From Burkholderiales bacterium (GTDB lineage: Bacteria > Pseudomonadota > Gammaproteobacteria > Burkholderiales > Usitatibacteraceae): 64,000 nucleotides of DNA. A program made the position numbers and the translations under genes. A model generated the notes under the pieces. That model was not told where the DNA came from. It saw only the letters and a list, made by a program, of their open reading frames with translations, and made no database searches. Shown here in pieces: positions 1 through 64,000 of this stretch. The first letter of the stretch is position 1. Each line of letters starts with the position of its first letter. The stretch spans positions 1 to 64,000 of the forward strand of contig JANYDB010000059.1 in assembly GCA_025359985.1 (NCBI GenBank), written 5' to 3'.

Positions 1-24
1 ACTAAACCCCAAGACATTGCCTTA

Positions 25-1293
25 ATGATGCGCGACATAGGGGTGCGTGCCAAGGCGAGCGCACGGACACTCGCACGCGCCACCACGGCACAAAAAAATG
101 CGGCGCTAATGGCGATAGCCGATGCCATCATCGCGGCCACACCACAGATACTCGCCGCCAATGCCTGCGACACAGCGCGCGCCGCAACTCGGACCACGGC
201 CAGGGGACATGATCAAGCTTTCATTGATCGTTTGACCCTGACCGAAAAAAGTATTGGCGCGATGGCCGACGGGATGCGCGAAGTGATGGCTTTGGCTGAC
301 CCGATTGGTGAAGTGTCCGAGCTGAAATTCCGTCCATCTGGCATTCAAGTGGGTAAGATGCAGGTGCCGCTGGGCGTAATCGGCATGATTTACGAATCTC
401 GGCCCAACGTCACCGCGGATGCGGCCGCGCTTTGTTTAAAATCGGGCAACGCCTGTATTCTGCGCGGCGGCTCGGAAGCGCTGGACAGCAATCAGGCGAT
501 TCACGCCTGCATCATGCACGGGTTGCAAGCTGCGCATTTGCCGGTCGATTGTGTTCAGCTCATCGCCACCACGGATCGTGCTGTTGTCACCGAAATGCTC
601 GGCATGCGCGGCGTGATTGATGTGATCATCCCGCGTGGCGGCAAAAGCCTCACCGCCAAAATTGCCGATGAGGCCAAGGTGCCGGTGATCAAGCATCTTG
701 ACGGTGTGTGCCATGTTTATATTGATGTTGCGGCGGATGTCGAAAAAGCGATCGCGATTGCAGACAACGCCAAGACGCAGCGCTACTCACCCTGCAACAC
801 CATGGAAACCTTATTAGTGGCGCGATCCATCGCCCGCGAGACCCTCATACCGATTGCAAAAATTTATGTGGCCAAACAGGTTGAAATGCGCTGCTGCCCC
901 GAAAGCCGCGCCCTGCTTGCTTCTTCAGGCATTGCTCCTCTGACGGAAGCAACCGCCGATGATTGGGCAGCCGAGTATCTGGCGCCGATTGTGGCGATTC
1001 GTATCGTGGCCAATCTGGATGAGGCCATTGCGCATATTGCGCAATATGGCTCGCAACATACCGATGCCATCGTTACCGAAAATCATACGCACGCGATGCG
1101 GTTTTTGCGCGAAGTTGATTCAGCATCCGTGATGATCAACGCATCAACCCGTTTTGCTGACGGCTTTGAATATGGTCTCGGTGCCGAGATTGGTATTTCT
1201 ACAGACAAACTCCACGCGCGAGGGCCGGTGGGTCTGGAAGGATTGACTTCGCAAAAGTGGATCGTGTTTGGTGATGGACAGATTCGTCGATAG
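25..1293 (+). CDS. proA: Glutamate-5-semialdehyde dehydrogenase (gamma-glutamyl phosphate reductase); frame is open to the window edge, so the true start may lie upstream
   Basis: 422-aa ORF with ProA-like motifs ([70 protein letters not shown]). Confidence 0.95.
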
Positions 1294-1299
1294 CCCAGC

Positions 1300-1956
1300 T
1301 TGAAATCTATTGTTCTTTTGGGGGGCACATTTGATCCGGTGCATAACGGACATGTGGCGATTGCCGAAGGAGCAGCGCATATTTTCAGCCCAGAGAAAAT
1401 GATCGTGCTGCCTGCGGGCAATCCGTATCAGCGGGCCCGCCTGCCGTTCGCCAGCAGCGGTGATCGAGTGGCGATGCTGGTGGCAGGAATAGGACTTAGC
1501 TCGATTAAAGTAGTGATTGACCGGCGTGAACTGAATCGCACCGGGCCGACCTATACCGTGGATACGCTGCAAGAGCTGCGCAAAGAATTAGGTGACGAAA
1601 TACCGCTGATCTGGCTGATCGGCTCGGATGCTTTTTCGAAACTCGACACCTGGCATCGCTGGCAGGATTTATTCGGGCTGACGCATTTTGCGGTGGTAAT
1701 GCGCCCCGGTGAAAGGCAGCTTGAAGCAACCGTAAGTGCGAACCTCAAGACTGCGATAGAACATCGCGTCGTAACCGCATCAGAACTCAATTGCCAGCCC
1801 GCTGGCAACATCGTTTATTTAGCGTTGATGCCGCCAAAAATTTCATCAACGCAGATTCGGGACAGATGCCAAAATGGCGAATCCATAAACGGTTTTGTGC
1901 CCGCCGCCGTTTGCGACTATATTGAGCAACATAAGCTTTATTTAAATAACGCCTAA
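1300..1956 (+). CDS. nadD: Nicotinate-nucleotide adenylyltransferase
   Basis: GGTFDPVHNGHVAIAE nucleotidyltransferase motif and C-terminal ISSTQIR; TTG start; followed by rsfS. Confidence 0.93.
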   Translation: MKSIVLLGGTFDPVHNGHVAIAEGAAHIFSPEKMIVLPAGNPYQRARLPFASSGDRVAMLVAGIGLSSIKVVIDRRELNRTGPTYTVDTLQELRKELGDEIPLIWLIGSDAFSKLDTWHRWQDLFGLTHFAVVMRPGERQLEATVSANLKTAIEHRVVTASELNCQPAGNIVYLALMPPKISSTQIRDRCQNGESINGFVPAAVCDYIEQHKLYLNNA

Positions 1957-2017
1957 CACCACATCTATCACTAACGACCCACGTCGCAGAACCTACTTTT
2001 AGGAGAAACACCCCAAG

Positions 2018-2599
2018 ATGGCTACCCAGAAAACACTATCCGCAATCGTTATCGATGCGCTTGAAGATATTAAAGCGCGCGATATTCAGCTCGTCAATGT
2101 CATGAAAATTACGTCCTTCTTTGATTACATCGCGATCGCCAGCGCTGACTCCACACGGCAGACCAAAGCGCTCGCCAACAACGTCATCGAAAAAGTGAAA
2201 GAAGCGGGCTTTCATATTATTGGTACCGAGGGCGAAGGCACCGGTGAATGGGTGCTAGTAGATTGCGGTGATATCGTGGTGCACATCATGCAACCCGCAG
2301 TACGCGAATACTACAAACTGGAAGAGCTATGGCGCGAAGGCAAGGTTGAATTTCCCAAACCGAAGGTGGTGAAAAAAATCTCGCTCGCTGACACTGTCGT
2401 TAAAAAACCGCCGGCTAAAAAGGCCGTTGCTAAAAAACCTGTTACGAAAAAACCAGCGGCCAAAAAGCCCGTTACTAAAAAATCCGCCGTAAAAAAACCA
2501 GCCGCTAAAAAACCCGCAGCAATAGCGCCCGTCGTAAAGAAACCAGTGGCCAAAAAACCGGTCGCAAAGAAACTCGCGACTCGCAAATCTGACTCGTGA
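2018..2599 (+). CDS. rsfS: Ribosome silencing factor RsfS with long Lys/Ala/Pro repeat C-terminal extension
   Basis: RsfS core (ALEDIKARDIQLVNV...FFDYIAIASADSTRQTKALANNV...EWVLVDCGDIVVHIM) followed by a KKPAAKKPVTKK-type tail. Confidence 0.92.
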   Translation: MATQKTLSAIVIDALEDIKARDIQLVNVMKITSFFDYIAIASADSTRQTKALANNVIEKVKEAGFHIIGTEGEGTGEWVLVDCGDIVVHIMQPAVREYYKLEELWREGKVEFPKPKVVKKISLADTVVKKPPAKKAVAKKPVTKKPAAKKPVTKKSAVKKPAAKKPAAIAPVVKKPVAKKPVAKKLATRKSDS

Positions 2600-3063
2600 G
2601 GCTATCAATTCTTGCTGTCGGTCATAAAATGCCCGCATGGATACAAGCGGGCTTTGAGGAATACAGCAAGCGTATGCCGCCTGAGGCACGAATTGATTTA
2701 ATTGAGTTAAAACCGGAAGATCGCGCCAGTAAACTGGTTCCTAAAGTGCTGGAACAGGAAGCCTTACGCATTGAGTCCGCCATTCCAAAAGGTGCTGTGC
2801 GCATTGTGCTCGATGAGCGCGGTGTGGCAGTAAAAACCACTCAACTCGCTGACTGGCTGCGCGCGTGGATGGCCGACGGCGTAAGCCCTTGCTTCATGAT
2901 TGGTAGTGCCGACGGCTTGGCTCCGTCGATCAAGACTGGCGCTGATAAAACCATGGCGTTATCGGGCTGCACCCTGCCTCACGGCATGGTCAGAGTGATG
3001 CTGGCGGAACAGCTTTATCGCGCATGGTCGATTACGCAGAATCACCCTTATCATCGGGAATAG
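2596..3063 (+). CDS. rlmH: 23S rRNA (pseudouridine1915-N3)-methyltransferase
   Basis: 155 aa, RlmH-like (MRLSILAVGHKMPAWIQAGFEEYSKRMP...FMIGSADGL...LAEQLYRAWSITQNHPYHRE); GTG start overlapping the rsfS stop. Confidence 0.95.
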   Translation: MRLSILAVGHKMPAWIQAGFEEYSKRMPPEARIDLIELKPEDRASKLVPKVLEQEALRIESAIPKGAVRIVLDERGVAVKTTQLADWLRAWMADGVSPCFMIGSADGLAPSIKTGADKTMALSGCTLPHGMVRVMLAEQLYRAWSITQNHPYHRE

Positions 3064-3096
3064 ACGACCGATGTGTATTCAGGAAAACCAGGACGC

Positions 3097-3744
3097 ATGA
3101 GCCTACAACACAGCCAATCAAGGATCATATATCTCGCGTCGAAAAGTCCGCGTCGCCGCGAGCTGCTTAAACAAATTGGCGTGCCCTATGAATTATTGAT
3201 CATGCGTGAAGCGCAGCAACAGGCGCCGCGTGAAGATGGCGTCACCATGGATGTTGATGAATCGCCGCGCGAAGGTGAGCTGCCGCGTCACTATGTGGAG
3301 CGTGTGGTGCGTTTAAAAGCAGATACTGCGCATCGCATTATGCGTTCGCGAAAACTTTCCCCTCGCCCTATTTTGACTGCTGACACCACGGTTGCCATGG
3401 GTGAAGAAATTTTAGGCAAGCCACGGGATGCCGCTGATGCAACGCGTATTTTGAAACGCCTGTCTGGCCAAACCCATCAGGTCATGACCGCGATTGCGGT
3501 ATCCGCACAGGGCGATACGGACTTTGCGCTTTCTGTCAGCTTTGTTAGCTTCGCACTGCTGAGTGACGCCGATATCAAACGCTATATTGAAACGGGCGAG
3601 CCGATGGATAAAGCGGGCGCTTATGGCATTCAAGGTCATGCCGCAAAATTTATCAGCAAAATTTCGGGCAGTTATACCGGTGTAATGGGATTGCCATTAT
3701 TTGAGACCGCCGAGCTCTTGCGCAAGACGGGATTTGCAATTTAG
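3097..3744 (+). CDS. maf: Maf family nucleotide pyrophosphatase
   Basis: IIYLASKSPRRRELLKQIG and ADTTVAMGEEILGKP motifs; the track start at 3073 is a GTG, the ATG at 3097 is preferred. Confidence 0.9.
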   Translation: MSLQHSQSRIIYLASKSPRRRELLKQIGVPYELLIMREAQQQAPREDGVTMDVDESPREGELPRHYVERVVRLKADTAHRIMRSRKLSPRPILTADTTVAMGEEILGKPRDAADATRILKRLSGQTHQVMTAIAVSAQGDTDFALSVSFVSFALLSDADIKRYIETGEPMDKAGAYGIQGHAAKFISKISGSYTGVMGLPLFETAELLRKTGFAI

Positions 3745-3893
3745 GCAACATTTCGCCCCAGCATCGACGTTGCCTGCCAGGTTTGCGCGGTGAGCATCGC
3801 TGCTTTCTAATACGGTAGCTTACCGCCTGTCGGGCTTAAAGAGAATCAGTTGCAAGAGGAGCATCAGGTACACTTCATCCAACTAAAAAATAA

Positions 3894-5357
3894 ATGAGGC
3901 ATGCCTTGAACGAACAAATTTTAATTAATGTCACGCCGCAGGAATCGCGGGTGGCGATCATGGAGCAGGGCACTGTGCAGGAGCTGCACGTCGAGCGCGG
4001 CTCCAATCGCGGTCTGGTTGGCAATGTGTATCTGGGGCGCGTCGGGCGGGTATTACCGGGTATGCAATCGGCGTTTATCGAGATTGGCCTCGCACGCGCG
4101 GCTTTTTTACATGTGGCTGAGGTTTGGTCTGGCAATAAAAGCGCGGAACAAAAGCCGATTGAAAAACTATTGCATGATGGCCAGAGCATCGTCGTGCAGG
4201 TAATCAAAGATCCGATTGGCAGCAAAGGCGCACGGCTTTCCATGCAAATTTCATTTGCCGGACGCCTTCTGGTCTATCTGCCACAAGACCAGCATATCGG
4301 CATTTCGCAACGCATCGAAGATGAAGCTGAGCGCGAGCATTTAAGGGAAAAAGTGCATGCACTCATGCCCGCCGGCGAAACGGGTGGATTCATTGTGCGC
4401 ACCGTCGCTGAAACCGCAACCGATGAAGAGCTCACGGCTGATATAGAGTATTTAATCAAGCTATGGCGCGGCATTCTTGAAAAATCCAAGACCGCCGCCC
4501 CGCAAGCGTTGCTCTATCAAGACCTTGATCTCACCTTGAGGGTATTGCGCGATCTGGTGACTAGCGACACCGAGCGCATCATCGTCGATTCCCGCGACAC
4601 GCACCTTAAAATGCTGCACTTTGCCGAAAACTACACGCGTAAATCATTGGATGTACTGGAGCATTACACCGGCGAGCGGCCGTTGTTTGATTTGTTCGGT
4701 ATCGAAGATGAAATTGAACGCGCACTGAAGCGCCGAGTCGACCTGAAATCAGGCGGCTATGTCATCATCGACCAAACCGAAGCGCTAACCACGGTGGACG
4801 TGAACACGGGTGCGTTTGTATCGGGCCGCAGCTTTGATGACACTATTTTCAAAACCAATCTTGAAGCAACACAGGCGATTGCACGACAACTCAGATTACG
4901 CAATTTGGGCGGCATCATCATTGTTGATTTTATTGATATGGATAATGATGAACACCAGGCTGCGGTGCTGGCAGAATTTAATAAAGCAATCCTGCATGAT
5001 CGCACCCGCATAACCGTAAACGGATTTACACAACTGGGCCTGGTAGAGATGACCCGAAAGCGCACCCGCGAGAGCCTAGCGCATGTGTTGTGCGAATCAT
5101 GCCCCACTTGCTCAGGTCGCGGAGAAATTAAAACAGCACAAACCGTCTGCTATGAAGTGCTGCGTGAAATCATGCGCTCGGCGCGTCAATTTGACGCAAA
5201 AGAATTTCGTATATTGGCGTCGCAAAGTGTGATTGACCGTTTTCTGGATGAAGAATCTCAGGGCATTACGATGCTTGAAGACTTCATCAAGAAACCGATT
5301 TCATTGTCAGTCGAAACCTCATACACCCAAGAGCAGTACGATGTTATTTTGGTTTGA
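3894..5357 (+). CDS. rng: Ribonuclease G
   Basis: 487-aa RNase E/G family: S1-like N-terminus, GGYVIIDQTEALTTVDVNTGAFVSGR, and CPTCSGRGEIKT Zn-link motif. Confidence 0.95.
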   Translation: MRHALNEQILINVTPQESRVAIMEQGTVQELHVERGSNRGLVGNVYLGRVGRVLPGMQSAFIEIGLARAAFLHVAEVWSGNKSAEQKPIEKLLHDGQSIVVQVIKDPIGSKGARLSMQISFAGRLLVYLPQDQHIGISQRIEDEAEREHLREKVHALMPAGETGGFIVRTVAETATDEELTADIEYLIKLWRGILEKSKTAAPQALLYQDLDLTLRVLRDLVTSDTERIIVDSRDTHLKMLHFAENYTRKSLDVLEHYTGERPLFDLFGIEDEIERALKRRVDLKSGGYVIIDQTEALTTVDVNTGAFVSGRSFDDTIFKTNLEATQAIARQLRLRNLGGIIIVDFIDMDNDEHQAAVLAEFNKAILHDRTRITVNGFTQLGLVEMTRKRTRESLAHVLCESCPTCSGRGEIKTAQTVCYEVLREIMRSARQFDAKEFRILASQSVIDRFLDEESQGITMLEDFIKKPISLSVETSYTQEQYDVILV

Positions 5358-5362
5358 TCAAC

Positions 5363-5402
5363 TGATGGCAGTTGATGGAAATTGATGGCAATTCATGACC
5401 AT
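5363..5402. repeat. 10-bp tandem repeat, about 4 degenerate copies, just after the rng stop
   Basis: TGATGGCAGT TGATGGAAAT TGATGGCAAT TCATGACCAT. Confidence 0.75.
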
Positions 5403-5462
5403 CAACACCACTACCACTACGATTTACCCAGCCACGGCCTGTACGGTAGTGCCAGATTTGTC

Positions 5463-7595
5463 TTAAACGGGCGCGGCAAATTTCACTGTATCCAAATGCT
5501 CCGTCTGCTGAGGCAAGGCGGCAAACCGCGTGGTCTGCGTGAACTCGCTATCGCTCAACATGGGTGCGGGTGGTGCAGAAGATGTCGAGGACGCTAACGA
5601 AGTTGCAAACAACGTCGGCATCATCGGGGCCAATTTGTTTACCTCTTCAGGCGCAGATGCCGCAACCGTATCGGGCGCCGGGCCCACATCGCGCACCTTC
5701 AGGATCAGCCCGGTGATTAAATTCACCTGACTTTGAATTTTTTTGCGCTCCGCTTCCAGCTTGGCAACTTCTTCTTTAATCGCGCCGCTGCGTTCATTGA
5801 TTTTAGCCAGAGATGCCAGTCGCGATTCCAGCTGGGCCTTGTGATCACGAATCTGGGTTTCAAGCGGTAGGGGTACCGCTGCCAGCCAACGCTCGGTGTC
5901 AGTGCGCGCTTCGTTAAAAATTTTACGCGCCTGCTCAACCAGCATGCGCCAAAAGCGCCGCACCATAAACTGCTTAGCCGTCATCACCACATTGACCGGG
6001 TCTTTGCAGAATTGCTCTGTTTCGTAAACCAGTAATTGCAACTTGTTGCGCGGCCCTTCAAAATCAAGCGAGGGCATTTCCATAGTGGCGAACTGAAAGC
6101 GTTCATGGAAAGTGTTGTAAACACCCTCCATTAGCCGCAGCACATCTTCGCCCGCAAGGGTCACGCTGCTGAATTCGCCACTGACCCGCTTGATCAACTC
6201 TCGCATGCCGCGCGTAAGACCAGGCGTAGTCCACGAATCACTGATGGCCTGCAAACTCTGCGAGCACAAAATATCCAGCTTGACCGGGTTGAACACATCA
6301 ATCACCGCGTTGCGTTTTTGATTGAAGCTGCCGCGCTGCACTTTATATTCCGCCAAGGCGGCGTTATAGCTTTCTTTTTCTGCACTGACCTTTTGCCACA
6401 TCTTCATGGTCAGATCACGGCTTTTGCCTGCGAGCTGATTCAGCTCGTTAAGCTGGACCAGGTTTGCCTCAAGCTTCTGTGCGCAGCTCCGATGACTGGC
6501 GATCATCATTGTGCCAATTTCATTGGTAACCGCTTTAGCCAGAATTTGGCGCTTGATGGGAATAATCTTGGCCGCCAAATAGGTTTCGAGCCGCTCAATA
6601 CCTGAACGATCCACCATATCCCGATCTTCTTTAATACGACCTACCAGCGCTTTTTGTGCTGATAATGCGAACACTTTATCTTGGGTCAAATTCAATTGCT
6701 GGCAGGTAGTTTCAATCATGCGATCAATACCAAGCTTGATTTCCGGCGCGGATTTTAGCTCGTCCCACATCAGATCAATCTTGTTTAAAACCGCAATCTT
6801 GGCGGGCAACGTGGCTTTTACGTAACGATCCCAAATTTCAAGATCACTCTTGGTAACACCCGTATCAATGCCCAACAAAAAAAGCACCGCGTGCGCGCTC
6901 GGCACGGTTGACAAGGTAAGTTCAGGCTCCAGTCCCAGCGCATTCAAGCCGGGCGTATCCAGCACCGAGAGCCCACTGGTCAGCAGCGGATGAGGATAGT
7001 TAATGATCGCGTAGCGCCATGCGGGCACCTCAACCACATCGTCTTCATTGGGCGCTGAGCCCGACTCATCAAACATAGGAATCAAGCCCATCATGCGGGC
7101 ATCAAGCGCATAGACGCGCTTGGTATCGGCCAGCGCCGACATGGCTTGTTTCATTTGCTTGGCATCATCTACATTCAAGCGGATTTTTGACCATTCCACC
7201 GGCATATTTTTGAGCTGCGAGATAGACTCATCACGATAGCGAGTCTCGACTGACAGTAACTTTAGATAGGGCTCTTCATTTGGATCGTGAAATATTTCAG
7301 TGGGGCACATCGTCGTACGGCCCACATCTGACGGCAACAACCGTTCTTTAAAGCTCGAAAAAAACAAGGCATTAATCAGCTCTGATTTGCCGCGCGAAAA
7401 CTCCGCCAAAAACGCAAGCAGCATATGCCCCTTGTTAAGGGTCTCCAGCAAATCATAGAAACGAATAGATTGCTGCACATCAAGCTGGTTGGTCTGCTCC
7501 AGCCAATCATGATATTCATGCACTGATCGTGATAAGGCAGTGCGCCATTCATGATAACGGGCGATTTCGGATTCGAATTGAGAGGTTACGTTCAC
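5463..7595 (-). CDS. Dynamin-like GTPase family protein
   Basis: 710 aa; P-loop AEFSRGKSELINALFF, DTPGLNALG (G3) and LNKIDLMWDEL (G4); long coiled-coil C-terminus. Confidence 0.8.
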   Translation of the reverse strand: MNVTSQFESEIARYHEWRTALSRSVHEYHDWLEQTNQLDVQQSIRFYDLLETLNKGHMLLAFLAEFSRGKSELINALFFSSFKERLLPSDVGRTTMCPTEIFHDPNEEPYLKLLSVETRYRDESISQLKNMPVEWSKIRLNVDDAKQMKQAMSALADTKRVYALDARMMGLIPMFDESGSAPNEDDVVEVPAWRYAIINYPHPLLTSGLSVLDTPGLNALGLEPELTLSTVPSAHAVLFLLGIDTGVTKSDLEIWDRYVKATLPAKIAVLNKIDLMWDELKSAPEIKLGIDRMIETTCQQLNLTQDKVFALSAQKALVGRIKEDRDMVDRSGIERLETYLAAKIIPIKRQILAKAVTNEIGTMMIASHRSCAQKLEANLVQLNELNQLAGKSRDLTMKMWQKVSAEKESYNAALAEYKVQRGSFNQKRNAVIDVFNPVKLDILCSQSLQAISDSWTTPGLTRGMRELIKRVSGEFSSVTLAGEDVLRLMEGVYNTFHERFQFATMEMPSLDFEGPRNKLQLLVYETEQFCKDPVNVVMTAKQFMVRRFWRMLVEQARKIFNEARTDTERWLAAVPLPLETQIRDHKAQLESRLASLAKINERSGAIKEEVAKLEAERKKIQSQVNLITGLILKVRDVGPAPDTVAASAPEEVNKLAPMMPTLFATSLASSTSSAPPAPMLSDSEFTQTTRFAALPQQTEHLDTVKFAAPV

Positions 7596-7824
7596 GGATT
7601 TTTATTACCCTATCAGATGAGCAATTGCTAAACCACGGTCTGTCATGAAATAAAGGGAAGTCAAAAATATAACCAAACTATAAACGAACTATACCGCACG
7701 TCTGTCGAGTATGCTGCGGCGCTGTTTCTCTCTGGTTCACGCCGTTTCATTTACCCTGCCATGTTGCTTGAATCTTGCTACGGCTCGCCAGCGTTGCTGA
7801 TTCCCTCAAACCAGCCGTTGCAGA

Positions 7825-8412
7825 TTAGCGCGGCAATTGCTGCAGCATAGCCAGCACCTGATGTTGCAGTAAAGCGACAGGCAACATCAATAAAACCTGA
7901 AGCAAAATCAGCAACACCAATGGCGAAAGATCAACCCCGCCTATTAACGGGATGATGCGCTGGAGTGGACGCAAAAATACCCGGCAGAGTGAATCAAAAA
8001 AAGGCCGAATCGGATGATACGGATTAACCCACGACAATACCGCCTGTACGATCACGACACCGATCAATAAATAAATGGACAGTTTGAGAACCATCACCAG
8101 CGCAAGCGCGGCCAACACCGGCCAGAAAATAGGATTATCGTAAGCTGCTTCATTTTGGAGCGCCAACACAACGCCCCACAGAATCATTTGCGCAATCCAG
8201 GCCGTCAGAAAGGACGCGCTATCAAGCCCCATGATCGATGGCACCAAACGGCGCAATGGCTTTACGATCCAATCGGTTAATGCCACCGCAAATTGTGCTA
8301 TCGGATTACGGAATGAGGCCCGAAATACCTGCGCATAGAAGCGCAGCAGCACCGCCAGAACAAATAGCTCGACAAGGGTGGTTAGTACATAAATAACGGT
8401 CTGCATCAACAT
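7825..8412 (-). CDS. YggT family integral membrane protein (two YGGT repeats)
   Basis: Two repeats with LLRFYAQVFR...NPIAQ and VLSWVNPYHPIRPFFDSLCRVFLRPLQRIIP; adjacent to proC/yggS; start chosen at MLMQTVIY to avoid a long overlap with proC. Confidence 0.85.
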   Translation of the reverse strand: MLMQTVIYVLTTLVELFVLAVLLRFYAQVFRASFRNPIAQFAVALTDWIVKPLRRLVPSIMGLDSASFLTAWIAQMILWGVVLALQNEAAYDNPIFWPVLAALALVMVLKLSIYLLIGVVIVQAVLSWVNPYHPIRPFFDSLCRVFLRPLQRIIPLIGGVDLSPLVLLILLQVLLMLPVALLQHQVLAMLQQLPR

Positions 8413-8461
8413 GACTTGCGCCCCCCCATACATCTGACTGCAAGACTGTACTGGTTCATTT

Positions 8462-9334
8462 TTAATCTTTCCCCAGCTCTTCACCCAGCTCGCGTGAGCG
8501 GGCACATGCGGCTTTGACGCCATCAATAAAGGCCGACTTCAGCGCGACCGACTCGAAATGTTTTATCGCCCGCTCGGTAGTGCCATTCCGGGATGTTACC
8601 TTTACACGCAGCTCGGCAGGAGACTCAGCACTTAGCGCAGCCAATTTTGCGCCCCCTAAAAAAGTTTCCCCCGCAAACAAACGCGCATCATTTGGCGAAA
8701 AACCCATTTCAATAGCCGCCGTTTCAAGCGCTTCAATCAAATAAAAAACATACGCCGGGCCGCTGCCTGACACCGCCGTGACGGCATTCAACATATCTTC
8801 GCTTTCAAACCAAACGATTTTGCCCACCGCCGTCAGCAAATTTTCGGCGGCCGCACGTTCACTCAAGCTCACGCCAGGAGGCGCATAGAGGCCCGTAATG
8901 CCCGCATGAATGAGCGCTGGGGTGTTCGGCATGGTGCGAATAATATGCGCATATTTTTTTTGTTCCGGCCCGCCGGAAGCACCGAGCCAATACGCCATGG
9001 AATCAACACTGATGCCCGCCGCGATGCTGATCACGAGCTGAGTAGTCAGCTTTCCTGCCAGCGGCGCCAGTGCCGCTTTCATCATTTGCGGTTTTACGGC
9101 GAGCACAATGCTGTCTGCCAACAATAACCGCTCATCAAAAACAGCGGTTGCCGCGATTCCCCATTCGGCCAGCTTGGCGCGTGCGGCCTCGTCGGGGTCA
9201 ATCACAAAACAATCATTCGGTGATTGCCCTCTAGCGAGTAGTCCTCCCAAGATGGCCTGGCTCATATTGCCGCCACCAATAAAAGCTATTTTTGTAGTCG
9301 GCACAGTAGCGCCGACTATCGCATTTGACGCCAT
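8462..9334 (-). CDS. proC: Pyrroline-5-carboxylate reductase
   Basis: IAFIGGGNMSQAILGGLL Rossmann motif, AVSGSGPAYVFYLIEAL, SRNGTTERAI. Confidence 0.95.
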   Translation of the reverse strand: MASNAIVGATVPTTKIAFIGGGNMSQAILGGLLARGQSPNDCFVIDPDEAARAKLAEWGIAATAVFDERLLLADSIVLAVKPQMMKAALAPLAGKLTTQLVISIAAGISVDSMAYWLGASGGPEQKKYAHIIRTMPNTPALIHAGITGLYAPPGVSLSERAAAENLLTAVGKIVWFESEDMLNAVTAVSGSGPAYVFYLIEALETAAIEMGFSPNDARLFAGETFLGGAKLAALSAESPAELRVKVTSRNGTTERAIKHFESVALKSAFIDGVKAACARSRELGEELGKD

Positions 9335-9349
9335 TTTTAGAATTCCATT

Positions 9350-10120
9350 TTAATGTTTCGCGCCTGCTGACTCAACATCGCGCTGCCCAAAGATTGCGCT
9401 GCCTATTCGTATCATCGTAGCGCCCTCTTCAATGGCGACTTTAAAATCCTGCGACATACCCATCGACAAGGTATCGACCGGAAGACCGGCATTTTTAAGC
9501 TGAAGCTGATATTGCTGCATGCGCCTGAATTGTGCGCGCTGGGTAGCCGTATCCGGGGTATTTTCAATAATGGCCATAAGGCCCCTGAGCTTTAGACCCG
9601 GCAACACCGCAACCTGTTGGGAGAAACTCATTATATCGTCCGGCATGATTCCTCCTTTGCTGGCTTCGCCGCTCACATTGACCTGCACACAAATGTTCAG
9701 CGGCTGGCCGAAGGGTGCAGACACACGGTCCGCATGGCTTGCAGCACCGTCCTCACGAGCCCGTGATAGTGCCTGCGCGATTTTCAGACGATCCACTCCA
9801 TGTACCCAATCAAAATGCTGCGCCACCAGCTTCGCCTTATTGCTCTGCAGGGGGCCAATAAAATGCCACACTATTCGCGGCTCGCCCGATGCATGCAGAT
9901 CCGCCAGTTCGGCTATTTTAGCGATGCCTTCCTGCACATAATTTTCACCAAAATCTCGCTGCCCAGCCCGAAATGCTTCACGCAAGGCCGCCCCCGGCTG
10001 GGTCTTGGATACCGCCACCAATGTGACGTTTTGACGACGCTCCGGCGGCAGTCCCGCAATCGCGGCATCTCTCGCAAGGCGTATCTGTTGCAAGTTCGAT
10101 TCGATTGGGGACATAATCAT
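9350..10120 (-). CDS. YggS/PROSC family PLP homeostasis protein
   Basis: VTLVAVSKTQP, FGENYVQEG, WHFIGPLQSNK, LSMGMSQDFKVAIEEGATMIRIGSAIFG. Confidence 0.93.
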   Translation of the reverse strand: MIMSPIESNLQQIRLARDAAIAGLPPERRQNVTLVAVSKTQPGAALREAFRAGQRDFGENYVQEGIAKIAELADLHASGEPRIVWHFIGPLQSNKAKLVAQHFDWVHGVDRLKIAQALSRAREDGAASHADRVSAPFGQPLNICVQVNVSGEASKGGIMPDDIMSFSQQVAVLPGLKLRGLMAIIENTPDTATQRAQFRRMQQYQLQLKNAGLPVDTLSMGMSQDFKVAIEEGATMIRIGSAIFGQRDVESAGAKH

Positions 10121-10186
10121 TCGCTACTGTTGCGCACGCTTTAAAAGAACCATAATTTGCCTTGGCAAAAGCATGAATGCGGGATG

Positions 10187-10200
10187 TTAAGTTAACTTAA
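10187..10200. promoter_or_regulatory. 14-bp perfect palindrome in the divergent yggS-pilT intergenic region
   Basis: TTAAGTTAACTTAA. Confidence 0.5.
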
Positions 10201-10338
10201 GTCACCTCAAGGCATATTGAGAGACAATACCAACAGAGAATCTAAAGCGGAAAATACCAAGCATAAAATTTGCATCCGCAAGTTTGAAACAAAAATATAT
10301 AGCGCATCAAAAATTCAAGCTCACCAAGGAAAGTATAA

Positions 10339-11379
10339 ATGGAAATCGCAGAACTCTTAGCTTTCGGCGTAAAAAACAAAGCCTCTGACTTGCACCTCTC
10401 CGCAGGCTTGCCTCCCATGATTCGGGTTCACGGTGACGTGCGGCGCATCAACGTGCCTGCCCTGACGCACGACGATGTTCACGGCATGGTTTATGACATC
10501 ATGAACGACGGACAGCGCAAAATGTATGAAGAAAATCTTGAGTGTGATTTTTCATTCGAGATTCCGAATCTGGCACGCTTCCGTGTCAATGCGTTCAACC
10601 ATCAGCGCGGTTCGGGTGCGGTGATGCGGACGATTCCGTCGAAGATTTTATCGCTTGAGGAACTTAACTGCCCGAAGATTTTTTCGGAGCTGGCCATGAC
10701 CCCGCGCGGCATGGTGCTCGTCACCGGGCCCACTGGGTCGGGCAAGTCCACCACCTTGGCCGCCATGGTCAACTATGTGAATGAAAACGAATTCGGCCAT
10801 ATTTTGACCGTTGAAGACCCGATTGAATTCGTTCACGAATCCAAAAAGTGTCTGATTAACCAGCGTGAGGTTGGGCCGCACACTTTATCGTTTGCGAATG
10901 CACTACGATCTGCACTACGCGAAGATCCGGACATCATTCTGGTGGGTGAAATGCGTGATCTGGAAACCATCCGTCTGGCCATGACGGCCGCTGAGACGGG
11001 CCACCTGGTGTTTGGCACGTTGCACACATCGTCTGCTGCCAAAACCGTTGACCGTATTATTGACGTCTTCCCAGCAGCTGAAAAAGAGATGATTCGCGCG
11101 ATGCTGTCAGAAAGCTTGCGCGCCGTGATTTCACAAACGCTGTGTAAAACCAAAGATGGCCAAGGTCGCGCTGCTGCCCATGAAATCATGATTGGTACGC
11201 CCGCGATTCGCAACCTGATCCGCGAAGCAAAAGTAGCGCAGATGTACTCGGCGATTCAAACTGGTCAGGCGATCGGCATGCAAACCATGGATCAATGCCT
11301 GAGTGATCTGGTGCGGCGCAATGTCATTAGCGTGGCAGAAGCCCGCAATAAAGCCGCCAACAAGGATGCGTTTAATTAA
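10339..11379 (+). CDS. pilT: Type IV pilus retraction ATPase PilT
   Basis: 346 aa; ASDLHLSAG, GPTGSGKSTTLA Walker A, ALREDPDIILVGEMRD Walker B. Confidence 0.96.
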   Translation: MEIAELLAFGVKNKASDLHLSAGLPPMIRVHGDVRRINVPALTHDDVHGMVYDIMNDGQRKMYEENLECDFSFEIPNLARFRVNAFNHQRGSGAVMRTIPSKILSLEELNCPKIFSELAMTPRGMVLVTGPTGSGKSTTLAAMVNYVNENEFGHILTVEDPIEFVHESKKCLINQREVGPHTLSFANALRSALREDPDIILVGEMRDLETIRLAMTAAETGHLVFGTLHTSSAAKTVDRIIDVFPAAEKEMIRAMLSESLRAVISQTLCKTKDGQGRAAAHEIMIGTPAIRNLIREAKVAQMYSAIQTGQAIGMQTMDQCLSDLVRRNVISVAEARNKAANKDAFN

Positions 11380-11451
11380 CTTTGCGCTGCACGCAACTAA
11401 CAACCTGCATTTAATTTTTGCACGCTGCGCCATCGTGCGCAAGGAGAAATA

Positions 11452-12591
11452 ATGGAACGCGAACAAGCCCTCAAATTTGTACATGAATTATTGCGTGCCA
11501 TGGTTGCCAAAAAAGGCTCCGACCTTTTTATCACCGCCGGTTTCCCGCCCGCCATGAAAATTGACGGCAAGATGACGCCCGTTTCGCAATCAAGCCTGTC
11601 GCCCGTTCATACCGGTGAAATTGCGCGCTCGGTGATGACCGATAAGCAGACGGCCGAATTCGAGGCAACCAAAGAATGTAATTTTGCGATCTCGCCAGCT
11701 GGCATCGGGCGCTTCCGTGTCAATGCATTTTTTCAGCAAGGCCGCATTGGTTTGGTGATGCGTACCATCACCACCACAATTCCAAAAATGGAAGATTTAA
11801 ACCTTCCTGAAGTACTGAAAGATGTGTGCATGACTAAGCGCGGGCTGGTGATTTTAGTCGGCGGTACCGGCTCCGGCAAATCAACCTCGCTGGCGGCCAT
11901 GATTGGCTATCGCAATGAAAATACCTTCGGCCACATCATTACCATCGAAGATCCGGTGGAGTATGTGCATGAGCATAAAAACTGTGTGGTGACCCAGCGC
12001 GAGATTGGCGTTGATACCGATAACTGGTTTGCAGCTCTTAAAAATACCCTGCGTCAGGCGCCCGATGTGATTTTAATCGGCGAGATTCGTGATCGCGAAA
12101 CCATGGATTACGCTATTGCGTTTGCTGAAACCGGCCATTTGTGTATGTCCACCCTGCATGCCAATTCGACCAACCAGGCGCTGGACCGGATTATCAACTT
12201 TTTCCCTGAGGAGCGACGTCATCAATTGCTGATGGATTTATCGCTTAATTTAAAAGCGTTTGTTTCACAGCGTTTGATCCCGAAAAAAGAGGGCAAGGGC
12301 CGGGTTGCGGCGATTGAAATTTTATTGAATTCGCCGCTGATTCAGGATCTGATTTTCAAAGGCGAGGTGCATGAAATCAAGGAAGTGATGAAGCGCTCCC
12401 GCGAAATCGGCATGCAAACATTCGATATGGCGCTGTTCGATTTATACGAGGCTGATTTAATTTCGTACGAAGACGCGCTGCGCAACGCGGATTCCCTGAA
12501 CGATCTGCGGCTTAAAATAAAACTCGAAGGCAAATCATCAAAAGAAAAAGATTTGGCATCCGGTCTGGAGCATCTGGAGATTGTGAAGTAA
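11452..12591 (+). CDS. pilU: PilT-family ATPase PilU
   Basis: 379-aa PilT paralog directly downstream of pilT; KGSDLFITAGFPPAMKIDGKM, GGTGSGKSTSLAAMIGYRN. Confidence 0.95.
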   Translation: MEREQALKFVHELLRAMVAKKGSDLFITAGFPPAMKIDGKMTPVSQSSLSPVHTGEIARSVMTDKQTAEFEATKECNFAISPAGIGRFRVNAFFQQGRIGLVMRTITTTIPKMEDLNLPEVLKDVCMTKRGLVILVGGTGSGKSTSLAAMIGYRNENTFGHIITIEDPVEYVHEHKNCVVTQREIGVDTDNWFAALKNTLRQAPDVILIGEIRDRETMDYAIAFAETGHLCMSTLHANSTNQALDRIINFFPEERRHQLLMDLSLNLKAFVSQRLIPKKEGKGRVAAIEILLNSPLIQDLIFKGEVHEIKEVMKRSREIGMQTFDMALFDLYEADLISYEDALRNADSLNDLRLKIKLEGKSSKEKDLASGLEHLEIVK

Positions 12592-12608
12592 CGCCTTGAT
12601 TAGCCGTT

Positions 12609-13826
12609 TCAGCTTTTTAAAGTAGGCACAACCGGCGCAGCAGGTGAAGCAGATGCACCAGGTGTAGCAGATACGGGGGGCGCACCATCGCGTCGGTTGC
12701 TGCCCGCAATGATCTTGTACTCATAAAGTCGGCACTCGATCTTGCCGTTGAACAAAGGTGTTTTCTTGGAGGCTGACAGGCGCACGCCTTTCGGTAAGGC
12801 CGTATCGCCGGTAAAAAAATAGGCTCGCCATCCAGAAAATTTTTGCTTCAATAAATCACCCAGCTTGGGGTAGAGCTCCGTTAGTTCAGTGGTCTCGCCC
12901 AAGCGCTCACCGTACGGCGGATTAGTGACCATCACACCGGTTTCTTCGGGCGCCGAAATTTCCAGCATATTGGCTTGCTTCAGGCGCACGCAATCGCCCA
13001 AGCCATTGGCCAATAAATTGGCGTGCGCATCATCGAGGGCAAAACCATAAAGATCGGAGCCATAAATCGGCAACAGTGTCTTCGGTTTTTCAGCGTCACG
13101 TGCCGCAGTCAACATGTGGCTCCAGGCGGCTGAATCAAAATTTTTCAGTTTCTGAAACGCGAACTGGCGACGCGAGCCCGGCGCGATATTGAGCGCGATT
13201 TCAGCGGCTTCCACCAGAAAAGTACCGCTGCCGCACATGGGATCCAGAAACGCTTCACCAGGCTGCCAACCCGAGAGCGCAATAATGCCTGCCGCCAAAT
13301 TTTTCTTCAATGGCGCGACACCGGTATGCTCGCGCGAACCGCGTTTAAACAACGGTTCACCGGAAAGATCGAGGTAAATAGTGGCGTCGGTCGCGTTCAG
13401 AAAAGCGTGAATGCGCACATCAGGCTCACGTGTCGCAACCGATGGGCGCGAGCCAATCACTTCACGGAATTTATCGCAGACCGCATCCTTAATACGCAGG
13501 GTGGTGAAATCGAGGCTTTTCAGCGGACTACGCTGTGCGTTCATTTCCACTTTAATGGTGCGCGTCACATCAAAGCGCTGCGGCCACGGCAATAACATCA
13601 CGGCATCATAAATCTGATGTTCGTTGTCATAGGCAAAATGCGCCACTTGCCACAAGATACGGCTGGCGATTCGTGAATGCAGATTAGCGCGATAGGCGTC
13701 GGTAAGCTCGCCTTCAAAGGCGACCCCAGAGTCATCCGCTTTGATGTTTTGCGCGCCCAGAGCGGCGAGCTCCTGCGCTAACGGCGCGGATAATCCGCGG
13801 GGGCAAGGAGCGAAAAATTTTTCCAT
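12609..13826 (-). CDS. THUMP-domain class I SAM-dependent rRNA methyltransferase (RlmL N-terminal half-like)
   Basis: EAFLDPMCGSGTFLVEAAEIA and MVTNPPYGERLG motifs; N-terminal THUMP-like region. Confidence 0.88.
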   Translation of the reverse strand: MEKFFAPCPRGLSAPLAQELAALGAQNIKADDSGVAFEGELTDAYRANLHSRIASRILWQVAHFAYDNEHQIYDAVMLLPWPQRFDVTRTIKVEMNAQRSPLKSLDFTTLRIKDAVCDKFREVIGSRPSVATREPDVRIHAFLNATDATIYLDLSGEPLFKRGSREHTGVAPLKKNLAAGIIALSGWQPGEAFLDPMCGSGTFLVEAAEIALNIAPGSRRQFAFQKLKNFDSAAWSHMLTAARDAEKPKTLLPIYGSDLYGFALDDAHANLLANGLGDCVRLKQANMLEISAPEETGVMVTNPPYGERLGETTELTELYPKLGDLLKQKFSGWRAYFFTGDTALPKGVRLSASKKTPLFNGKIECRLYEYKIIAGSNRRDGAPPVSATPGASASPAAPVVPTLKS

Positions 13827-13836
13827 TTGTTATCTG

Positions 13837-14253
13837 CTAGAACGGTTTTACAATTACCAAAATAACGATGCCAATCAAAAGCGGCAAAGTCGGAATTTCA
13901 TTGAGCCAACGGTAAAAAACATGTCCGTGTGTGTTGCGATCATGCTTAAAATCACGCATGAGTTTGCCCAGATAAAAATGTTGCACCACCAAAATCGCCA
14001 CCAGCGCCAGCTTGGCATGCAGCCACCCACCGCGATAGCCATACCCTAACCATAGCCAGATGCCCAGAATCAGGGTAATCACCATGCAGGGGGTCATGAT
14101 GCCAAAGTACAGCTTGCGCTCCATGATTTTAAAACGCTCGATAGATATTTTGTCTTCGGCTTGCGCGTGGTACACAAACAGGCGTGGCAAATAAAACAAG
14201 CCTGCAAACCAGGCCACCATAAAAATAATATGAAACGATTTGATATAAAGCAC
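13837..14253 (-). CDS. hemJ: HemJ/CopD-family membrane protein (protoporphyrinogen oxidase HemJ-like)
   Basis: 138 aa, KSFHIIFMVAWFAGLFYLPRLFVYH...ERKLYFGIMTPCM, multi-TM HemJ-like. Confidence 0.8.
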   Translation of the reverse strand: MLYIKSFHIIFMVAWFAGLFYLPRLFVYHAQAEDKISIERFKIMERKLYFGIMTPCMVITLILGIWLWLGYGYRGGWLHAKLALVAILVVQHFYLGKLMRDFKHDRNTHGHVFYRWLNEIPTLPLLIGIVILVIVKPF

Positions 14254-14265
14254 GGCAACTCCGGA

Positions 14266-14814
14266 TTACCCTAAATATTTATTCAGCGCAGCATCGAGCG
14301 TGCCTTGCGCCATCATGATGACTTCACAAAATTCGCGCACCGCGCCATGCCCGCCTTCAGCTTCGGTCACATAGTGCATACGCTCGCGCACGAATGCGGG
14401 TGCGGCCGGTACGCAGGCCGCAAAACCGCAGCGCATCAGAATTGGCAAATCGACGACATCATCGCCAATGCTCGCGACTTGATGCGCTTCGAGGGTTAAG
14501 CTTTGGAGTAATTGTGCAAAAACCTTGCCCTTATTGTCTGCATGCTGAAAGAGCTGCGAAATGCCTAAATCAGCCGCGCGTTTTTCCAGCGCTTTGGAAC
14601 CGCGGCCGGAAATGATTGCCAGCTCAACCCCGCTAGCCTGAAGCATTTTCATGCCATGACCGTCAAGGGCGTTAAAAACTTTAATGCTGTCGCCGTCTTC
14701 GCGATAAACCAGCGAGCCATCCGTCATCACCCCATCGACATCAAACACAGCCAATTTTATCTCACGCATGCGCGCCGAAATACTTGCTAACTTAGCTTCA
14801 GTTAACCGCATCAA
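14266..14814 (-). CDS. kdsC: 3-deoxy-D-manno-octulosonate 8-phosphate phosphatase
   Basis: KLAVFDVDGVMTDGSLVY HAD motif, IGDDVVDLPIL; overlaps kdsD. Confidence 0.93.
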   Translation of the reverse strand: MMRLTEAKLASISARMREIKLAVFDVDGVMTDGSLVYREDGDSIKVFNALDGHGMKMLQASGVELAIISGRGSKALEKRAADLGISQLFQHADNKGKVFAQLLQSLTLEAHQVASIGDDVVDLPILMRCGFAACVPAAPAFVRERMHYVTEAEGGHGAVREFCEVIMMAQGTLDAALNKYLG

Positions 14815-15827
14815 AGCACGCCCATGCGCATTAAATCCAGCACATGAATAGCACCGACTATTTTTCCGGCTGCATCCACTACCAATAAACCACTGGAGCC
14901 GATTTTGTGGCGTTCAATCAGCTCTGCCGCCTCAGCAGCCAGTTTATCGGCGGTGATGGTTTTGGGGGTTTTGGTCATGACATCGACCACCCTGGTTTCG
15001 CGAAAATTATCGTGGGTCTCTAAAGCACGGCGCAAATCGCCATCACTGAATACGCCCAGCAATTTATCGTCGGCATCCACGACGGCAGTCATGCCGAGGC
15101 CTTTGCGCGACATCTCCATAAACGCCTGCGGCAACAGCGCATCAGATGGCACTTTGGGCAAGCGTTCGCCGGTCACCATGACGTCGGACACATGCACCAG
15201 TAAACGTCGCCCCAGGGAGCCGCCTGGATGATGCATGGCGTAGTCTGTTTCACCAAAGCCGCGCGCATCCAGTAGCGTTACCGCCAACGCGTCGCCCAAC
15301 GCCAAGGTGGCGGTGGTACTGGCGGTTGGCGCCAGATTCAAAGGGCAGGCCTCGCGCTCGACACCGGCATCCAGATGCACGGTTGCGGCCAAAGCCAGGG
15401 TTGAACGAGGTTTACCGGTGATAGCCACAATGGGCGTGCCACGACGCTTTAGCTGCGGCAAAATTTTAAGTATTTCATCGGACTCACCCGAATTGGAGAT
15501 CGCGATAACCACATCGTCTTTGGTGATCATGCCTAAATCACCGTGGCTGGCTTCGCCGGGATGCATGAAAAACGCGGGCGTGCCTGTAGAGGCCAGGGTT
15601 GAGGCGATTTTGCCGCCAATATGTCCGCTCTTGCCCATGCCGGTAACCACCACCCGGCCGTTATTGGCGAGCACCTCAAACAAAAGCTTATGCGCCGCAA
15701 TAAAGCTGACGCCCAGTTTGTCTCGCAAGCCCAACACGGCCTCGGCTTCGATTTCAAAAGTTTCCTGCGCGAGCTTGAGGGTGCGCGCGGTGTCCGCAAT
15801 GGATCGGGGATGTAATAGACTCTGCAT
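14811..15827 (-). CDS. kdsD: Arabinose-5-phosphate isomerase (SIS + CBS domains)
   Basis: VVTGMGKSGHIGGKIASTLASTGTPAFFMHPGEASHGDLGMI SIS motif and two C-terminal CBS domains. Confidence 0.94.
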   Translation of the reverse strand: MQSLLHPRSIADTARTLKLAQETFEIEAEAVLGLRDKLGVSFIAAHKLLFEVLANNGRVVVTGMGKSGHIGGKIASTLASTGTPAFFMHPGEASHGDLGMITKDDVVIAISNSGESDEILKILPQLKRRGTPIVAITGKPRSTLALAATVHLDAGVEREACPLNLAPTASTTATLALGDALAVTLLDARGFGETDYAMHHPGGSLGRRLLVHVSDVMVTGERLPKVPSDALLPQAFMEMSRKGLGMTAVVDADDKLLGVFSDGDLRRALETHDNFRETRVVDVMTKTPKTITADKLAAEAAELIERHKIGSSGLLVVDAAGKIVGAIHVLDLMRMGVL

Positions 15828-15925
15828 ACTGAGATTGTAATGTTTTAGCTCTCAATAATCTAAAAAAACTGCGGCCGAATTAATTGTCGGATAAATTACC
15901 AGGTAAATTACCTAACAACGCGATC

Positions 15926-17896
15926 ATGCATTCCACCTTGCTCCTCATTGTTATTTTGCTCGCGGCTGCGGTCGTTACGGTGGCGCTGTTTCGACGCTTT
16001 AACATGCCGCCGATTTTGGGCTATCTGATCGTCGGCATGGCAATTGGCCCGTATGCGCTCGGCATTATTCCGGATTCAGAAAGCACCCGTTATCTGGCGG
16101 AATTTGGGGTGGTTTTTTTGATGTTCTCGATTGGTCTTGAATTTTCATTGCCACAATTAAAAGCGATGCGCCATATAGTGCTGGGCTTTGGCAGCGCACA
16201 GGTCATCGTCACCATGGCAGTGGTATTTGTTCTCACTCAATTAGCCGGCCAAAGCTGGCAGACCAGCGTGATTATTGGCGGCGTGATTGCCATGTCGTCC
16301 ACCGCCATAATCTCAAAGGTATTAGCGGAGCAAACCAAACTGCACTCCGCACATGGCAAGCAGATTATGGGGGTGCTGTTGTTTCAGGATATTGCGGTTA
16401 TCCCGCTACTGGTACTGGTGCCCGCGCTCGCACTGTCAGGCGAGCAGCTCATCGTAGAAGTGGGCTTCGCGCTACTGAAAGCGGCGGCGGCGCTCACCGT
16501 TATTTTGCTGATTGGCCAGCGCATCATGCGACCCTTGTTTCATGTGATCGCCGCACAAAAATCGTCGGAGTTATTCGTACTGGCGGTGTTGCTGGTCACG
16601 CTGGGATTGGCGCTAGCCACGGAGCTGGCAGGGGTGTCGATGGCGCTAGGCGCTTTCCTGGCGGGCATGTTGATTTCGGAAACAGAATATCGCTATCAGG
16701 TTGAGGATTACATCAAGCCGTTCCGCGATGTGCTGCTGGGTTTGTTCTTTGTCACCATCGGCATGCTGCTCAATTTTAGCGCGGTGTTTGAACGACTGAC
16801 GCTGGTGCTGCTGATACTGATTGCGCTGCTGGCGTTAAAATTTTCCCTCATCGCGGGTCTCGCGCTGGTGTTTAAAAATGATCGCGGGGTCGCGCTGCGC
16901 TGCGCATTGGCGTTAGCACCAGCCGGTGAGTTCGGGTTTGTGCTGCTCTCACTGGCAGGCAAAATCAACGCCATACCTGAATCGACGCTGCAAGTGGTGC
17001 TTGCGGCCATGCTGATCTCGATGTTGGTCGCGCCACTGCTGCTCGCTCATAGTGAAAAAATAGTGATGCGTTTAGTGTCGAGCGAATGGGAGCAGCGCGC
17101 AGTGCAATTACAGCAGCTGGCGATTCGCAGCATGGCGCAGCGCGGGCATGTGATTATTTGTGGCTATGGCCGCTCAGGGCAAAGCCTGGCGCGGTTCCTG
17201 GAGCAGGAATCGATCAGCATCATTGCCCTTGATGCCGACCCGATGCGCGTCAAGCAAGCGGCCGCGGCGGGCGATTCGGTGGTGTTCGGCAATGCGTCAC
17301 GCAAAGAGGTTTTAACCGCCGCCGGGCTTTCACGCGCCGCCGCGATTGTGGTGAGTTTTGCCGACACTCATGCTGCCATGACGATCTTGGCCCACGCCCG
17401 CGAACTACGCCCGGATGTGCCGGTGATTGTGCGCACCTTTGATGATACGGATGTTGATAAACTCAAAAAAGCCGGGGCCGCAGAAATTGTGGCTGAAGTG
17501 GTGGAAGGCTCACTCATGCTGGCAACCCAGACCATGCTACTGCTCGGCATTCCACTCAACAAGGTGCTGACGCGTTTGCGCACGGTGCGGGGTGAGCGCT
17601 ATCAGTTAATGCGCGGCTTTTTTCCGGGCGCAACCGATGCCGATGACACCGCGCTTGATGCCCAGCAACCACGCTTGCAATCGATCATCGTGGAAGCCGG
17701 TGCCGCTGCGGTAGGCAGCACCATTGAAGCACTTAACCTGAGCGAAATCGACATTACCTTAACCGCGTTACGCCGCCACGGCGTGCGCGACATGAGCCCC
17801 GCAGAGGACACTTGCCTGGAGGCATCCGATGTGCTGATCCTGACCGGCACACCGCAAGCGCTGGCTCGGGCGGAGATGCGGATCATGCAGGGATGA
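15926..17896 (+). CDS. Monovalent cation:proton antiporter-2 (CPA2/Kef-type) with TrkA-N domain
   Basis: LGYLIVGMAIGPYALGII, LAFLAGMLISETEY-like antiporter region, HVIICGYGRSGQSLARFLE NAD-binding motif; the track start at 15884 is a TTG, the ATG at 15926 is preferred. Confidence 0.9.
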   Translation: MHSTLLLIVILLAAAVVTVALFRRFNMPPILGYLIVGMAIGPYALGIIPDSESTRYLAEFGVVFLMFSIGLEFSLPQLKAMRHIVLGFGSAQVIVTMAVVFVLTQLAGQSWQTSVIIGGVIAMSSTAIISKVLAEQTKLHSAHGKQIMGVLLFQDIAVIPLLVLVPALALSGEQLIVEVGFALLKAAAALTVILLIGQRIMRPLFHVIAAQKSSELFVLAVLLVTLGLALATELAGVSMALGAFLAGMLISETEYRYQVEDYIKPFRDVLLGLFFVTIGMLLNFSAVFERLTLVLLILIALLALKFSLIAGLALVFKNDRGVALRCALALAPAGEFGFVLLSLAGKINAIPESTLQVVLAAMLISMLVAPLLLAHSEKIVMRLVSSEWEQRAVQLQQLAIRSMAQRGHVIICGYGRSGQSLARFLEQESISIIALDADPMRVKQAAAAGDSVVFGNASRKEVLTAAGLSRAAAIVVSFADTHAAMTILAHARELRPDVPVIVRTFDDTDVDKLKKAGAAEIVAEVVEGSLMLATQTMLLLGIPLNKVLTRLRTVRGERYQLMRGFFPGATDADDTALDAQQPRLQSIIVEAGAAAVGSTIEALNLSEIDITLTALRRHGVRDMSPAEDTCLEASDVLILTGTPQALARAEMRIMQG

Positions 17897-18032
17897 AACG
17901 AAAATCTAAAGCGTAGAATGCCTATTGACGGTCAGTTTGAAGCAAAAATGGCTTAAACAGCAGGCTGGGCGCGGAGTTTGTAATCGTAACGCAGCAGACG
18001 ATGACCAACATGAAATACCGGCGCTCGCCCAT

Positions 18033-18056
18033 AAAAAAACCCGCCGAAGCGGGCTT
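18033..18056 (-). terminator. Rho-independent terminator of the major pilin-like gene (possibly bidirectional)
   Basis: Minus strand reads CCCGC-TTCG-GCGGG-TTTTTTT (GC stem, UUCG tetraloop, U tract). Confidence 0.85.
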
Positions 18057-18075
18057 TTCTCTCGGCGCTTTTAAA

Positions 18076-18762
18076 TCAAAACGTCATACAAACCGTATAG
18101 CCAGTGTTGTCGTCAACCGCTGTAGTAACGGTAGCTGCAACGGGTGCTGCTACTGCAGCACCCACTACAAGATCACGAACTCGAATTGATCCTGTTGCCG
18201 TATTGCCATCGTCTAGAGTGGTGTCAAGCTGCTTGGCGTATTTGCCCAGGATGGTGCTGGAACAAAATACATAAGTACCTGACATGCCGATAATCGGGGT
18301 CTGCGCAACAGTAGCACTGGTAATACCAATACGACCACCCTCTACATTCTGTGGATAGTAGCCGGGCAGCGTGGCTGGATCAGTTGGCCCTGCAGCAAAG
18401 TTTGTAGCGCGAACAGCACGCCAGAACTTGGCGGACTCATCGGTCGCGGTTTCCGAATTCCACTCGCCATCAATACGACCGTTAGCATTCCCATTGTCGC
18501 CTGCTGTAGGCGCTGGCGCTGTGCCACTTGGCAAATTGGTAAGTGCCCTACCGTCATCACCGGGAATAGCCTTAAAACGGTCTTGATAGCCATAAATATA
18601 GAGCGGGATCGTTTTGAAATCTTGCGCAAGGTTTTTCACCTTCGCACTATTGATCAACTCTTGCCCTTTTAAAATACCGCCAAGCAACAGCCCGATGATC
18701 ACGAGCACAATGGCAATCTCGACGAGCGTAAAGCCTGATTGTTGGTTTTTCATACTTTTCAT
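18076..18762 (-). CDS. Type IV prepilin-like protein, candidate major pilin
   Basis: MKSMKNQQSG|FTLVEIAIVLVIIGLLLGGIL class III signal peptide with Glu5; AAGGA RBS upstream of the chosen ATG at 18762; dedicated promoter and terminator. Confidence 0.88.
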   Translation of the reverse strand: MKSMKNQQSGFTLVEIAIVLVIIGLLLGGILKGQELINSAKVKNLAQDFKTIPLYIYGYQDRFKAIPGDDGRALTNLPSGTAPAPTAGDNGNANGRIDGEWNSETATDESAKFWRAVRATNFAAGPTDPATLPGYYPQNVEGGRIGITSATVAQTPIIGMSGTYVFCSSTILGKYAKQLDTTLDDGNTATGSIRVRDLVVGAAVAAPVAATVTTAVDDNTGYTVCMTF

Positions 18763-18907
18763 TATATTTTTCCTTTTTAGAGCGCGCATTACGATTAGAC
18801 GATTAGGGTATTAAATAAAACTCTGCATAAAAACGAATGACAGCGGAGGATGGGCACACTACCTTGCTGCTTTATAAATTCTGATTCATGTTTCGTATTC
18901 TTACTAA

Positions 18908-18924
18908 TGCAAAGGCTGTGCCAA
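18908..18924 (-). promoter_or_regulatory. Sigma-54 (-24/-12) promoter for the pilin-like gene
   Basis: Minus strand TTGGCACAGCCTTTGCA versus YTGGCACGRNNNTTGCW: one mismatch, correct GG-N10-GC spacing. Confidence 0.87.
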
Positions 18925-18996
18925 CTATTTAACTTGTTGTTTATGCATTACTTTAGCTATGCCATGTCATGCAAAAACCTTTAATCGGCATAGGCG

Positions 18997-19036
18997 TGTC
19001 GAGACTTGAGACAGGCTAATGTCCAAATTCTCGACA
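18997..19036. promoter_or_regulatory. Pair of TGTC-N9-GACA dyads, putative enhancer-binding sites for a sigma-54 activator
   Basis: TGTCGAGACTTGAGACA (18997-19013) and TGTCCAAATTCTCGACA (19020-19036); the second is an inverted copy of the first (14/17 identical after reverse complement). Confidence 0.65.
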
Positions 19037-19181
19037 TATCATGATGACCCGCCGATTTCGCGACGCTATTACCGGGCACTACTTGGCACTCCCGTCGGTT
19101 CGGGTTAGTCTTCGTTAAGGATCGGACTTATTTTGTTCATCTGTTTATCTGCTCAGTCATTCAACATATCACTCTTTATTT

Positions 19182-20951
19182 ATGCATTCCGCACTCAATT
19201 CATCGAAAAAAAATCGGGCTTCAACGCTGCCAAGTTTTTTGCTTAAGGCGCGCCGCTGGGTCATCCTGGCGATGTTGCTCTCGTTGCATGCGGGTTTGAT
19301 GGCGCCGACGGGCAGTGATTTTGAGCGGATTTGGCTACTCGTTCATTTCGGTTTGTTTTTAATGTGGCAGCCGTTTATCAGCGCGGACCGCGAGCTGAAT
19401 GTGGTAGCCGTAGTCATGCTGTTGGGTATCACTACGGTTGTAATGTATTCGCTGGCAGGATGGATGTTGGTGGCATGGGTCGCGATTTTGATTGGCATCA
19501 TGGGCGGCAAAGTATTTACCCTGCAGGCAGCGCGGCGTGGACGATTTTATTTGGTAGCCGTATTTTATTTATTTGCCGTGCTACTGACCTGGACAGTGCC
19601 GGTTTCGCTGTTGAGTATTGGCAGCCTGCCGCCGGGCTTACAAACACTGGTGGCCGTGTTTTTACCACTCACCTTGGGCGCACTGGTGTTTTTACCTTTC
19701 CAGGGCAAAGACGAAGCCACCACCCAGGTGTTTGATTTTTTCTATAGCCTGTTTGTGTTTCAGTTGGTGGTGGTACTGGTCCTCGGCAGCATTGCTGCGA
19801 TGCGGGTTACTGATAATAAATATTTTCAGGCGGTACTACTCACGGTGCTGGCGTTTGCGGTAGCGTTATTTATCCTCTCGGTGATGTGGGGGCCACGCGC
19901 GGGCTTTGGCGGATTGCGCACTTATTTTTCACGATACCTGATGACGGTGGGCATGCCGTTTGAGTTGTGGATGCGCCGTATCGCAGCACTCTCGGAAACG
20001 GAAAGTAGCTCAGCGCGTTTTCTGGCGCTCGCGATGGAAGAGGTTTCGCTAACGCCCTGGATTGTCGGCAGTGAATGGAAATCGGCCGATGCGGAAATGG
20101 ATGATGACAAGAAAGGCCGCTTTGGTAAACAGACCAACCATTCAGCCAGCTTTCGATATCACGAACTGGAGATTATTTTTTTCACCGAGATCAGGCTCTC
20201 ACCCGCGCTATTCCTGCATCTGCGATTACTAGCACAGGTGGTTGGTGAATTCTATGAGGGCAAGCGCCGTGAGCAGGTGCTTAAGCAAAATGCGTATATG
20301 CAAGCTGTGCATGAAACCGGCGCACGTTTAACCCATGACATTAAAAATTTATTGCAATCGCTTTACGCGCTGACTTCTGCTGGTGTCGCACAACAGCAAG
20401 CTAATCTGCCCGAAACAGATCGCCGCAAATCATCTGCCTATGAAGCGATGCTGAATCGGCAGCTACCGCAGCTCAGTAAACGCCTGCAAACCACACTGGA
20501 TAAACTACAAAACCCAGCGATCGGTAAAGCCGGCGTGGCAATGAGCGCAAACGATTGGTGGGCTGATATAACCGCTCGCCATGTCAGCAGCGGCGCGACT
20601 TTCAAGGCGCGCGGCGATATGAATCTCATCATTCCCGCCTCGCTATTCGACACGGTGCTGGAAAACTGTTTGGAAAACGCCCGCAAGAAAAAAGACCGTG
20701 AGCCTGATATTTTTATCAGCGTCGAGCTATCAACCGAGCCCACGCCATCACTCGCGATTATTGATAGCGGTAGCCCGATTCCCAGCGGCATGATCGAAAA
20801 TTTATTTGATGCCCCCGTCGCAAACTCACGACGTGGCGGGCTGGGTATTGGGCTTTACCAAACCAGCCAACTAGCAGAGCAGCAAGGCTATTGGCTAGCG
20901 CTCGCTGCCAATCAATTGGGAAATGTTAAGTTCAAGGTGGCGAGACGATAG
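19182..20951 (+). CDS. Membrane sensor histidine kinase with HDxKN H-box
   Basis: Multiple N-terminal TM helices; ETGARLTHDIKNLLQSLYAL H-box; VLENCLENARKKK N-box; GGLGIGLYQT G-box. Confidence 0.88.
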   Translation: MHSALNSSKKNRASTLPSFLLKARRWVILAMLLSLHAGLMAPTGSDFERIWLLVHFGLFLMWQPFISADRELNVVAVVMLLGITTVVMYSLAGWMLVAWVAILIGIMGGKVFTLQAARRGRFYLVAVFYLFAVLLTWTVPVSLLSIGSLPPGLQTLVAVFLPLTLGALVFLPFQGKDEATTQVFDFFYSLFVFQLVVVLVLGSIAAMRVTDNKYFQAVLLTVLAFAVALFILSVMWGPRAGFGGLRTYFSRYLMTVGMPFELWMRRIAALSETESSSARFLALAMEEVSLTPWIVGSEWKSADAEMDDDKKGRFGKQTNHSASFRYHELEIIFFTEIRLSPALFLHLRLLAQVVGEFYEGKRREQVLKQNAYMQAVHETGARLTHDIKNLLQSLYALTSAGVAQQQANLPETDRRKSSAYEAMLNRQLPQLSKRLQTTLDKLQNPAIGKAGVAMSANDWWADITARHVSSGATFKARGDMNLIIPASLFDTVLENCLENARKKKDREPDIFISVELSTEPTPSLAIIDSGSPIPSGMIENLFDAPVANSRRGGLGIGLYQTSQLAEQQGYWLALAANQLGNVKFKVARR

Positions 20952-20991
20952 CTCGGTTGCTAACATTAAAACAGTTTAAAAAATGACCGCA

Positions 20992-21783
20992 CTACGGTAG
21001 CCGACCAACCTGCACCATGCGCGCAAAAATAGTATTGATCGAAGGCCAGGTTACCAAGTCATCAAACTCGCCCGATGGTGAGCCTAAGGCCGTTGGCGTA
21101 TGCGAAACAAAATAACTATCCGAGTCAATATTGTGAGCTTCGTCTGTTAACGGTAGACCACCAGTGGCAGCATTTTTACCGAGGGAAAATACGACAAAGG
21201 GCGCTTTAGTTGTTAAGGGTGCTGTGCAGCCTGTTGCGGAGCCTGCAGCGCCGGTTGGCGTTACTGCGCAGACCGTCAGCATGTTGACTGCGGTATTAGG
21301 GTCTGCAAGACAATTCATCGCAGCCGATCTCATACCGTCCGTCTTAGTAAGAACCTTAGCAACCGAGTTTGTGCATGCGACAGGAGTACCTGCAGTAATC
21401 GACAAATTCGCAACCGCATAACGAATTCTGTTTTGCGAAAGGCCCCAGCCGTCAACCGCGAATCCATTGGAATCAATTGGGCTCAGCCCTAAAGTAACTG
21501 CAGGAACGAAACCAACATAAGCGTTGCAGTCGCCGACGCTAGGGCCGCTAATTTTTAGTGACTCAAGCCCGTTGTCTGCTAGTCTCGCCGCGCAGGGAAA
21601 CCGGCCATTAGCTAACGCAAACCCAATAATCGCCTCTTTGATTGTTTCAAGCTGTTTGTTGGTTTCAGTGATCCGTTGTTGCTCAAGCTGTGTTGCCAAC
21701 GGTACCGCAACAATCGCCACCAGCACCGAGATGATCACCAGTACGATTGCGACCTCGATCAGACTAAATCCGCGGGTGCTCAT
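20992..21783 (-). CDS. Type IV prepilin-like protein (minor pilin)
   Basis: MSTRG|FSLIEVAIVLVIISVLVAIVAVPLA prepilin signature with Glu5; GRFPCAA motif. Confidence 0.85.
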   Translation of the reverse strand: MSTRGFSLIEVAIVLVIISVLVAIVAVPLATQLEQQRITETNKQLETIKEAIIGFALANGRFPCAARLADNGLESLKISGPSVGDCNAYVGFVPAVTLGLSPIDSNGFAVDGWGLSQNRIRYAVANLSITAGTPVACTNSVAKVLTKTDGMRSAAMNCLADPNTAVNMLTVCAVTPTGAAGSATGCTAPLTTKAPFVVFSLGKNAATGGLPLTDEAHNIDSDSYFVSHTPTALGSPSGEFDDLVTWPSINTIFARMVQVGRLP

Positions 21784-21801
21784 TTTTAGGTTGCCCTCAT
21801 A

Positions 21802-23820
21802 TCAAGGTGAAACTACAAACACTTGATCGTTTATGACTGGATTTGTTGTGAGTCCAGATGCGGAGAAAGCACAACTAGAACCTGCCGAAAAATTGGGCTC
21901 TTCAAGATAATCAGCAAGAGACGGGCTGGGCCGGGTTTGCGAGGGGAGTCGTCCGCCCGCAAGGATTGCAAGAAACGCGATGTTGCCGGTACTGCCCGAC
22001 GTCAATTTTGTTACGCTCCCGCATGGTGTTACCGGAGACGGCGCGTTTGCAGGCGCGACTGCTGCAAACGCTGAAAGATACCATTCGTTTGAATAGAACC
22101 AATAGGGCATCAGTGGCTGATATCGCATTTTGTTTACGAACGCGAGTTTATTCGCCGCATTAATTCTTGCCGTCTCGCTTGTGCCCGCAATCGCTGCGCC
22201 ACCGGTTGTAAAAAGCGAATAGGCCACGTCAATATAAAAAGCGGTACCACTATTCACCGAACTGCATTGCCAATTCCACCTTGAAAAATCTGATACTGAT
22301 CCTGATGCAGCCGCATACGTTACCGTTGGCAAAGAATTGCAAGTGGCACCGATTGCAACAGTAATCGACGTTGGCTTAATTACATATGTTGATGTAGCCC
22401 CGGATAGCGTAGAGCATGAGGCTGAAGTGTACTGAGCGAAAGTCTGGGTTGAAGATAATGGTGTTGAATTTGTGTAGTCACACGTGACTGCGGAGGGGCC
22501 GTTAACTTGCCACGCGCATGTTGGGTTGGCGCCCGATGCCGAACCCGTTTTATACAAGCTCAACAAAAATTGCCTAGTATCCACGTACAGCCCGCCGCCA
22601 GTATCGACACAATTTTTGGTAAGCGCCGCACTTGGTATCGACCAATCAAAATCAGTTGAAACAGAGGGGGCAGTAGTCCCCACTGAAGGCATAACGGTGA
22701 AAGGGAACAAACCAAATGTACTGTTTGCGGTGGACTTGAATGCCGAAATATTCGTAGGCGATGTGAAGGGCGCCATCCATGGGTATTGGCCGATACCCGT
22801 TGTATTATAAAAATTAATGGTGGCTGATTTCATCTCTGACAATACTCTACGTTCCAAATAGGGCATCAACTCATCAATGGTGATGTAAACCAATACATCG
22901 TTAAATTTTATGGGCTGCCCTGCGAGAGAAGCATTTTCAGCGTTTGTGGGATATTTCGTACCGAGAGGAATCTGTACGAAAACATTTGATAAATTAGCGT
23001 TGTCGTAAGTGCCCGTACAAGAGCTTACACAACCCAGTGGCAGTGATATGGCATCCAAATAATCTGTCACATTTGGATAAGTGGCTAATCGACTTTGGGT
23101 TCTGCTTCCAGTCTCTATGGGCGGGCCTGGCATGATCAGTACTGCAGCAACGTTGGACACTGTTTTTCCATACTGATCAACCACAGACATCCATGGATAG
23201 GGCAATTTGTTTGCAGCGGCTGGACAGCTGGGTACACCACTTACCGCCCAATTAACCGTGTCAGAATTTAAGATTGCCAAACACTTGTTCCAATAATTTA
23301 AATTAGACGATATTGCCAGCCAGGGAACTTGACCAGTAGGATCGTTAGTGTCCGGGTTACCGACATCAAGGCTAAAATCTCGCCACGGAAATTTCCCTAA
23401 ACAACGCTGAGAAGGTTGAAGTGATGATGTGCTTGTCGCCACTCCAGGGATCCCATTTGGTAAGTTTGAAAGGCATTTATTTGATGCATTTACGTCGCCG
23501 TTTCCATCGCCGTATCCGTCGTATTTAATTTGGGTTCCCGCCTTATTTAAAATATCAGGAATGGGCAAATTTCCAAGGCGATACCCACTACCTCCATCAG
23601 TACCCTGCAACACATAGCCCAGCAGCGCCGCCTTCGCAGCCAACAACACATCATTCGCTGCCTGCGCTTGTGCTACCTGCCGTTGCGACCCGCTCAGCGA
23701 AGTGCCCACACCATTCAAAAAAACCACGCCGGCAATAGCCAACATGGTCAACACAATCAGCAGCAACACAAACCCTTGTGCGGGTCGTTTCAGGCTTTTC
23801 TTGTTCGCGGGTATTTTCAT
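21802..23820 (-). CDS. Large prepilin-like protein (PilX/GspK-like N-terminus), possible tip subunit
   Basis: RPAQG|FVLLLIVLTMLAIAGVVFLNGVG hydrophobic N-terminus without Glu5; 672 aa, many Cys. Confidence 0.6.
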   Translation of the reverse strand: MKIPANKKSLKRPAQGFVLLLIVLTMLAIAGVVFLNGVGTSLSGSQRQVAQAQAANDVLLAAKAALLGYVLQGTDGGSGYRLGNLPIPDILNKAGTQIKYDGYGDGNGDVNASNKCLSNLPNGIPGVATSTSSLQPSQRCLGKFPWRDFSLDVGNPDTNDPTGQVPWLAISSNLNYWNKCLAILNSDTVNWAVSGVPSCPAAANKLPYPWMSVVDQYGKTVSNVAAVLIMPGPPIETGSRTQSRLATYPNVTDYLDAISLPLGCVSSCTGTYDNANLSNVFVQIPLGTKYPTNAENASLAGQPIKFNDVLVYITIDELMPYLERRVLSEMKSATINFYNTTGIGQYPWMAPFTSPTNISAFKSTANSTFGLFPFTVMPSVGTTAPSVSTDFDWSIPSAALTKNCVDTGGGLYVDTRQFLLSLYKTGSASGANPTCAWQVNGPSAVTCDYTNSTPLSSTQTFAQYTSASCSTLSGATSTYVIKPTSITVAIGATCNSLPTVTYAAASGSVSDFSRWNWQCSSVNSGTAFYIDVAYSLFTTGGAAIAGTSETARINAANKLAFVNKMRYQPLMPYWFYSNEWYLSAFAAVAPANAPSPVTPCGSVTKLTSGSTGNIAFLAILAGGRLPSQTRPSPSLADYLEEPNFSAGSSCAFSASGLTTNPVINDQVFVVSP

Positions 23821-24401
23821 TTACTGTTGCCCAATAATCGTGGCTTGAATGATTTTGTTTTGTTTAATCTACGCTGCTTTTTGATGGGCGATTTGGATAT
23901 TACGATCGCCCGATTAGACACTGGGGCAGGCTTTGAGCTGACATGCAGCCATTGGTTACTGCCGCCCACCGACATCGGCACGATTTCATCTGACAGCTCT
24001 TTGGAGATATCGCGTTGAATCCCGCCATCAACCCAAACCACATTTTTGCCATCACTGCGCTTGACGAAACCGTTAATAATGGATGGCTGGTTTCTCACGG
24101 CCATTACTACATCTTCTTCAACCACGACCTCGCCGCGTTGACGGGCGCGATCCATGCGCTCGCGCTGTTCCCGGCTAAAGAATAAGGTGCCTGAAAGCGG
24201 CTCGGCTATATTGGTGATTTTGCGGGGTGGTGGTGGCATGGCGGGGTCTGGCGCGAAGTTTGGCGCGGGGTCTAGCGTTGAGGCTGCCCATGCGTTGCTG
24301 CTGATGCCTATGCCGACGCTCATACAGCCGATGACAGCGAAAAAGAATAGGTTTGAAATCAAGCCTGCGCGGATGGATTGCATGGTAAGTTGCATAATCA
24401 T
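23817..24401 (-). CDS. MshK/PilP-like pilus assembly protein (hypothetical)
   Basis: Position in pilus operon; N-terminal signal/TM (SNLFFFAVIGCMSVGIGISSNAWA), FNGFVKRSDGKNVVWVDG-like region; start moved to MIMQLTMQ after the upstream gene's stop. Confidence 0.5.
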   Translation of the reverse strand: MIMQLTMQSIRAGLISNLFFFAVIGCMSVGIGISSNAWAASTLDPAPNFAPDPAMPPPPRKITNIAEPLSGTLFFSREQRERMDRARQRGEVVVEEDVVMAVRNQPSIINGFVKRSDGKNVVWVDGGIQRDISKELSDEIVPMSVGGSNQWLHVSSKPAPVSNRAIVISKSPIKKQRRLNKTKSFKPRLLGNSK

Positions 24402-24411
24402 CACGCTGCCA

Positions 24412-25182
24412 TTACTGTCGCGCCGCAGACATGGGCTTAGACACGGGCACAGACACGGCAGGCGCCGCAGGGTTGCGCTTATCAGCCAAGGTAATCCACT
24501 CCAATGAGCATTCTGCCTCCAAAGTGGCGCTCGCATTTTGTTGATTCCCGCGCGGGCTTGGCTCGGCAGTTTGATTATTGTTGCTGACAGCAGCAGCGCC
24601 CTCACCAGACGTTGCTACACCATTGGCGGGGCCATTGTTCGCGGCGGCGTCGAGTTCAGCGCTGCGTTTAATGACGCATCGATCCAGTGGGAAAAATCCG
24701 CGTTGCATCCGCGGGAATTCATCTAAAAATGCCACGAGGTCTCCATCATGTAAGGTGCGCACTTTGAATTTGATGCGGCTGCCCAGCACCTCTACGGCGG
24801 TAAGACTGGTGTTGCCGCTCAGTTTAAGCGCGCGTTGCGGCTGAACCTCATATTCAAGTGCAACTAGTCTGTGCCGAGTTTTAAGCTCGGCGAATGCTTC
24901 TACCCAATCCAGCCGCTGTTCGGGCGAAAATACGCCTCGAGCGGTGATGATTTTGTAGGTTTGTTCAGAATCGCGAAGATCATCACGCTCGCGCTGCGCG
25001 GTGGCCAGCCTGGTTTGCGACTCTTGCTGCAATGACTTGGACTTCTGGTTGTTGCGTTTTTCTGCCTGCCAATACCAATAGCTGCCGACCACCAGAAATG
25101 CCGCAACGGCAATACCGGCCAGGGTCACACCATAAACAACACGCAATGCGCGGAGCCCGCCCTGTGTAAAAATCATACTCAT
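24412..25182 (-). CDS. PilO/MshJ-like pilus assembly protein
   Basis: One N-terminal TM followed by coiled-coil; position directly after the PilM/PilN-like gene. Confidence 0.55.
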   Translation of the reverse strand: MSMIFTQGGLRALRVVYGVTLAGIAVAAFLVVGSYWYWQAEKRNNQKSKSLQQESQTRLATAQRERDDLRDSEQTYKIITARGVFSPEQRLDWVEAFAELKTRHRLVALEYEVQPQRALKLSGNTSLTAVEVLGSRIKFKVRTLHDGDLVAFLDEFPRMQRGFFPLDRCVIKRSAELDAAANNGPANGVATSGEGAAAVSNNNQTAEPSPRGNQQNASATLEAECSLEWITLADKRNPAAPAVSVPVSKPMSAARQ

Positions 25183-26849
25183 GTTCCGGCCACCGTGCTG
25201 ACGAGCTTGAGAACAAATCGAGCATCACGCGATGGCTTGTCTGATTTACTCATGCGGGCGCGTAAAGTTGCCGATGATTCTATATTTAAAGGCATCGCAA
25301 CGATGGTTGCTTTCATACCGGGAATTTGGTTAAAGCGATCTTTAAAAGCTTCGATACCAGCAAGCAGTTTGCGGAAATCACCATCAAAATTGGTGATCGA
25401 AGCTTCAATCACACCGATCTGAAATTTATTGCCGGGCAAGGGTGGATTTATTTCAGTCGCCGCTTGTTGGGTAATGGCCATGCCGCCACTGCCGACGGGC
25501 GCGTTAGCGGGCGTGGCAGACGCAGCACCAGGACCCGACTTGGAGTCTGAGGTAACTTCCAAGGTTGCCTGCGTTGGCATAGGCATGAAGTAAGGCAGCC
25601 CGCTGGCGTCATTACCCACGGCCCACACCACCTGCAGCAAGCGCACCTGGGGTGCGTCCGCCAGAATACGGCTCATATCGCGCAGGAAGCCGCCCGGCGC
25701 TGCGGGCTGCGGGCGCATTTGACTATTAAAAAATATGCTTGCATCACGCACCGTATCAGAGGCTAATTTTTGTTCGCGTAGGGCATTGGATATAGTTTGA
25801 TACTCACTTTGCAGCTTGCGCGATGCCGCTTCATGCTTTTCAATTTCAGTGGAAATTTGCGCTGATTGATACAAATTAAATAACGCCCCGGCCGCGCCCG
25901 CAACCAACACCCCTGCCGTGAGTGCGAACAGGCCAATGCGGGCACGGCGAAACAACGCGAAGCGGGTTGCCTCGGGTTCGGCAAAGTGATTTTCCAGGCG
26001 ATTTTGAGCATATAAATGCGCCAGAATTTCCTCTGCATGCGAAGACGTCGGTACGGGTTTTAGCTTGATTTTGCCGGCGATTTCGGCAATATCCAGAAAA
26101 CGATATTTAAGCAGCGGATAGCTGCGCACCGCTTCGGCAATCATCTGTTGATCACGCTCATGAACCAGAATACAAACTTCCAGCGTATCGCCGTTGCCAA
26201 AAAAACGCAGGCTGTCCAAATACTGCCAGGTGCGGCTGGTTTCGGCCGCAATTAACGCGCCGACTGACTGGCCTTCATCAAACACAATCTGCGTTACACG
26301 GCTGAACTTGATCTGCTTGTTATGAAAGTAGGTTTGTCTGAGCCCGAAATCCGGCACGATGGTCACCAGCAACACATGCGCAGGACTAATATCGAGCTGA
26401 TTAAGCAAATGGACGGACAACACCGGCGAGGAATAGACGCCTTCAAGCGGCACCTCAACCTCTTCCAACGCGGCCAGCCAATGCTTTAACAGATCCGGAT
26501 TAGTTACCGCATGGTAAAGAACTTTACTGTCGCGCCGCCCCTCTTCCTCACGTCCCTGAATGATGGCATGACGAAAATTCGAGGCGCGGTACAGTTGGCC
26601 CAATTTACGGCTAGTAACAGCCTCGGCGTCACTGCCACGCAAATGCGGCATGGTGTCGAGGCGAAAATCTTCTTCGATTAAATCGACCACGAGGAAAGTA
26701 GGGACTTGGCGATGCTTAACCAGATAGTCATGGAAAATGGGCGATGCCGCTTCGCTTGCCATAAAAACATCGCGACTGATGATCGTCCCCGACTTCCACA
26801 GCAGGGTGACAAGCTTATCGTTGGTCAGATATAAAAAATGTTTCAGCAT
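25179..26849 (-). CDS. MshI-like protein, PilM-like cytoplasmic domain joined to PilN-like TM/periplasmic domain
   Basis: ~300-aa soluble N-terminus, single TM (RIGLFALTAGVLVAGAAGALFNLY), then coiled-coil and periplasmic region; pilus operon context. Confidence 0.55.
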   Translation of the reverse strand: MLKHFLYLTNDKLVTLLWKSGTIISRDVFMASEAASPIFHDYLVKHRQVPTFLVVDLIEEDFRLDTMPHLRGSDAEAVTSRKLGQLYRASNFRHAIIQGREEEGRRDSKVLYHAVTNPDLLKHWLAALEEVEVPLEGVYSSPVLSVHLLNQLDISPAHVLLVTIVPDFGLRQTYFHNKQIKFSRVTQIVFDEGQSVGALIAAETSRTWQYLDSLRFFGNGDTLEVCILVHERDQQMIAEAVRSYPLLKYRFLDIAEIAGKIKLKPVPTSSHAEEILAHLYAQNRLENHFAEPEATRFALFRRARIGLFALTAGVLVAGAAGALFNLYQSAQISTEIEKHEAASRKLQSEYQTISNALREQKLASDTVRDASIFFNSQMRPQPAAPGGFLRDMSRILADAPQVRLLQVVWAVGNDASGLPYFMPMPTQATLEVTSDSKSGPGAASATPANAPVGSGGMAITQQAATEINPPLPGNKFQIGVIEASITNFDGDFRKLLAGIEAFKDRFNQIPGMKATIVAMPLNIESSATLRARMSKSDKPSRDARFVLKLVSTVAGT

Positions 26850-26857
26850 GATCTACT

Positions 26858-28072
26858 CTAGCGCCCGCCCGTGGTATTTACTTTTGCGATCACGTCGTAC
26901 ATCGGGCTAAACACCGTCATTAAAATAAGAATCAGAATTCCGCCCAGCACGACTGTTAATACAGGCTGGATCATTTCCTGCAATCGACCCATCATTTCTT
27001 TAACATCGCGATTATAAAAATAGCTGACGTTTAACAGCGCTGTATCCAGTCCGCCCGAAGTTTCGCCAACTTTCAACATACGGATCACCAACGGCGGAAA
27101 CAGGCGTACGTTCTGAAAAGCCTGGGTGATGCCGGAGCCGTCATTGATTTCACGGCCGACTCGCTGGAGACCTTGCTCGATGACCCGATTGCCGACAATT
27201 TTTTCAGAGATGCGAATACACTCCAGGACGCCAATGCCCGATTGATACATCAACGCGAAATAGGTCGAAAATCGCGCCAAAATAATTTTGTTGTTTAGCG
27301 GCCCCATGATCGGCAGCTTCAACATAAGTGCGTCAATGCGATAGCGGACTTCTTCATTGGTTTTAGCCAGAATCACCAGCGTGATAACGCCAACAACGGG
27401 CACGCCAATAACGAGATACCAATAGTTTTTCATCCACGCCGACACGGCGATCAAGGCCATGGTTTGCGCCGGCGGATTGGGGGTTAACGCCTTCATGGTC
27501 ACGGCCAGTTGCGGCACCAAAAAAATCATCAGTGCAAACACCACCGCAATAATCACCGTGCCCGCAAATATCGGATAGGTCATGGCTTTTTTTACCTGCG
27601 CTGCGAGCTCATCCTGCCACTTGAGATTTTCGGTCAGCTTGGATAACACTTCGGGAAGCTGGCCGGTTTGTTCCCCCGTGCCAATCAGCGCAACAAACAC
27701 ATTATCAAATGCGCTCGGGTGGTTCGCCATCGCTTCGGACAGCTTGAGCCCGCCTTCGATATCTTCGAGCAGGCTTGCCACAATTTGCCGAAACGCCGGA
27801 TTCTCAACCGAATCGCGTAGATCGGTTAAGGCATCAATAATCGGCACGCCCGCCCGCATCAACTGATCCATATGAAAACAAAAGGTCACCAATTCCTTGC
27901 GCGAGATACGTTTGGCCGCCAGCATGGCCGATTTTTTGATCGAGTCAAACGTGATCAGTTCGAGACCCATCCGCTTTAAGCGCAATTCGAGGTCGACCGC
28001 ATTCATGGCATCGATATTGCCACGCTGCATCAGCCCTTCTTCGTCTATCGCGCGGTATGCAAATGAAGCCAT
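26858..28072 (-). CDS. Type II secretion system F / PilC / MshG-family inner membrane protein
   Basis: GVPIIDALTDL, VFVALIGTGEQTGQLPEVL, LVIRMLKVGETSGGLD, multiple TM segments. Confidence 0.92.
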   Translation of the reverse strand: MASFAYRAIDEEGLMQRGNIDAMNAVDLELRLKRMGLELITFDSIKKSAMLAAKRISRKELVTFCFHMDQLMRAGVPIIDALTDLRDSVENPAFRQIVASLLEDIEGGLKLSEAMANHPSAFDNVFVALIGTGEQTGQLPEVLSKLTENLKWQDELAAQVKKAMTYPIFAGTVIIAVVFALMIFLVPQLAVTMKALTPNPPAQTMALIAVSAWMKNYWYLVIGVPVVGVITLVILAKTNEEVRYRIDALMLKLPIMGPLNNKIILARFSTYFALMYQSGIGVLECIRISEKIVGNRVIEQGLQRVGREINDGSGITQAFQNVRLFPPLVIRMLKVGETSGGLDTALLNVSYFYNRDVKEMMGRLQEMIQPVLTVVLGGILILILMTVFSPMYDVIAKVNTTGGR

Positions 28073-28138
28073 GATCTCTGTGTCTATCGATTAGTTTTTA
28101 ATAGGTGCCGCCAGTTTGCGGGCGTCGCGTTCTAACCA

Positions 28139-29857
28139 TCAGGTAACGCGATCAGTTAAATCAACAATGCGTGAAATTTCATCAAGGTCGGTTTGGCCCG
28201 CCAGCACGCGCGCGATTGCATCTTCAGCCAAGGTGCGATAACCGGTTTTGCGCGCGGCCTCACGTATTTCGCGACCCGTTGCGCGCCGAGCTATCAGTTC
28301 ATCAATATCCTGATCCATTTTGAATAGCTCCATAATCGCCAAGCGCCCGCGATAGCCGGTGTTATCACATTGTTCGCAACCATCAGAGCGGAAAATTTCG
28401 CCATTCCACATTGAATCAACACCAAGAATTTTGCGGGTCATGTCGTCAGCCGAACCATCTGTCAGCCGATAGGGCTCTTTGCAATGTGCGCATAACCTCC
28501 GCACGAGGCGTTGCGCGACGACGCCGATGATATTGCCTGCCATGATGTCGGGCAGCACGCCTAAATCCTGCAAACGTGAAATCGCTCCGATGGCAGAATT
28601 AGTGTGCAAGGTGGAATAAACCTGATGGCCTGTCATGGCGGCGCGAAAAGCCATTTCTGCCGTTTCCTGATCTCGTATCTCGCCGACCAGAATCACGTCT
28701 GGATCCTGACGCATCATCGAACGTATGCCCGATGCAAAATCAAGTTTAGCGGATTCATTGACTGAGGTTTGCCGAATCATCGACATCGGATATTCGACCG
28801 GGTCTTCCAGCGTCATAATATTAACGCCTTCGGTATTGATGTGATTCAGGATCGAATAAAGCGTAGTGGTTTTGCCTGAGCCGGTGGGGCCCGTAACCAA
28901 AATAATACCTTCCGGTCGCGCCATCATCAGCCGCAGGGTTTTCAATTCATCTTCCTGCAGGCTCAAATCTTCCAGTGCGACAATACCTTTTTGCCGATCC
29001 AGAATCCGCAACACAATATTTTCACCATGGGTAGTGGGCTGCGCCGAAACCCGAAAATCAACCGCACGACCCGATAGCGATAATGAGATGCGTCCGTCCT
29101 GCGGCGCACGGGTTTCGGCAATGTTCATGCCGCTCATCACTTTCAAACGCACTACCATCGCGCTCCAATAATTCTTGTGCAGCGAGCGAATCTGGCGAAG
29201 CACGCCATCTACGCGATAACGAATCCGTAAAAAGCCCTGTTCTGGCTCGAAATGAATATCGGACGCGTTACGTTTAACGGCATCGTGTAATAAAGCATCA
29301 ACCAGGCGCACAACGGGCTGACTGTATTCTTCAAAATCAGACGTGATGGATTGATAATCAATTTCACCTGTTTCTATCTCGTTGAGAATGCCGTCGATGG
29401 ATAATTCAAATCCATAATGCTGTTCAATGCCAATTGAAATGTCGGATTCGCGCGCCAGCACTTGCTCTATGCGTACATCGTCTTTTATCAATGCGCGAAT
29501 TTGATCCAGCGCCACTACATTGGATGGATCTGCGACGGCCAGTAATAGTTTGCGGTTTTGCTGATCGTAATCAACCGGCAACACCTGGTAGCGCCGAGCA
29601 ATATCCTTGGGCACCAGTGCCAAAGCGGCATGATCAATGATGGTGTTGGATAAATCGATCGCAATCTGGCCAAGGCTTTCGGACAAGGTATCGCGAATGG
29701 TCGCCTCGGTCGCGAACCCAAGCTGCACCAAAATTTTGCCAAGCGGGGTCTTTAGCTTGCGCTGCTCGGTCAGCGCAATATTAAGTTGATCTTGTGAGAC
29801 AACGCCGCGCGCAAGCAGGTTTTGTCCAAGTGGAAGTTGTGAAATTGGCGAATTCAT
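28139..29857 (-). CDS. GspE/PilB/MshE-family assembly ATPase
   Basis: GPTGSGKTTTLYSILNHIN, RQDPDVILVGEIRDQETAE, CxxC pairs (CAHCKEPY; CEQCDNTGYRGR). Confidence 0.95.
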   Translation of the reverse strand: MNSPISQLPLGQNLLARGVVSQDQLNIALTEQRKLKTPLGKILVQLGFATEATIRDTLSESLGQIAIDLSNTIIDHAALALVPKDIARRYQVLPVDYDQQNRKLLLAVADPSNVVALDQIRALIKDDVRIEQVLARESDISIGIEQHYGFELSIDGILNEIETGEIDYQSITSDFEEYSQPVVRLVDALLHDAVKRNASDIHFEPEQGFLRIRYRVDGVLRQIRSLHKNYWSAMVVRLKVMSGMNIAETRAPQDGRISLSLSGRAVDFRVSAQPTTHGENIVLRILDRQKGIVALEDLSLQEDELKTLRLMMARPEGIILVTGPTGSGKTTTLYSILNHINTEGVNIMTLEDPVEYPMSMIRQTSVNESAKLDFASGIRSMMRQDPDVILVGEIRDQETAEMAFRAAMTGHQVYSTLHTNSAIGAISRLQDLGVLPDIMAGNIIGVVAQRLVRRLCAHCKEPYRLTDGSADDMTRKILGVDSMWNGEIFRSDGCEQCDNTGYRGRLAIMELFKMDQDIDELIARRATGREIREAARKTGYRTLAEDAIARVLAGQTDLDEISRIVDLTDRVT

Positions 29858-30003
29858 TTAGTTTATGGTTGCCGCACTTTTAGCCGACAGGCTAAGTTAG
29901 AAAAATATCTCAAAACGATTGTAACGAGCTGCCATTGTCTGCCGCCGCGTTTACGTAATGCTCAGCACCGTAGCGCATGCAATGCCAACAATATCTTAAC
30001 GAT

Positions 30004-31578
30004 TTAACTCGTCTTGGAAGCCGCCGTCAGCTCACCAATTCGACGCTGCACAGAGGCGCGATCAAACTGCCCGCCGGTTTTTCCTGATTGAACTAGCGCT
30101 TTCTGGTAATAGTCAAGTGCGAGCTTTATTTGATTGAGCTGATCCAAGCTGACAGCCAGGTTGTATAAATAATCGGCACTGGCTGAATCGATTCGATACG
30201 CTTCGAAATAAGCTTGCTGAGCTTCAGTCCAGCGTTTCTGGCCCGCGTATAAATTGCCCAATGAAAATTGTAACGATGCGGAATCCGGTGTTTTTGAAAT
30301 CAGGGTTTTTAGTTCACCCTCTAACGACTCCGGTTTCACTTCGCTGCTTACCGCCAGCAGGCCTGATATTGCGCTGCTATTGCGCGGATCTATTTCCAGC
30401 GCCCGCCGATAATGCCTGGCGGCAGTCGAATTATCACCCGTGCGCGCGGCCGCTGTCGCCAATCCGAGCTGTGCATCCAAATTAAAAGGTTCCGCTTGCG
30501 CAACTTCGGTATAGCGCTGCTTTGCTTGCGCATAATCGCCGCGGCCAAGCGCGGTGTACGCCGCCAATAGGACAGGGTTGACTTTGGGTGGCTCAATTGT
30601 CTGTGACAGCCTGAGGCTAACCGGCGCTTCTTTTGCTGAACGGGTCGCGCTGGACGCAATTAATCGTTTAGCCAGAAACTCGCGTTCGGTCAGTGTTGGG
30701 CCGTTCACTATTTGCCTGGTTGATGCCAATTTAGGAAGCGGCATTTCCTTGGCGGGCGGCGGCAATAATGGTGGAAGCGCCAGCTCTGTGACGATGATGA
30801 CCGGCGCTACGTCAGCCGATTTGGCTGCGACCGAATTGCCCGCGGGAGCAGCTGCTGATGGGCCGGAATTCGGCGAGACATTGCTGGCGCGGGAAGCGGT
30901 TGTAACATACGTAGAACGTGACGAAATAGTCACCTGATTCCATACATACCAACCACCCGCGCCTATGGCTACCAGGGCGAATGCAATCACGGGCAGCAAC
31001 CATTTTGCCGGACGCGACGTGGCTGAAATTTTCTTCGAATTTTGTTTCGCTGCAAAAACGTTTTTGGCTACATCACGCTGCATGGACTCCTGCACGGCGG
31101 ATAAATCTGCCAACTCCTCCATGCTCCAGTCCACTTGCGCGTTTTGTCTAGATAGGGCGGATGTCTCGCTTGATGGCGGAGCCTGATTGGATGCCATTCT
31201 CGTACCCGCGGGTGTATGTGCACGCGTGCCACTCGGTGTCCGTACGCCAGTGGGTGTACGCGTGTCGATGGACAAGTCTGCGCCGCGCGTTTCGACCGCG
31301 CCAATTTGTGTCGCCTCGTCCATCAAGGATAACGGGCGATGATGAGCAACGCCCGCTGATGGCTCTAACAACACGTTATTCGATGAAATTTTTGGCGAGG
31401 GTATTTGTACTGTCCCAGGCTGAACATGCGGCGGCTCATGCAAGTTCTCAAGTGAGAGATCTGCTTGAGCTTGTGATTCTGCTGCATTTGAGGACGTCGG
31501 CTCTAAATGGGATGAGTCACTTTTTTTTGCGCGTTTGGCATCTTCCGCGCGCTTTAGTGCGTCGAGCAGAAGACTCAC
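30004..31578 (-). CDS. TPR-containing membrane protein, MshN-like
   Basis: MSLLLDALKRAEDAKRAK N-terminus, one TM (WLLPVIAFALVAIGAGGWYVW), C-terminal TPR repeats. Confidence 0.75.
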   Translation of the reverse strand: MSLLLDALKRAEDAKRAKKSDSSHLEPTSSNAAESQAQADLSLENLHEPPHVQPGTVQIPSPKISSNNVLLEPSAGVAHHRPLSLMDEATQIGAVETRGADLSIDTRTPTGVRTPSGTRAHTPAGTRMASNQAPPSSETSALSRQNAQVDWSMEELADLSAVQESMQRDVAKNVFAAKQNSKKISATSRPAKWLLPVIAFALVAIGAGGWYVWNQVTISSRSTYVTTASRASNVSPNSGPSAAAPAGNSVAAKSADVAPVIIVTELALPPLLPPPAKEMPLPKLASTRQIVNGPTLTEREFLAKRLIASSATRSAKEAPVSLRLSQTIEPPKVNPVLLAAYTALGRGDYAQAKQRYTEVAQAEPFNLDAQLGLATAAARTGDNSTAARHYRRALEIDPRNSSAISGLLAVSSEVKPESLEGELKTLISKTPDSASLQFSLGNLYAGQKRWTEAQQAYFEAYRIDSASADYLYNLAVSLDQLNQIKLALDYYQKALVQSGKTGGQFDRASVQRRIGELTAASKTS

Positions 31579-33587
31579 GGCGTGGGCCTTACCGGAGAAG
31601 AAATAGATGTTGCATCATCGCGCGTATCCGTTTTGGGATACAACGACGGAATTAATGGCTCAGCCTCTTTGAAAAATTGGCGATCCGGCAGCAGCCGACG
31701 ATAGTCCGAAAAATCGGTTTCGACGCTGGCGTCCTTAATGACCAACGGACGCAAGAAAATCACGAGCTCTGTTTTGCGACCGGTATCGTTACGATAGCTG
31801 ACGGCATCCCCAAATAATTTCCATCTCGAAATGATCGGCAAACCATCGCGTGAAGCGGAAAAACTATCCTGCATCAGCCCACCCAAAACGGCAGTTTGGC
31901 CACTAGCCACCCGTAACACCGTTTCGAATTCACGAGTCTGAATCTGCGGCACTCTATTGATCACATTGGCTCTGGCCAAATCGGGATTGGGGTCATTTAC
32001 ATAGCTTACAATACGGGTAATGCTAGGCCGCACGTTAAGCGTAATGATATCGCCTTCGCTGATCTGCGCCGTGACATTCATTACGAATCCTTCAGGCACG
32101 ACATTCGGTGTAGACGTATACGAAACCAGCGCTGTAGATACGCCAGCAGCATTGGTAGTGCCCGTGGTCACATCCGCTTTCACAGTAAAATAAACTTTGT
32201 TCTCCACCACTTTCATCACCGCTGTCTGGTTATTCAGCGTCGTGATACGCGGGCTCGATAGCACCTTGGTTGAACCAAATGAATCAAGCAGTTTGATACT
32301 GCTGGATATCGAGCCGCCGACAGCCGCGTTGGGATTGCTATATTGAATGCCGAAGAACGGAGCACTAGCGAGGTTTTGGCCGGTGAACGCTTGCGTAAAT
32401 GAATAACCAACGCCTTTAAGACCTAACGCCGACCAATCTACGCCAGACTGATAATTGTCATTTAGCGTGACCTCAACCACGGTTGCTTCAATCAACACTT
32501 GGCGACTTGCTGCACCTGCTACTTGGGAGATAAATTCTGCCACTTTTTCGTGCTGGCGGGAGGTCGCACGAACCGAGACGGTACCGGTTTCAGGATTGAT
32601 AATAACCGAAGCCGCTTCACGAAACGTGAGCCGCTGCTCGACTGATTCATTAACCGAATCCCCTTGGGTTATACCCGGGCCGGTGACTTGGGTTGAGGCC
32701 GCGGTATTGTTGCGACGCGGCTGATTGCGTTGCTGCGCCTGGGTAGTGGCCGACTGTTGGGCTCCGCGTGCCTGTACAAAAGTTTCCGAGCTGCCTTCGG
32801 GCAGTTGTTTATCCGTTTCACGCAGTAATTCTTTGACGTTTTTATCCAATGATTCCCAAAAACGGTTCTTTGAGGCGTTGTCAATTTTAAGCTGTGTGCT
32901 GTTTTGCGCGCCGCCCGCACCGGCCGCTCCTGCCCCCACACCTGCAGGACCTACAACCTGGGTTTGAATGCCAATGGAGCCCGATGAATCGCGCGTCATA
33001 TTAACGTAATCAACTTTATAAAGCTTGAGATAGGGAGAGTCCGGCATCACCACCAAATTAGGCCCGTCAACCTCAAAGCGCATATCAACTTGCTTGGAAA
33101 TGCGAGTTAAAATTTGTTTAAGTGTTTGGTCGATGGCATTAAGCGTGACTCGCCCTTCGATACCGTTATGCACATCAATATTGACCTTGGTGTCTCGGCT
33201 GATCGCAAATAATAAATCCTGCACGGGCACATCTTTAACCGTAACCGAATAACGGATTTCATCAATGCGCGATTGCGGAGGTGGTGGCAACGGTACTTGA
33301 CGTACCGGCTGCGGAATAGCGGCGGATGACTTCGAACCAGGTCTGGCCGAATCATTTACATCGCCTCGCAAATGGCCGTCAATCTTGGCAACCGGCGCGG
33401 CACCGCAGGCCGTCAACCCTGCTGCCACTAATAGCGACACCGGCATGCGGAACGCGACGCTCGCTTGCGTGGCGTCAACCTTTAACGAAAACGGCTTACC
33501 TTTAACTTTGCGAGCTAACGCTGGTATCAGCACAGACGGTCCCCGATAAGAGCTGTTAAATAAAATTCGTTGCAATAAATTAAGCAT
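31575..33587 (-). CDS. MshL-family pilus secretin (lipoprotein-like)
   Basis: LTAC lipobox; VPVQDLLFAISRDTKVNIDVH secretin N domain; VLIEATVVEVTLNDNYQSGVDW; VPQIQTREFETVLRVASGQTAVLGGLMQD. Confidence 0.9.
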   Translation of the reverse strand: MLNLLQRILFNSSYRGPSVLIPALARKVKGKPFSLKVDATQASVAFRMPVSLLVAAGLTACGAAPVAKIDGHLRGDVNDSARPGSKSSAAIPQPVRQVPLPPPPQSRIDEIRYSVTVKDVPVQDLLFAISRDTKVNIDVHNGIEGRVTLNAIDQTLKQILTRISKQVDMRFEVDGPNLVVMPDSPYLKLYKVDYVNMTRDSSGSIGIQTQVVGPAGVGAGAAGAGGAQNSTQLKIDNASKNRFWESLDKNVKELLRETDKQLPEGSSETFVQARGAQQSATTQAQQRNQPRRNNTAASTQVTGPGITQGDSVNESVEQRLTFREAASVIINPETGTVSVRATSRQHEKVAEFISQVAGAASRQVLIEATVVEVTLNDNYQSGVDWSALGLKGVGYSFTQAFTGQNLASAPFFGIQYSNPNAAVGGSISSSIKLLDSFGSTKVLSSPRITTLNNQTAVMKVVENKVYFTVKADVTTGTTNAAGVSTALVSYTSTPNVVPEGFVMNVTAQISEGDIITLNVRPSITRIVSYVNDPNPDLARANVINRVPQIQTREFETVLRVASGQTAVLGGLMQDSFSASRDGLPIISRWKLFGDAVSYRNDTGRKTELVIFLRPLVIKDASVETDFSDYRRLLPDRQFFKEAEPLIPSLYPKTDTRDDATSISSPVRPTP

Positions 33588-33619
33588 GCTGTTTATGGTT
33601 AGGGTCGCTCGGTTTTATG

Positions 33620-33634
33620 CGCGACAGTGTCGCG
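33620..33634. promoter_or_regulatory. 15-bp palindrome just upstream of the secretin ORF
   Basis: CGCGACA-G-TGTCGCG, 33 bp upstream of the annotated secretin start. Confidence 0.5.
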
Positions 33635-33804
33635 TGTGCGTCAATTCCAGAACGCTCATTAATTTTGCAGTACCGCCTCATGCTGGATGCCTGCCCCAAC
33701 TTTCTTTATAAGACGATTAGCCAATAAAAGCAATGGCTTGTCGGCAATATCGCCAAAATTACTTTAAACGGCCTGCGCCTTTATTACTTTTCGCTCAAAC
33801 CCGG

Positions 33805-35364
33805 TTATTGGCCGGGACGAATATCATCTCTAATCGCCTGTAAAGAACGTGTGTAGGGATTAAATTTCAACAGCTTTGACTGAAGACGCGCAATTTCGCC
33901 GTTTGCATCAGCACGCTCGGTGTAATTACCGTAGAGCACACTGACTCTAGGGTTGTCGTCTGTACCGGTGGGATAAACCATAATTCGATCCGGGTTTAAT
34001 TCTTTGGCAACCATGCGCAAATAATTCTCGATAGCAGGTTTTTCGCGTGCGTCAGCAGTCATAAGCTGAATGGCGTAATGGGACCCTCGCAAGGCCTTCA
34101 ACCGCAGCAAGTCAGCTTGCATGCGCGTGCCTAGCCAGTCTTTTTCAATACCGCCATTAACCATACTCGCGCGACCGGGTGCATCCGACAGCACGGCAGT
34201 AGCCTGAAGCGGAGACTGGCTGGCCAGTTGAGGTGGTGTTGGTATTTTTAAGTTCTCAGTAGACTTGAGCGTTCGGGGTTCATTCTGAAGCTGAGTCGGG
34301 GCCGAACTCGTCGTAACAGCGGTTGACGACTCTCCGGCAGGCGAGGCTGAGGACATTACAGCCGAGTTAGTCTGCGTATTGGCTGCTGCGTTGATCGGCG
34401 TAGTCAGGGGCGCAACCGGTGCGGCAAGGCTTGTGGCTGAAAGATCTGACGGCATAGAAAAACGCCCCGCGACAAACCCGATAACCAAACCGGCCACTAA
34501 CGCAATAGATGTCAAGGCCCATAGACGCCGGGAATGATAAACACTTTGAGGGAGCAGAATTTGGGTATCGCTGATGGCGGCTCGTACATGGTCCGTCGTG
34601 ACGGTATGGGTCCCGCCTGCGTAGGCCGCCAGCAAGGTTTTATCCGCGTAAATATTGATGCGGCGGGTTAAACCTTCTGACGCATCAGCAATCAATTTCA
34701 ACGCTTCCTGACCGAATAGATCGGGACCTTTGTAGCCCGCAGCACGCACCCGAAAATTTAAATAGTCTTTAATGTCACGGGCCGGCAGTGGCAACAAATT
34801 AAAGCTGTGGGTGATGCGTTCTTTCAACTGCCGCATATTGGGCAAGGACAAATGCTGATCGAGCTCAGGCTGACCAAACAAAACTATCTGCATCAATTTA
34901 TCATGACTGGTTTCCAAATTGGACAGGAGACGAATTTGTTCCAAAGTCTCTAACGGCATCGCATGAGCTTCGTCAATCAAGGCCACGACTTGTTTGCCCT
35001 GTGCGTGAATATCGATTAGCCGATCCTGCAGCGCGCGCACTAATTTAGTGGTGTTGCCACCTTGCGTATCAATCCCCAGATCGTCGGCAATGACGGCCAG
35101 CAATTCATCTCTTGAAAGTGAAGGCACGGCCAAATAAATAGTTTCAACCGTGTCAGGCAGGCGCTCCATTAAAACTCGGCAGAGCATGGTTTTCCCAGCG
35201 CCAACTTCACCGGTTACTTTTACCATGCCCTCGCCGCTGGTAATGGCGTACATCAACGCCTCTAGCGTTTCGCCGCGATTTGCACCGGCGAAAAAAAACT
35301 CGGTATGCGGAGTAATTTTGAACGGGGCCTCGGTGAAACCAAAATGTTCAAGGTACATCGTCAT
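33805..35364 (-). CDS. ExeA/MshM-family AAA+ ATPase with TM segment and SPOR-like C-terminus
   Basis: MYLEHFGFTEAPFKITPHTEFFFAG, GEVGAGKTMLCRVL, VALIDEAHAMPLETLEQIRLLSN; TM LWALTSIALVAGLVIGFVAG; C-terminal YAIQLMTADAREKPAIENYLR...VLYGNYTERADANGEIARL. Confidence 0.85.
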   Translation of the reverse strand: MTMYLEHFGFTEAPFKITPHTEFFFAGANRGETLEALMYAITSGEGMVKVTGEVGAGKTMLCRVLMERLPDTVETIYLAVPSLSRDELLAVIADDLGIDTQGGNTTKLVRALQDRLIDIHAQGKQVVALIDEAHAMPLETLEQIRLLSNLETSHDKLMQIVLFGQPELDQHLSLPNMRQLKERITHSFNLLPLPARDIKDYLNFRVRAAGYKGPDLFGQEALKLIADASEGLTRRINIYADKTLLAAYAGGTHTVTTDHVRAAISDTQILLPQSVYHSRRLWALTSIALVAGLVIGFVAGRFSMPSDLSATSLAAPVAPLTTPINAAANTQTNSAVMSSASPAGESSTAVTTSSAPTQLQNEPRTLKSTENLKIPTPPQLASQSPLQATAVLSDAPGRASMVNGGIEKDWLGTRMQADLLRLKALRGSHYAIQLMTADAREKPAIENYLRMVAKELNPDRIMVYPTGTDDNPRVSVLYGNYTERADANGEIARLQSKLLKFNPYTRSLQAIRDDIRPGQ

Positions 35365-35540
35365 GGTTTTAGAATTTCAGGGTGCGCCAGTTGAGATTTT
35401 GCTCTAAAAATTGTGCCTGACTGTTGTTTAAAGATACTGTCAACAATGTACACAGCACACTATTCAAGCCTGCTTTTAATACTAAATCAGAATATTTTTT
35501 GGGTCTCTTGTTTGCTTTATCCAAGCGAAATGTATTGCCA

Positions 35541-37052
35541 CTATTCTGCCTTGCCGCTGCTGGTTCGCAATGCGTCCAGACGGCTGTACAGAGTGGAGCG
35601 TGACATCCCCAGTACACGCGCTGCTTGAGACATATTGCCCTGCGCAATAGCAATCGCGGCATCAATGTACTGAAGCTCTACTTCGCGAAGCTTTACATCG
35701 AGACTGAATAAGGCGCTTTTTTCAATATCAGCACGCGCATCAACATTGCTGCCAATGGCATCTCCCTTAGCGAGAGCGCCATATATCGGCTGATTTGAAA
35801 CATCCTCAACTGTCGAGAAGGATTCAAATTCCGACAGCAGATCAGACAAGCCAACGGTATAACCCGCGTATTTAGCGGTCAAGCGAATCACGATATTTTT
35901 GAGCTCGCGCACATTGCCCGGGAAAGGGTATGACAACCAGGCCGCGCGTGCCGGCAAATCCAAGTCAAATGGCTGTGTTGGTTTCGCCGACGACTGAGCG
36001 GCTGCGTAGTTTGCTAAATAGTTAACGGCATATTGCAGACGATAATGTTCCATCAATTTAAGTTTGTCATCGCCAAGCTCACGCAGTGGCGGCACTGAAA
36101 TCGAAAATACAGACAGCCGATGATAGAGATCGCCGCGAAACCTGCCGGCTTTAACTTCAGTTTTTAGATCCCGATTAGTTGCGGCCACAATCCGCGCACG
36201 AGATTGTCGCGATTGCGTCTCGCCGACCCGTTGAAATTCACCATTCTCCAGAACACGCAATAACTTGGGCTGCAAATCCAGCGGTAATTCGCCGATTTCA
36301 TCCAAAAACAAAGTGCCTTCACCTGCGTCTTCAAAATAACCGGTTTTAGCTGTAGCCGCGCCCGTAAATGCGCCCTTGGCATAGCCGAATAAAGTAGGCT
36401 CTACCAGGTTAGCTGAAATGGCCGCGCAATTGAGCGCTAAAAAAGGCAATTTAGCGCGAGGGCTCAGTTCATGCAGCGCTCGGGCAACGCGCTCTTTGCC
36501 GCTACCTGACTCGCCTTCAATCAAGGCGGGGAAAGTAGACGAGGTATAAAGATCAATTTGGTTTTTCAATTTACGCATCGGCAAACTATCGCCGATCAAA
36601 CCGTGCAGCGCATCATCATGCTCAGCGGCATCTTCAGCTTTTTGCCCAGCCAAGGCGGCCAATAACAGCCGTTTTAAATGGCCGGGCTCGCAGGGTTTTG
36701 GCACCATATCCGCCGCACCGAGTGCGCGCGCACGACGCGCATTGGATTCCTCGTTTTGCCCCGACAAGACGAGGATACGAATATCTGCAGCCCACGACAG
36801 CAAATCACCGACCAGCTTGAAGCCTTCTGTAGGCGAATCGGGAAATGGCGGGAGCCCAAGATCAATCAGGGCCAGCGCAGGTTTAAACGCGCCGCTCTTG
36901 AGCAGCGCCATGGCCGCGCCGCGTGAGCTGCGAACCTCCACAACAAAATCAGCCGCCAAAACGAACGACAGGCTCTCGCCAATCAGCGGATCATCGTCGA
37001 CGATTAACAGCGTGGGCCTGGAATGGGTTATGGCTTGCGGTGCGCGCGACAC
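35541..37052 (-). CDS. Sigma-54-dependent response regulator (REC-AAA+-Fis HTH)
   Basis: LLIVDDDPLIGES receiver, GESGSGKERVARALHE, GYAKGAFTGA, C-terminal NMSQAARVLGMSRSTLYSRL HTH. Confidence 0.95.
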   Translation of the reverse strand: MSRAPQAITHSRPTLLIVDDDPLIGESLSFVLAADFVVEVRSSRGAAMALLKSGAFKPALALIDLGLPPFPDSPTEGFKLVGDLLSWAADIRILVLSGQNEESNARRARALGAADMVPKPCEPGHLKRLLLAALAGQKAEDAAEHDDALHGLIGDSLPMRKLKNQIDLYTSSTFPALIEGESGSGKERVARALHELSPRAKLPFLALNCAAISANLVEPTLFGYAKGAFTGAATAKTGYFEDAGEGTLFLDEIGELPLDLQPKLLRVLENGEFQRVGETQSRQSRARIVAATNRDLKTEVKAGRFRGDLYHRLSVFSISVPPLRELGDDKLKLMEHYRLQYAVNYLANYAAAQSSAKPTQPFDLDLPARAAWLSYPFPGNVRELKNIVIRLTAKYAGYTVGLSDLLSEFESFSTVEDVSNQPIYGALAKGDAIGSNVDARADIEKSALFSLDVKLREVELQYIDAAIAIAQGNMSQAARVLGMSRSTLYSRLDALRTSSGKAE

Positions 37053-37409
37053 GTATTGTTTATAGCTTTCAAGAAACGGCTGAAAAACTCGAAAAATGAT
37101 TACGGGAACAAACGACTAATTCGATTATAGGCAATATAAAATTCTGCGCGTACTAATTCGATTGCCGATTGTTCCGACCTCAAACTAGCGTGACTCTAGC
37201 TCCGAATCTGACGCAGTGTTAACATATCCGGTGTTGATGAATATATCAATACGCTTATTGTCCATTGCGTATGATGATTTCAGTTATTTTGAATCTATTA
37301 GGCTTTGCTTTAAAACGCTTCACTTTATAGCGCCATCAGACACAAAGTCATGTCTCGCACATTAATTGTGTTCATATCCACAAATATCCCCAAATAACGG
37401 TTCTACACT

Positions 37410-38249
37410 TTGTCTACCCTGCCTGATTCTCTTCTTGTTGAGATTGAAAACGTTGATTTTGCCTACGGCAAACGTGCCATCCTGAAAGGCATCAGCCTGA
37501 CGGTTCCACGTGGCAAAGTCGTCGCTATCATGGGCGGCTCAGGCTGCGGTAAAACAACGCTGCTGCGCCTGATTGGCGGCCAGTTAATCGCGTCCAAAGG
37601 TACAGTGCGCGTCAACGACCAGGATGTGGCATCACTGGATCGAGAAGGCATGTACCAAATGCGCCGCAAAATGGGCATGCTGTTTCAATTTGGCGCTTTA
37701 TTCACCGACATGAATGTGTTCGATAACATTGCTTTCCAGTTGCGCGAGCATACGGATTTACCCGAAGACATGATTAGAGACTTGGTATTGATGAAACTTA
37801 ACGCTGTCGGTTTACGCGGTACGGCAAAACTATTTCCGTCCGAATTATCAGGCGGCATGGCGCGCCGCGTCGCGCTCGCCCGCGCTGCCGTGCTCGACCC
37901 GACCCTAATTATGTATGACGAACCGTTCGCCGGGCTTGATCCTATTTCGCTCGCCGTGGTGGGCCAGACCATTCGCAAATTAAATGATGCTTTGGGCGCG
38001 ACCTCCATCGTCGTCACCCATGATGTTGTAGAGTCGTTGCAGATTGTCGATTACCTATATTTTATTTCGGATGGCAAAATTGTCGGGCAAGGCACCCCCG
38101 ACGAAATTCGCGCCTCTACCGAACCGTATGTAAAACAATTTGTTCATGCCGAAATGGACGGGCCTGTACCGTTCCACTATCCCGCCAAAGATTATGCTGT
38201 CGATTTAAATCTGTCTACATCTACCTCGCTAAAAAAGTCCGTCTCATGA
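37410..38249 (+). CDS. mlaF: Phospholipid transport ABC ATPase MlaF
   Basis: GGSGCGKTTLLRLIGG Walker A, LSGGMARRVALARA signature; followed by mlaEDCB. Confidence 0.93.
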   Translation: MSTLPDSLLVEIENVDFAYGKRAILKGISLTVPRGKVVAIMGGSGCGKTTLLRLIGGQLIASKGTVRVNDQDVASLDREGMYQMRRKMGMLFQFGALFTDMNVFDNIAFQLREHTDLPEDMIRDLVLMKLNAVGLRGTAKLFPSELSGGMARRVALARAAVLDPTLIMYDEPFAGLDPISLAVVGQTIRKLNDALGATSIVVTHDVVESLQIVDYLYFISDGKIVGQGTPDEIRASTEPYVKQFVHAEMDGPVPFHYPAKDYAVDLNLSTSTSLKKSVS

Positions 38250-39043
38250 TTACGCAAAATCTCGGCAAGGCCATACGGAATCTGGGCGCGCGTGGCATTG
38301 AAACCATTTGGCGCGGTGGCGCGATGGCGCGTTTTTTCTGGTTGGTTTTGACGCAATCAGGCATGAGCTTTCGCCGTATCGGTTTGTCGATCCGCGAAAT
38401 CTATTTTTCGGGCGTTATGTCGCTGGTGATTATCATGGTATCAGGCCTGTTTATTGGCATGGTGCTGGGTTTGCAGGGCTTCGAAACCTTGCAAAAATAT
38501 GGTGCAGAAGAAACCATGGGTGTTTTAGTCGCACTTTCACTTGTCCGGGAATTAGGCCCGGTGGTCACGGCGTTGCTGTTCGCCAGCCGCGCTGGTTCTG
38601 CCATTACGGCTGAAATTGGCTTGATGAAAGCGACCGAGCAATTAAAAGCGATGGATATGATGGCTGTTGATCCGATCGCCCGTGTGGTTGCGCCGCGGTT
38701 TTGGGCAGGCGTTGTTTCTATGCCGCTACTGGCAGCATTATTCTCGTCTATGGGTATATTTGGCGGCTATATTGTAGGCACCGTGCTGGTCGGAATTGAT
38801 TCAGGTGTGTTTTGGAGCAATATGCAAGCAGCGGTAGATTTTCGCTACGATGTCATGAGTGGCATTGTGAAATCCATCGTATTTGGTATTGCCATTTCGG
38901 TGATTGCAACCTTTGAAGGCTTCGATGCCGAGCCCACTGCAGAAGGTGTTTCGCGGGCAACCACACGAACCGTAGTAACGTCAGCACTTACCGTATTGGC
39001 ACTCGATTTGATGCTTACCGGATTCATGCTGCGATCGCTTTAA
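38246..39043 (+). CDS. mlaE: Phospholipid transport permease MlaE
   Basis: LGPVVTALLFASRAGSAITAEIGLMKATEQLKAMDMMAVDPIARVVAPRFWAG MlaE signature. Confidence 0.95.
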   Translation: MITQNLGKAIRNLGARGIETIWRGGAMARFFWLVLTQSGMSFRRIGLSIREIYFSGVMSLVIIMVSGLFIGMVLGLQGFETLQKYGAEETMGVLVALSLVRELGPVVTALLFASRAGSAITAEIGLMKATEQLKAMDMMAVDPIARVVAPRFWAGVVSMPLLAALFSSMGIFGGYIVGTVLVGIDSGVFWSNMQAAVDFRYDVMSGIVKSIVFGIAISVIATFEGFDAEPTAEGVSRATTRTVVTSALTVLALDLMLTGFMLRSL

Positions 39044-39088
39044 AACGTTATCGTTAATTAAAAAATACTCACCAAGACGGAAAACTGT

Positions 39089-39556
39089 ATGGAACGTAAA
39101 ACTATGGATTTTTGGGTCGGCCTCTTCATTTTGATGGGGTTTGCGGCATTACTGATGTTGGCGCTGCGCGTCAGTATCGGCAGTGACCACGTCGAAAATA
39201 CCTACTCTGTTGAGGCGCGATTTGAGAATATCGGCGGCCTTAAGGCCAAAGCGCCGGTGAAAAGCGCGGGCGTACTGATTGGTCGAGTGACTAATATTCA
39301 CTTCGACAATGAAAAATTTCAGGCCGTTGCCACCCTGACTCTTGATAAGCGATACATCTTTCCCAAGGACAGTAGCGCATCCATTCTGACCTCTGGTTTA
39401 CTGGGTGAGGTCTATATTGGGCTTGACGCGGGCGGCGATGATAAAAAACTCGTTGCTGGCGATAAAATTAAACTGACACAATCGGCGGTTGTCCTTGAAC
39501 GTCTTATCGGGCAATTAATGTTCGGCAAAGCTGCTGAAGGAGCAGACAAGAAGTAA
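39089..39556 (+). CDS. mlaD: MCE-domain protein MlaD
   Basis: DFWVGLFILMGFAALLMLALRV TM plus MCE domain (ARFENIGGLKAKAPVKSAGVLIGRV). Confidence 0.94.
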   Translation: MERKTMDFWVGLFILMGFAALLMLALRVSIGSDHVENTYSVEARFENIGGLKAKAPVKSAGVLIGRVTNIHFDNEKFQAVATLTLDKRYIFPKDSSASILTSGLLGEVYIGLDAGGDDKKLVAGDKIKLTQSAVVLERLIGQLMFGKAAEGADKK

Positions 39557-39661
39557 TTGCTAACATTTGTGTCCATTGTCAGTTGACGTAAACCTACTGA
39601 TCCAGCACTCCGTTAATAGCCCCAGGCAGTACCCTTCCAATTTTTGAAAAGTGAACCAACC

Positions 39662-40279
39662 ATGTTGAAGCGAATCTTGACCGTCGCCAGTATTGCGGCC
39701 ACCTTAATTGGCAGCGCAGCGGTATTTGCGCAAACCGCACCAGATGAAATTGTGCGTAAAAGCACGACAGATATTTTGGCCGCCATCAAAGCCGACAAAG
39801 ACTTGATCGCGGGCGATCAAAAGAAAATCGAGAAGTTGGCAGAAGAAAAAGTGCTGCCGTATTTCAACTTCCCGCACATGACCCAGCTGGCGGTGGGCCG
39901 CAACTGGAAAGCGGCGTCAGATGCCCAAAAGGCAGCATTGACTGAGCAATTTCGTATCTTGCTGGTTCGCACCTACTCAACCTCATTAACGCAATTTCGC
40001 AACCAGACTATCGAGGTAAAGCCTCTCAAAATGGCGGCGACTGAGACTGAAGTCGTGGTCAAAACTCAGGTCGTTCAACCGGGCGGCCAACCGATTCCAA
40101 TTGATTACAGCATGGAAAAAATCGCCGAAGGCTGGAAAGTTTATGATGTACTGATTGATGGAGTCTCGCTGGTGACCAATTATCGCAGCTCATTTAATAC
40201 CGAAATCAACGCAACCGGCGTCGATGGATTGATTAAATCGCTGTCCGAGCGTAATGCAAAAAACGCTGCCAAGAAATAA
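39662..40279 (+). CDS. mlaC: Periplasmic phospholipid-binding protein MlaC
   Basis: Signal peptide, VLPYFNFPHMTQLAVGRNWKAAS, WKVYDVLIDGVSLVTNYRSSF. Confidence 0.94.
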   Translation: MLKRILTVASIAATLIGSAAVFAQTAPDEIVRKSTTDILAAIKADKDLIAGDQKKIEKLAEEKVLPYFNFPHMTQLAVGRNWKAASDAQKAALTEQFRILLVRTYSTSLTQFRNQTIEVKPLKMAATETEVVVKTQVVQPGGQPIPIDYSMEKIAEGWKVYDVLIDGVSLVTNYRSSFNTEINATGVDGLIKSLSERNAKNAAKK

Positions 40280-40292
40280 TCAGAAAACCAAC

Positions 40293-40694
40293 GTGGCCGT
40301 TAATTCAGCAACCGATCTTTACAGCACTATCGTCGGCGAGACCTTAAAGCTCGCCGGCGCGCTTAACTTGGCGAGCATGCCTCGCCTGTTGAGCGAGACA
40401 GCGTTGTATGCCTCTCAAGCAAACCTGCCGGATTGCTTATCGATTGATTTCGCTGACGTAACTGATATTGATTCATCAGGCGTTGCTTTATTACTTCATT
40501 GGAGACGTGAAGCGCAGAAGCTGGGCAAGGCATTGCGCTATGTACACCTTCCGCCAAATTTATCATCGCTGGCGGACCTGTATGGTGTTGATGAGCTGAT
40601 TCATTGCCCGTTCAGCAAAACCGGTAATCCCGGTGAGCCCTGCCGTGAAAGCGAAGAGAATACACAGCTCTCAAAACCTGACACCCAGCATTGA
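40293..40694 (+). CDS. mlaB: STAS-domain protein MlaB
   Basis: SIDFADVTDIDSSGVALLLHWRREA STAS motif; GTG start inferred after the mlaC stop. Confidence 0.85.
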   Translation: MAVNSATDLYSTIVGETLKLAGALNLASMPRLLSETALYASQANLPDCLSIDFADVTDIDSSGVALLLHWRREAQKLGKALRYVHLPPNLSSLADLYGVDELIHCPFSKTGNPGEPCRESEENTQLSKPDTQH

Positions 40695-40766
40695 ATACGT
40701 GGTAGCCAACTCCCGGCATTTAACACCCCTCGTTTCGTTTTTCGCTGCGGCAAGCAGTGTTTTCTC

Positions 40767-41738
40767 ATGACTTATGCGATCGACGTTCAAAACGTCGAAA
40801 AAAAATACGGTTCTTTCACCGCGCTTGCGGGCATTTCGTTGCGCGTGGAACAAGGCGAGTTTTTTGCGCTGCTGGGCCCTAATGGCGCGGGCAAAACTAC
40901 GCTCATCTCAATTTTGGCTGGCCTCACCCGGGCTGATGCGGGCACGCTGCAGGTAATGGGACATGATGTAGTCGCCGACTATCAGGCTGCACGTCGAGCG
41001 CTGGGCATCGTGCCGCAGGAAATTGTGTTCGATCCCTTCTTTTCGGTACGTGAAACGCTGCAGTTTCAGGCGGGCTACTTCGGTATTGCGCGTACCCCTG
41101 CACTTGATTCATGGATCGATGAATTATTGGCCAAACTATCGCTCACCGATAAAGCCGACAAAAATATGCGTCAATTGTCAGGCGGCATGAAGAGACGGGT
41201 GTTGGTTGCGCAGGCGTTGGTGCATCGTCCGCCGGTTATTGTGCTTGACGAGCCCACAGCGGGTGTTGATGTCGAATTGCGCCAAACTCTGTGGGGTTTT
41301 ATTCGTGAGCTCAACGCCAAAGGGCACACGATTTTGCTCACCACCCACTATCTGGAAGAAGCACAGCAGCTCTGCTCACGCATCGCGATGATGAAATTGG
41401 GCCGAATTGTGGCGATGGACACCACCGAGCATTTGCTGAGTGCCTTTTCGGAACGCGTATTGCGCGTAAAACTGGTCGCCGAATTGCCAACCTCATTGCT
41501 GGCTTTGCGTATCCGGCAGGAAGGCATAAACGAAAATTCTTGGCACACTTTTTCAATCCACGATTACAACGAGGTGGAGATACTGTTATCACGTATCCGT
41601 GAAGCGGGCGCGACCATCACCAATCTGGAAGTGACCGAGCCCGAGCTGGAAGAGGTATTCGTCAAAATAATGAATCAGGGTGACAGCGTGCCGAATGCGA
41701 CCGAGCAAAGTATTTACCCGCGCGGTATCAATCCATGA
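40767..41738 (+). CDS. ABC-2 type transporter ATP-binding protein (YadG-like)
   Basis: LGPNGAGKTTLISILAGLTRAD, LSGGMKRRVLVAQALVHRPPVIVLDEPTAGVD. Confidence 0.93.
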   Translation: MTYAIDVQNVEKKYGSFTALAGISLRVEQGEFFALLGPNGAGKTTLISILAGLTRADAGTLQVMGHDVVADYQAARRALGIVPQEIVFDPFFSVRETLQFQAGYFGIARTPALDSWIDELLAKLSLTDKADKNMRQLSGGMKRRVLVAQALVHRPPVIVLDEPTAGVDVELRQTLWGFIRELNAKGHTILLTTHYLEEAQQLCSRIAMMKLGRIVAMDTTEHLLSAFSERVLRVKLVAELPTSLLALRIRQEGINENSWHTFSIHDYNEVEILLSRIREAGATITNLEVTEPELEEVFVKIMNQGDSVPNATEQSIYPRGINP

Positions 41739-42490
41739 TCGGTTTCCAAACCCTGCTAAAAAAAGAGGTTTTACGGTTTTGGAAAGTTGCCTTTCAAACG
41801 GTGGCGGCTCCAGTGCTAACCGCGATGTTATATCTGCTGATATTTGCTCACGTCATGGCCAATTCGACTGCGGCGTTTCCCGGCATTAATTATGAGCAGT
41901 TTCTGATCCCGGGATTGGCGATGATGTCGATGCTGCAAAACGCGTTTGCCAATACCTCGTCATCCTTGATTCAGTCAAAAATTACCGGCAATATTTTATT
42001 CATTTTATTGCCACCTTTAACCCCGTGGAATTTTTATGGTGCTTACGTACTCGCGGCCGTAATACGCGGGCTAGCGGTCGGCTTAGGCGTGTTTGCAGTG
42101 GGTATTTTTATAGCCCATGTGCCGACACACAATATCGTCTGGATATTAGTTTTTGCAGTGCTTGGCTGCGCCATGATGGCAGCACTCGGCGTGATCGCAG
42201 GATTATGGGCGGACAGGTTTGATCAGATCGCCGCATTTCAAAATTTCATTATTATGCCGCTGACATTTTTATCAGGCGTGTTTTATTCGATTCATTCTTT
42301 ACCGGATTTCTGGCAGAGACTCTCGCACTTCAATCCATTTTTCTACATGATTGATGGTTTCCGCTATGGTTTTTTTGGTAAATCAGATGTTTCTGTGTGG
42401 CTGTCACTGGCTGTCACGGCAGGCGCATTTTTATGCCTTTCGGCAGTCACCTTGTCTCTGTTAAAATCAGGCTATAAATTACGTCAATAA
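41735..42490 (+). CDS. ABC-2 type transporter permease (YadH-like)
   Basis: Multi-TM permease, overlaps the upstream ATPase stop; FIIMPLTFLSGVFYSIHSLPDFWQ motif. Confidence 0.92.
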   Translation: MIGFQTLLKKEVLRFWKVAFQTVAAPVLTAMLYLLIFAHVMANSTAAFPGINYEQFLIPGLAMMSMLQNAFANTSSSLIQSKITGNILFILLPPLTPWNFYGAYVLAAVIRGLAVGLGVFAVGIFIAHVPTHNIVWILVFAVLGCAMMAALGVIAGLWADRFDQIAAFQNFIIMPLTFLSGVFYSIHSLPDFWQRLSHFNPFFYMIDGFRYGFFGKSDVSVWLSLAVTAGAFLCLSAVTLSLLKSGYKLRQ

Positions 42491-42515
42491 TTGCTCCCGA
42501 CTTAGAAAGAAACCC

Positions 42516-42758
42516 GTGGTCACGCCAGAACAAATTGAAGGTTATCTCCGCGCCAAGCTTGAGTGTGGGCATCTCGCCATTGAGGGTGATGGCGCACATT
42601 TCCAGGCGGTCATCGTCTGCAGCGCTTTTGAAGGCAAGTCACGTGTGCAGCGGCATCAGATGGTATATGGTGCGCTCGGCGACCGGATGCGCGAAGAAAT
42701 TCATGCCCTGTCGATGCAGACTTATACCGCGCCTGAGTGGCATGCTTTACAAACCTGA
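42516..42758 (+). CDS. BolA family protein (IbaG-like)
   Basis: 80 aa; GDGAHFQAVIVCSAFEGKSRVQRHQMVYGALGDRM...EIHALSMQTYTPxEW-like BolA pattern; upstream of murA. Confidence 0.93.
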   Translation: MVTPEQIEGYLRAKLECGHLAIEGDGAHFQAVIVCSAFEGKSRVQRHQMVYGALGDRMREEIHALSMQTYTAPEWHALQT

Positions 42759-44078
<1,320 letters not shown>

Positions 44079-44107
44079 ACGAAAAATGAACACGAAATGA
44101 TTATGAA

Positions 44108-44749
44108 ATGATTACGATTGCCTTGTCCAAAGGCCGTATTTTTGATGACACCGTACCGCTGCTCAAGGCAGCTGGCATCACCGCGCATGATGATCCGGAA
44201 AAATCGCGTAAGCTAATTCTTGATACTAATCGCGCCGATGTAAAATTAGTCATTGTGCGCGCCTCCGACGTACCCACATATGTGCAATACGGTGCGGCTG
44301 ATTTAGGCGTGGCCGGTAAAGATGTGCTGCTCGAAACCGATAGCATGGGACTTTATCAACCGCTGGATTTGAATATCGGCAAATGCCGCATGATGGTTGC
44401 GGTACGCGAGGGCTTCGATTATGCGGCGGCGGTCAAACGTGGCGCCCGGCTAAATGTGGCGACGAAATATGTGCAAGTTGCACGCGAGCACTTTGCACAA
44501 AAAGGCATGCACGTTAATCTCATCAAACTTTATGGCTCGATGGAATTAGCGCCCTTGACCGGGCTGGCGGATGCCATTGTTGATCTGGTGTCGACGGGCA
44601 ATACGCTGAAGGCCAACCAGCTCATTGCAGTGGAAGAAATCATGCCGATTTCAAGCCGCCTGATCGTAAACCGCGCCGCGCTGAAAGTTAAGCGCGATCA
44701 GATTCAGCCGATGATTGATGCGTTCGAGCGGGCGGCTCAAGCATCTTGA
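44108..44749 (+). CDS. hisG: ATP phosphoribosyltransferase catalytic subunit, short form
   Basis: 213 aa; [43 protein letters not shown]; lacks the C-terminal regulatory domain. Confidence 0.96.
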
Positions 44750-44857
44750 TGAAATCGGTCTGCGTCGATCTAATTTTGAAACTCCCTAACCAGCGCGGCT
44801 TTTAGGGCAAAAATGCCTCAATTGCCTCACCTACGCTAGTGTTTAAATAATTTTTTT

Positions 44858-46156
44858 ATGCTTATGATTCAACATCTCGATTCCACCAGCGCTGACTTTG
44901 AGAGCGATCTGGCCAAACTATTGGCGTTTGAAGCAGCACAAGATCCTAAAGTAGAAACCGTTGCACGCGATATTCTGTCGCAAATAAAATCCCGTGGTGA
45001 TGCAGCCTTGCTCGATTACACGGCACGCTTTGATCGCTGGACACCGGCTTCGGCAAGCGCCCTGGAAATAGACCCAGCGAACTTGCAAGCCGCGCTGGAT
45101 AAAATTTCCAGTCCCGTCCGTACCGCCCTTGAAACAGCCGCCGCACGGATTAGCGCCTATCACGAACATCAAGTTCAGCCGTCCTGGCAATACACTGAGG
45201 CTGACGGCACCATACTCGGCCAGCAGATTACCGCCATTGATCGCGCCGGGCTGTATGTGCCCGGCGGCAAAGCAGCGTATCCGTCGTCAGTACTGATGAA
45301 TGCGATAGCGGCCAAAGTTGCAGGCGTGGCCGAACTCATCATGGTGACGCCAACGCCTGATGGCGTCATCAATGACACCGTACTCGCTGCTGCTGCGCTG
45401 GCGGGTGTTGATCGGGTGTTTCGTATCGGTGGTGCACAGGCCATTGGCGCACTGGCATTTGGCACCGCCACTGTGCCCGCCGTCGATAAAATTGTCGGCC
45501 CCGGCAACGCCTATGTGGCGGCAGCTAAGCGTTTTGTATTTGGCCAGGTTGGCATCGATATGGTGGCTGGCCCCTCAGAAATTTTGGTTATCGCGGATGG
45601 CAAGACCGATCCTGACTGGGTTGCGATGGATTTGTTTTCGCAAGCCGAACATGATGAGATCGCACAATCTATTTTGCTTTGTCCTGATGCGGGCTATATC
45701 GAACAAGTTTTGCGCAGTATGGAAAAATTGCTGTTGACGATGCCGCGTGCCGCTATTATTCGCGCCGCTCTAACCAATCGTGGCGCGCTGATTAAGGTGC
45801 GGCATCTGGCGCAAGCTTGCGTGATCTCGAACCGGATTGCGCCAGAGCATCTGGAATTATCGGTGGCCGATCCTGACGCGCTGCTGCCGCAGATTCGTCA
45901 TGCAGGCGCGATTTTTATGGGGGGTTTTTCATCTGAATCGATTGGTGATTATTGCGCCGGGCCCAACCATGTCTTGCCAACCTCGCGCACCTCGCGCTTC
46001 TCGTCGCCATTAGGTGTTTATGATTTTCAGAAGCGCTCAAGCATCGTGCATGTCTCGCGCGAAGGCGCACAGACTCTGGGCCGCGTTGCCGCCACTCTAG
46101 CGCGTGCTGAGGGCCTGGAAGCGCACGCGCAATCAGCAGATTTCCGCCTGAAATAA
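44858..46156 (+). CDS. hisD: Histidinol dehydrogenase
   Basis: [54 protein letters not shown]. Confidence 0.97.
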
Positions 46157-46159
46157 TTT

Positions 46160-47239
46160 GTGATGATCCCGCCAGATATTATTCGGCCCGAAATCGCAGC
46201 GTTGTCTGCCTATCCTGTGCAATCAGCCTCAGGTTTTATCAAACTGGATGCGATGGAAAACCCGTATGCTTTTCCCGCGATGCTCCAAGCTCGGCTACTG
46301 GCGAGGCTTTCCGAGGCATCGCTGAATCGTTATCCGAGCGCCGATGCGCCTGAATTGAAAGCGGCGATTCGCCAGGCCATGAGCATTCCGGCTGAGCTTG
46401 ATATTTTGCTAGGCAACGGTTCGGATGAAATTATTCAACTCATCGCGTTGGCCTGCGCACGACCGGGTGCAAGCCTGTTGTCTGTCGAACCTGCGTTCGT
46501 GATGTTCAAAATGATCGCTAAATTTTGCGGCCTGAAATATGTGGGCGTACCGCTGAAAACTGATTTTTCAATCCACATTGAAGCCATGATCGCAGCGATT
46601 GAGCGCGACCAGCCCGCCGTTACTTTCATCGCCAATCCCAACAATCCCACTGGCAATTGTTTTGATCGTACATCGCTTCATCGTCTCATCACCACAGCTG
46701 AAAAAAATCACGGCCTAGTGGTTATTGATGAAGCTTATTTTGCATTCTCCCGCGAATCATTTTTGCGCGACATTGCGCAATATCCGAATGCAGTTTTAAT
46801 GCGCACCGTGTCGAAACTCGGCCTCGCGGGCGTGCGGCTTGGCATGCTGATCGGCCGACGGGAATGGCTGCAGGAGTTTGATAAATTGCGCTTGCCCTAC
46901 AACATTAATTGCCTGACGCAAGCGGCCGCCATTTTTGCGCTGGAGCACTACGATGCCTTGCTATTGCAGGCAGAATCCATCAAACAGGAGCGTAGCCGCC
47001 TGACGACAATGCTCAAGCAAATTGCCGGCCTTCAACCATTCCCCAGCGACGCTAATTTCATTCTGGTGCGCGTAGCCGCTGCAGACAAAATTTTTAACGC
47101 CCTGCTCTCGCGTAAAATCTTAGTGAAGCACACTAGCAAGTCACACCCGCTGATGGCGAACACACTGCGTTTAACCGTTGGCACCCCTGCCGAAAACGAT
47201 GCGATGATAAGCGCATTAAAATATTCAATAAGCCTATGA
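46160..47239 (+). CDS. hisC: Histidinol-phosphate aminotransferase
   Basis: [45 protein letters not shown]. Confidence 0.96.
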
Positions 47240-47826
47240 ACCGAACCGCCGATATCACCCGCAACACCCAGGAAACCCGGATTCACGTGGCCTTGAATTT
47301 AGACGGCAAGGGCGTGGCCAAACTCGATTCAGGCATTCCGTTTCTGGATCATATGATTGATCAAATTGCGCGTCACGGCATGATCGATATTGAATTAAAA
47401 GCCACCGGTGATTTACATATTGATGCGCATCACACGGTTGAAGATATTGGCATCACACTCGGTCAAGCCATCACTCAGGCGCTCGGCGACAAGATGGGCA
47501 TTGTGCGTTACGGGCACGCCTATGTGCCGCTGGATGAAGCCCTGTCGCGCGTAGTGATTGATCTGTCGGGTCGGCCTGGCTTGTCGTATCACGTCAACTT
47601 CACGCGCGCACGGGTCGGCGATTTGGATGTCGATTTATTCATCGAATTTTTTCAGGGCTTCGCGAATCACGCATTGGCAACGGTGCACATCGATAATATT
47701 CGCGGCGTGAATGCACATCATCAAGCCGAGACCATTTTTAAAGCGTTCGGACGCGCATTGCGGATGGCGTGCGAGCGGGATGCGCGTGCGACAGGTATCC
47801 TGCCCTCAACCAAAGGTTCGCTTTAA
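47236..47826 (+). CDS. hisB: Imidazoleglycerol-phosphate dehydratase (monofunctional)
   Basis: [49 protein letters not shown]. Confidence 0.97.
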
Positions 47827-47847
47827 TAAAATGCAAACTCCAGCAAA

Positions 47848-47887
47848 GACGGGAATCTTGAAGCGTTTTTGCTTCAAGATTCCCGTC
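47848..47887. repeat. Perfect 17-bp inverted repeat with 6-nt loop between hisB and hisH
   Basis: GACGGGAATCTTGAAGC-GTTTTT-GCTTCAAGATTCCCGTC. Confidence 0.9.
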
Positions 47888-47915
47888 AATAGAAGGGTTA
47901 GCATTGTCTATTCGC

Positions 47916-47954
47916 TGTACTGATTAGCTGTATTGATTAGCCGTGTTGATTACC
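47916..47954. repeat. Three 13-bp tandem units upstream of hisH
   Basis: TGTACTGATTAGC / TGTATTGATTAGC / CGTGTTGATTACC. Confidence 0.85.
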
Positions 47955-47958
47955 TTTT

Positions 47959-48612
47959 ATGCAAAAAATCGTTGTTGTTGATTACGGGATGGGCAATCTG
48001 CGCTCAGTGGCGAAAGCCTTTGAATTCGTGGTGCGTGAACATGCGTTACCGTTTGAGGTCGCGATTTCTGACTCGCCCGACGAGGTGCGTAAAGCTGACC
48101 GCGTGATTTTTCCGGGTCAAGGCGCGATGCCGGATTGCATGCGCTATCTGCGCGAAAGCGGCCTGGAAGATGCCGTCCGCGAGAGCGCCGCCGCCAAACC
48201 GTTTTTGGGTATTTGTGTGGGCATGCAGATGTTGTTCGATGTTTCTGAAGAGGGCAACACGCCGGGCTTGAGCATTTTTGCAGGCACGGTAAAACGCTTT
48301 CAGCCGACAGATGCCTCTCTGAAAGTGCCCCACATGGGTTGGAATGAAGTCATGCAAACCCGTGCACATCCGCTATGGAAAAACATTCCCGATGCAGAGC
48401 GTTTTTATTTCGTGCATAGTTATTACTGTGAACCTAGTGAAAACCCGAACATCATTACCGACCCCAAAGTCACTACTGCCGTGGCAGACTATGGTCAACG
48501 CTTCACCGCTGCGGTGGCGCGCGACAATATTTTTGCGACACAATTTCACCCTGAGAAAAGTCATCACGCCGGCTTGACGTTATATAAAAATTTCCTTGAA
48601 TGGATACCTTAA
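47959..48612 (+). CDS. hisH: Imidazole glycerol phosphate synthase glutaminase subunit
   Basis: [55 protein letters not shown]. Confidence 0.97.
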
Positions 48613-48716
48613 GTTTTATTTGCGTTCTTGCCGGGTGCGCCTAGGTTTCTGTTTAAATTCTTTTTTAAAATGCGCTTTCTTCCCACTTTTTTCCCCACAT
48701 ATATACGCCCCAAACG

Positions 48717-49457
48717 ATGTTGATCATCCCTGCAATTGATATCAAAGACGGTCAATGCGTGCGCCTTGAAAAAGGTGAAATGGCATCGGCTACTGTGTTC
48801 TCTGACAACGCTGCCAGCACCGCGCGCAAATGGCTTGAGATGGGCGCGCGACGTTTGCATGTTGTTGATCTCAATGGCGCATTCGCCGGCAAGCCGCGTA
48901 ATGAAAGCGTGGTCAAGGAAATTATTGCTGAAGTCGGCAGTGAATTGCCGATTCAGCTCGGCGGCGGCATTCGCGACCTGGATACGATAGAGCGCTATCT
49001 GGATGATGGTGTTGCCTACATCGTCATCGGCACCGCCGCGGTAAAAATATCTGGCTTTCTGCATGAGGCCTGCGATGCATTTCCGGGGCACATCATCGTC
49101 GCGCTCGATGCAAAAGACGGCAAAGTCGCCACCGATGGCTGGTCAAAGCTCACCGGGCATGATGTGATTGACCTGGCGGTACGGTTTCAGGATTACGGCG
49201 TGGAAGCGGTGCTCTATACCGATATTGGACGCGACGGCATGATGACTGGTGTGAATATTGAGGCCACCGTCAAACTCGCCAAAGCCCTCACGATTCCGGT
49301 GATCGCCAGTGGCGGGCTCAATGATATTGAAGATGTGAAACGCCTCATGGCGGTGGAAGATGAGGGCATCATGGGGGCGATTACGGGCCGCGCCATTTAT
49401 GAAGGCAAGCTCGATTTCAAAAAAGCCTGTGAGCTGGCGCATGCGGTTGGAATGTGA
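48717..49457 (+). CDS. hisA: ProFAR isomerase
   Basis: [42 protein letters not shown]. Confidence 0.97.
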
Positions 49458-49529
49458 CTGCGAATGTGACTGAAAATTGGTTTGTCTGAAGCGTCGCCAC
49501 GCGCAGATTGTTCATTTATTAGGGTTGTC

Positions 49530-50288
49530 ATGCTTGCCAAGAGAATCATTCCCTGCCTGGATGTCAATGCAGGCCGTGTCGTCAAAGGCGTCAACTTCTT
49601 GAATCTGCGCGATGCCGGCGATCCCGTTGAGATTGCGAAAAAATATAACGATGAAGGTGCCGATGAAATTACTTTCCTCGACATTACCGCCAGCTCGGAT
49701 CAGCGCGGCCTTATCCTCGATATCATTGCGCGCGTGGCCGAGCAGGTTTTTATTCCCTTAACGGTGGGTGGCGGCGTGCGCGAAGTCAACGATGTGCGCC
49801 GCCTGCTGAATGCCGGTGCCGACAAGATCAGCATCAATACTTCAGCCGTGACCAATCCGCAGCTGGTTCAGGCAGCGGCTGATAAATTTGGCTCACAGGC
49901 GATTGTGGTGGCGATTGACGCTCGCCAGACAACGGCTGGCGCATGGGAAGTGTTTACCCACGGTGGCCGCACCGCCACTGGGCTTGATGCGGTGGCCTGG
50001 GCACGGCACATGAATGCGTGCGGCGCAGGCGAAATTTTACTCACCAGCATGGATCGCGATGGCACCAAATCCGGCTTTGATTTAGCGCTGACTCGCGCCG
50101 TGGCTGAGGCCGTCAGCGTGCCGGTGATTGCGTCTGGCGGTGTGGGCAGCCTGAATGATTTAGCCGATGGGGTGATTGAGGGCAAAGCCGATGCGGTGCT
50201 GGCGGCTTCGATTTTTCACTTTGGTGAATTTACAATAAAGCAAGCCAAACTGCATATGGCAGCGCGTGGCATTGAAATGCGCTTGTGA
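49530..50288 (+). CDS. hisF: Imidazole glycerol phosphate synthase cyclase subunit
   Basis: [44 protein letters not shown]; start chosen at the canonical MLAKRI. Confidence 0.97.
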
Positions 50289-50680
50289 TGGATACACGCT
50301 CTCATGCCATGCTGCTTGATGCTATTAAATGGAACGACTATGGTTTGGTCGCCGCGATTGCACAGGATGCCACCAGCAAAGACGTGCTGATGATGGCCTG
50401 GATGAACCGTGAATCGCTGATGTTGACGCTATCAACCGGTGACGCGCATTATTGGTCGCGTTCACGTCAGGCGCTCTGGAAAAAAGGCGAATCATCGGGC
50501 CACATCCAGCACGTACAGGAACTCAGGCTGGATTGTGACGGCGACACGATTTTGCTAAAGGTTGAGCAGGTCGGGGGCATTGCCTGCCACACGGGCCGCG
50601 CTAACTGCTTTTTCAACCTGCAGCAGAATGGAAACTGGGTCGTCACTTTACCCGTGCTAACATCGCCCGGAAAATTTTAA
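50285..50680 (+). CDS. hisI: Phosphoribosyl-AMP cyclohydrolase
   Basis: [44 protein letters not shown]. Confidence 0.97.
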
Positions 50681-50697
50681 AGCAGATCGAAAATACA

Positions 50698-51018
50698 ATG
50701 AACGACAGCCTGCAACGACTTGAAGCTACCATTGCCGCGCGGCAACACGCCGCGCCGGAATCGTCTTATGTGGCAAAGCTAAACGCCAAAGGACTTGACA
50801 CGATTTTGAAAAAATTGGGTGAAGAAGCCATTGAAACCGTGATTGCCGCCAAGTCCGGCGCGCGCGAAGCGACTATCTACGAAACTGCGGATCTGCTGTT
50901 TCACACGCTCGTCATGCTAGGCCATCAACATATTGCCTTAGCTGAGGTGCTGGCTGAGCTGGATCGCCGCGAAGGCACTTCGGGAATTGATGAAAAAAAT
51001 GCCAGGCTCTTCATATGA
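50698..51018 (+). CDS. hisE: Phosphoribosyl-ATP pyrophosphatase
   Basis: [32 protein letters not shown]. Confidence 0.95.
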
Positions 51019-51422
51019 ACACCCGCATTAACAACAGCGTAAACGCCGACATGAAAGCCGACTTGAACACCACCATATTCGGTAAAATTTTACGCGGTGA
51101 AATTCCTTGTCAAAAAATTTACGAAGATGATGAGCTGTTTGCATTCCACGATATTCACCCGATTGCGGAGGTGCATTTTTTGATTATCCCGAAAAAATTT
51201 ATTCCGACGCTGGCGGATGTCACTGCGGATGATTCGGCATTATTGGGCAAAATGCTAAGCCTCGCGCCACTATTAGCGAAACAACAAGGTCTGATCGAAG
51301 GTTTTCGTACGGCTATTAATACCGGCAAGCTGGGCGGTCAAGACGTGTATCATTTACATATTCATGTGTTTGGCAATCGCCCGGGCGCGAATGCATTGCG
51401 GGCAATGGGTGCGCTCACTTAA
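51015..51422 (+). CDS. HIT-family (HINT-like) nucleotide-binding protein
   Basis: [42 protein letters not shown] histidine triad. Confidence 0.95.
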
Positions 51423-51570
51423 TAAGCGTTCAATACGTTCAACCGAGTTTGTACTGGAACCTTGACTGACCCAGTGCATCCAAGTAATGGCTTCACGAAA
51501 CTTTGTACTCATCCCCCACATAAAGCGTGACCACACCGCGATTGATCCATCACTGTTATAGGAGATTTTC

Positions 51571-51795
51571 ATGGGAAGTTTTAGCATTTGGCACTGGTTG
51601 ATTGTGTTGGTGATTGTATTGCTGGTATTTGGCACCAAGAAACTCAAAAACATCGGCAGCGATTTAGGCGGTGCGGTAAAAGGATTCAAAGATGGCATGA
51701 AAACAGATGAAGCCGACAAGAAGCCAGAGCAGCTTGCCGCTGAGAAAACTGGCCAGACCATTGATGGAGAAGTTAAGGATAAGCAAAAGTCGTAA
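51571..51795 (+). CDS. tatA: Sec-independent translocase TatA
   Basis: [40 protein letters not shown]. Confidence 0.96.
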
Positions 51796-51877
51796 TCGCG
51801 ATTGGGTGGCCTGTCTACCTTTTGGATCCCATTTTTCTCTCATCAATCCGGCCCACGACTGCTAGCACTTTAACTTT

Positions 51878-52453
51878 ATGCTCGACATCAGTTTTTCTGA
51901 AATCGCCGTAATCGGTGCCGTCGCGCTGGTGGTGCTCGGCCCGGAGCGCTTGCCAAAAGTGGCGCGGACGGCAGGGCATCTATTTGGCCGTTTGCAGCGC
52001 TACGTTAATGGCGTGAAAGCGGATATAGCGCGCGAGATTGAAGGCTCGGAACTGGCCAAAATCAAGCAGGAAGTACAAGATGCTGCCCGCTCTTTCGAGC
52101 AAACAGTGCAGAAACATGCGGGCGATGTTGAGTCAGAAGCAAAGTTAATCCAAACGCATACCGAAACGCTAGCTGCCAACACCAACTCACCAGCAGCAAT
52201 CGGCGCTGGTGTAGATGCCGATACAGGCGCGACTGAGGCGACATCAAACAGCACTCTCAAGTCAGAATTCAAGTCCGCATGTACAGCTATTGAAGCCCAT
52301 GCATCGTCTAAGGTTATTGTCGAGGCCGCGCATTCATCCGCCAACCCGGCCGTGTTTGGCCAAGGATTTTTTGATTTTGGAATCGAGCCGCTAAGGCACG
52401 CCACTACTCAATCTCCCACAACGGCTGCACACATTGCTGCGGCGGCGGCATAA
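51878..52453 (+). CDS. tatB: Sec-independent translocase TatB
   Basis: MLDISFSEIAVIGAVALVVLGPERLPKVARTAGHLFGRLQRYVNGVK. Confidence 0.95.
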   Translation: MLDISFSEIAVIGAVALVVLGPERLPKVARTAGHLFGRLQRYVNGVKADIAREIEGSELAKIKQEVQDAARSFEQTVQKHAGDVESEAKLIQTHTETLAANTNSPAAIGAGVDADTGATEATSNSTLKSEFKSACTAIEAHASSKVIVEAAHSSANPAVFGQGFFDFGIEPLRHATTQSPTTAAHIAAAAA

Positions 52454-52461
52454 ATAAATCC

Positions 52462-53229
52462 ATGGCCGAACTTATTGAGCCCAGCGGGCAGGACACCTTC
52501 GTTTCGCACCTGGTGGAATTGCGGGATCGATTGGTTAAAGCCATTTTTGCATGGCTGGTTGTGCTAATTCCCTTGATCACACCGCCCTGGTTTTTAGCGG
52601 GCAAGATCTATGATTTTGTCGCTCAGCCGATGATTGACGCTTTGCCTGCTGGATCAAAAATGATCGCGACAGGTGTGATCGCACCGTTTTTTATCCCGCT
52701 AAAAATTGCCATGTTGGCGGCCTTTTTGGTGGCATTACCGATTATCTTGTATCAGGCTTGGGCGTTTGTTGCACCGGGGCTCTATAAACATGAAAAGCGC
52801 TTTGTGCTGCCCCTCATTTTTACGAGCACGCTGCTGTTTTTTGTCGGCATGGGGTTTTGCTATTTCTTTGTCTTCAAGATGGTGTTTAGTTTTATTGCAC
52901 AAATGGCGCCCAGCTCGATTACGGTGGCTCCAGACATCGAAAACTATTTCAGTTTTGTCATGGGTATGTTTTTAGCGTTTGGCCTCGCATTTGAAACCCC
53001 GGTGGTGGTGGTGGTATTAGTAGCCACTAGGCTCGTCAGCATTGAGACTTTACGGGAAGTCCGTCGCTATGTGATTGTAGGTGCATTCGTGGTGGCTGCT
53101 ATTGCCACGCCGCCTGACGTTACGTCACAGCTAGCGCTCGCTATTCCACTTTGTATTCTATATGAGCTGGGCATAATCTTTGCGCGATTTTTTGTCAAAC
53201 CCAGAACCGCCGACATCGTTACAGAATAA
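52462..53229 (+). CDS. tatC: Sec-independent translocase TatC
   Basis: FVSHLVELRDRLVKAI, PIILYQAWAFVAPGLYKHEKRF, FGLAFETPVVVV. Confidence 0.97.
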   Translation: MAELIEPSGQDTFVSHLVELRDRLVKAIFAWLVVLIPLITPPWFLAGKIYDFVAQPMIDALPAGSKMIATGVIAPFFIPLKIAMLAAFLVALPIILYQAWAFVAPGLYKHEKRFVLPLIFTSTLLFFVGMGFCYFFVFKMVFSFIAQMAPSSITVAPDIENYFSFVMGMFLAFGLAFETPVVVVVLVATRLVSIETLREVRRYVIVGAFVVAAIATPPDVTSQLALAIPLCILYELGIIFARFFVKPRTADIVTE

Positions 53230-53270
53230 ATAGGCGCGTTAATTTAAGTTGGCTAGTAAAGTAAAAACGA

Positions 53271-54497
53271 CTATCGCTGCCTGAGCTCTTTCGCCCGTTT
53301 ACCAATATTGACATTGATCGTCATTTCTTTCTGATTGCGAATGACTAAAAATTTAGCCGCCGTTCCAGGCTTCAAGGCTGCAATAACCGCCATGGCCGCC
53401 ACACTATCCAGAATCTGTTTGCTATCAATCGCGGTAATTACATCACCAGCCTTTAGCCCGGCTTTATCGGCGGGATAGCCTTTGCTGACGCCCTCAATCA
53501 AGGCTCCACGGGCAACCGGGAGCTTTAATGCTTCGGCTAATTCAGGCGTAATATCTTTGGGTGAAATGCCGACAAAACCCCGCGTGACAGAGCCCTCCGC
53601 AATAATCTGCTCCATCACGCCTTTGGCCATTGAAACGGGGATTGCAAATCCGATCCCCAACGAGCCGCCTGATTGCGAATAAATAACGCTGTTAATACCG
53701 ATCAGATTGCCATTCACATCCACCAATGCGCCGCCGGAATTACCCGGGTTTATCGCAGCATCGGTCTGAATAAAATTTTCATAGCGGTTTACACCCAAGC
53801 GGTTACGCCCCAACGCACTCACAATGCCCATAGTCACCGTTTGACCCACGCCAAAGGGATCACCAACCGCGAGCACGACATCGCCTACCTGAGCTTTTTC
53901 AGACTGGCCAAAGGTAATCGGGGTCAGGCCCTGGCCTTCAATACGCAATACCGCCAAATCACTTTCCGGGTCAGTCCCCACCACCTTTGCGGGCATGACA
54001 CGGCCATCTGCAAATGAAATTTGGATGTCGCTAGCACCGTTCACCACGTGGTCATTAGTTAGTACGTACCCTCCTTTATCGTCAGCAGTAACAATAACTC
54101 CGGAGCCCAACCCCGATTGCCGATCAAGCTGTGCATCGCCGTCTTCTTCAGGCTGTGGAAAAAAACGACGAAACAAAGGATCACCCAATAATGGGTGCCC
54201 CTTAGGCAATCGTACATCGCGGGAAGACGATACATTTACGACCGAAATCATCGCTTTCTTGGCGGCTTCAGCATAAGTCGTGCGCACCGTATTTCCACTA
54301 CCCACACTGAGTAATCCACCAGGTAGCAAGGATTCGCGGATTTCCACTACGTTTTTGCGCCAGGGATTCCAGTCGGGACGAATCAACGTCACCACAAACA
54401 CAATGGCGAGCGTGATGGTGACAAATTCAGCAAAAATAACCCAGAGACGACGCATAGAAATTGGCCTAAAGTAATACCAAAAAAAACAAGAGCGCAA
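53271..54497 (-). CDS. DegS/DegQ-like trypsin-like serine protease with PDZ domain
   Basis: N-terminal TM; VLTNDHVVNGA, SDLAVLRI, TDAAINPGNSGGALVD catalytic triad; PDZ domain; start may be the internal MRRLWV (54455). Confidence 0.92.
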   Translation of the reverse strand: MRSCFFWYYFRPISMRRLWVIFAEFVTITLAIVFVVTLIRPDWNPWRKNVVEIRESLLPGGLLSVGSGNTVRTTYAEAAKKAMISVVNVSSSRDVRLPKGHPLLGDPLFRRFFPQPEEDGDAQLDRQSGLGSGVIVTADDKGGYVLTNDHVVNGASDIQISFADGRVMPAKVVGTDPESDLAVLRIEGQGLTPITFGQSEKAQVGDVVLAVGDPFGVGQTVTMGIVSALGRNRLGVNRYENFIQTDAAINPGNSGGALVDVNGNLIGINSVIYSQSGGSLGIGFAIPVSMAKGVMEQIIAEGSVTRGFVGISPKDITPELAEALKLPVARGALIEGVSKGYPADKAGLKAGDVITAIDSKQILDSVAAMAVIAALKPGTAAKFLVIRNQKEMTINVNIGKRAKELRQR

Positions 54498-54520
54498 TCA
54501 CAATTTACGCTTAAAAATAC

Positions 54521-54545
54521 AAATGACCCTTAAATTGGGTCATTT
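54521..54545. terminator. Perfect 9-bp stem-loop upstream of the protease gene; weak candidate terminator
   Basis: AAATGACCC-TTAAATT-GGGTCATTT; T-rich sequence follows on the minus strand. Confidence 0.4.
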
Positions 54546-54719
54546 ATCATGCCGCATTTAGTTGTTATTTGGGGACGTAATTTCATAAAACAATGGAAGC
54601 TTTCCGCCACAAATCTCCCATCGTATTGCTTATTATGTGACGACACATCCATACCAGCCTGCAAACATCCATAACAAAATTAATCGTCCACCACGCTTGA
54701 TGCGTGGCTCACCATTTCT

Positions 54720-55133
54720 CTATTTTTTGAGGGAATCACGAATTTCACGCAGCAGAATTACATCTTCCGGCGTGGTGGCAAGTGCGGCAGGCGGCACATC
54801 TTTCTTCAATTTATTCATTTGCTTAACCAATAGGAAAATAATCAGTGCCAAGATGACGAAATTGAGCGCGACGGTGATGAAATTACCATAGGCAATAACC
54901 GCCCCCGCTTTTTTGGCTTCAGCCAACAACAAGCCGCTGGCTTGACCATTAAGCGGGATGTACATACTCGAAAAATCCAATCCGCCAAATATCTTACCGA
55001 CAACCGGCATAATTAAGTCGCCCACGACGGAATCAACAATCTTACCAAAAGCCGCGCCAATAATGACGCCAACTGCCAAGTCCATTACGTTGCCTTTGAC
55101 GGCAAATTCTTTAAATTCGGATGCTAAGCTCAT
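54720..55133 (-). CDS. mscL: Large-conductance mechanosensitive channel
   Basis: [45 protein letters not shown]. Confidence 0.97.
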
Positions 55134-55512
55134 TTCGATCCCTTTTGTTCTAAATATTTTTAGAAAAGTTGTAAATGCCCTATGAGGGTATGCTCTGCTG
55201 TATTTAGAGTCAAATAATGTGGTGTCATTTTAGAAATGTTTACTGCGCATACTAAAGTAGTAACGTCAGAACTGACCGCTTCAGCGACCGCTGTACGCCC
55301 CCAGAAACCGCCAAGATCCATCAAAATGGGTGTCGGGAGTACAAAACTCACCAATAAACCAAGGTTTATCGCTCAGGGGGCTTAAGTTTATTGTTCGGTT
55401 CAGATAAAATATGACTCCGACGCGTGCTCTCTACACCGCACGGCAAACTGTGTTCCAGCGTTTGCAGCGAGCCCCGCGACGCCAATTGAATTACACACCA
55501 TAGAGACTGCTT

Positions 55513-56115
55513 ATGAGCGCTATCGTCCTAAATCAAGTTGACCCCAAAAAACGCCGCCTTTTAATAATCGGCACGGCGGGCGTAGGCGCTGTCGCCGCCG
55601 CATCGGTTGCCATTCCACTTGCAATCAGCATGAAACCTTCAGCGCGCGCATTGGCCGCTGGCGCAGCGGTACCGGTGCAGCTTGGCACTATGGAACCGGG
55701 CCAAATGCTGACTATTGAATTTCGCGGTGCACCGCATTGGATCCTTCGCCGAACCCCGGAAATGATTGCACAGCTTGCAAAAAATGACGCTCTGCTGGCT
55801 GACCCCACTTCTGCCTCATCAAAACAACCCGCCTATATCAAAGGCGCAGGTCGTGCGATCAAAGACGAGTGGCTGGTTCTCAAAGGCGTGTGCACACATT
55901 TGGGTTGCTCGCCCACGCTTCGTAAAGAAATTGGTGCCGCCGATTTGGGCGCTGATTGGCCGGGCGGCTTTTTTTGCCCGTGTCATCAATCCAAATTCGA
56001 TTTGGCTGGCCGTGTTTTTAAAGGGATGCCCGCACCATTGAATCTCTCAATTCCCTCATACACATTCGTCTCCGATACGCAGTTGATGATCGGCGAAGAT
56101 CCCAAAGGAGCATAA
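55513..56115 (+). CDS. petA: Ubiquinol-cytochrome c reductase iron-sulfur subunit
   Basis: Rieske motifs CTHLGCSP and CPCHQSKFD; TAT/TM-like N-terminus. Confidence 0.96.
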   Translation: MSAIVLNQVDPKKRRLLIIGTAGVGAVAAASVAIPLAISMKPSARALAAGAAVPVQLGTMEPGQMLTIEFRGAPHWILRRTPEMIAQLAKNDALLADPTSASSKQPAYIKGAGRAIKDEWLVLKGVCTHLGCSPTLRKEIGAADLGADWPGGFFCPCHQSKFDLAGRVFKGMPAPLNLSIPSYTFVSDTQLMIGEDPKGA

Positions 56116-56118
56116 CGT

Positions 56119-57438
56119 ATGGCCAGCATTCCAAAACCGGCCGTCTCACCGTCTGTTGACGGCTTGGGCGGAAAAATTCTTGGCTGGGTCGATGATCGAT
56201 TCCCGCTTTCCGCTCTTTATAAAGAGCATTTGTCTGAGTACTACGCACCAAAGAATTTTAACCTCTGGTATTACTTTGGCTCGCTTGCGTTGCTGATTTT
56301 AGTCATGCAGATCGTAACCGGTATTTTTCTCACGATGAATTACAAACCTGACGCCAAGTTTGCTTTCGCTTCGGTTGAGTACATTATGCGCGATGTATCT
56401 TGGGGGTGGCTGATTCGCTACATGCATTCCACCGGCGCCTCCATGTTTTTTCTGGTGGTGTATTTGCATATGATGCGCGGGCTAATGTATGGCTCCTATC
56501 GCAAGCCGCGCGAATTGTTGTGGATTTTCGGTTGCATGATTTATTTGGCGTTGATGGCCGAAGCATTCTTCGGCTATCTCCTTCCATGGGGCCAAATGTC
56601 GTACTGGGGCGCACAGGTTATTATTAATTTATTTGGCGCCATCCCATTTATCGGTGAGGATTTAGCGGTCTGGATTCGCGGCGATTACAATATTGGCGAT
56701 GCTACCCTTAACCGCTTCTTTGCGTTTCACGTGATTGCTATACCGATGGTCCTGCTGGGCCTGGTTGCCGCGCATTTAGTGGCCTTGCATGAAGTAGGGT
56801 CAAACAATCCCGACGGCATCGAGATCAAGCAAAATATAGATCCCGTTGACGGCAAGCCCGTTGACGGCATCCCATTTCACCCCTATTACACGGTTAAAGA
56901 TTTGGTTGGCTTGGTGGTATTTCTGGCGGTATTTACGGCAATTATATTTTTCGCGCCAGAGATGGGTGGTTACTTTCTGGAAGGCCCCAATTTTGTACCG
57001 GCTGACCCTCTGGTAACGCCGGCACATATTGCGCCCGTTTGGTATTTCACACCGTTCTACGCCATGCTGCGCGCGGTCCCATCCATGTTTGGCTCGCAGT
57101 TTCCCGGCGTGGCCGTGATGGGTGGCGCAACCCTGATTCTGTTTACGCTGCCATGGCTTGATCGCGGCAAGGTTCGATCGGTGCGCTACCGCGGGCCGAT
57201 TTACAAAGGGTTCTTGACTGCGTTCATTGCGAGCTTTCTGGTGCTAGGGTATTTAGGCGTTGTGCCCACCACCGTGTGGGGTCAGCTTCCGAAAAACGTG
57301 CCGCTTCTGGGCGGAGTAGATACCGCCACCTTGGTATCCCGCATCTTGACGGTGGTGTATTTCTCTTTCTTCATTTTGATGCCTTGGTACACCAAGATCG
57401 ATAAAGAAAAACCAGAACCGACACGGGTTACCTACTGA
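56119..57438 (+). CDS. petB: Cytochrome b
   Basis: WGWLIRYMHSTGASMFFLVVYLHMMRGLMYGSYRKPRELLW, GYLLPWGQMSYWGA. Confidence 0.97.
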   Translation: MASIPKPAVSPSVDGLGGKILGWVDDRFPLSALYKEHLSEYYAPKNFNLWYYFGSLALLILVMQIVTGIFLTMNYKPDAKFAFASVEYIMRDVSWGWLIRYMHSTGASMFFLVVYLHMMRGLMYGSYRKPRELLWIFGCMIYLALMAEAFFGYLLPWGQMSYWGAQVIINLFGAIPFIGEDLAVWIRGDYNIGDATLNRFFAFHVIAIPMVLLGLVAAHLVALHEVGSNNPDGIEIKQNIDPVDGKPVDGIPFHPYYTVKDLVGLVVFLAVFTAIIFFAPEMGGYFLEGPNFVPADPLVTPAHIAPVWYFTPFYAMLRAVPSMFGSQFPGVAVMGGATLILFTLPWLDRGKVRSVRYRGPIYKGFLTAFIASFLVLGYLGVVPTTVWGQLPKNVPLLGGVDTATLVSRILTVVYFSFFILMPWYTKIDKEKPEPTRVTY

Positions 57439-58199
57439 TGAAAACGCCGATCAAAAAACTCCTTGTAACAACCTTGCTGGCGCTGGTATTTCTAGGTGCC
57501 AATGCTGGCCCGGCATTCGCCAATAGTGAAGAGGTGCGGCTCGACACCGCGCCCATTAACCTGCGCGATCAAGCCTCACTGCAACGCGGTGCAAAAATCT
57601 TCATCAACAACTGCCTCAATTGTCATAACGCGCAATTCATGCGCTATAGCCATTTGACGCAAATCGGCTTGACCGAAGATCAGATTAAGCAAAACCTGAT
57701 GTTCACAACCGACAAAATTGCGGACAGTTTGGTCACCGCGCTCGATCCACAGGATGCCAAGGATTGGTTTGGCAAGGTACCGCCCGATTTGACGCTGGTG
57801 GCCAGGGTCCGGGGCTCTGATTGGCTATACACCTATTTGCGCAGCTATTATCGCGACGATACAAGCCCGACCGGATGGAATAACGAGGTCTTCAAAAACG
57901 TTGGCATGCCCCATGTGCTGCATGATTTGCAGGGCACCCAAGTTTTATCCAAAGTAGGCGAAAAAACGGTTCATGGTCATACAGAGCCGGTCATGAAATT
58001 GACGCTGGATAAACCCGGCACCATGACCGCACTGGCGTATGACGCTTATGTCGCTGACCTGGTGAATTACCTGACTTACATGGGCGAGCCCGCTCGTCCG
58101 CAACGCACTCAGCTAGGCGTGATTGTGCTGTTCTTTCTGGTGCTGGCATTTTTTGCCACGCTATGGTTAAAGAATGAATACTGGAAAGATGTGAAGTAA
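57438..58199 (+). CDS. petC: Cytochrome c1
   Basis: Signal peptide, CLNCHNAQFMRYSHL heme site, WLYTYLRSYYRDDTSPTGWNNEVFKNVGMPHVL, C-terminal TM. Confidence 0.96.
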   Translation: MKTPIKKLLVTTLLALVFLGANAGPAFANSEEVRLDTAPINLRDQASLQRGAKIFINNCLNCHNAQFMRYSHLTQIGLTEDQIKQNLMFTTDKIADSLVTALDPQDAKDWFGKVPPDLTLVARVRGSDWLYTYLRSYYRDDTSPTGWNNEVFKNVGMPHVLHDLQGTQVLSKVGEKTVHGHTEPVMKLTLDKPGTMTALAYDAYVADLVNYLTYMGEPARPQRTQLGVIVLFFLVLAFFATLWLKNEYWKDVK

Positions 58200-58310
58200 T
58201 TGGTCTTATTTTAGTACGAAGTTTTGTGAACGCCGCGCGGCTTGCGCGGCTTCGCATTTATAGGTTTTGTAGGCCTTGGAAGTTTTATAAAAGAAAGTTG
58301 GTTATTCATC

Positions 58311-58910
58311 ATGATGACGCTCTATTCCGGAACCACCTGTCCGTTTAGTCACCGCTGCCGTATTGTGCTGTACGAAAAAGGGATGGATTTCCAGATTCTG
58401 GATGTTGATCTCATGAATAAGCCGGAAGATTTGGCCGTCATGAACCCGTACAACCGCACGCCTGTATTAGTCGAACGCGATTTGATTTTGTATGAATCTA
58501 ACATCATCAATGAATACATTGATGAGCGTTTTCCGCATCCACAATTAATGCCCGCCGATCCGGTTATGCGTGCTCGCGCACGGTTGATTTTGTTCCGGAT
58601 GGAAAATGAAATTTTTAATCATGTCGATATTCTGGAGCGCGGCAAATCCAACACTCACGAAAAAGCGCGCCTTTATGTGCGTGAAAATCTGATCCAGCTT
58701 GCGCCTATTTTTGTAAAGCAAAAGCATATGCTGGGCGACGAGTTTTCGATGCTGGATGTCGCGATTGCGCCGCTACTGTGGCGTCTTGAACACTACCAGA
58801 TTGAAATGCCCAAAACCGCAGCGCCGCTGCTGAAATATGCAGAGCGTTTATTCTCGCGCCAGGCGTTTATTGATTCCATGACGGCGTCCGAGAAGGCAAT
58901 GCGAAAGTAA
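58311..58910 (+). CDS. sspA: Stringent starvation protein A (GST-like)
   Basis: MMTLYSGTTCPFSHRCRIVLYEKGMDFQILDVDLMNKPEDLAVMNPYNRTPVLVERDLILYESNIINEYIDERFPHPQLMP; start moved from the TTG at 58242. Confidence 0.95.
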   Translation: MMTLYSGTTCPFSHRCRIVLYEKGMDFQILDVDLMNKPEDLAVMNPYNRTPVLVERDLILYESNIINEYIDERFPHPQLMPADPVMRARARLILFRMENEIFNHVDILERGKSNTHEKARLYVRENLIQLAPIFVKQKHMLGDEFSMLDVAIAPLLWRLEHYQIEMPKTAAPLLKYAERLFSRQAFIDSMTASEKAMRK

Positions 58911-58962
58911 CCGTTTGTCCGGAATATTTTCACCTACTGCATGAGCCCTGAATAACTTTTAA

Positions 58963-59592
58963 ATGACCGAGCTTTCCACCAAGCCTTACCTGATCCGCGC
59001 CATTTATGAATGGTGCGCTGACGCCGGTTTTACGCCGTATATCGGCGTGCATGTCGATCAAAATACTCGCGTACCGGTTGAATACGTGAAAAATGGCGAG
59101 ATCGTTTTATCCATCGGCATGCAGGCCACCCGCGATCTCACCATCGGTAACGATCTCGTGCAGTTTTCTGCGCGATTCGGCGGCGTCTCACGCGAAATTG
59201 CGGTGCCGATTTATGCTATCGCCAGTATTTTCGCGCGCGAAAATGGCAAAGGCATGTACTTCGAGCCAGAATTGCCACCACTGGCAAGCGCCTCAACCCT
59301 GCACGCAGGCGTTCCACAGCTCGCCCCCCAGCCTGCTTTGCAGGCAGTGCCTAGTCGCGCGTTGGTAGCCGCGCCGGCCACATCATCAACAACAGCCCCG
59401 ACCCCCTCCACCGAAGGCGCTGACGGCAACGAAAAAATAACAGTGGCCAGCTTCGCTGCGATTTCCAGCGAAGCGCGCGATGCCCAAAGTAATACCGACG
59501 CCGGCGACAACAACAAGGCAAGTGGTGCAGAAGACGGCGCGTCCAAGAAGCCCAAAGGCCCACCGCGCGGCAAGCTCAGAGTGATCAAATAA
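58963..59592 (+). CDS. sspB: ClpXP protease specificity-enhancing factor SspB
   Basis: KPYLIRAIYEWCADAGFTPYIGVHVD, LTIGNDLVQFSARFGGVSREIAVPIYAIASIFARENGKGMYFE; follows sspA. Confidence 0.95.
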   Translation: MTELSTKPYLIRAIYEWCADAGFTPYIGVHVDQNTRVPVEYVKNGEIVLSIGMQATRDLTIGNDLVQFSARFGGVSREIAVPIYAIASIFARENGKGMYFEPELPPLASASTLHAGVPQLAPQPALQAVPSRALVAAPATSSTTAPTPSTEGADGNEKITVASFAAISSEARDAQSNTDAGDNNKASGAEDGASKKPKGPPRGKLRVIK

Positions 59593-59649
59593 GCCGCGTC
59601 TATAAACTGTATTGCTATCACCGAGTCAGTAATCAACGCATTTATAGTA

Positions 59650-59694
59650 TTGCCAGGTTAGCCACAAATGAATTGATTGCATATCGCCTGGCAA
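59650..59694 (+). terminator. Weak terminator-like inverted repeat downstream of sspB
   Basis: TTGCCAGG ... CCTGGCAA (29-nt loop) followed by CTTTTGTT. Confidence 0.3.
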
Positions 59695-59757
59695 CTTTTG
59701 TTATGCTTTAGTTGTGTTGATGCGGTTTCATCTCTCCTTATATTTTAGATTGCGATC

Positions 59758-60213
59758 ATGAGCGCTACCGTCGCCGAATTACTCAAGGATAAAGCCAGGC
59801 AAGCGCCTAACAACAAACTCTATTCTGTAGGGCCTGATGTATCGGTATCCGATGCCGTCAACATGATGGTAAAAAACACCATCAGCTCAGTCGTCGTTAT
59901 GGACAATCACGTTATGGTGGGCCTGATTACGCTGCGTGAGCTGCTGCAGGGGCTCTACCAGCACAGCGAAAAATTGACGCAGGCAAAATGCCATGATGTG
60001 ATGAAAACCAACCCGCCAGTGGCTCATCTTGAAGACACCGTGGATCATCTGCGCGGCCTCATGACCGAGCTGCATATCACCCACGTGCCGGTGATGAATC
60101 AGGACGCGCTAGTGGGCATTTTGTCATTTCATGACATCGCCCGTAGCGCGATCAAAGATGCCGATTTCGAGAACAAGTTACTCAAGCAATACATCCGCAA
60201 TTGGCCAGAATAA
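59758..60213 (+). CDS. CBS-domain-pair protein
   Basis: 151 aa; two CBS domains (SVSDAVNMMVKNTISSVVVMDN; THVPVMNQDALVGILSFHDIAR). Confidence 0.85.
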   Translation: MSATVAELLKDKARQAPNNKLYSVGPDVSVSDAVNMMVKNTISSVVVMDNHVMVGLITLRELLQGLYQHSEKLTQAKCHDVMKTNPPVAHLEDTVDHLRGLMTELHITHVPVMNQDALVGILSFHDIARSAIKDADFENKLLKQYIRNWPE

Positions 60214-60313
60214 TTTTTGTAGCCGAATTCTGCTCTTGGTTTGCCGTTTGAGCCATTTATGCCCTGAACACCGCGCCAGATATAGAGTTTTATCTGCATT
60301 GTTTGCAAAAAAG

Positions 60314-61855
60314 CTACCCCAAGAATAATTGATACGCCGGATTATGAGTTTCATCAACATACGCATAGCCGAGCGTTTTAAGAAATTTTGCAAACCCGGC
60401 ACGCTCATTTTTCGGCACCTGCAGGCCGACTAAAATTCGCCCGATATCTGCGCCGTGATTGCGGTAATGGAACAAACTGATATTCCAGTTCGGGCTCATG
60501 CTGGTAAGGAATCGCATCAGCGCACCGGGCCGATCCGGAAATTCAAATCGATAGATAGCTTCTTCATGGGCCAATGGAGAACGTCCGCCAACCAAATGGC
60601 GCACGTGCAGTTTCGCCATTTCATCATCAGTTAGATCCAGGGTTTTAAAACCTTTTTTATTGAAATTGGCGACGAGCGTTTTTGCCTCATCGCGGCCGTG
60701 GATCTGTACGCCCACAAATAAATGCGCCACTTTGGCATCTGTCATCCGGTAATTGAATTCGGTAAGATTGCGCGGTCCAATCAGCTCGCAAAAGCGCCTG
60801 AAACTGCCGCGCGTTTCAGGCACCGTAATGGCCAGCAGCGCTTCATGATGCTCGCCTACTTGGGCACGTTCCGCAACAAAACGCAGGCGATCAAAATTCA
60901 TATTCGCGCCACAGCAAATCGCCACGTAGGTTTTGCCCGTCGATTTTTCGCGACTGACATAATGTTTGATACCCGCCAGCGCCAAGCCGCCCGATGGCTC
61001 CATCACGGAACGAGTGTCCTGATAAATATCTTTGATTGCCGCACAGATTTCATCGGTGGTTACCAGCACCACTTCATCCACCCATTTTTTGGCCATGCGA
61101 AAAGTTTCTTTGCCGACTTGCTTGACCGCCACCCCATCCGCAAATAAATTCACATGCGAAAGCGTTACGCGTTTATTCGCTTTCAGTGATTGATACATCG
61201 CGTTTGAATCTACAGGTTCCACGCCAATAATTTTTGTTGCTGGTGACAGCGCTTTAACGTAAGCCGCAATCCCGGCGATCAAACCACCGCCGCCAATCGG
61301 TACGAAAATCGCATCAATCGGATGCTGAAACTGGCGCAAAATTTCCATACCGATGGTGCCCTGCCCGGCGATTACCAGTGGATCATCATAAGGATGCACA
61401 TAAGTGAGTTTTTTGGCGGCAGACAGTTTTTGGGCAAACAGACTGGCCTCATGATAACTATCGCCTTCCAACATCACGGTTGCACCGCGCCGCGCCACCG
61501 CATCAACTTTGATTTTTGGGGTCGTGACCGGCATGACGATGGTCGCTTTGCAGCCCAGCTTTTGCGCCGCTAGCGCCACGCCTTGCGCATGGTTACCTGC
61601 ACTGGCACAGATCACGCCACGCTTTAATTCAGCAGGTGATAAATGCGCCATTTTGTTATAGGCGCCTCGAATTTTGAACGAGAAAACGGGCTGCATGTCT
61701 TCACGTTTAAGCAGTACTTTGTGGCGCAGATTTTCAGAAATGCCGACAGCGATTTCCAATGGGCTTTCGATCGCGACATCGTACACGCGCGCGCTCAGGA
61801 TGCGCTTCAGGTATTCGTCTTTCATGTTCCCTCTTAAATGGATCGTATTAGCCAA
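60314..61855 (-). CDS. ilvA: Threonine ammonia-lyase, biosynthetic (two C-terminal ACT-like domains)
   Basis: FSFKIRGAYNKMAHL PLP site, SAGNHAQGVALAAQKLG, PIGGGGLIAGIAAYVK; ~513 aa. Confidence 0.96.
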   Translation of the reverse strand: MANTIHLRGNMKDEYLKRILSARVYDVAIESPLEIAVGISENLRHKVLLKREDMQPVFSFKIRGAYNKMAHLSPAELKRGVICASAGNHAQGVALAAQKLGCKATIVMPVTTPKIKVDAVARRGATVMLEGDSYHEASLFAQKLSAAKKLTYVHPYDDPLVIAGQGTIGMEILRQFQHPIDAIFVPIGGGGLIAGIAAYVKALSPATKIIGVEPVDSNAMYQSLKANKRVTLSHVNLFADGVAVKQVGKETFRMAKKWVDEVVLVTTDEICAAIKDIYQDTRSVMEPSGGLALAGIKHYVSREKSTGKTYVAICCGANMNFDRLRFVAERAQVGEHHEALLAITVPETRGSFRRFCELIGPRNLTEFNYRMTDAKVAHLFVGVQIHGRDEAKTLVANFNKKGFKTLDLTDDEMAKLHVRHLVGGRSPLAHEEAIYRFEFPDRPGALMRFLTSMSPNWNISLFHYRNHGADIGRILVGLQVPKNERAGFAKFLKTLGYAYVDETHNPAYQLFLG

Positions 61856-61958
61856 CGCCGAGCATCAAATTTAGCAGGAATTGGGCTATGCTTTCCGAAT
61901 TGGCTAATTCTCTATTCTCATTTCTCAAATATCAATTCTATAAAAGCCCTTAATTACC

Positions 61959-62639
61959 ATGGATCAAAACGGACTCAAGCTTGCCGCCGCCGCCGCCGCG
62001 TTGCAATACATCGAAGACGACACCATCATCGGCGTTGGCACGGGCTCCACGGTAAATTTTTTTATCGCCGAGCTTCTCAAGGTCAAGCATCGTATTAAAG
62101 CCGCCGTATCCAGCTCCGAAGCCAGCAGCAAGCTGCTGCGTGCGGGTGGCGTGGAGGTCATGGAGCTTAACGACGCCGGAACGCTTTCGCTGTATGTGGA
62201 TGGCGCGGATGAGGTAACGGCGAATCTAGCGATGATCAAAGGCGGCGGTGCCGCACTGACCCGCGAAAAAATTGTAGCGGCGGCCAGTAAAATATTCATT
62301 TGTATCGCCGACGAATCCAAGCTGGTTCAGGTGCTCGGCACTTTCCCGTTGCCGGTTGAAGTCATCCCGATGGCGCGCAGCTTTGTGGCGCGCGAGCTGG
62401 TCAAACTAGGTGGCCACCCCGAATGGCGAGTCCGCGAAATTGACGGCGTTATGAAACCGGTAATTACCGACAACGGCAATTGGATTCTTGATGTGCACGG
62501 CCTAAAGATTACCGATCCGGTGGCGGTGGAGACGATCATTAATCAGATCACCGGCGTACTCACCAATGGTCTGTTTGCACGTCGTGGGGCGAATGTCCTG
62601 CTACTCGCTACCTCGGACGGTGTGAAAACGATTGTTTAA
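61959..62639 (+). CDS. rpiA: Ribose-5-phosphate isomerase A
   Basis: [42 protein letters not shown]. Confidence 0.96.
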
Positions 62640-62802
62640 CAAACTGCTGCGCATGATCCACGCGCCAGCAGCAACGTCACATTTTTGTCATACTGCAGGG
62701 CTAAACTTATTTTTTTATGCGATTAGCGTTATAAACCATCATCGCGTATCGCAGAAGCAATGCAATTAAATTGAATAAGCAAACTGAATAAATAAACTGA
62801 CC

Positions 62803-63510
62803 ATGGCTAACGAACATATCTCGAAAAAATTTGACGCTGAACTGGAAGCAGTACGCTCACGCGTATTGCAGATGGGCGGATTGGTAGAACAGCAAATTAC
62901 CCGCGCCATGGAATCATTGGCACTGGGTGACATGGCGCTCGCCGACCAGGTAATTGTTGATGATCATCGAGTTAACGCGATGGAAGTCGGCATCGATGAA
63001 GATTGCGTTCATATCATCGCCAAACGCCAGCCCACCGCGAGCGATTTACGGATGGTGATGGCCGTGGTTAAAACCATTACCGATCTGGAGCGTATCGGCG
63101 ACGAAGCGCAAAAAATTGCGCGCATGTCTAAACAGATTCATGCCCAGGATCAGCGCCTTTCGACGCGGTTCGCAGAAGTACGTTACGCCAGCAATGTGGC
63201 GCTGGAAATGCTCAACACCGCATTAGACGCATTTGCCAGACTGGATTTGGCCGCCGCCGCCAAGGTGGTAAAACAGGACCAAATTGTGGATGAACAATTC
63301 CGTGGCATTTTGCGCCAGCTGGTGACGTTCATGATGGAAGACCCGCGCACGATTTCATCCGCGATCGATATCTTATTCATCGCCAAAGCCATCGAACGCA
63401 TCGGTGACCACGCCAAAAATATGTCCGAATACGTGGTCTATCTGGTAAAAGGTAAGGATGTGCGTCACATTACCCCCGAAGAATTTGAGCGCGAAACGCA
63501 AACGCCTTAA
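62803..63510 (+). CDS. phoU: Phosphate transport system regulatory protein PhoU
   Basis: MGGLVEQQITRAMESL, IGDEAQKIARM, KAIERIGDHAKNMSEYVVYLVKGKDVRH. Confidence 0.95.
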   Translation: MANEHISKKFDAELEAVRSRVLQMGGLVEQQITRAMESLALGDMALADQVIVDDHRVNAMEVGIDEDCVHIIAKRQPTASDLRMVMAVVKTITDLERIGDEAQKIARMSKQIHAQDQRLSTRFAEVRYASNVALEMLNTALDAFARLDLAAAAKVVKQDQIVDEQFRGILRQLVTFMMEDPRTISSAIDILFIAKAIERIGDHAKNMSEYVVYLVKGKDVRHITPEEFERETQTP

Positions 63511-63536
63511 GCGCTTCCAAACTTCAGCCCGTAAAA

Positions 63537-63571
63537 AAACGCCGCAATACTTAAACGTAATTGCGGCGTTT
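63537..63571 (+). terminator. Rho-independent-like terminator after phoU
   Basis: Perfect 12-bp stem AAACGCCGCAAT / ATTGCGGCGTTT with 11-nt loop, followed by CTATTT; A-run upstream. Confidence 0.7.
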
Positions 63572-63660
63572 CTATTTATGGCTTGGCTTTCATTTGGATA
63601 GCCGTCTGAGTTGTGTGCAAAGACGCATTGCAGTAAGCTTTGTAAAAATTTTCTTGTTGT

Positions 63661-64000
63661 ATGAAAAGAAAGCAGCCAAATATGATGCTTTTGGAGGCAT
63701 GGCTTATTGAATTGGGCTTGGAAAAATATCTTTCGGTATTGGTCCAAAATGATATTGATCTTCAGGTTCTGCCCACCTTGAGCGATGCCGATTTTGAGAA
63801 GCTCGGCCTTTCCCTCGGGCATCGTCGCAAAATAATGGCTGCTTCTGCGCGCATAGGAGATGCAGTAGCACCCGTCGTCTCACCCCCCGACAACATGCGC
63901 GATACGTTGCCACAGGTAGAGCGCCGGCAGGTGACCGTACTGTTCGCCGATCTGGTCGGCTCGACCGCCATATCTGGTGCGCTTGACCCTGAGGATATGA
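63661..64000 (+). CDS. SAM-domain class III adenylate/guanylate cyclase (truncated at the window end)
   Basis: Manual translation MKRKQPNMMLLEAWLIELGLEKYLSVLVQNDIDLQVLPTLSDADFEKLGLSLGHRRKIMAA (sterile alpha motif-like) then RRQVTVLFADLVGSTAISGALDPED (cyclase start); open to the window edge. Confidence 0.8.
   Translation, partial: MKRKQPNMMLLEAWLIELGLEKYLSVLVQNDIDLQVLPTLSDADFEKLGLSLGHRRKIMAASARIGDAVAPVVSPPDNMRDTLPQVERRQVTVLFADLVGSTAISGALDPEDM

Follow-up and report, generated by a model that had tools for sequence, protein, structure and literature searches.

What do two TGTC-N9-GACA dyads between a pilin gene and a divergent histidine kinase gene control, and which protein would bind them? 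We addressed this for a locus of a Usitatibacteraceae genome (Burkholderiales), using a contig stretch of 64 kb (the window). The source lineage is represented mostly by uncultured-bacterium (MAG) records, with UKL13-2 and GR16-43 as the complete genomes returned.

Both 17-mers lie exactly where an earlier note, made from the letters alone, had placed them (Table 1). Recomputation from the sequence returned the same spacing of 23 bp between centres (also between starts) and the same 14/17 positions at which the second dyad is identical to the reverse complement of the first. The placement given as ~75–115 bp upstream of the -24 element was measured as 73 nt for the proximal dyad and 113 nt for the far end of the distal one. 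On the minus strand, toward the pilin, the order is TGTCGAGAATTTGGACA, 6 nt, TGTCTCAAGTCTCGACA, 73 nt, TGGCACAGCCTTTGC. Upstream activating sequences of sigma-54 promoters are dyads, usually paired, ~80–150 bp upstream and in helical register, and the pair at 73–113 nt has this layout. Downstream of it, TGGCACAGCCTTTGC (read from 18923 to 18909) carries the GG and GC of a -24/-12 element 10 bp apart. Reading the dyads as a previously unannotated operator of a familiar type appears sound. A literature search on PilR-type and MSHA/sigma-54 control found nothing on a TGTC-N9-GACA pilin operator.

Table 1. Predicted features of the pilin/kinase region and the pilus cluster in the window.
Feature	Coordinates	Strand	Characteristics
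Prepilin gene	18076..18762	-	Class III leader QQSGFTLVEIAIVLVIIG; Pfam N_methyl; type IV leader
Sigma-54 promoter of pilin gene (-24/-12)	18909..18923	-	TGGCACAGCCTTTGC, TGGCAC-N5-TTGC; same consensus at the pilin elsewhere
IHF-like sequence (tentative)	18930..18942	-	AAACAACAAGTTA, differing from WATCAANNNNTTR at 1 position; 6 nt before the -24 T
Proximal operator dyad	18997..19013	-	TGTCTCAAGTCTCGACA on the promoter strand; 73 nt before the -24 element; family-conserved
Distal operator dyad	19020..19036	-	TGTCGAGAATTTGGACA on the promoter strand; 96 nt before the -24 element
Divergent multi-pass membrane histidine kinase	19182..20951	+	At least 6 hydrophobic segments; phospho-acceptor H385; distantly PrsK-like
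MshL-like secretin of pilus cluster	31575..33587	-	TIGR02519, just below cut-off
NtrC-family response regulator (proposed ligand)	35541..37052	-	Receiver D64; GAFTGA at 227; Fis-type HTH

The pilin is probably translated from the ATG at 18762, which is preceded by an SD-like AAGGA, the listed ORF (to 18789) starting too early; the 5' UTR would then be ~135 nt. Sequences within one mismatch of the IHF-like WATCAANNNNTTR occur in 16/23 family promoters, usually 6–7 nt from the -24 T, against a mean of 2.3 genomes (max. 6) in shuffle controls. Their role may be to let IHF bend the DNA, or they may extend the sigma-54 promoter with AT-rich sequence.

A lone TGTC-N9-GACA is uninformative and near background. 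The window holds 3 matches against 0.47 expected, a number reached by 2/100 shuffles, and the third (23349–23365, inside ORF 21802–23820) resembles background. Across the 3.43-Mb genome, 37 lone sites compare with 27 for the reversed pattern. Pairing, position and conservation, on the other hand, are informative. Two dyads within 25 nt occurred in 11 of the 61 genomes scanned, 10 of the 11 at the pilin/kinase intergenic region, and the reversed control in 2. A strict pattern (dyad, 73–103 nt, then TGGCAY-N5-TTGC) had a single match in the source genome, at the pilin promoter. It recurred in 17/61 relatives, all of the same family and every match at the pilin beside the kinase; its reversed control had 0 matches in the 61 genomes. 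The idea of a genome-wide regulon did not hold up in these pattern-based searches, with the strict pattern pointing to one promoter only, the pilin's. Among the 15 of 37 single-dyad loci checked in the source genome, a convincing sigma-54 promoter lay nearby only at the pilin locus.

Conservation in relatives was one of the points on which the earlier note had staked its reading, and the operator is kept at the pilin promoter across the family. The family sample comprised 28 genomes, 26 with a pilin sigma-54 promoter. All 26 carry at least one dyad with at least 7/8 core bases, of the N9 type in 25 and of N8 only in one (G025). The 23 family promoters taken from kinase loci contain 29 perfect N9 sites (shuffle mean 0.04), while the flanks of the sites vary widely. 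Not every copy is intact: the nearest relative by protein identity (G011) has degenerate sites only, one of 7/8 and one of about 6/8, and G001, G002 and G005 each have an imperfect copy of one site. Distances to the -24 element cluster at 73–76, 94–98 and 104–106 nt, with one outlier at 50; these steps of approximately two and three helical turns are compatible with binding on one helical face. The extended family site reads TGTCGA-N5-CGGACA, and the distal dyad of the window matches its ends (TGTCGA ... GGACA). In most of the 29 sites, the two halves differ at the fifth base (G in one, C in the other), which makes the operator pseudo-symmetric rather than perfectly symmetric. Conservation also extends beyond the family, in a form 1 bp shorter at the pilin sigma-54 promoter of other Burkholderiales. 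That the likeness of the dyads is accidental, or serves something besides transcription control, draws on the near-background frequency of lone sites. Against pairing, fixed position, 29 sites where 0.04 were expected and the empty reversed control, we give this reading hardly any credence, and conservation rules out chance itself.

The dyads lie in an intergenic region shared with the kinase gene, 145–185 bp upstream of its ATG, and could govern the kinase (auto-regulation) instead of or besides the pilin. Yet their distance to the kinase start varies from about 22 to 310 bp, whereas that to the pilin -24 is tight, and the upstream regions of the family showed no sigma-54 site on the plus strand. 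The operator also remains at the pilin wherever the two genes are apart. In G004, the pilin and kinase matches are on separate contigs, and in G006 no kinase was found; both have paired N9 sites 21 bp apart before the pilin, though as draft assemblies they make the separation less certain. In L128 and L171, the kinase lies ~1.7–1.9 kb from the pilin on the same contig, with the dyad at the pilin. The operator thus appears to go with the pilin promoter regardless of the position of the kinase gene, and control of the kinase seems very unlikely. Elsewhere, in lineages whose pilin does not adjoin the kinase (L130, L131, L134, L139, L151 and L141, L161, L165, L169), a TGGCA...TGCS block (e.g. TGGCAAGGATTTTGCG, TGGCACAATACGTGCC) is conserved on the plus strand ~140–270 bp ahead of the kinase and may be a sigma-54 promoter of the kinase itself. 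A tRNA was considered as the reason why such blocks (TGGCA...TGCC) are conserved there, and discarded, as none was found in the loci scanned.

If the dyads act on the pilin, which activator would bind them? Near the pilin gene, and on its strand, is a cluster that includes secretion ATPases, the MshL-like secretin and further pilus genes, with the NtrC-family regulator at its upstream end; the kinase gene is transcribed divergently from that of the pilin. The source genome encodes only three genuine sigma-54 activators: NtrC, which passes the TIGR01818 cut-off; a PilR-like protein, encoded beside a PilS-like kinase on contig 16; and the cluster regulator. The latter combines a receiver, an AAA+ domain with GAFTGA and a Fis-HTH, with the recognition helix MSRSTLYSRL. 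Across 61 genomes, kinase and regulator were both present in 40 and both absent in 19, each occurring alone once, in incomplete genomes (Fisher p about 1e-13, computed without phylogenetic correction). Among the environmental Betaproteobacteria matches to the kinase are MAG records titled Bordetella parapertussis (L145, L164, L166, L168), a seemingly doubtful label. The canonical pilA sigma-54 promoter of the source genome has no TGTC or GACA within 250 nt upstream, and the dyads are therefore not general to its pilin promoters. Shared distribution with the kinase, the choice of three activators and the dyad-free pilA promoter support the cluster regulator as ligand indirectly; the ~16 kb between its gene and the operator count against it.

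Two further genomes bear on the ligand. In G020, which lacks both kinase and regulator, the closest pilin homologue shares 46% identity, may be a paralogue and has neither a sigma-54 promoter nor paired dyads. In the distant G143, from another Burkholderiales family, an N9 dyad pair 22 bp apart (L222:1501–1608) directly follows the gene of another NtrC-family regulator and precedes a sigma-54 promoter. The recognition helix of that regulator, SRQSLYTKL, is similar to that of the cluster regulator; the promoter stands before a small gene resembling those of secreted proteins. The shared kinase/regulator distribution, the absence in G020 and the differences between helices are all confounded by phylogeny.

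The dyads could instead be a pilin enhancer bound by the PilR-like activator, with the PilS-like protein on contig 16 as its partner. Such a protein is indeed encoded in the genome, and Pseudomonas aeruginosa PilR sites comprise NifA-like TGTN11AGA and GTCT elements (PMC6058289); the window dyads read TGT-N11-ACA, and the proximal one holds GTCT twice. The canonical pilA promoter, however, has no such element within 250 nt. Every family genome in which the operator was seen also encodes the cluster kinase or regulator, and the recognition helices differ (ITFRSLRYRL in the PilR-like protein, SRSTLYSRL in the cluster regulator). We consider PilR-like binding unlikely.

We hypothesize, with good confidence, that the dyads are a tandem enhancer at the sigma-54 promoter of an MSHA-like pilin gene, serving the NtrC-family regulator of the cluster with the divergent kinase as its partner. 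Each dyad would bind one regulator dimer via the Fis-type HTH. With a spacing of about two helical turns, which puts both on one face of the DNA, the sites would favour the assembly of phosphorylated dimers into an active AAA+ oligomer, the membrane kinase being the likely phosphate donor. DNA looping would bring the oligomer to the sigma-54 RNA polymerase, perhaps with help from an IHF-like bend close to the -24 element on its upstream side, and the GAFTGA loop of the oligomer would there remodel the closed complex. This would define the operator of a second two-component system, distinct from PilR, that controls an MSHA-like pilus in Burkholderiales.

The most original part of the analysis, and its one new twist, is a shift in dyad spacing between families. 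At the same pilin promoter outside the source family, we found 19 TGTC-N8-GACA sites in 15/29 promoters and one N9 site (N8 in 19/20 N8/N9 sites). Inside the family, the 23 promoters held 29 N9 sites and one N8 (N9 in 29/30), and G023 adds another N8 site for the family; TGTCGAAAGGCCGACA (L132) and TGTCGAAAAGCCGGACA (G022) illustrate the difference. The recognition helix of the regulator changes in parallel, from [NH]RTTLY in nearly all others to SRSTLY in the source family. G025 combines an intermediate helix (SRTTLYGRL) with N8, and in G023 (SRSTLYGRL) N8 and N9 sites occur once each. Methylophilaceae-type loci (L135, L142, L143, L173, L175, L179) carry a diverged TTTCRTC-N5-TGACA in front of the kinase, often with TGTC direct repeats. 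The N8-to-N9 shift and the helix change ([NH]RTTLYSRM to SRSTLYSRL/SRSTLYGRL) may tentatively be read as co-evolution of regulator and operator that separated the pilus enhancer from the NifA-type TGT-N10-ACA. The parallel is suggestive only, because it represents one evolutionary transition. The lineage-wide shift from 8 to 9 bp nevertheless offers a natural series for the joint change of Fis-type HTH activators and their sites.

The locus can be compared with four known systems. PrsK/PrsR of the PEP-CTERM system likewise pairs a membrane kinase with an NtrC-family Fis-HTH regulator and a 17-nt site upstream of a -24/-12 promoter. Its predicted activator site (‘motif 1’, Haft et al. 2006, PMC1569441) is sometimes repeated, lies about 63 nt (32–92) upstream of the -24/-12 motif and ends in TTTACA. 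The window dyads, also of 17 bp, end in GACA instead, and PrsR targets are PEP-CTERM genes. Although the cluster regulator, kinase and ATPase all match PEP-CTERM system models, they do so below cut-off: the regulator scores 329.3 bits against 502.6 for TIGR02915 (PrsR), and the kinase 41 bits against 300 for the PEP-CTERM kinase model.

GlrR (QseF) of Enterobacteriaceae recognizes TGTC-N10-GACA upstream of the sigma-54 promoters of glmY/glmZ (PMC4987338, PMC8745638). The half-sites and their place before a sigma-54 promoter are the same, but the spacer here is 9 (8 in other families) rather than 10 and the target gene differs. N10 sites were absent from every promoter examined.

The NifA upstream activating sequence, TGT-N10-ACA, stands about 100 bp upstream of sigma-54 promoters (PMC2820453). 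It shares the TGT...ACA dyad, and the TGTC-N8-GACA of other families formally fits it, whereas the window dyads are TGT-N11-ACA and precede a pilin gene; no NifA was found among the sigma-54 activators of the source genome. When the N8/N9 pattern was searched in 300 genomes of the order, most classifiable matches outside the family preceded nif-type genes (nifH, nifB, nifV-like, ferredoxin), as named from translations. Other targets were few (e.g. acetone carboxylase-like, HlyD-like), with a pilin gene at only 1 of the 30 loci retrieved, and these matches were not counted as operator support. The matches before nif-type genes were rejected as pilus operators and assigned to NifA-type sites. 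In L233–L237, L242–L246 and L250, TGTC-N8-GACA lies 50–75 nt before a sigma-54 promoter, often of nif-type genes in diazotrophs. Given how common N8 is at nif-type genes, the bare N8 pattern cannot tell NifA sites from the pilus operator.

PilS/PilR of P. aeruginosa, which controls pilA, comprises a six-TM PilS, an NtrC-family regulator and a sigma-54 pilin promoter (PMC6058289). The present locus resembles it in the multi-pass membrane kinase (at least six hydrophobic segments), the regulator family and the promoter type. It differs in that the source genome has separate PilS/PilR-like proteins, the HTH of the regulator is distinct and the pilA promoter is dyad-free. We also weighed and rejected the cluster regulator as the PilR orthologue, given the separate PilR-like protein with its adjacent kinase on contig 16 and the different recognition helix. 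The architecture is that of an NtrC-family enhancer, and regulator and operator would form a pair of their own, a full match to none of PrsR, GlrR, NifA or PilR while sharing features with each.
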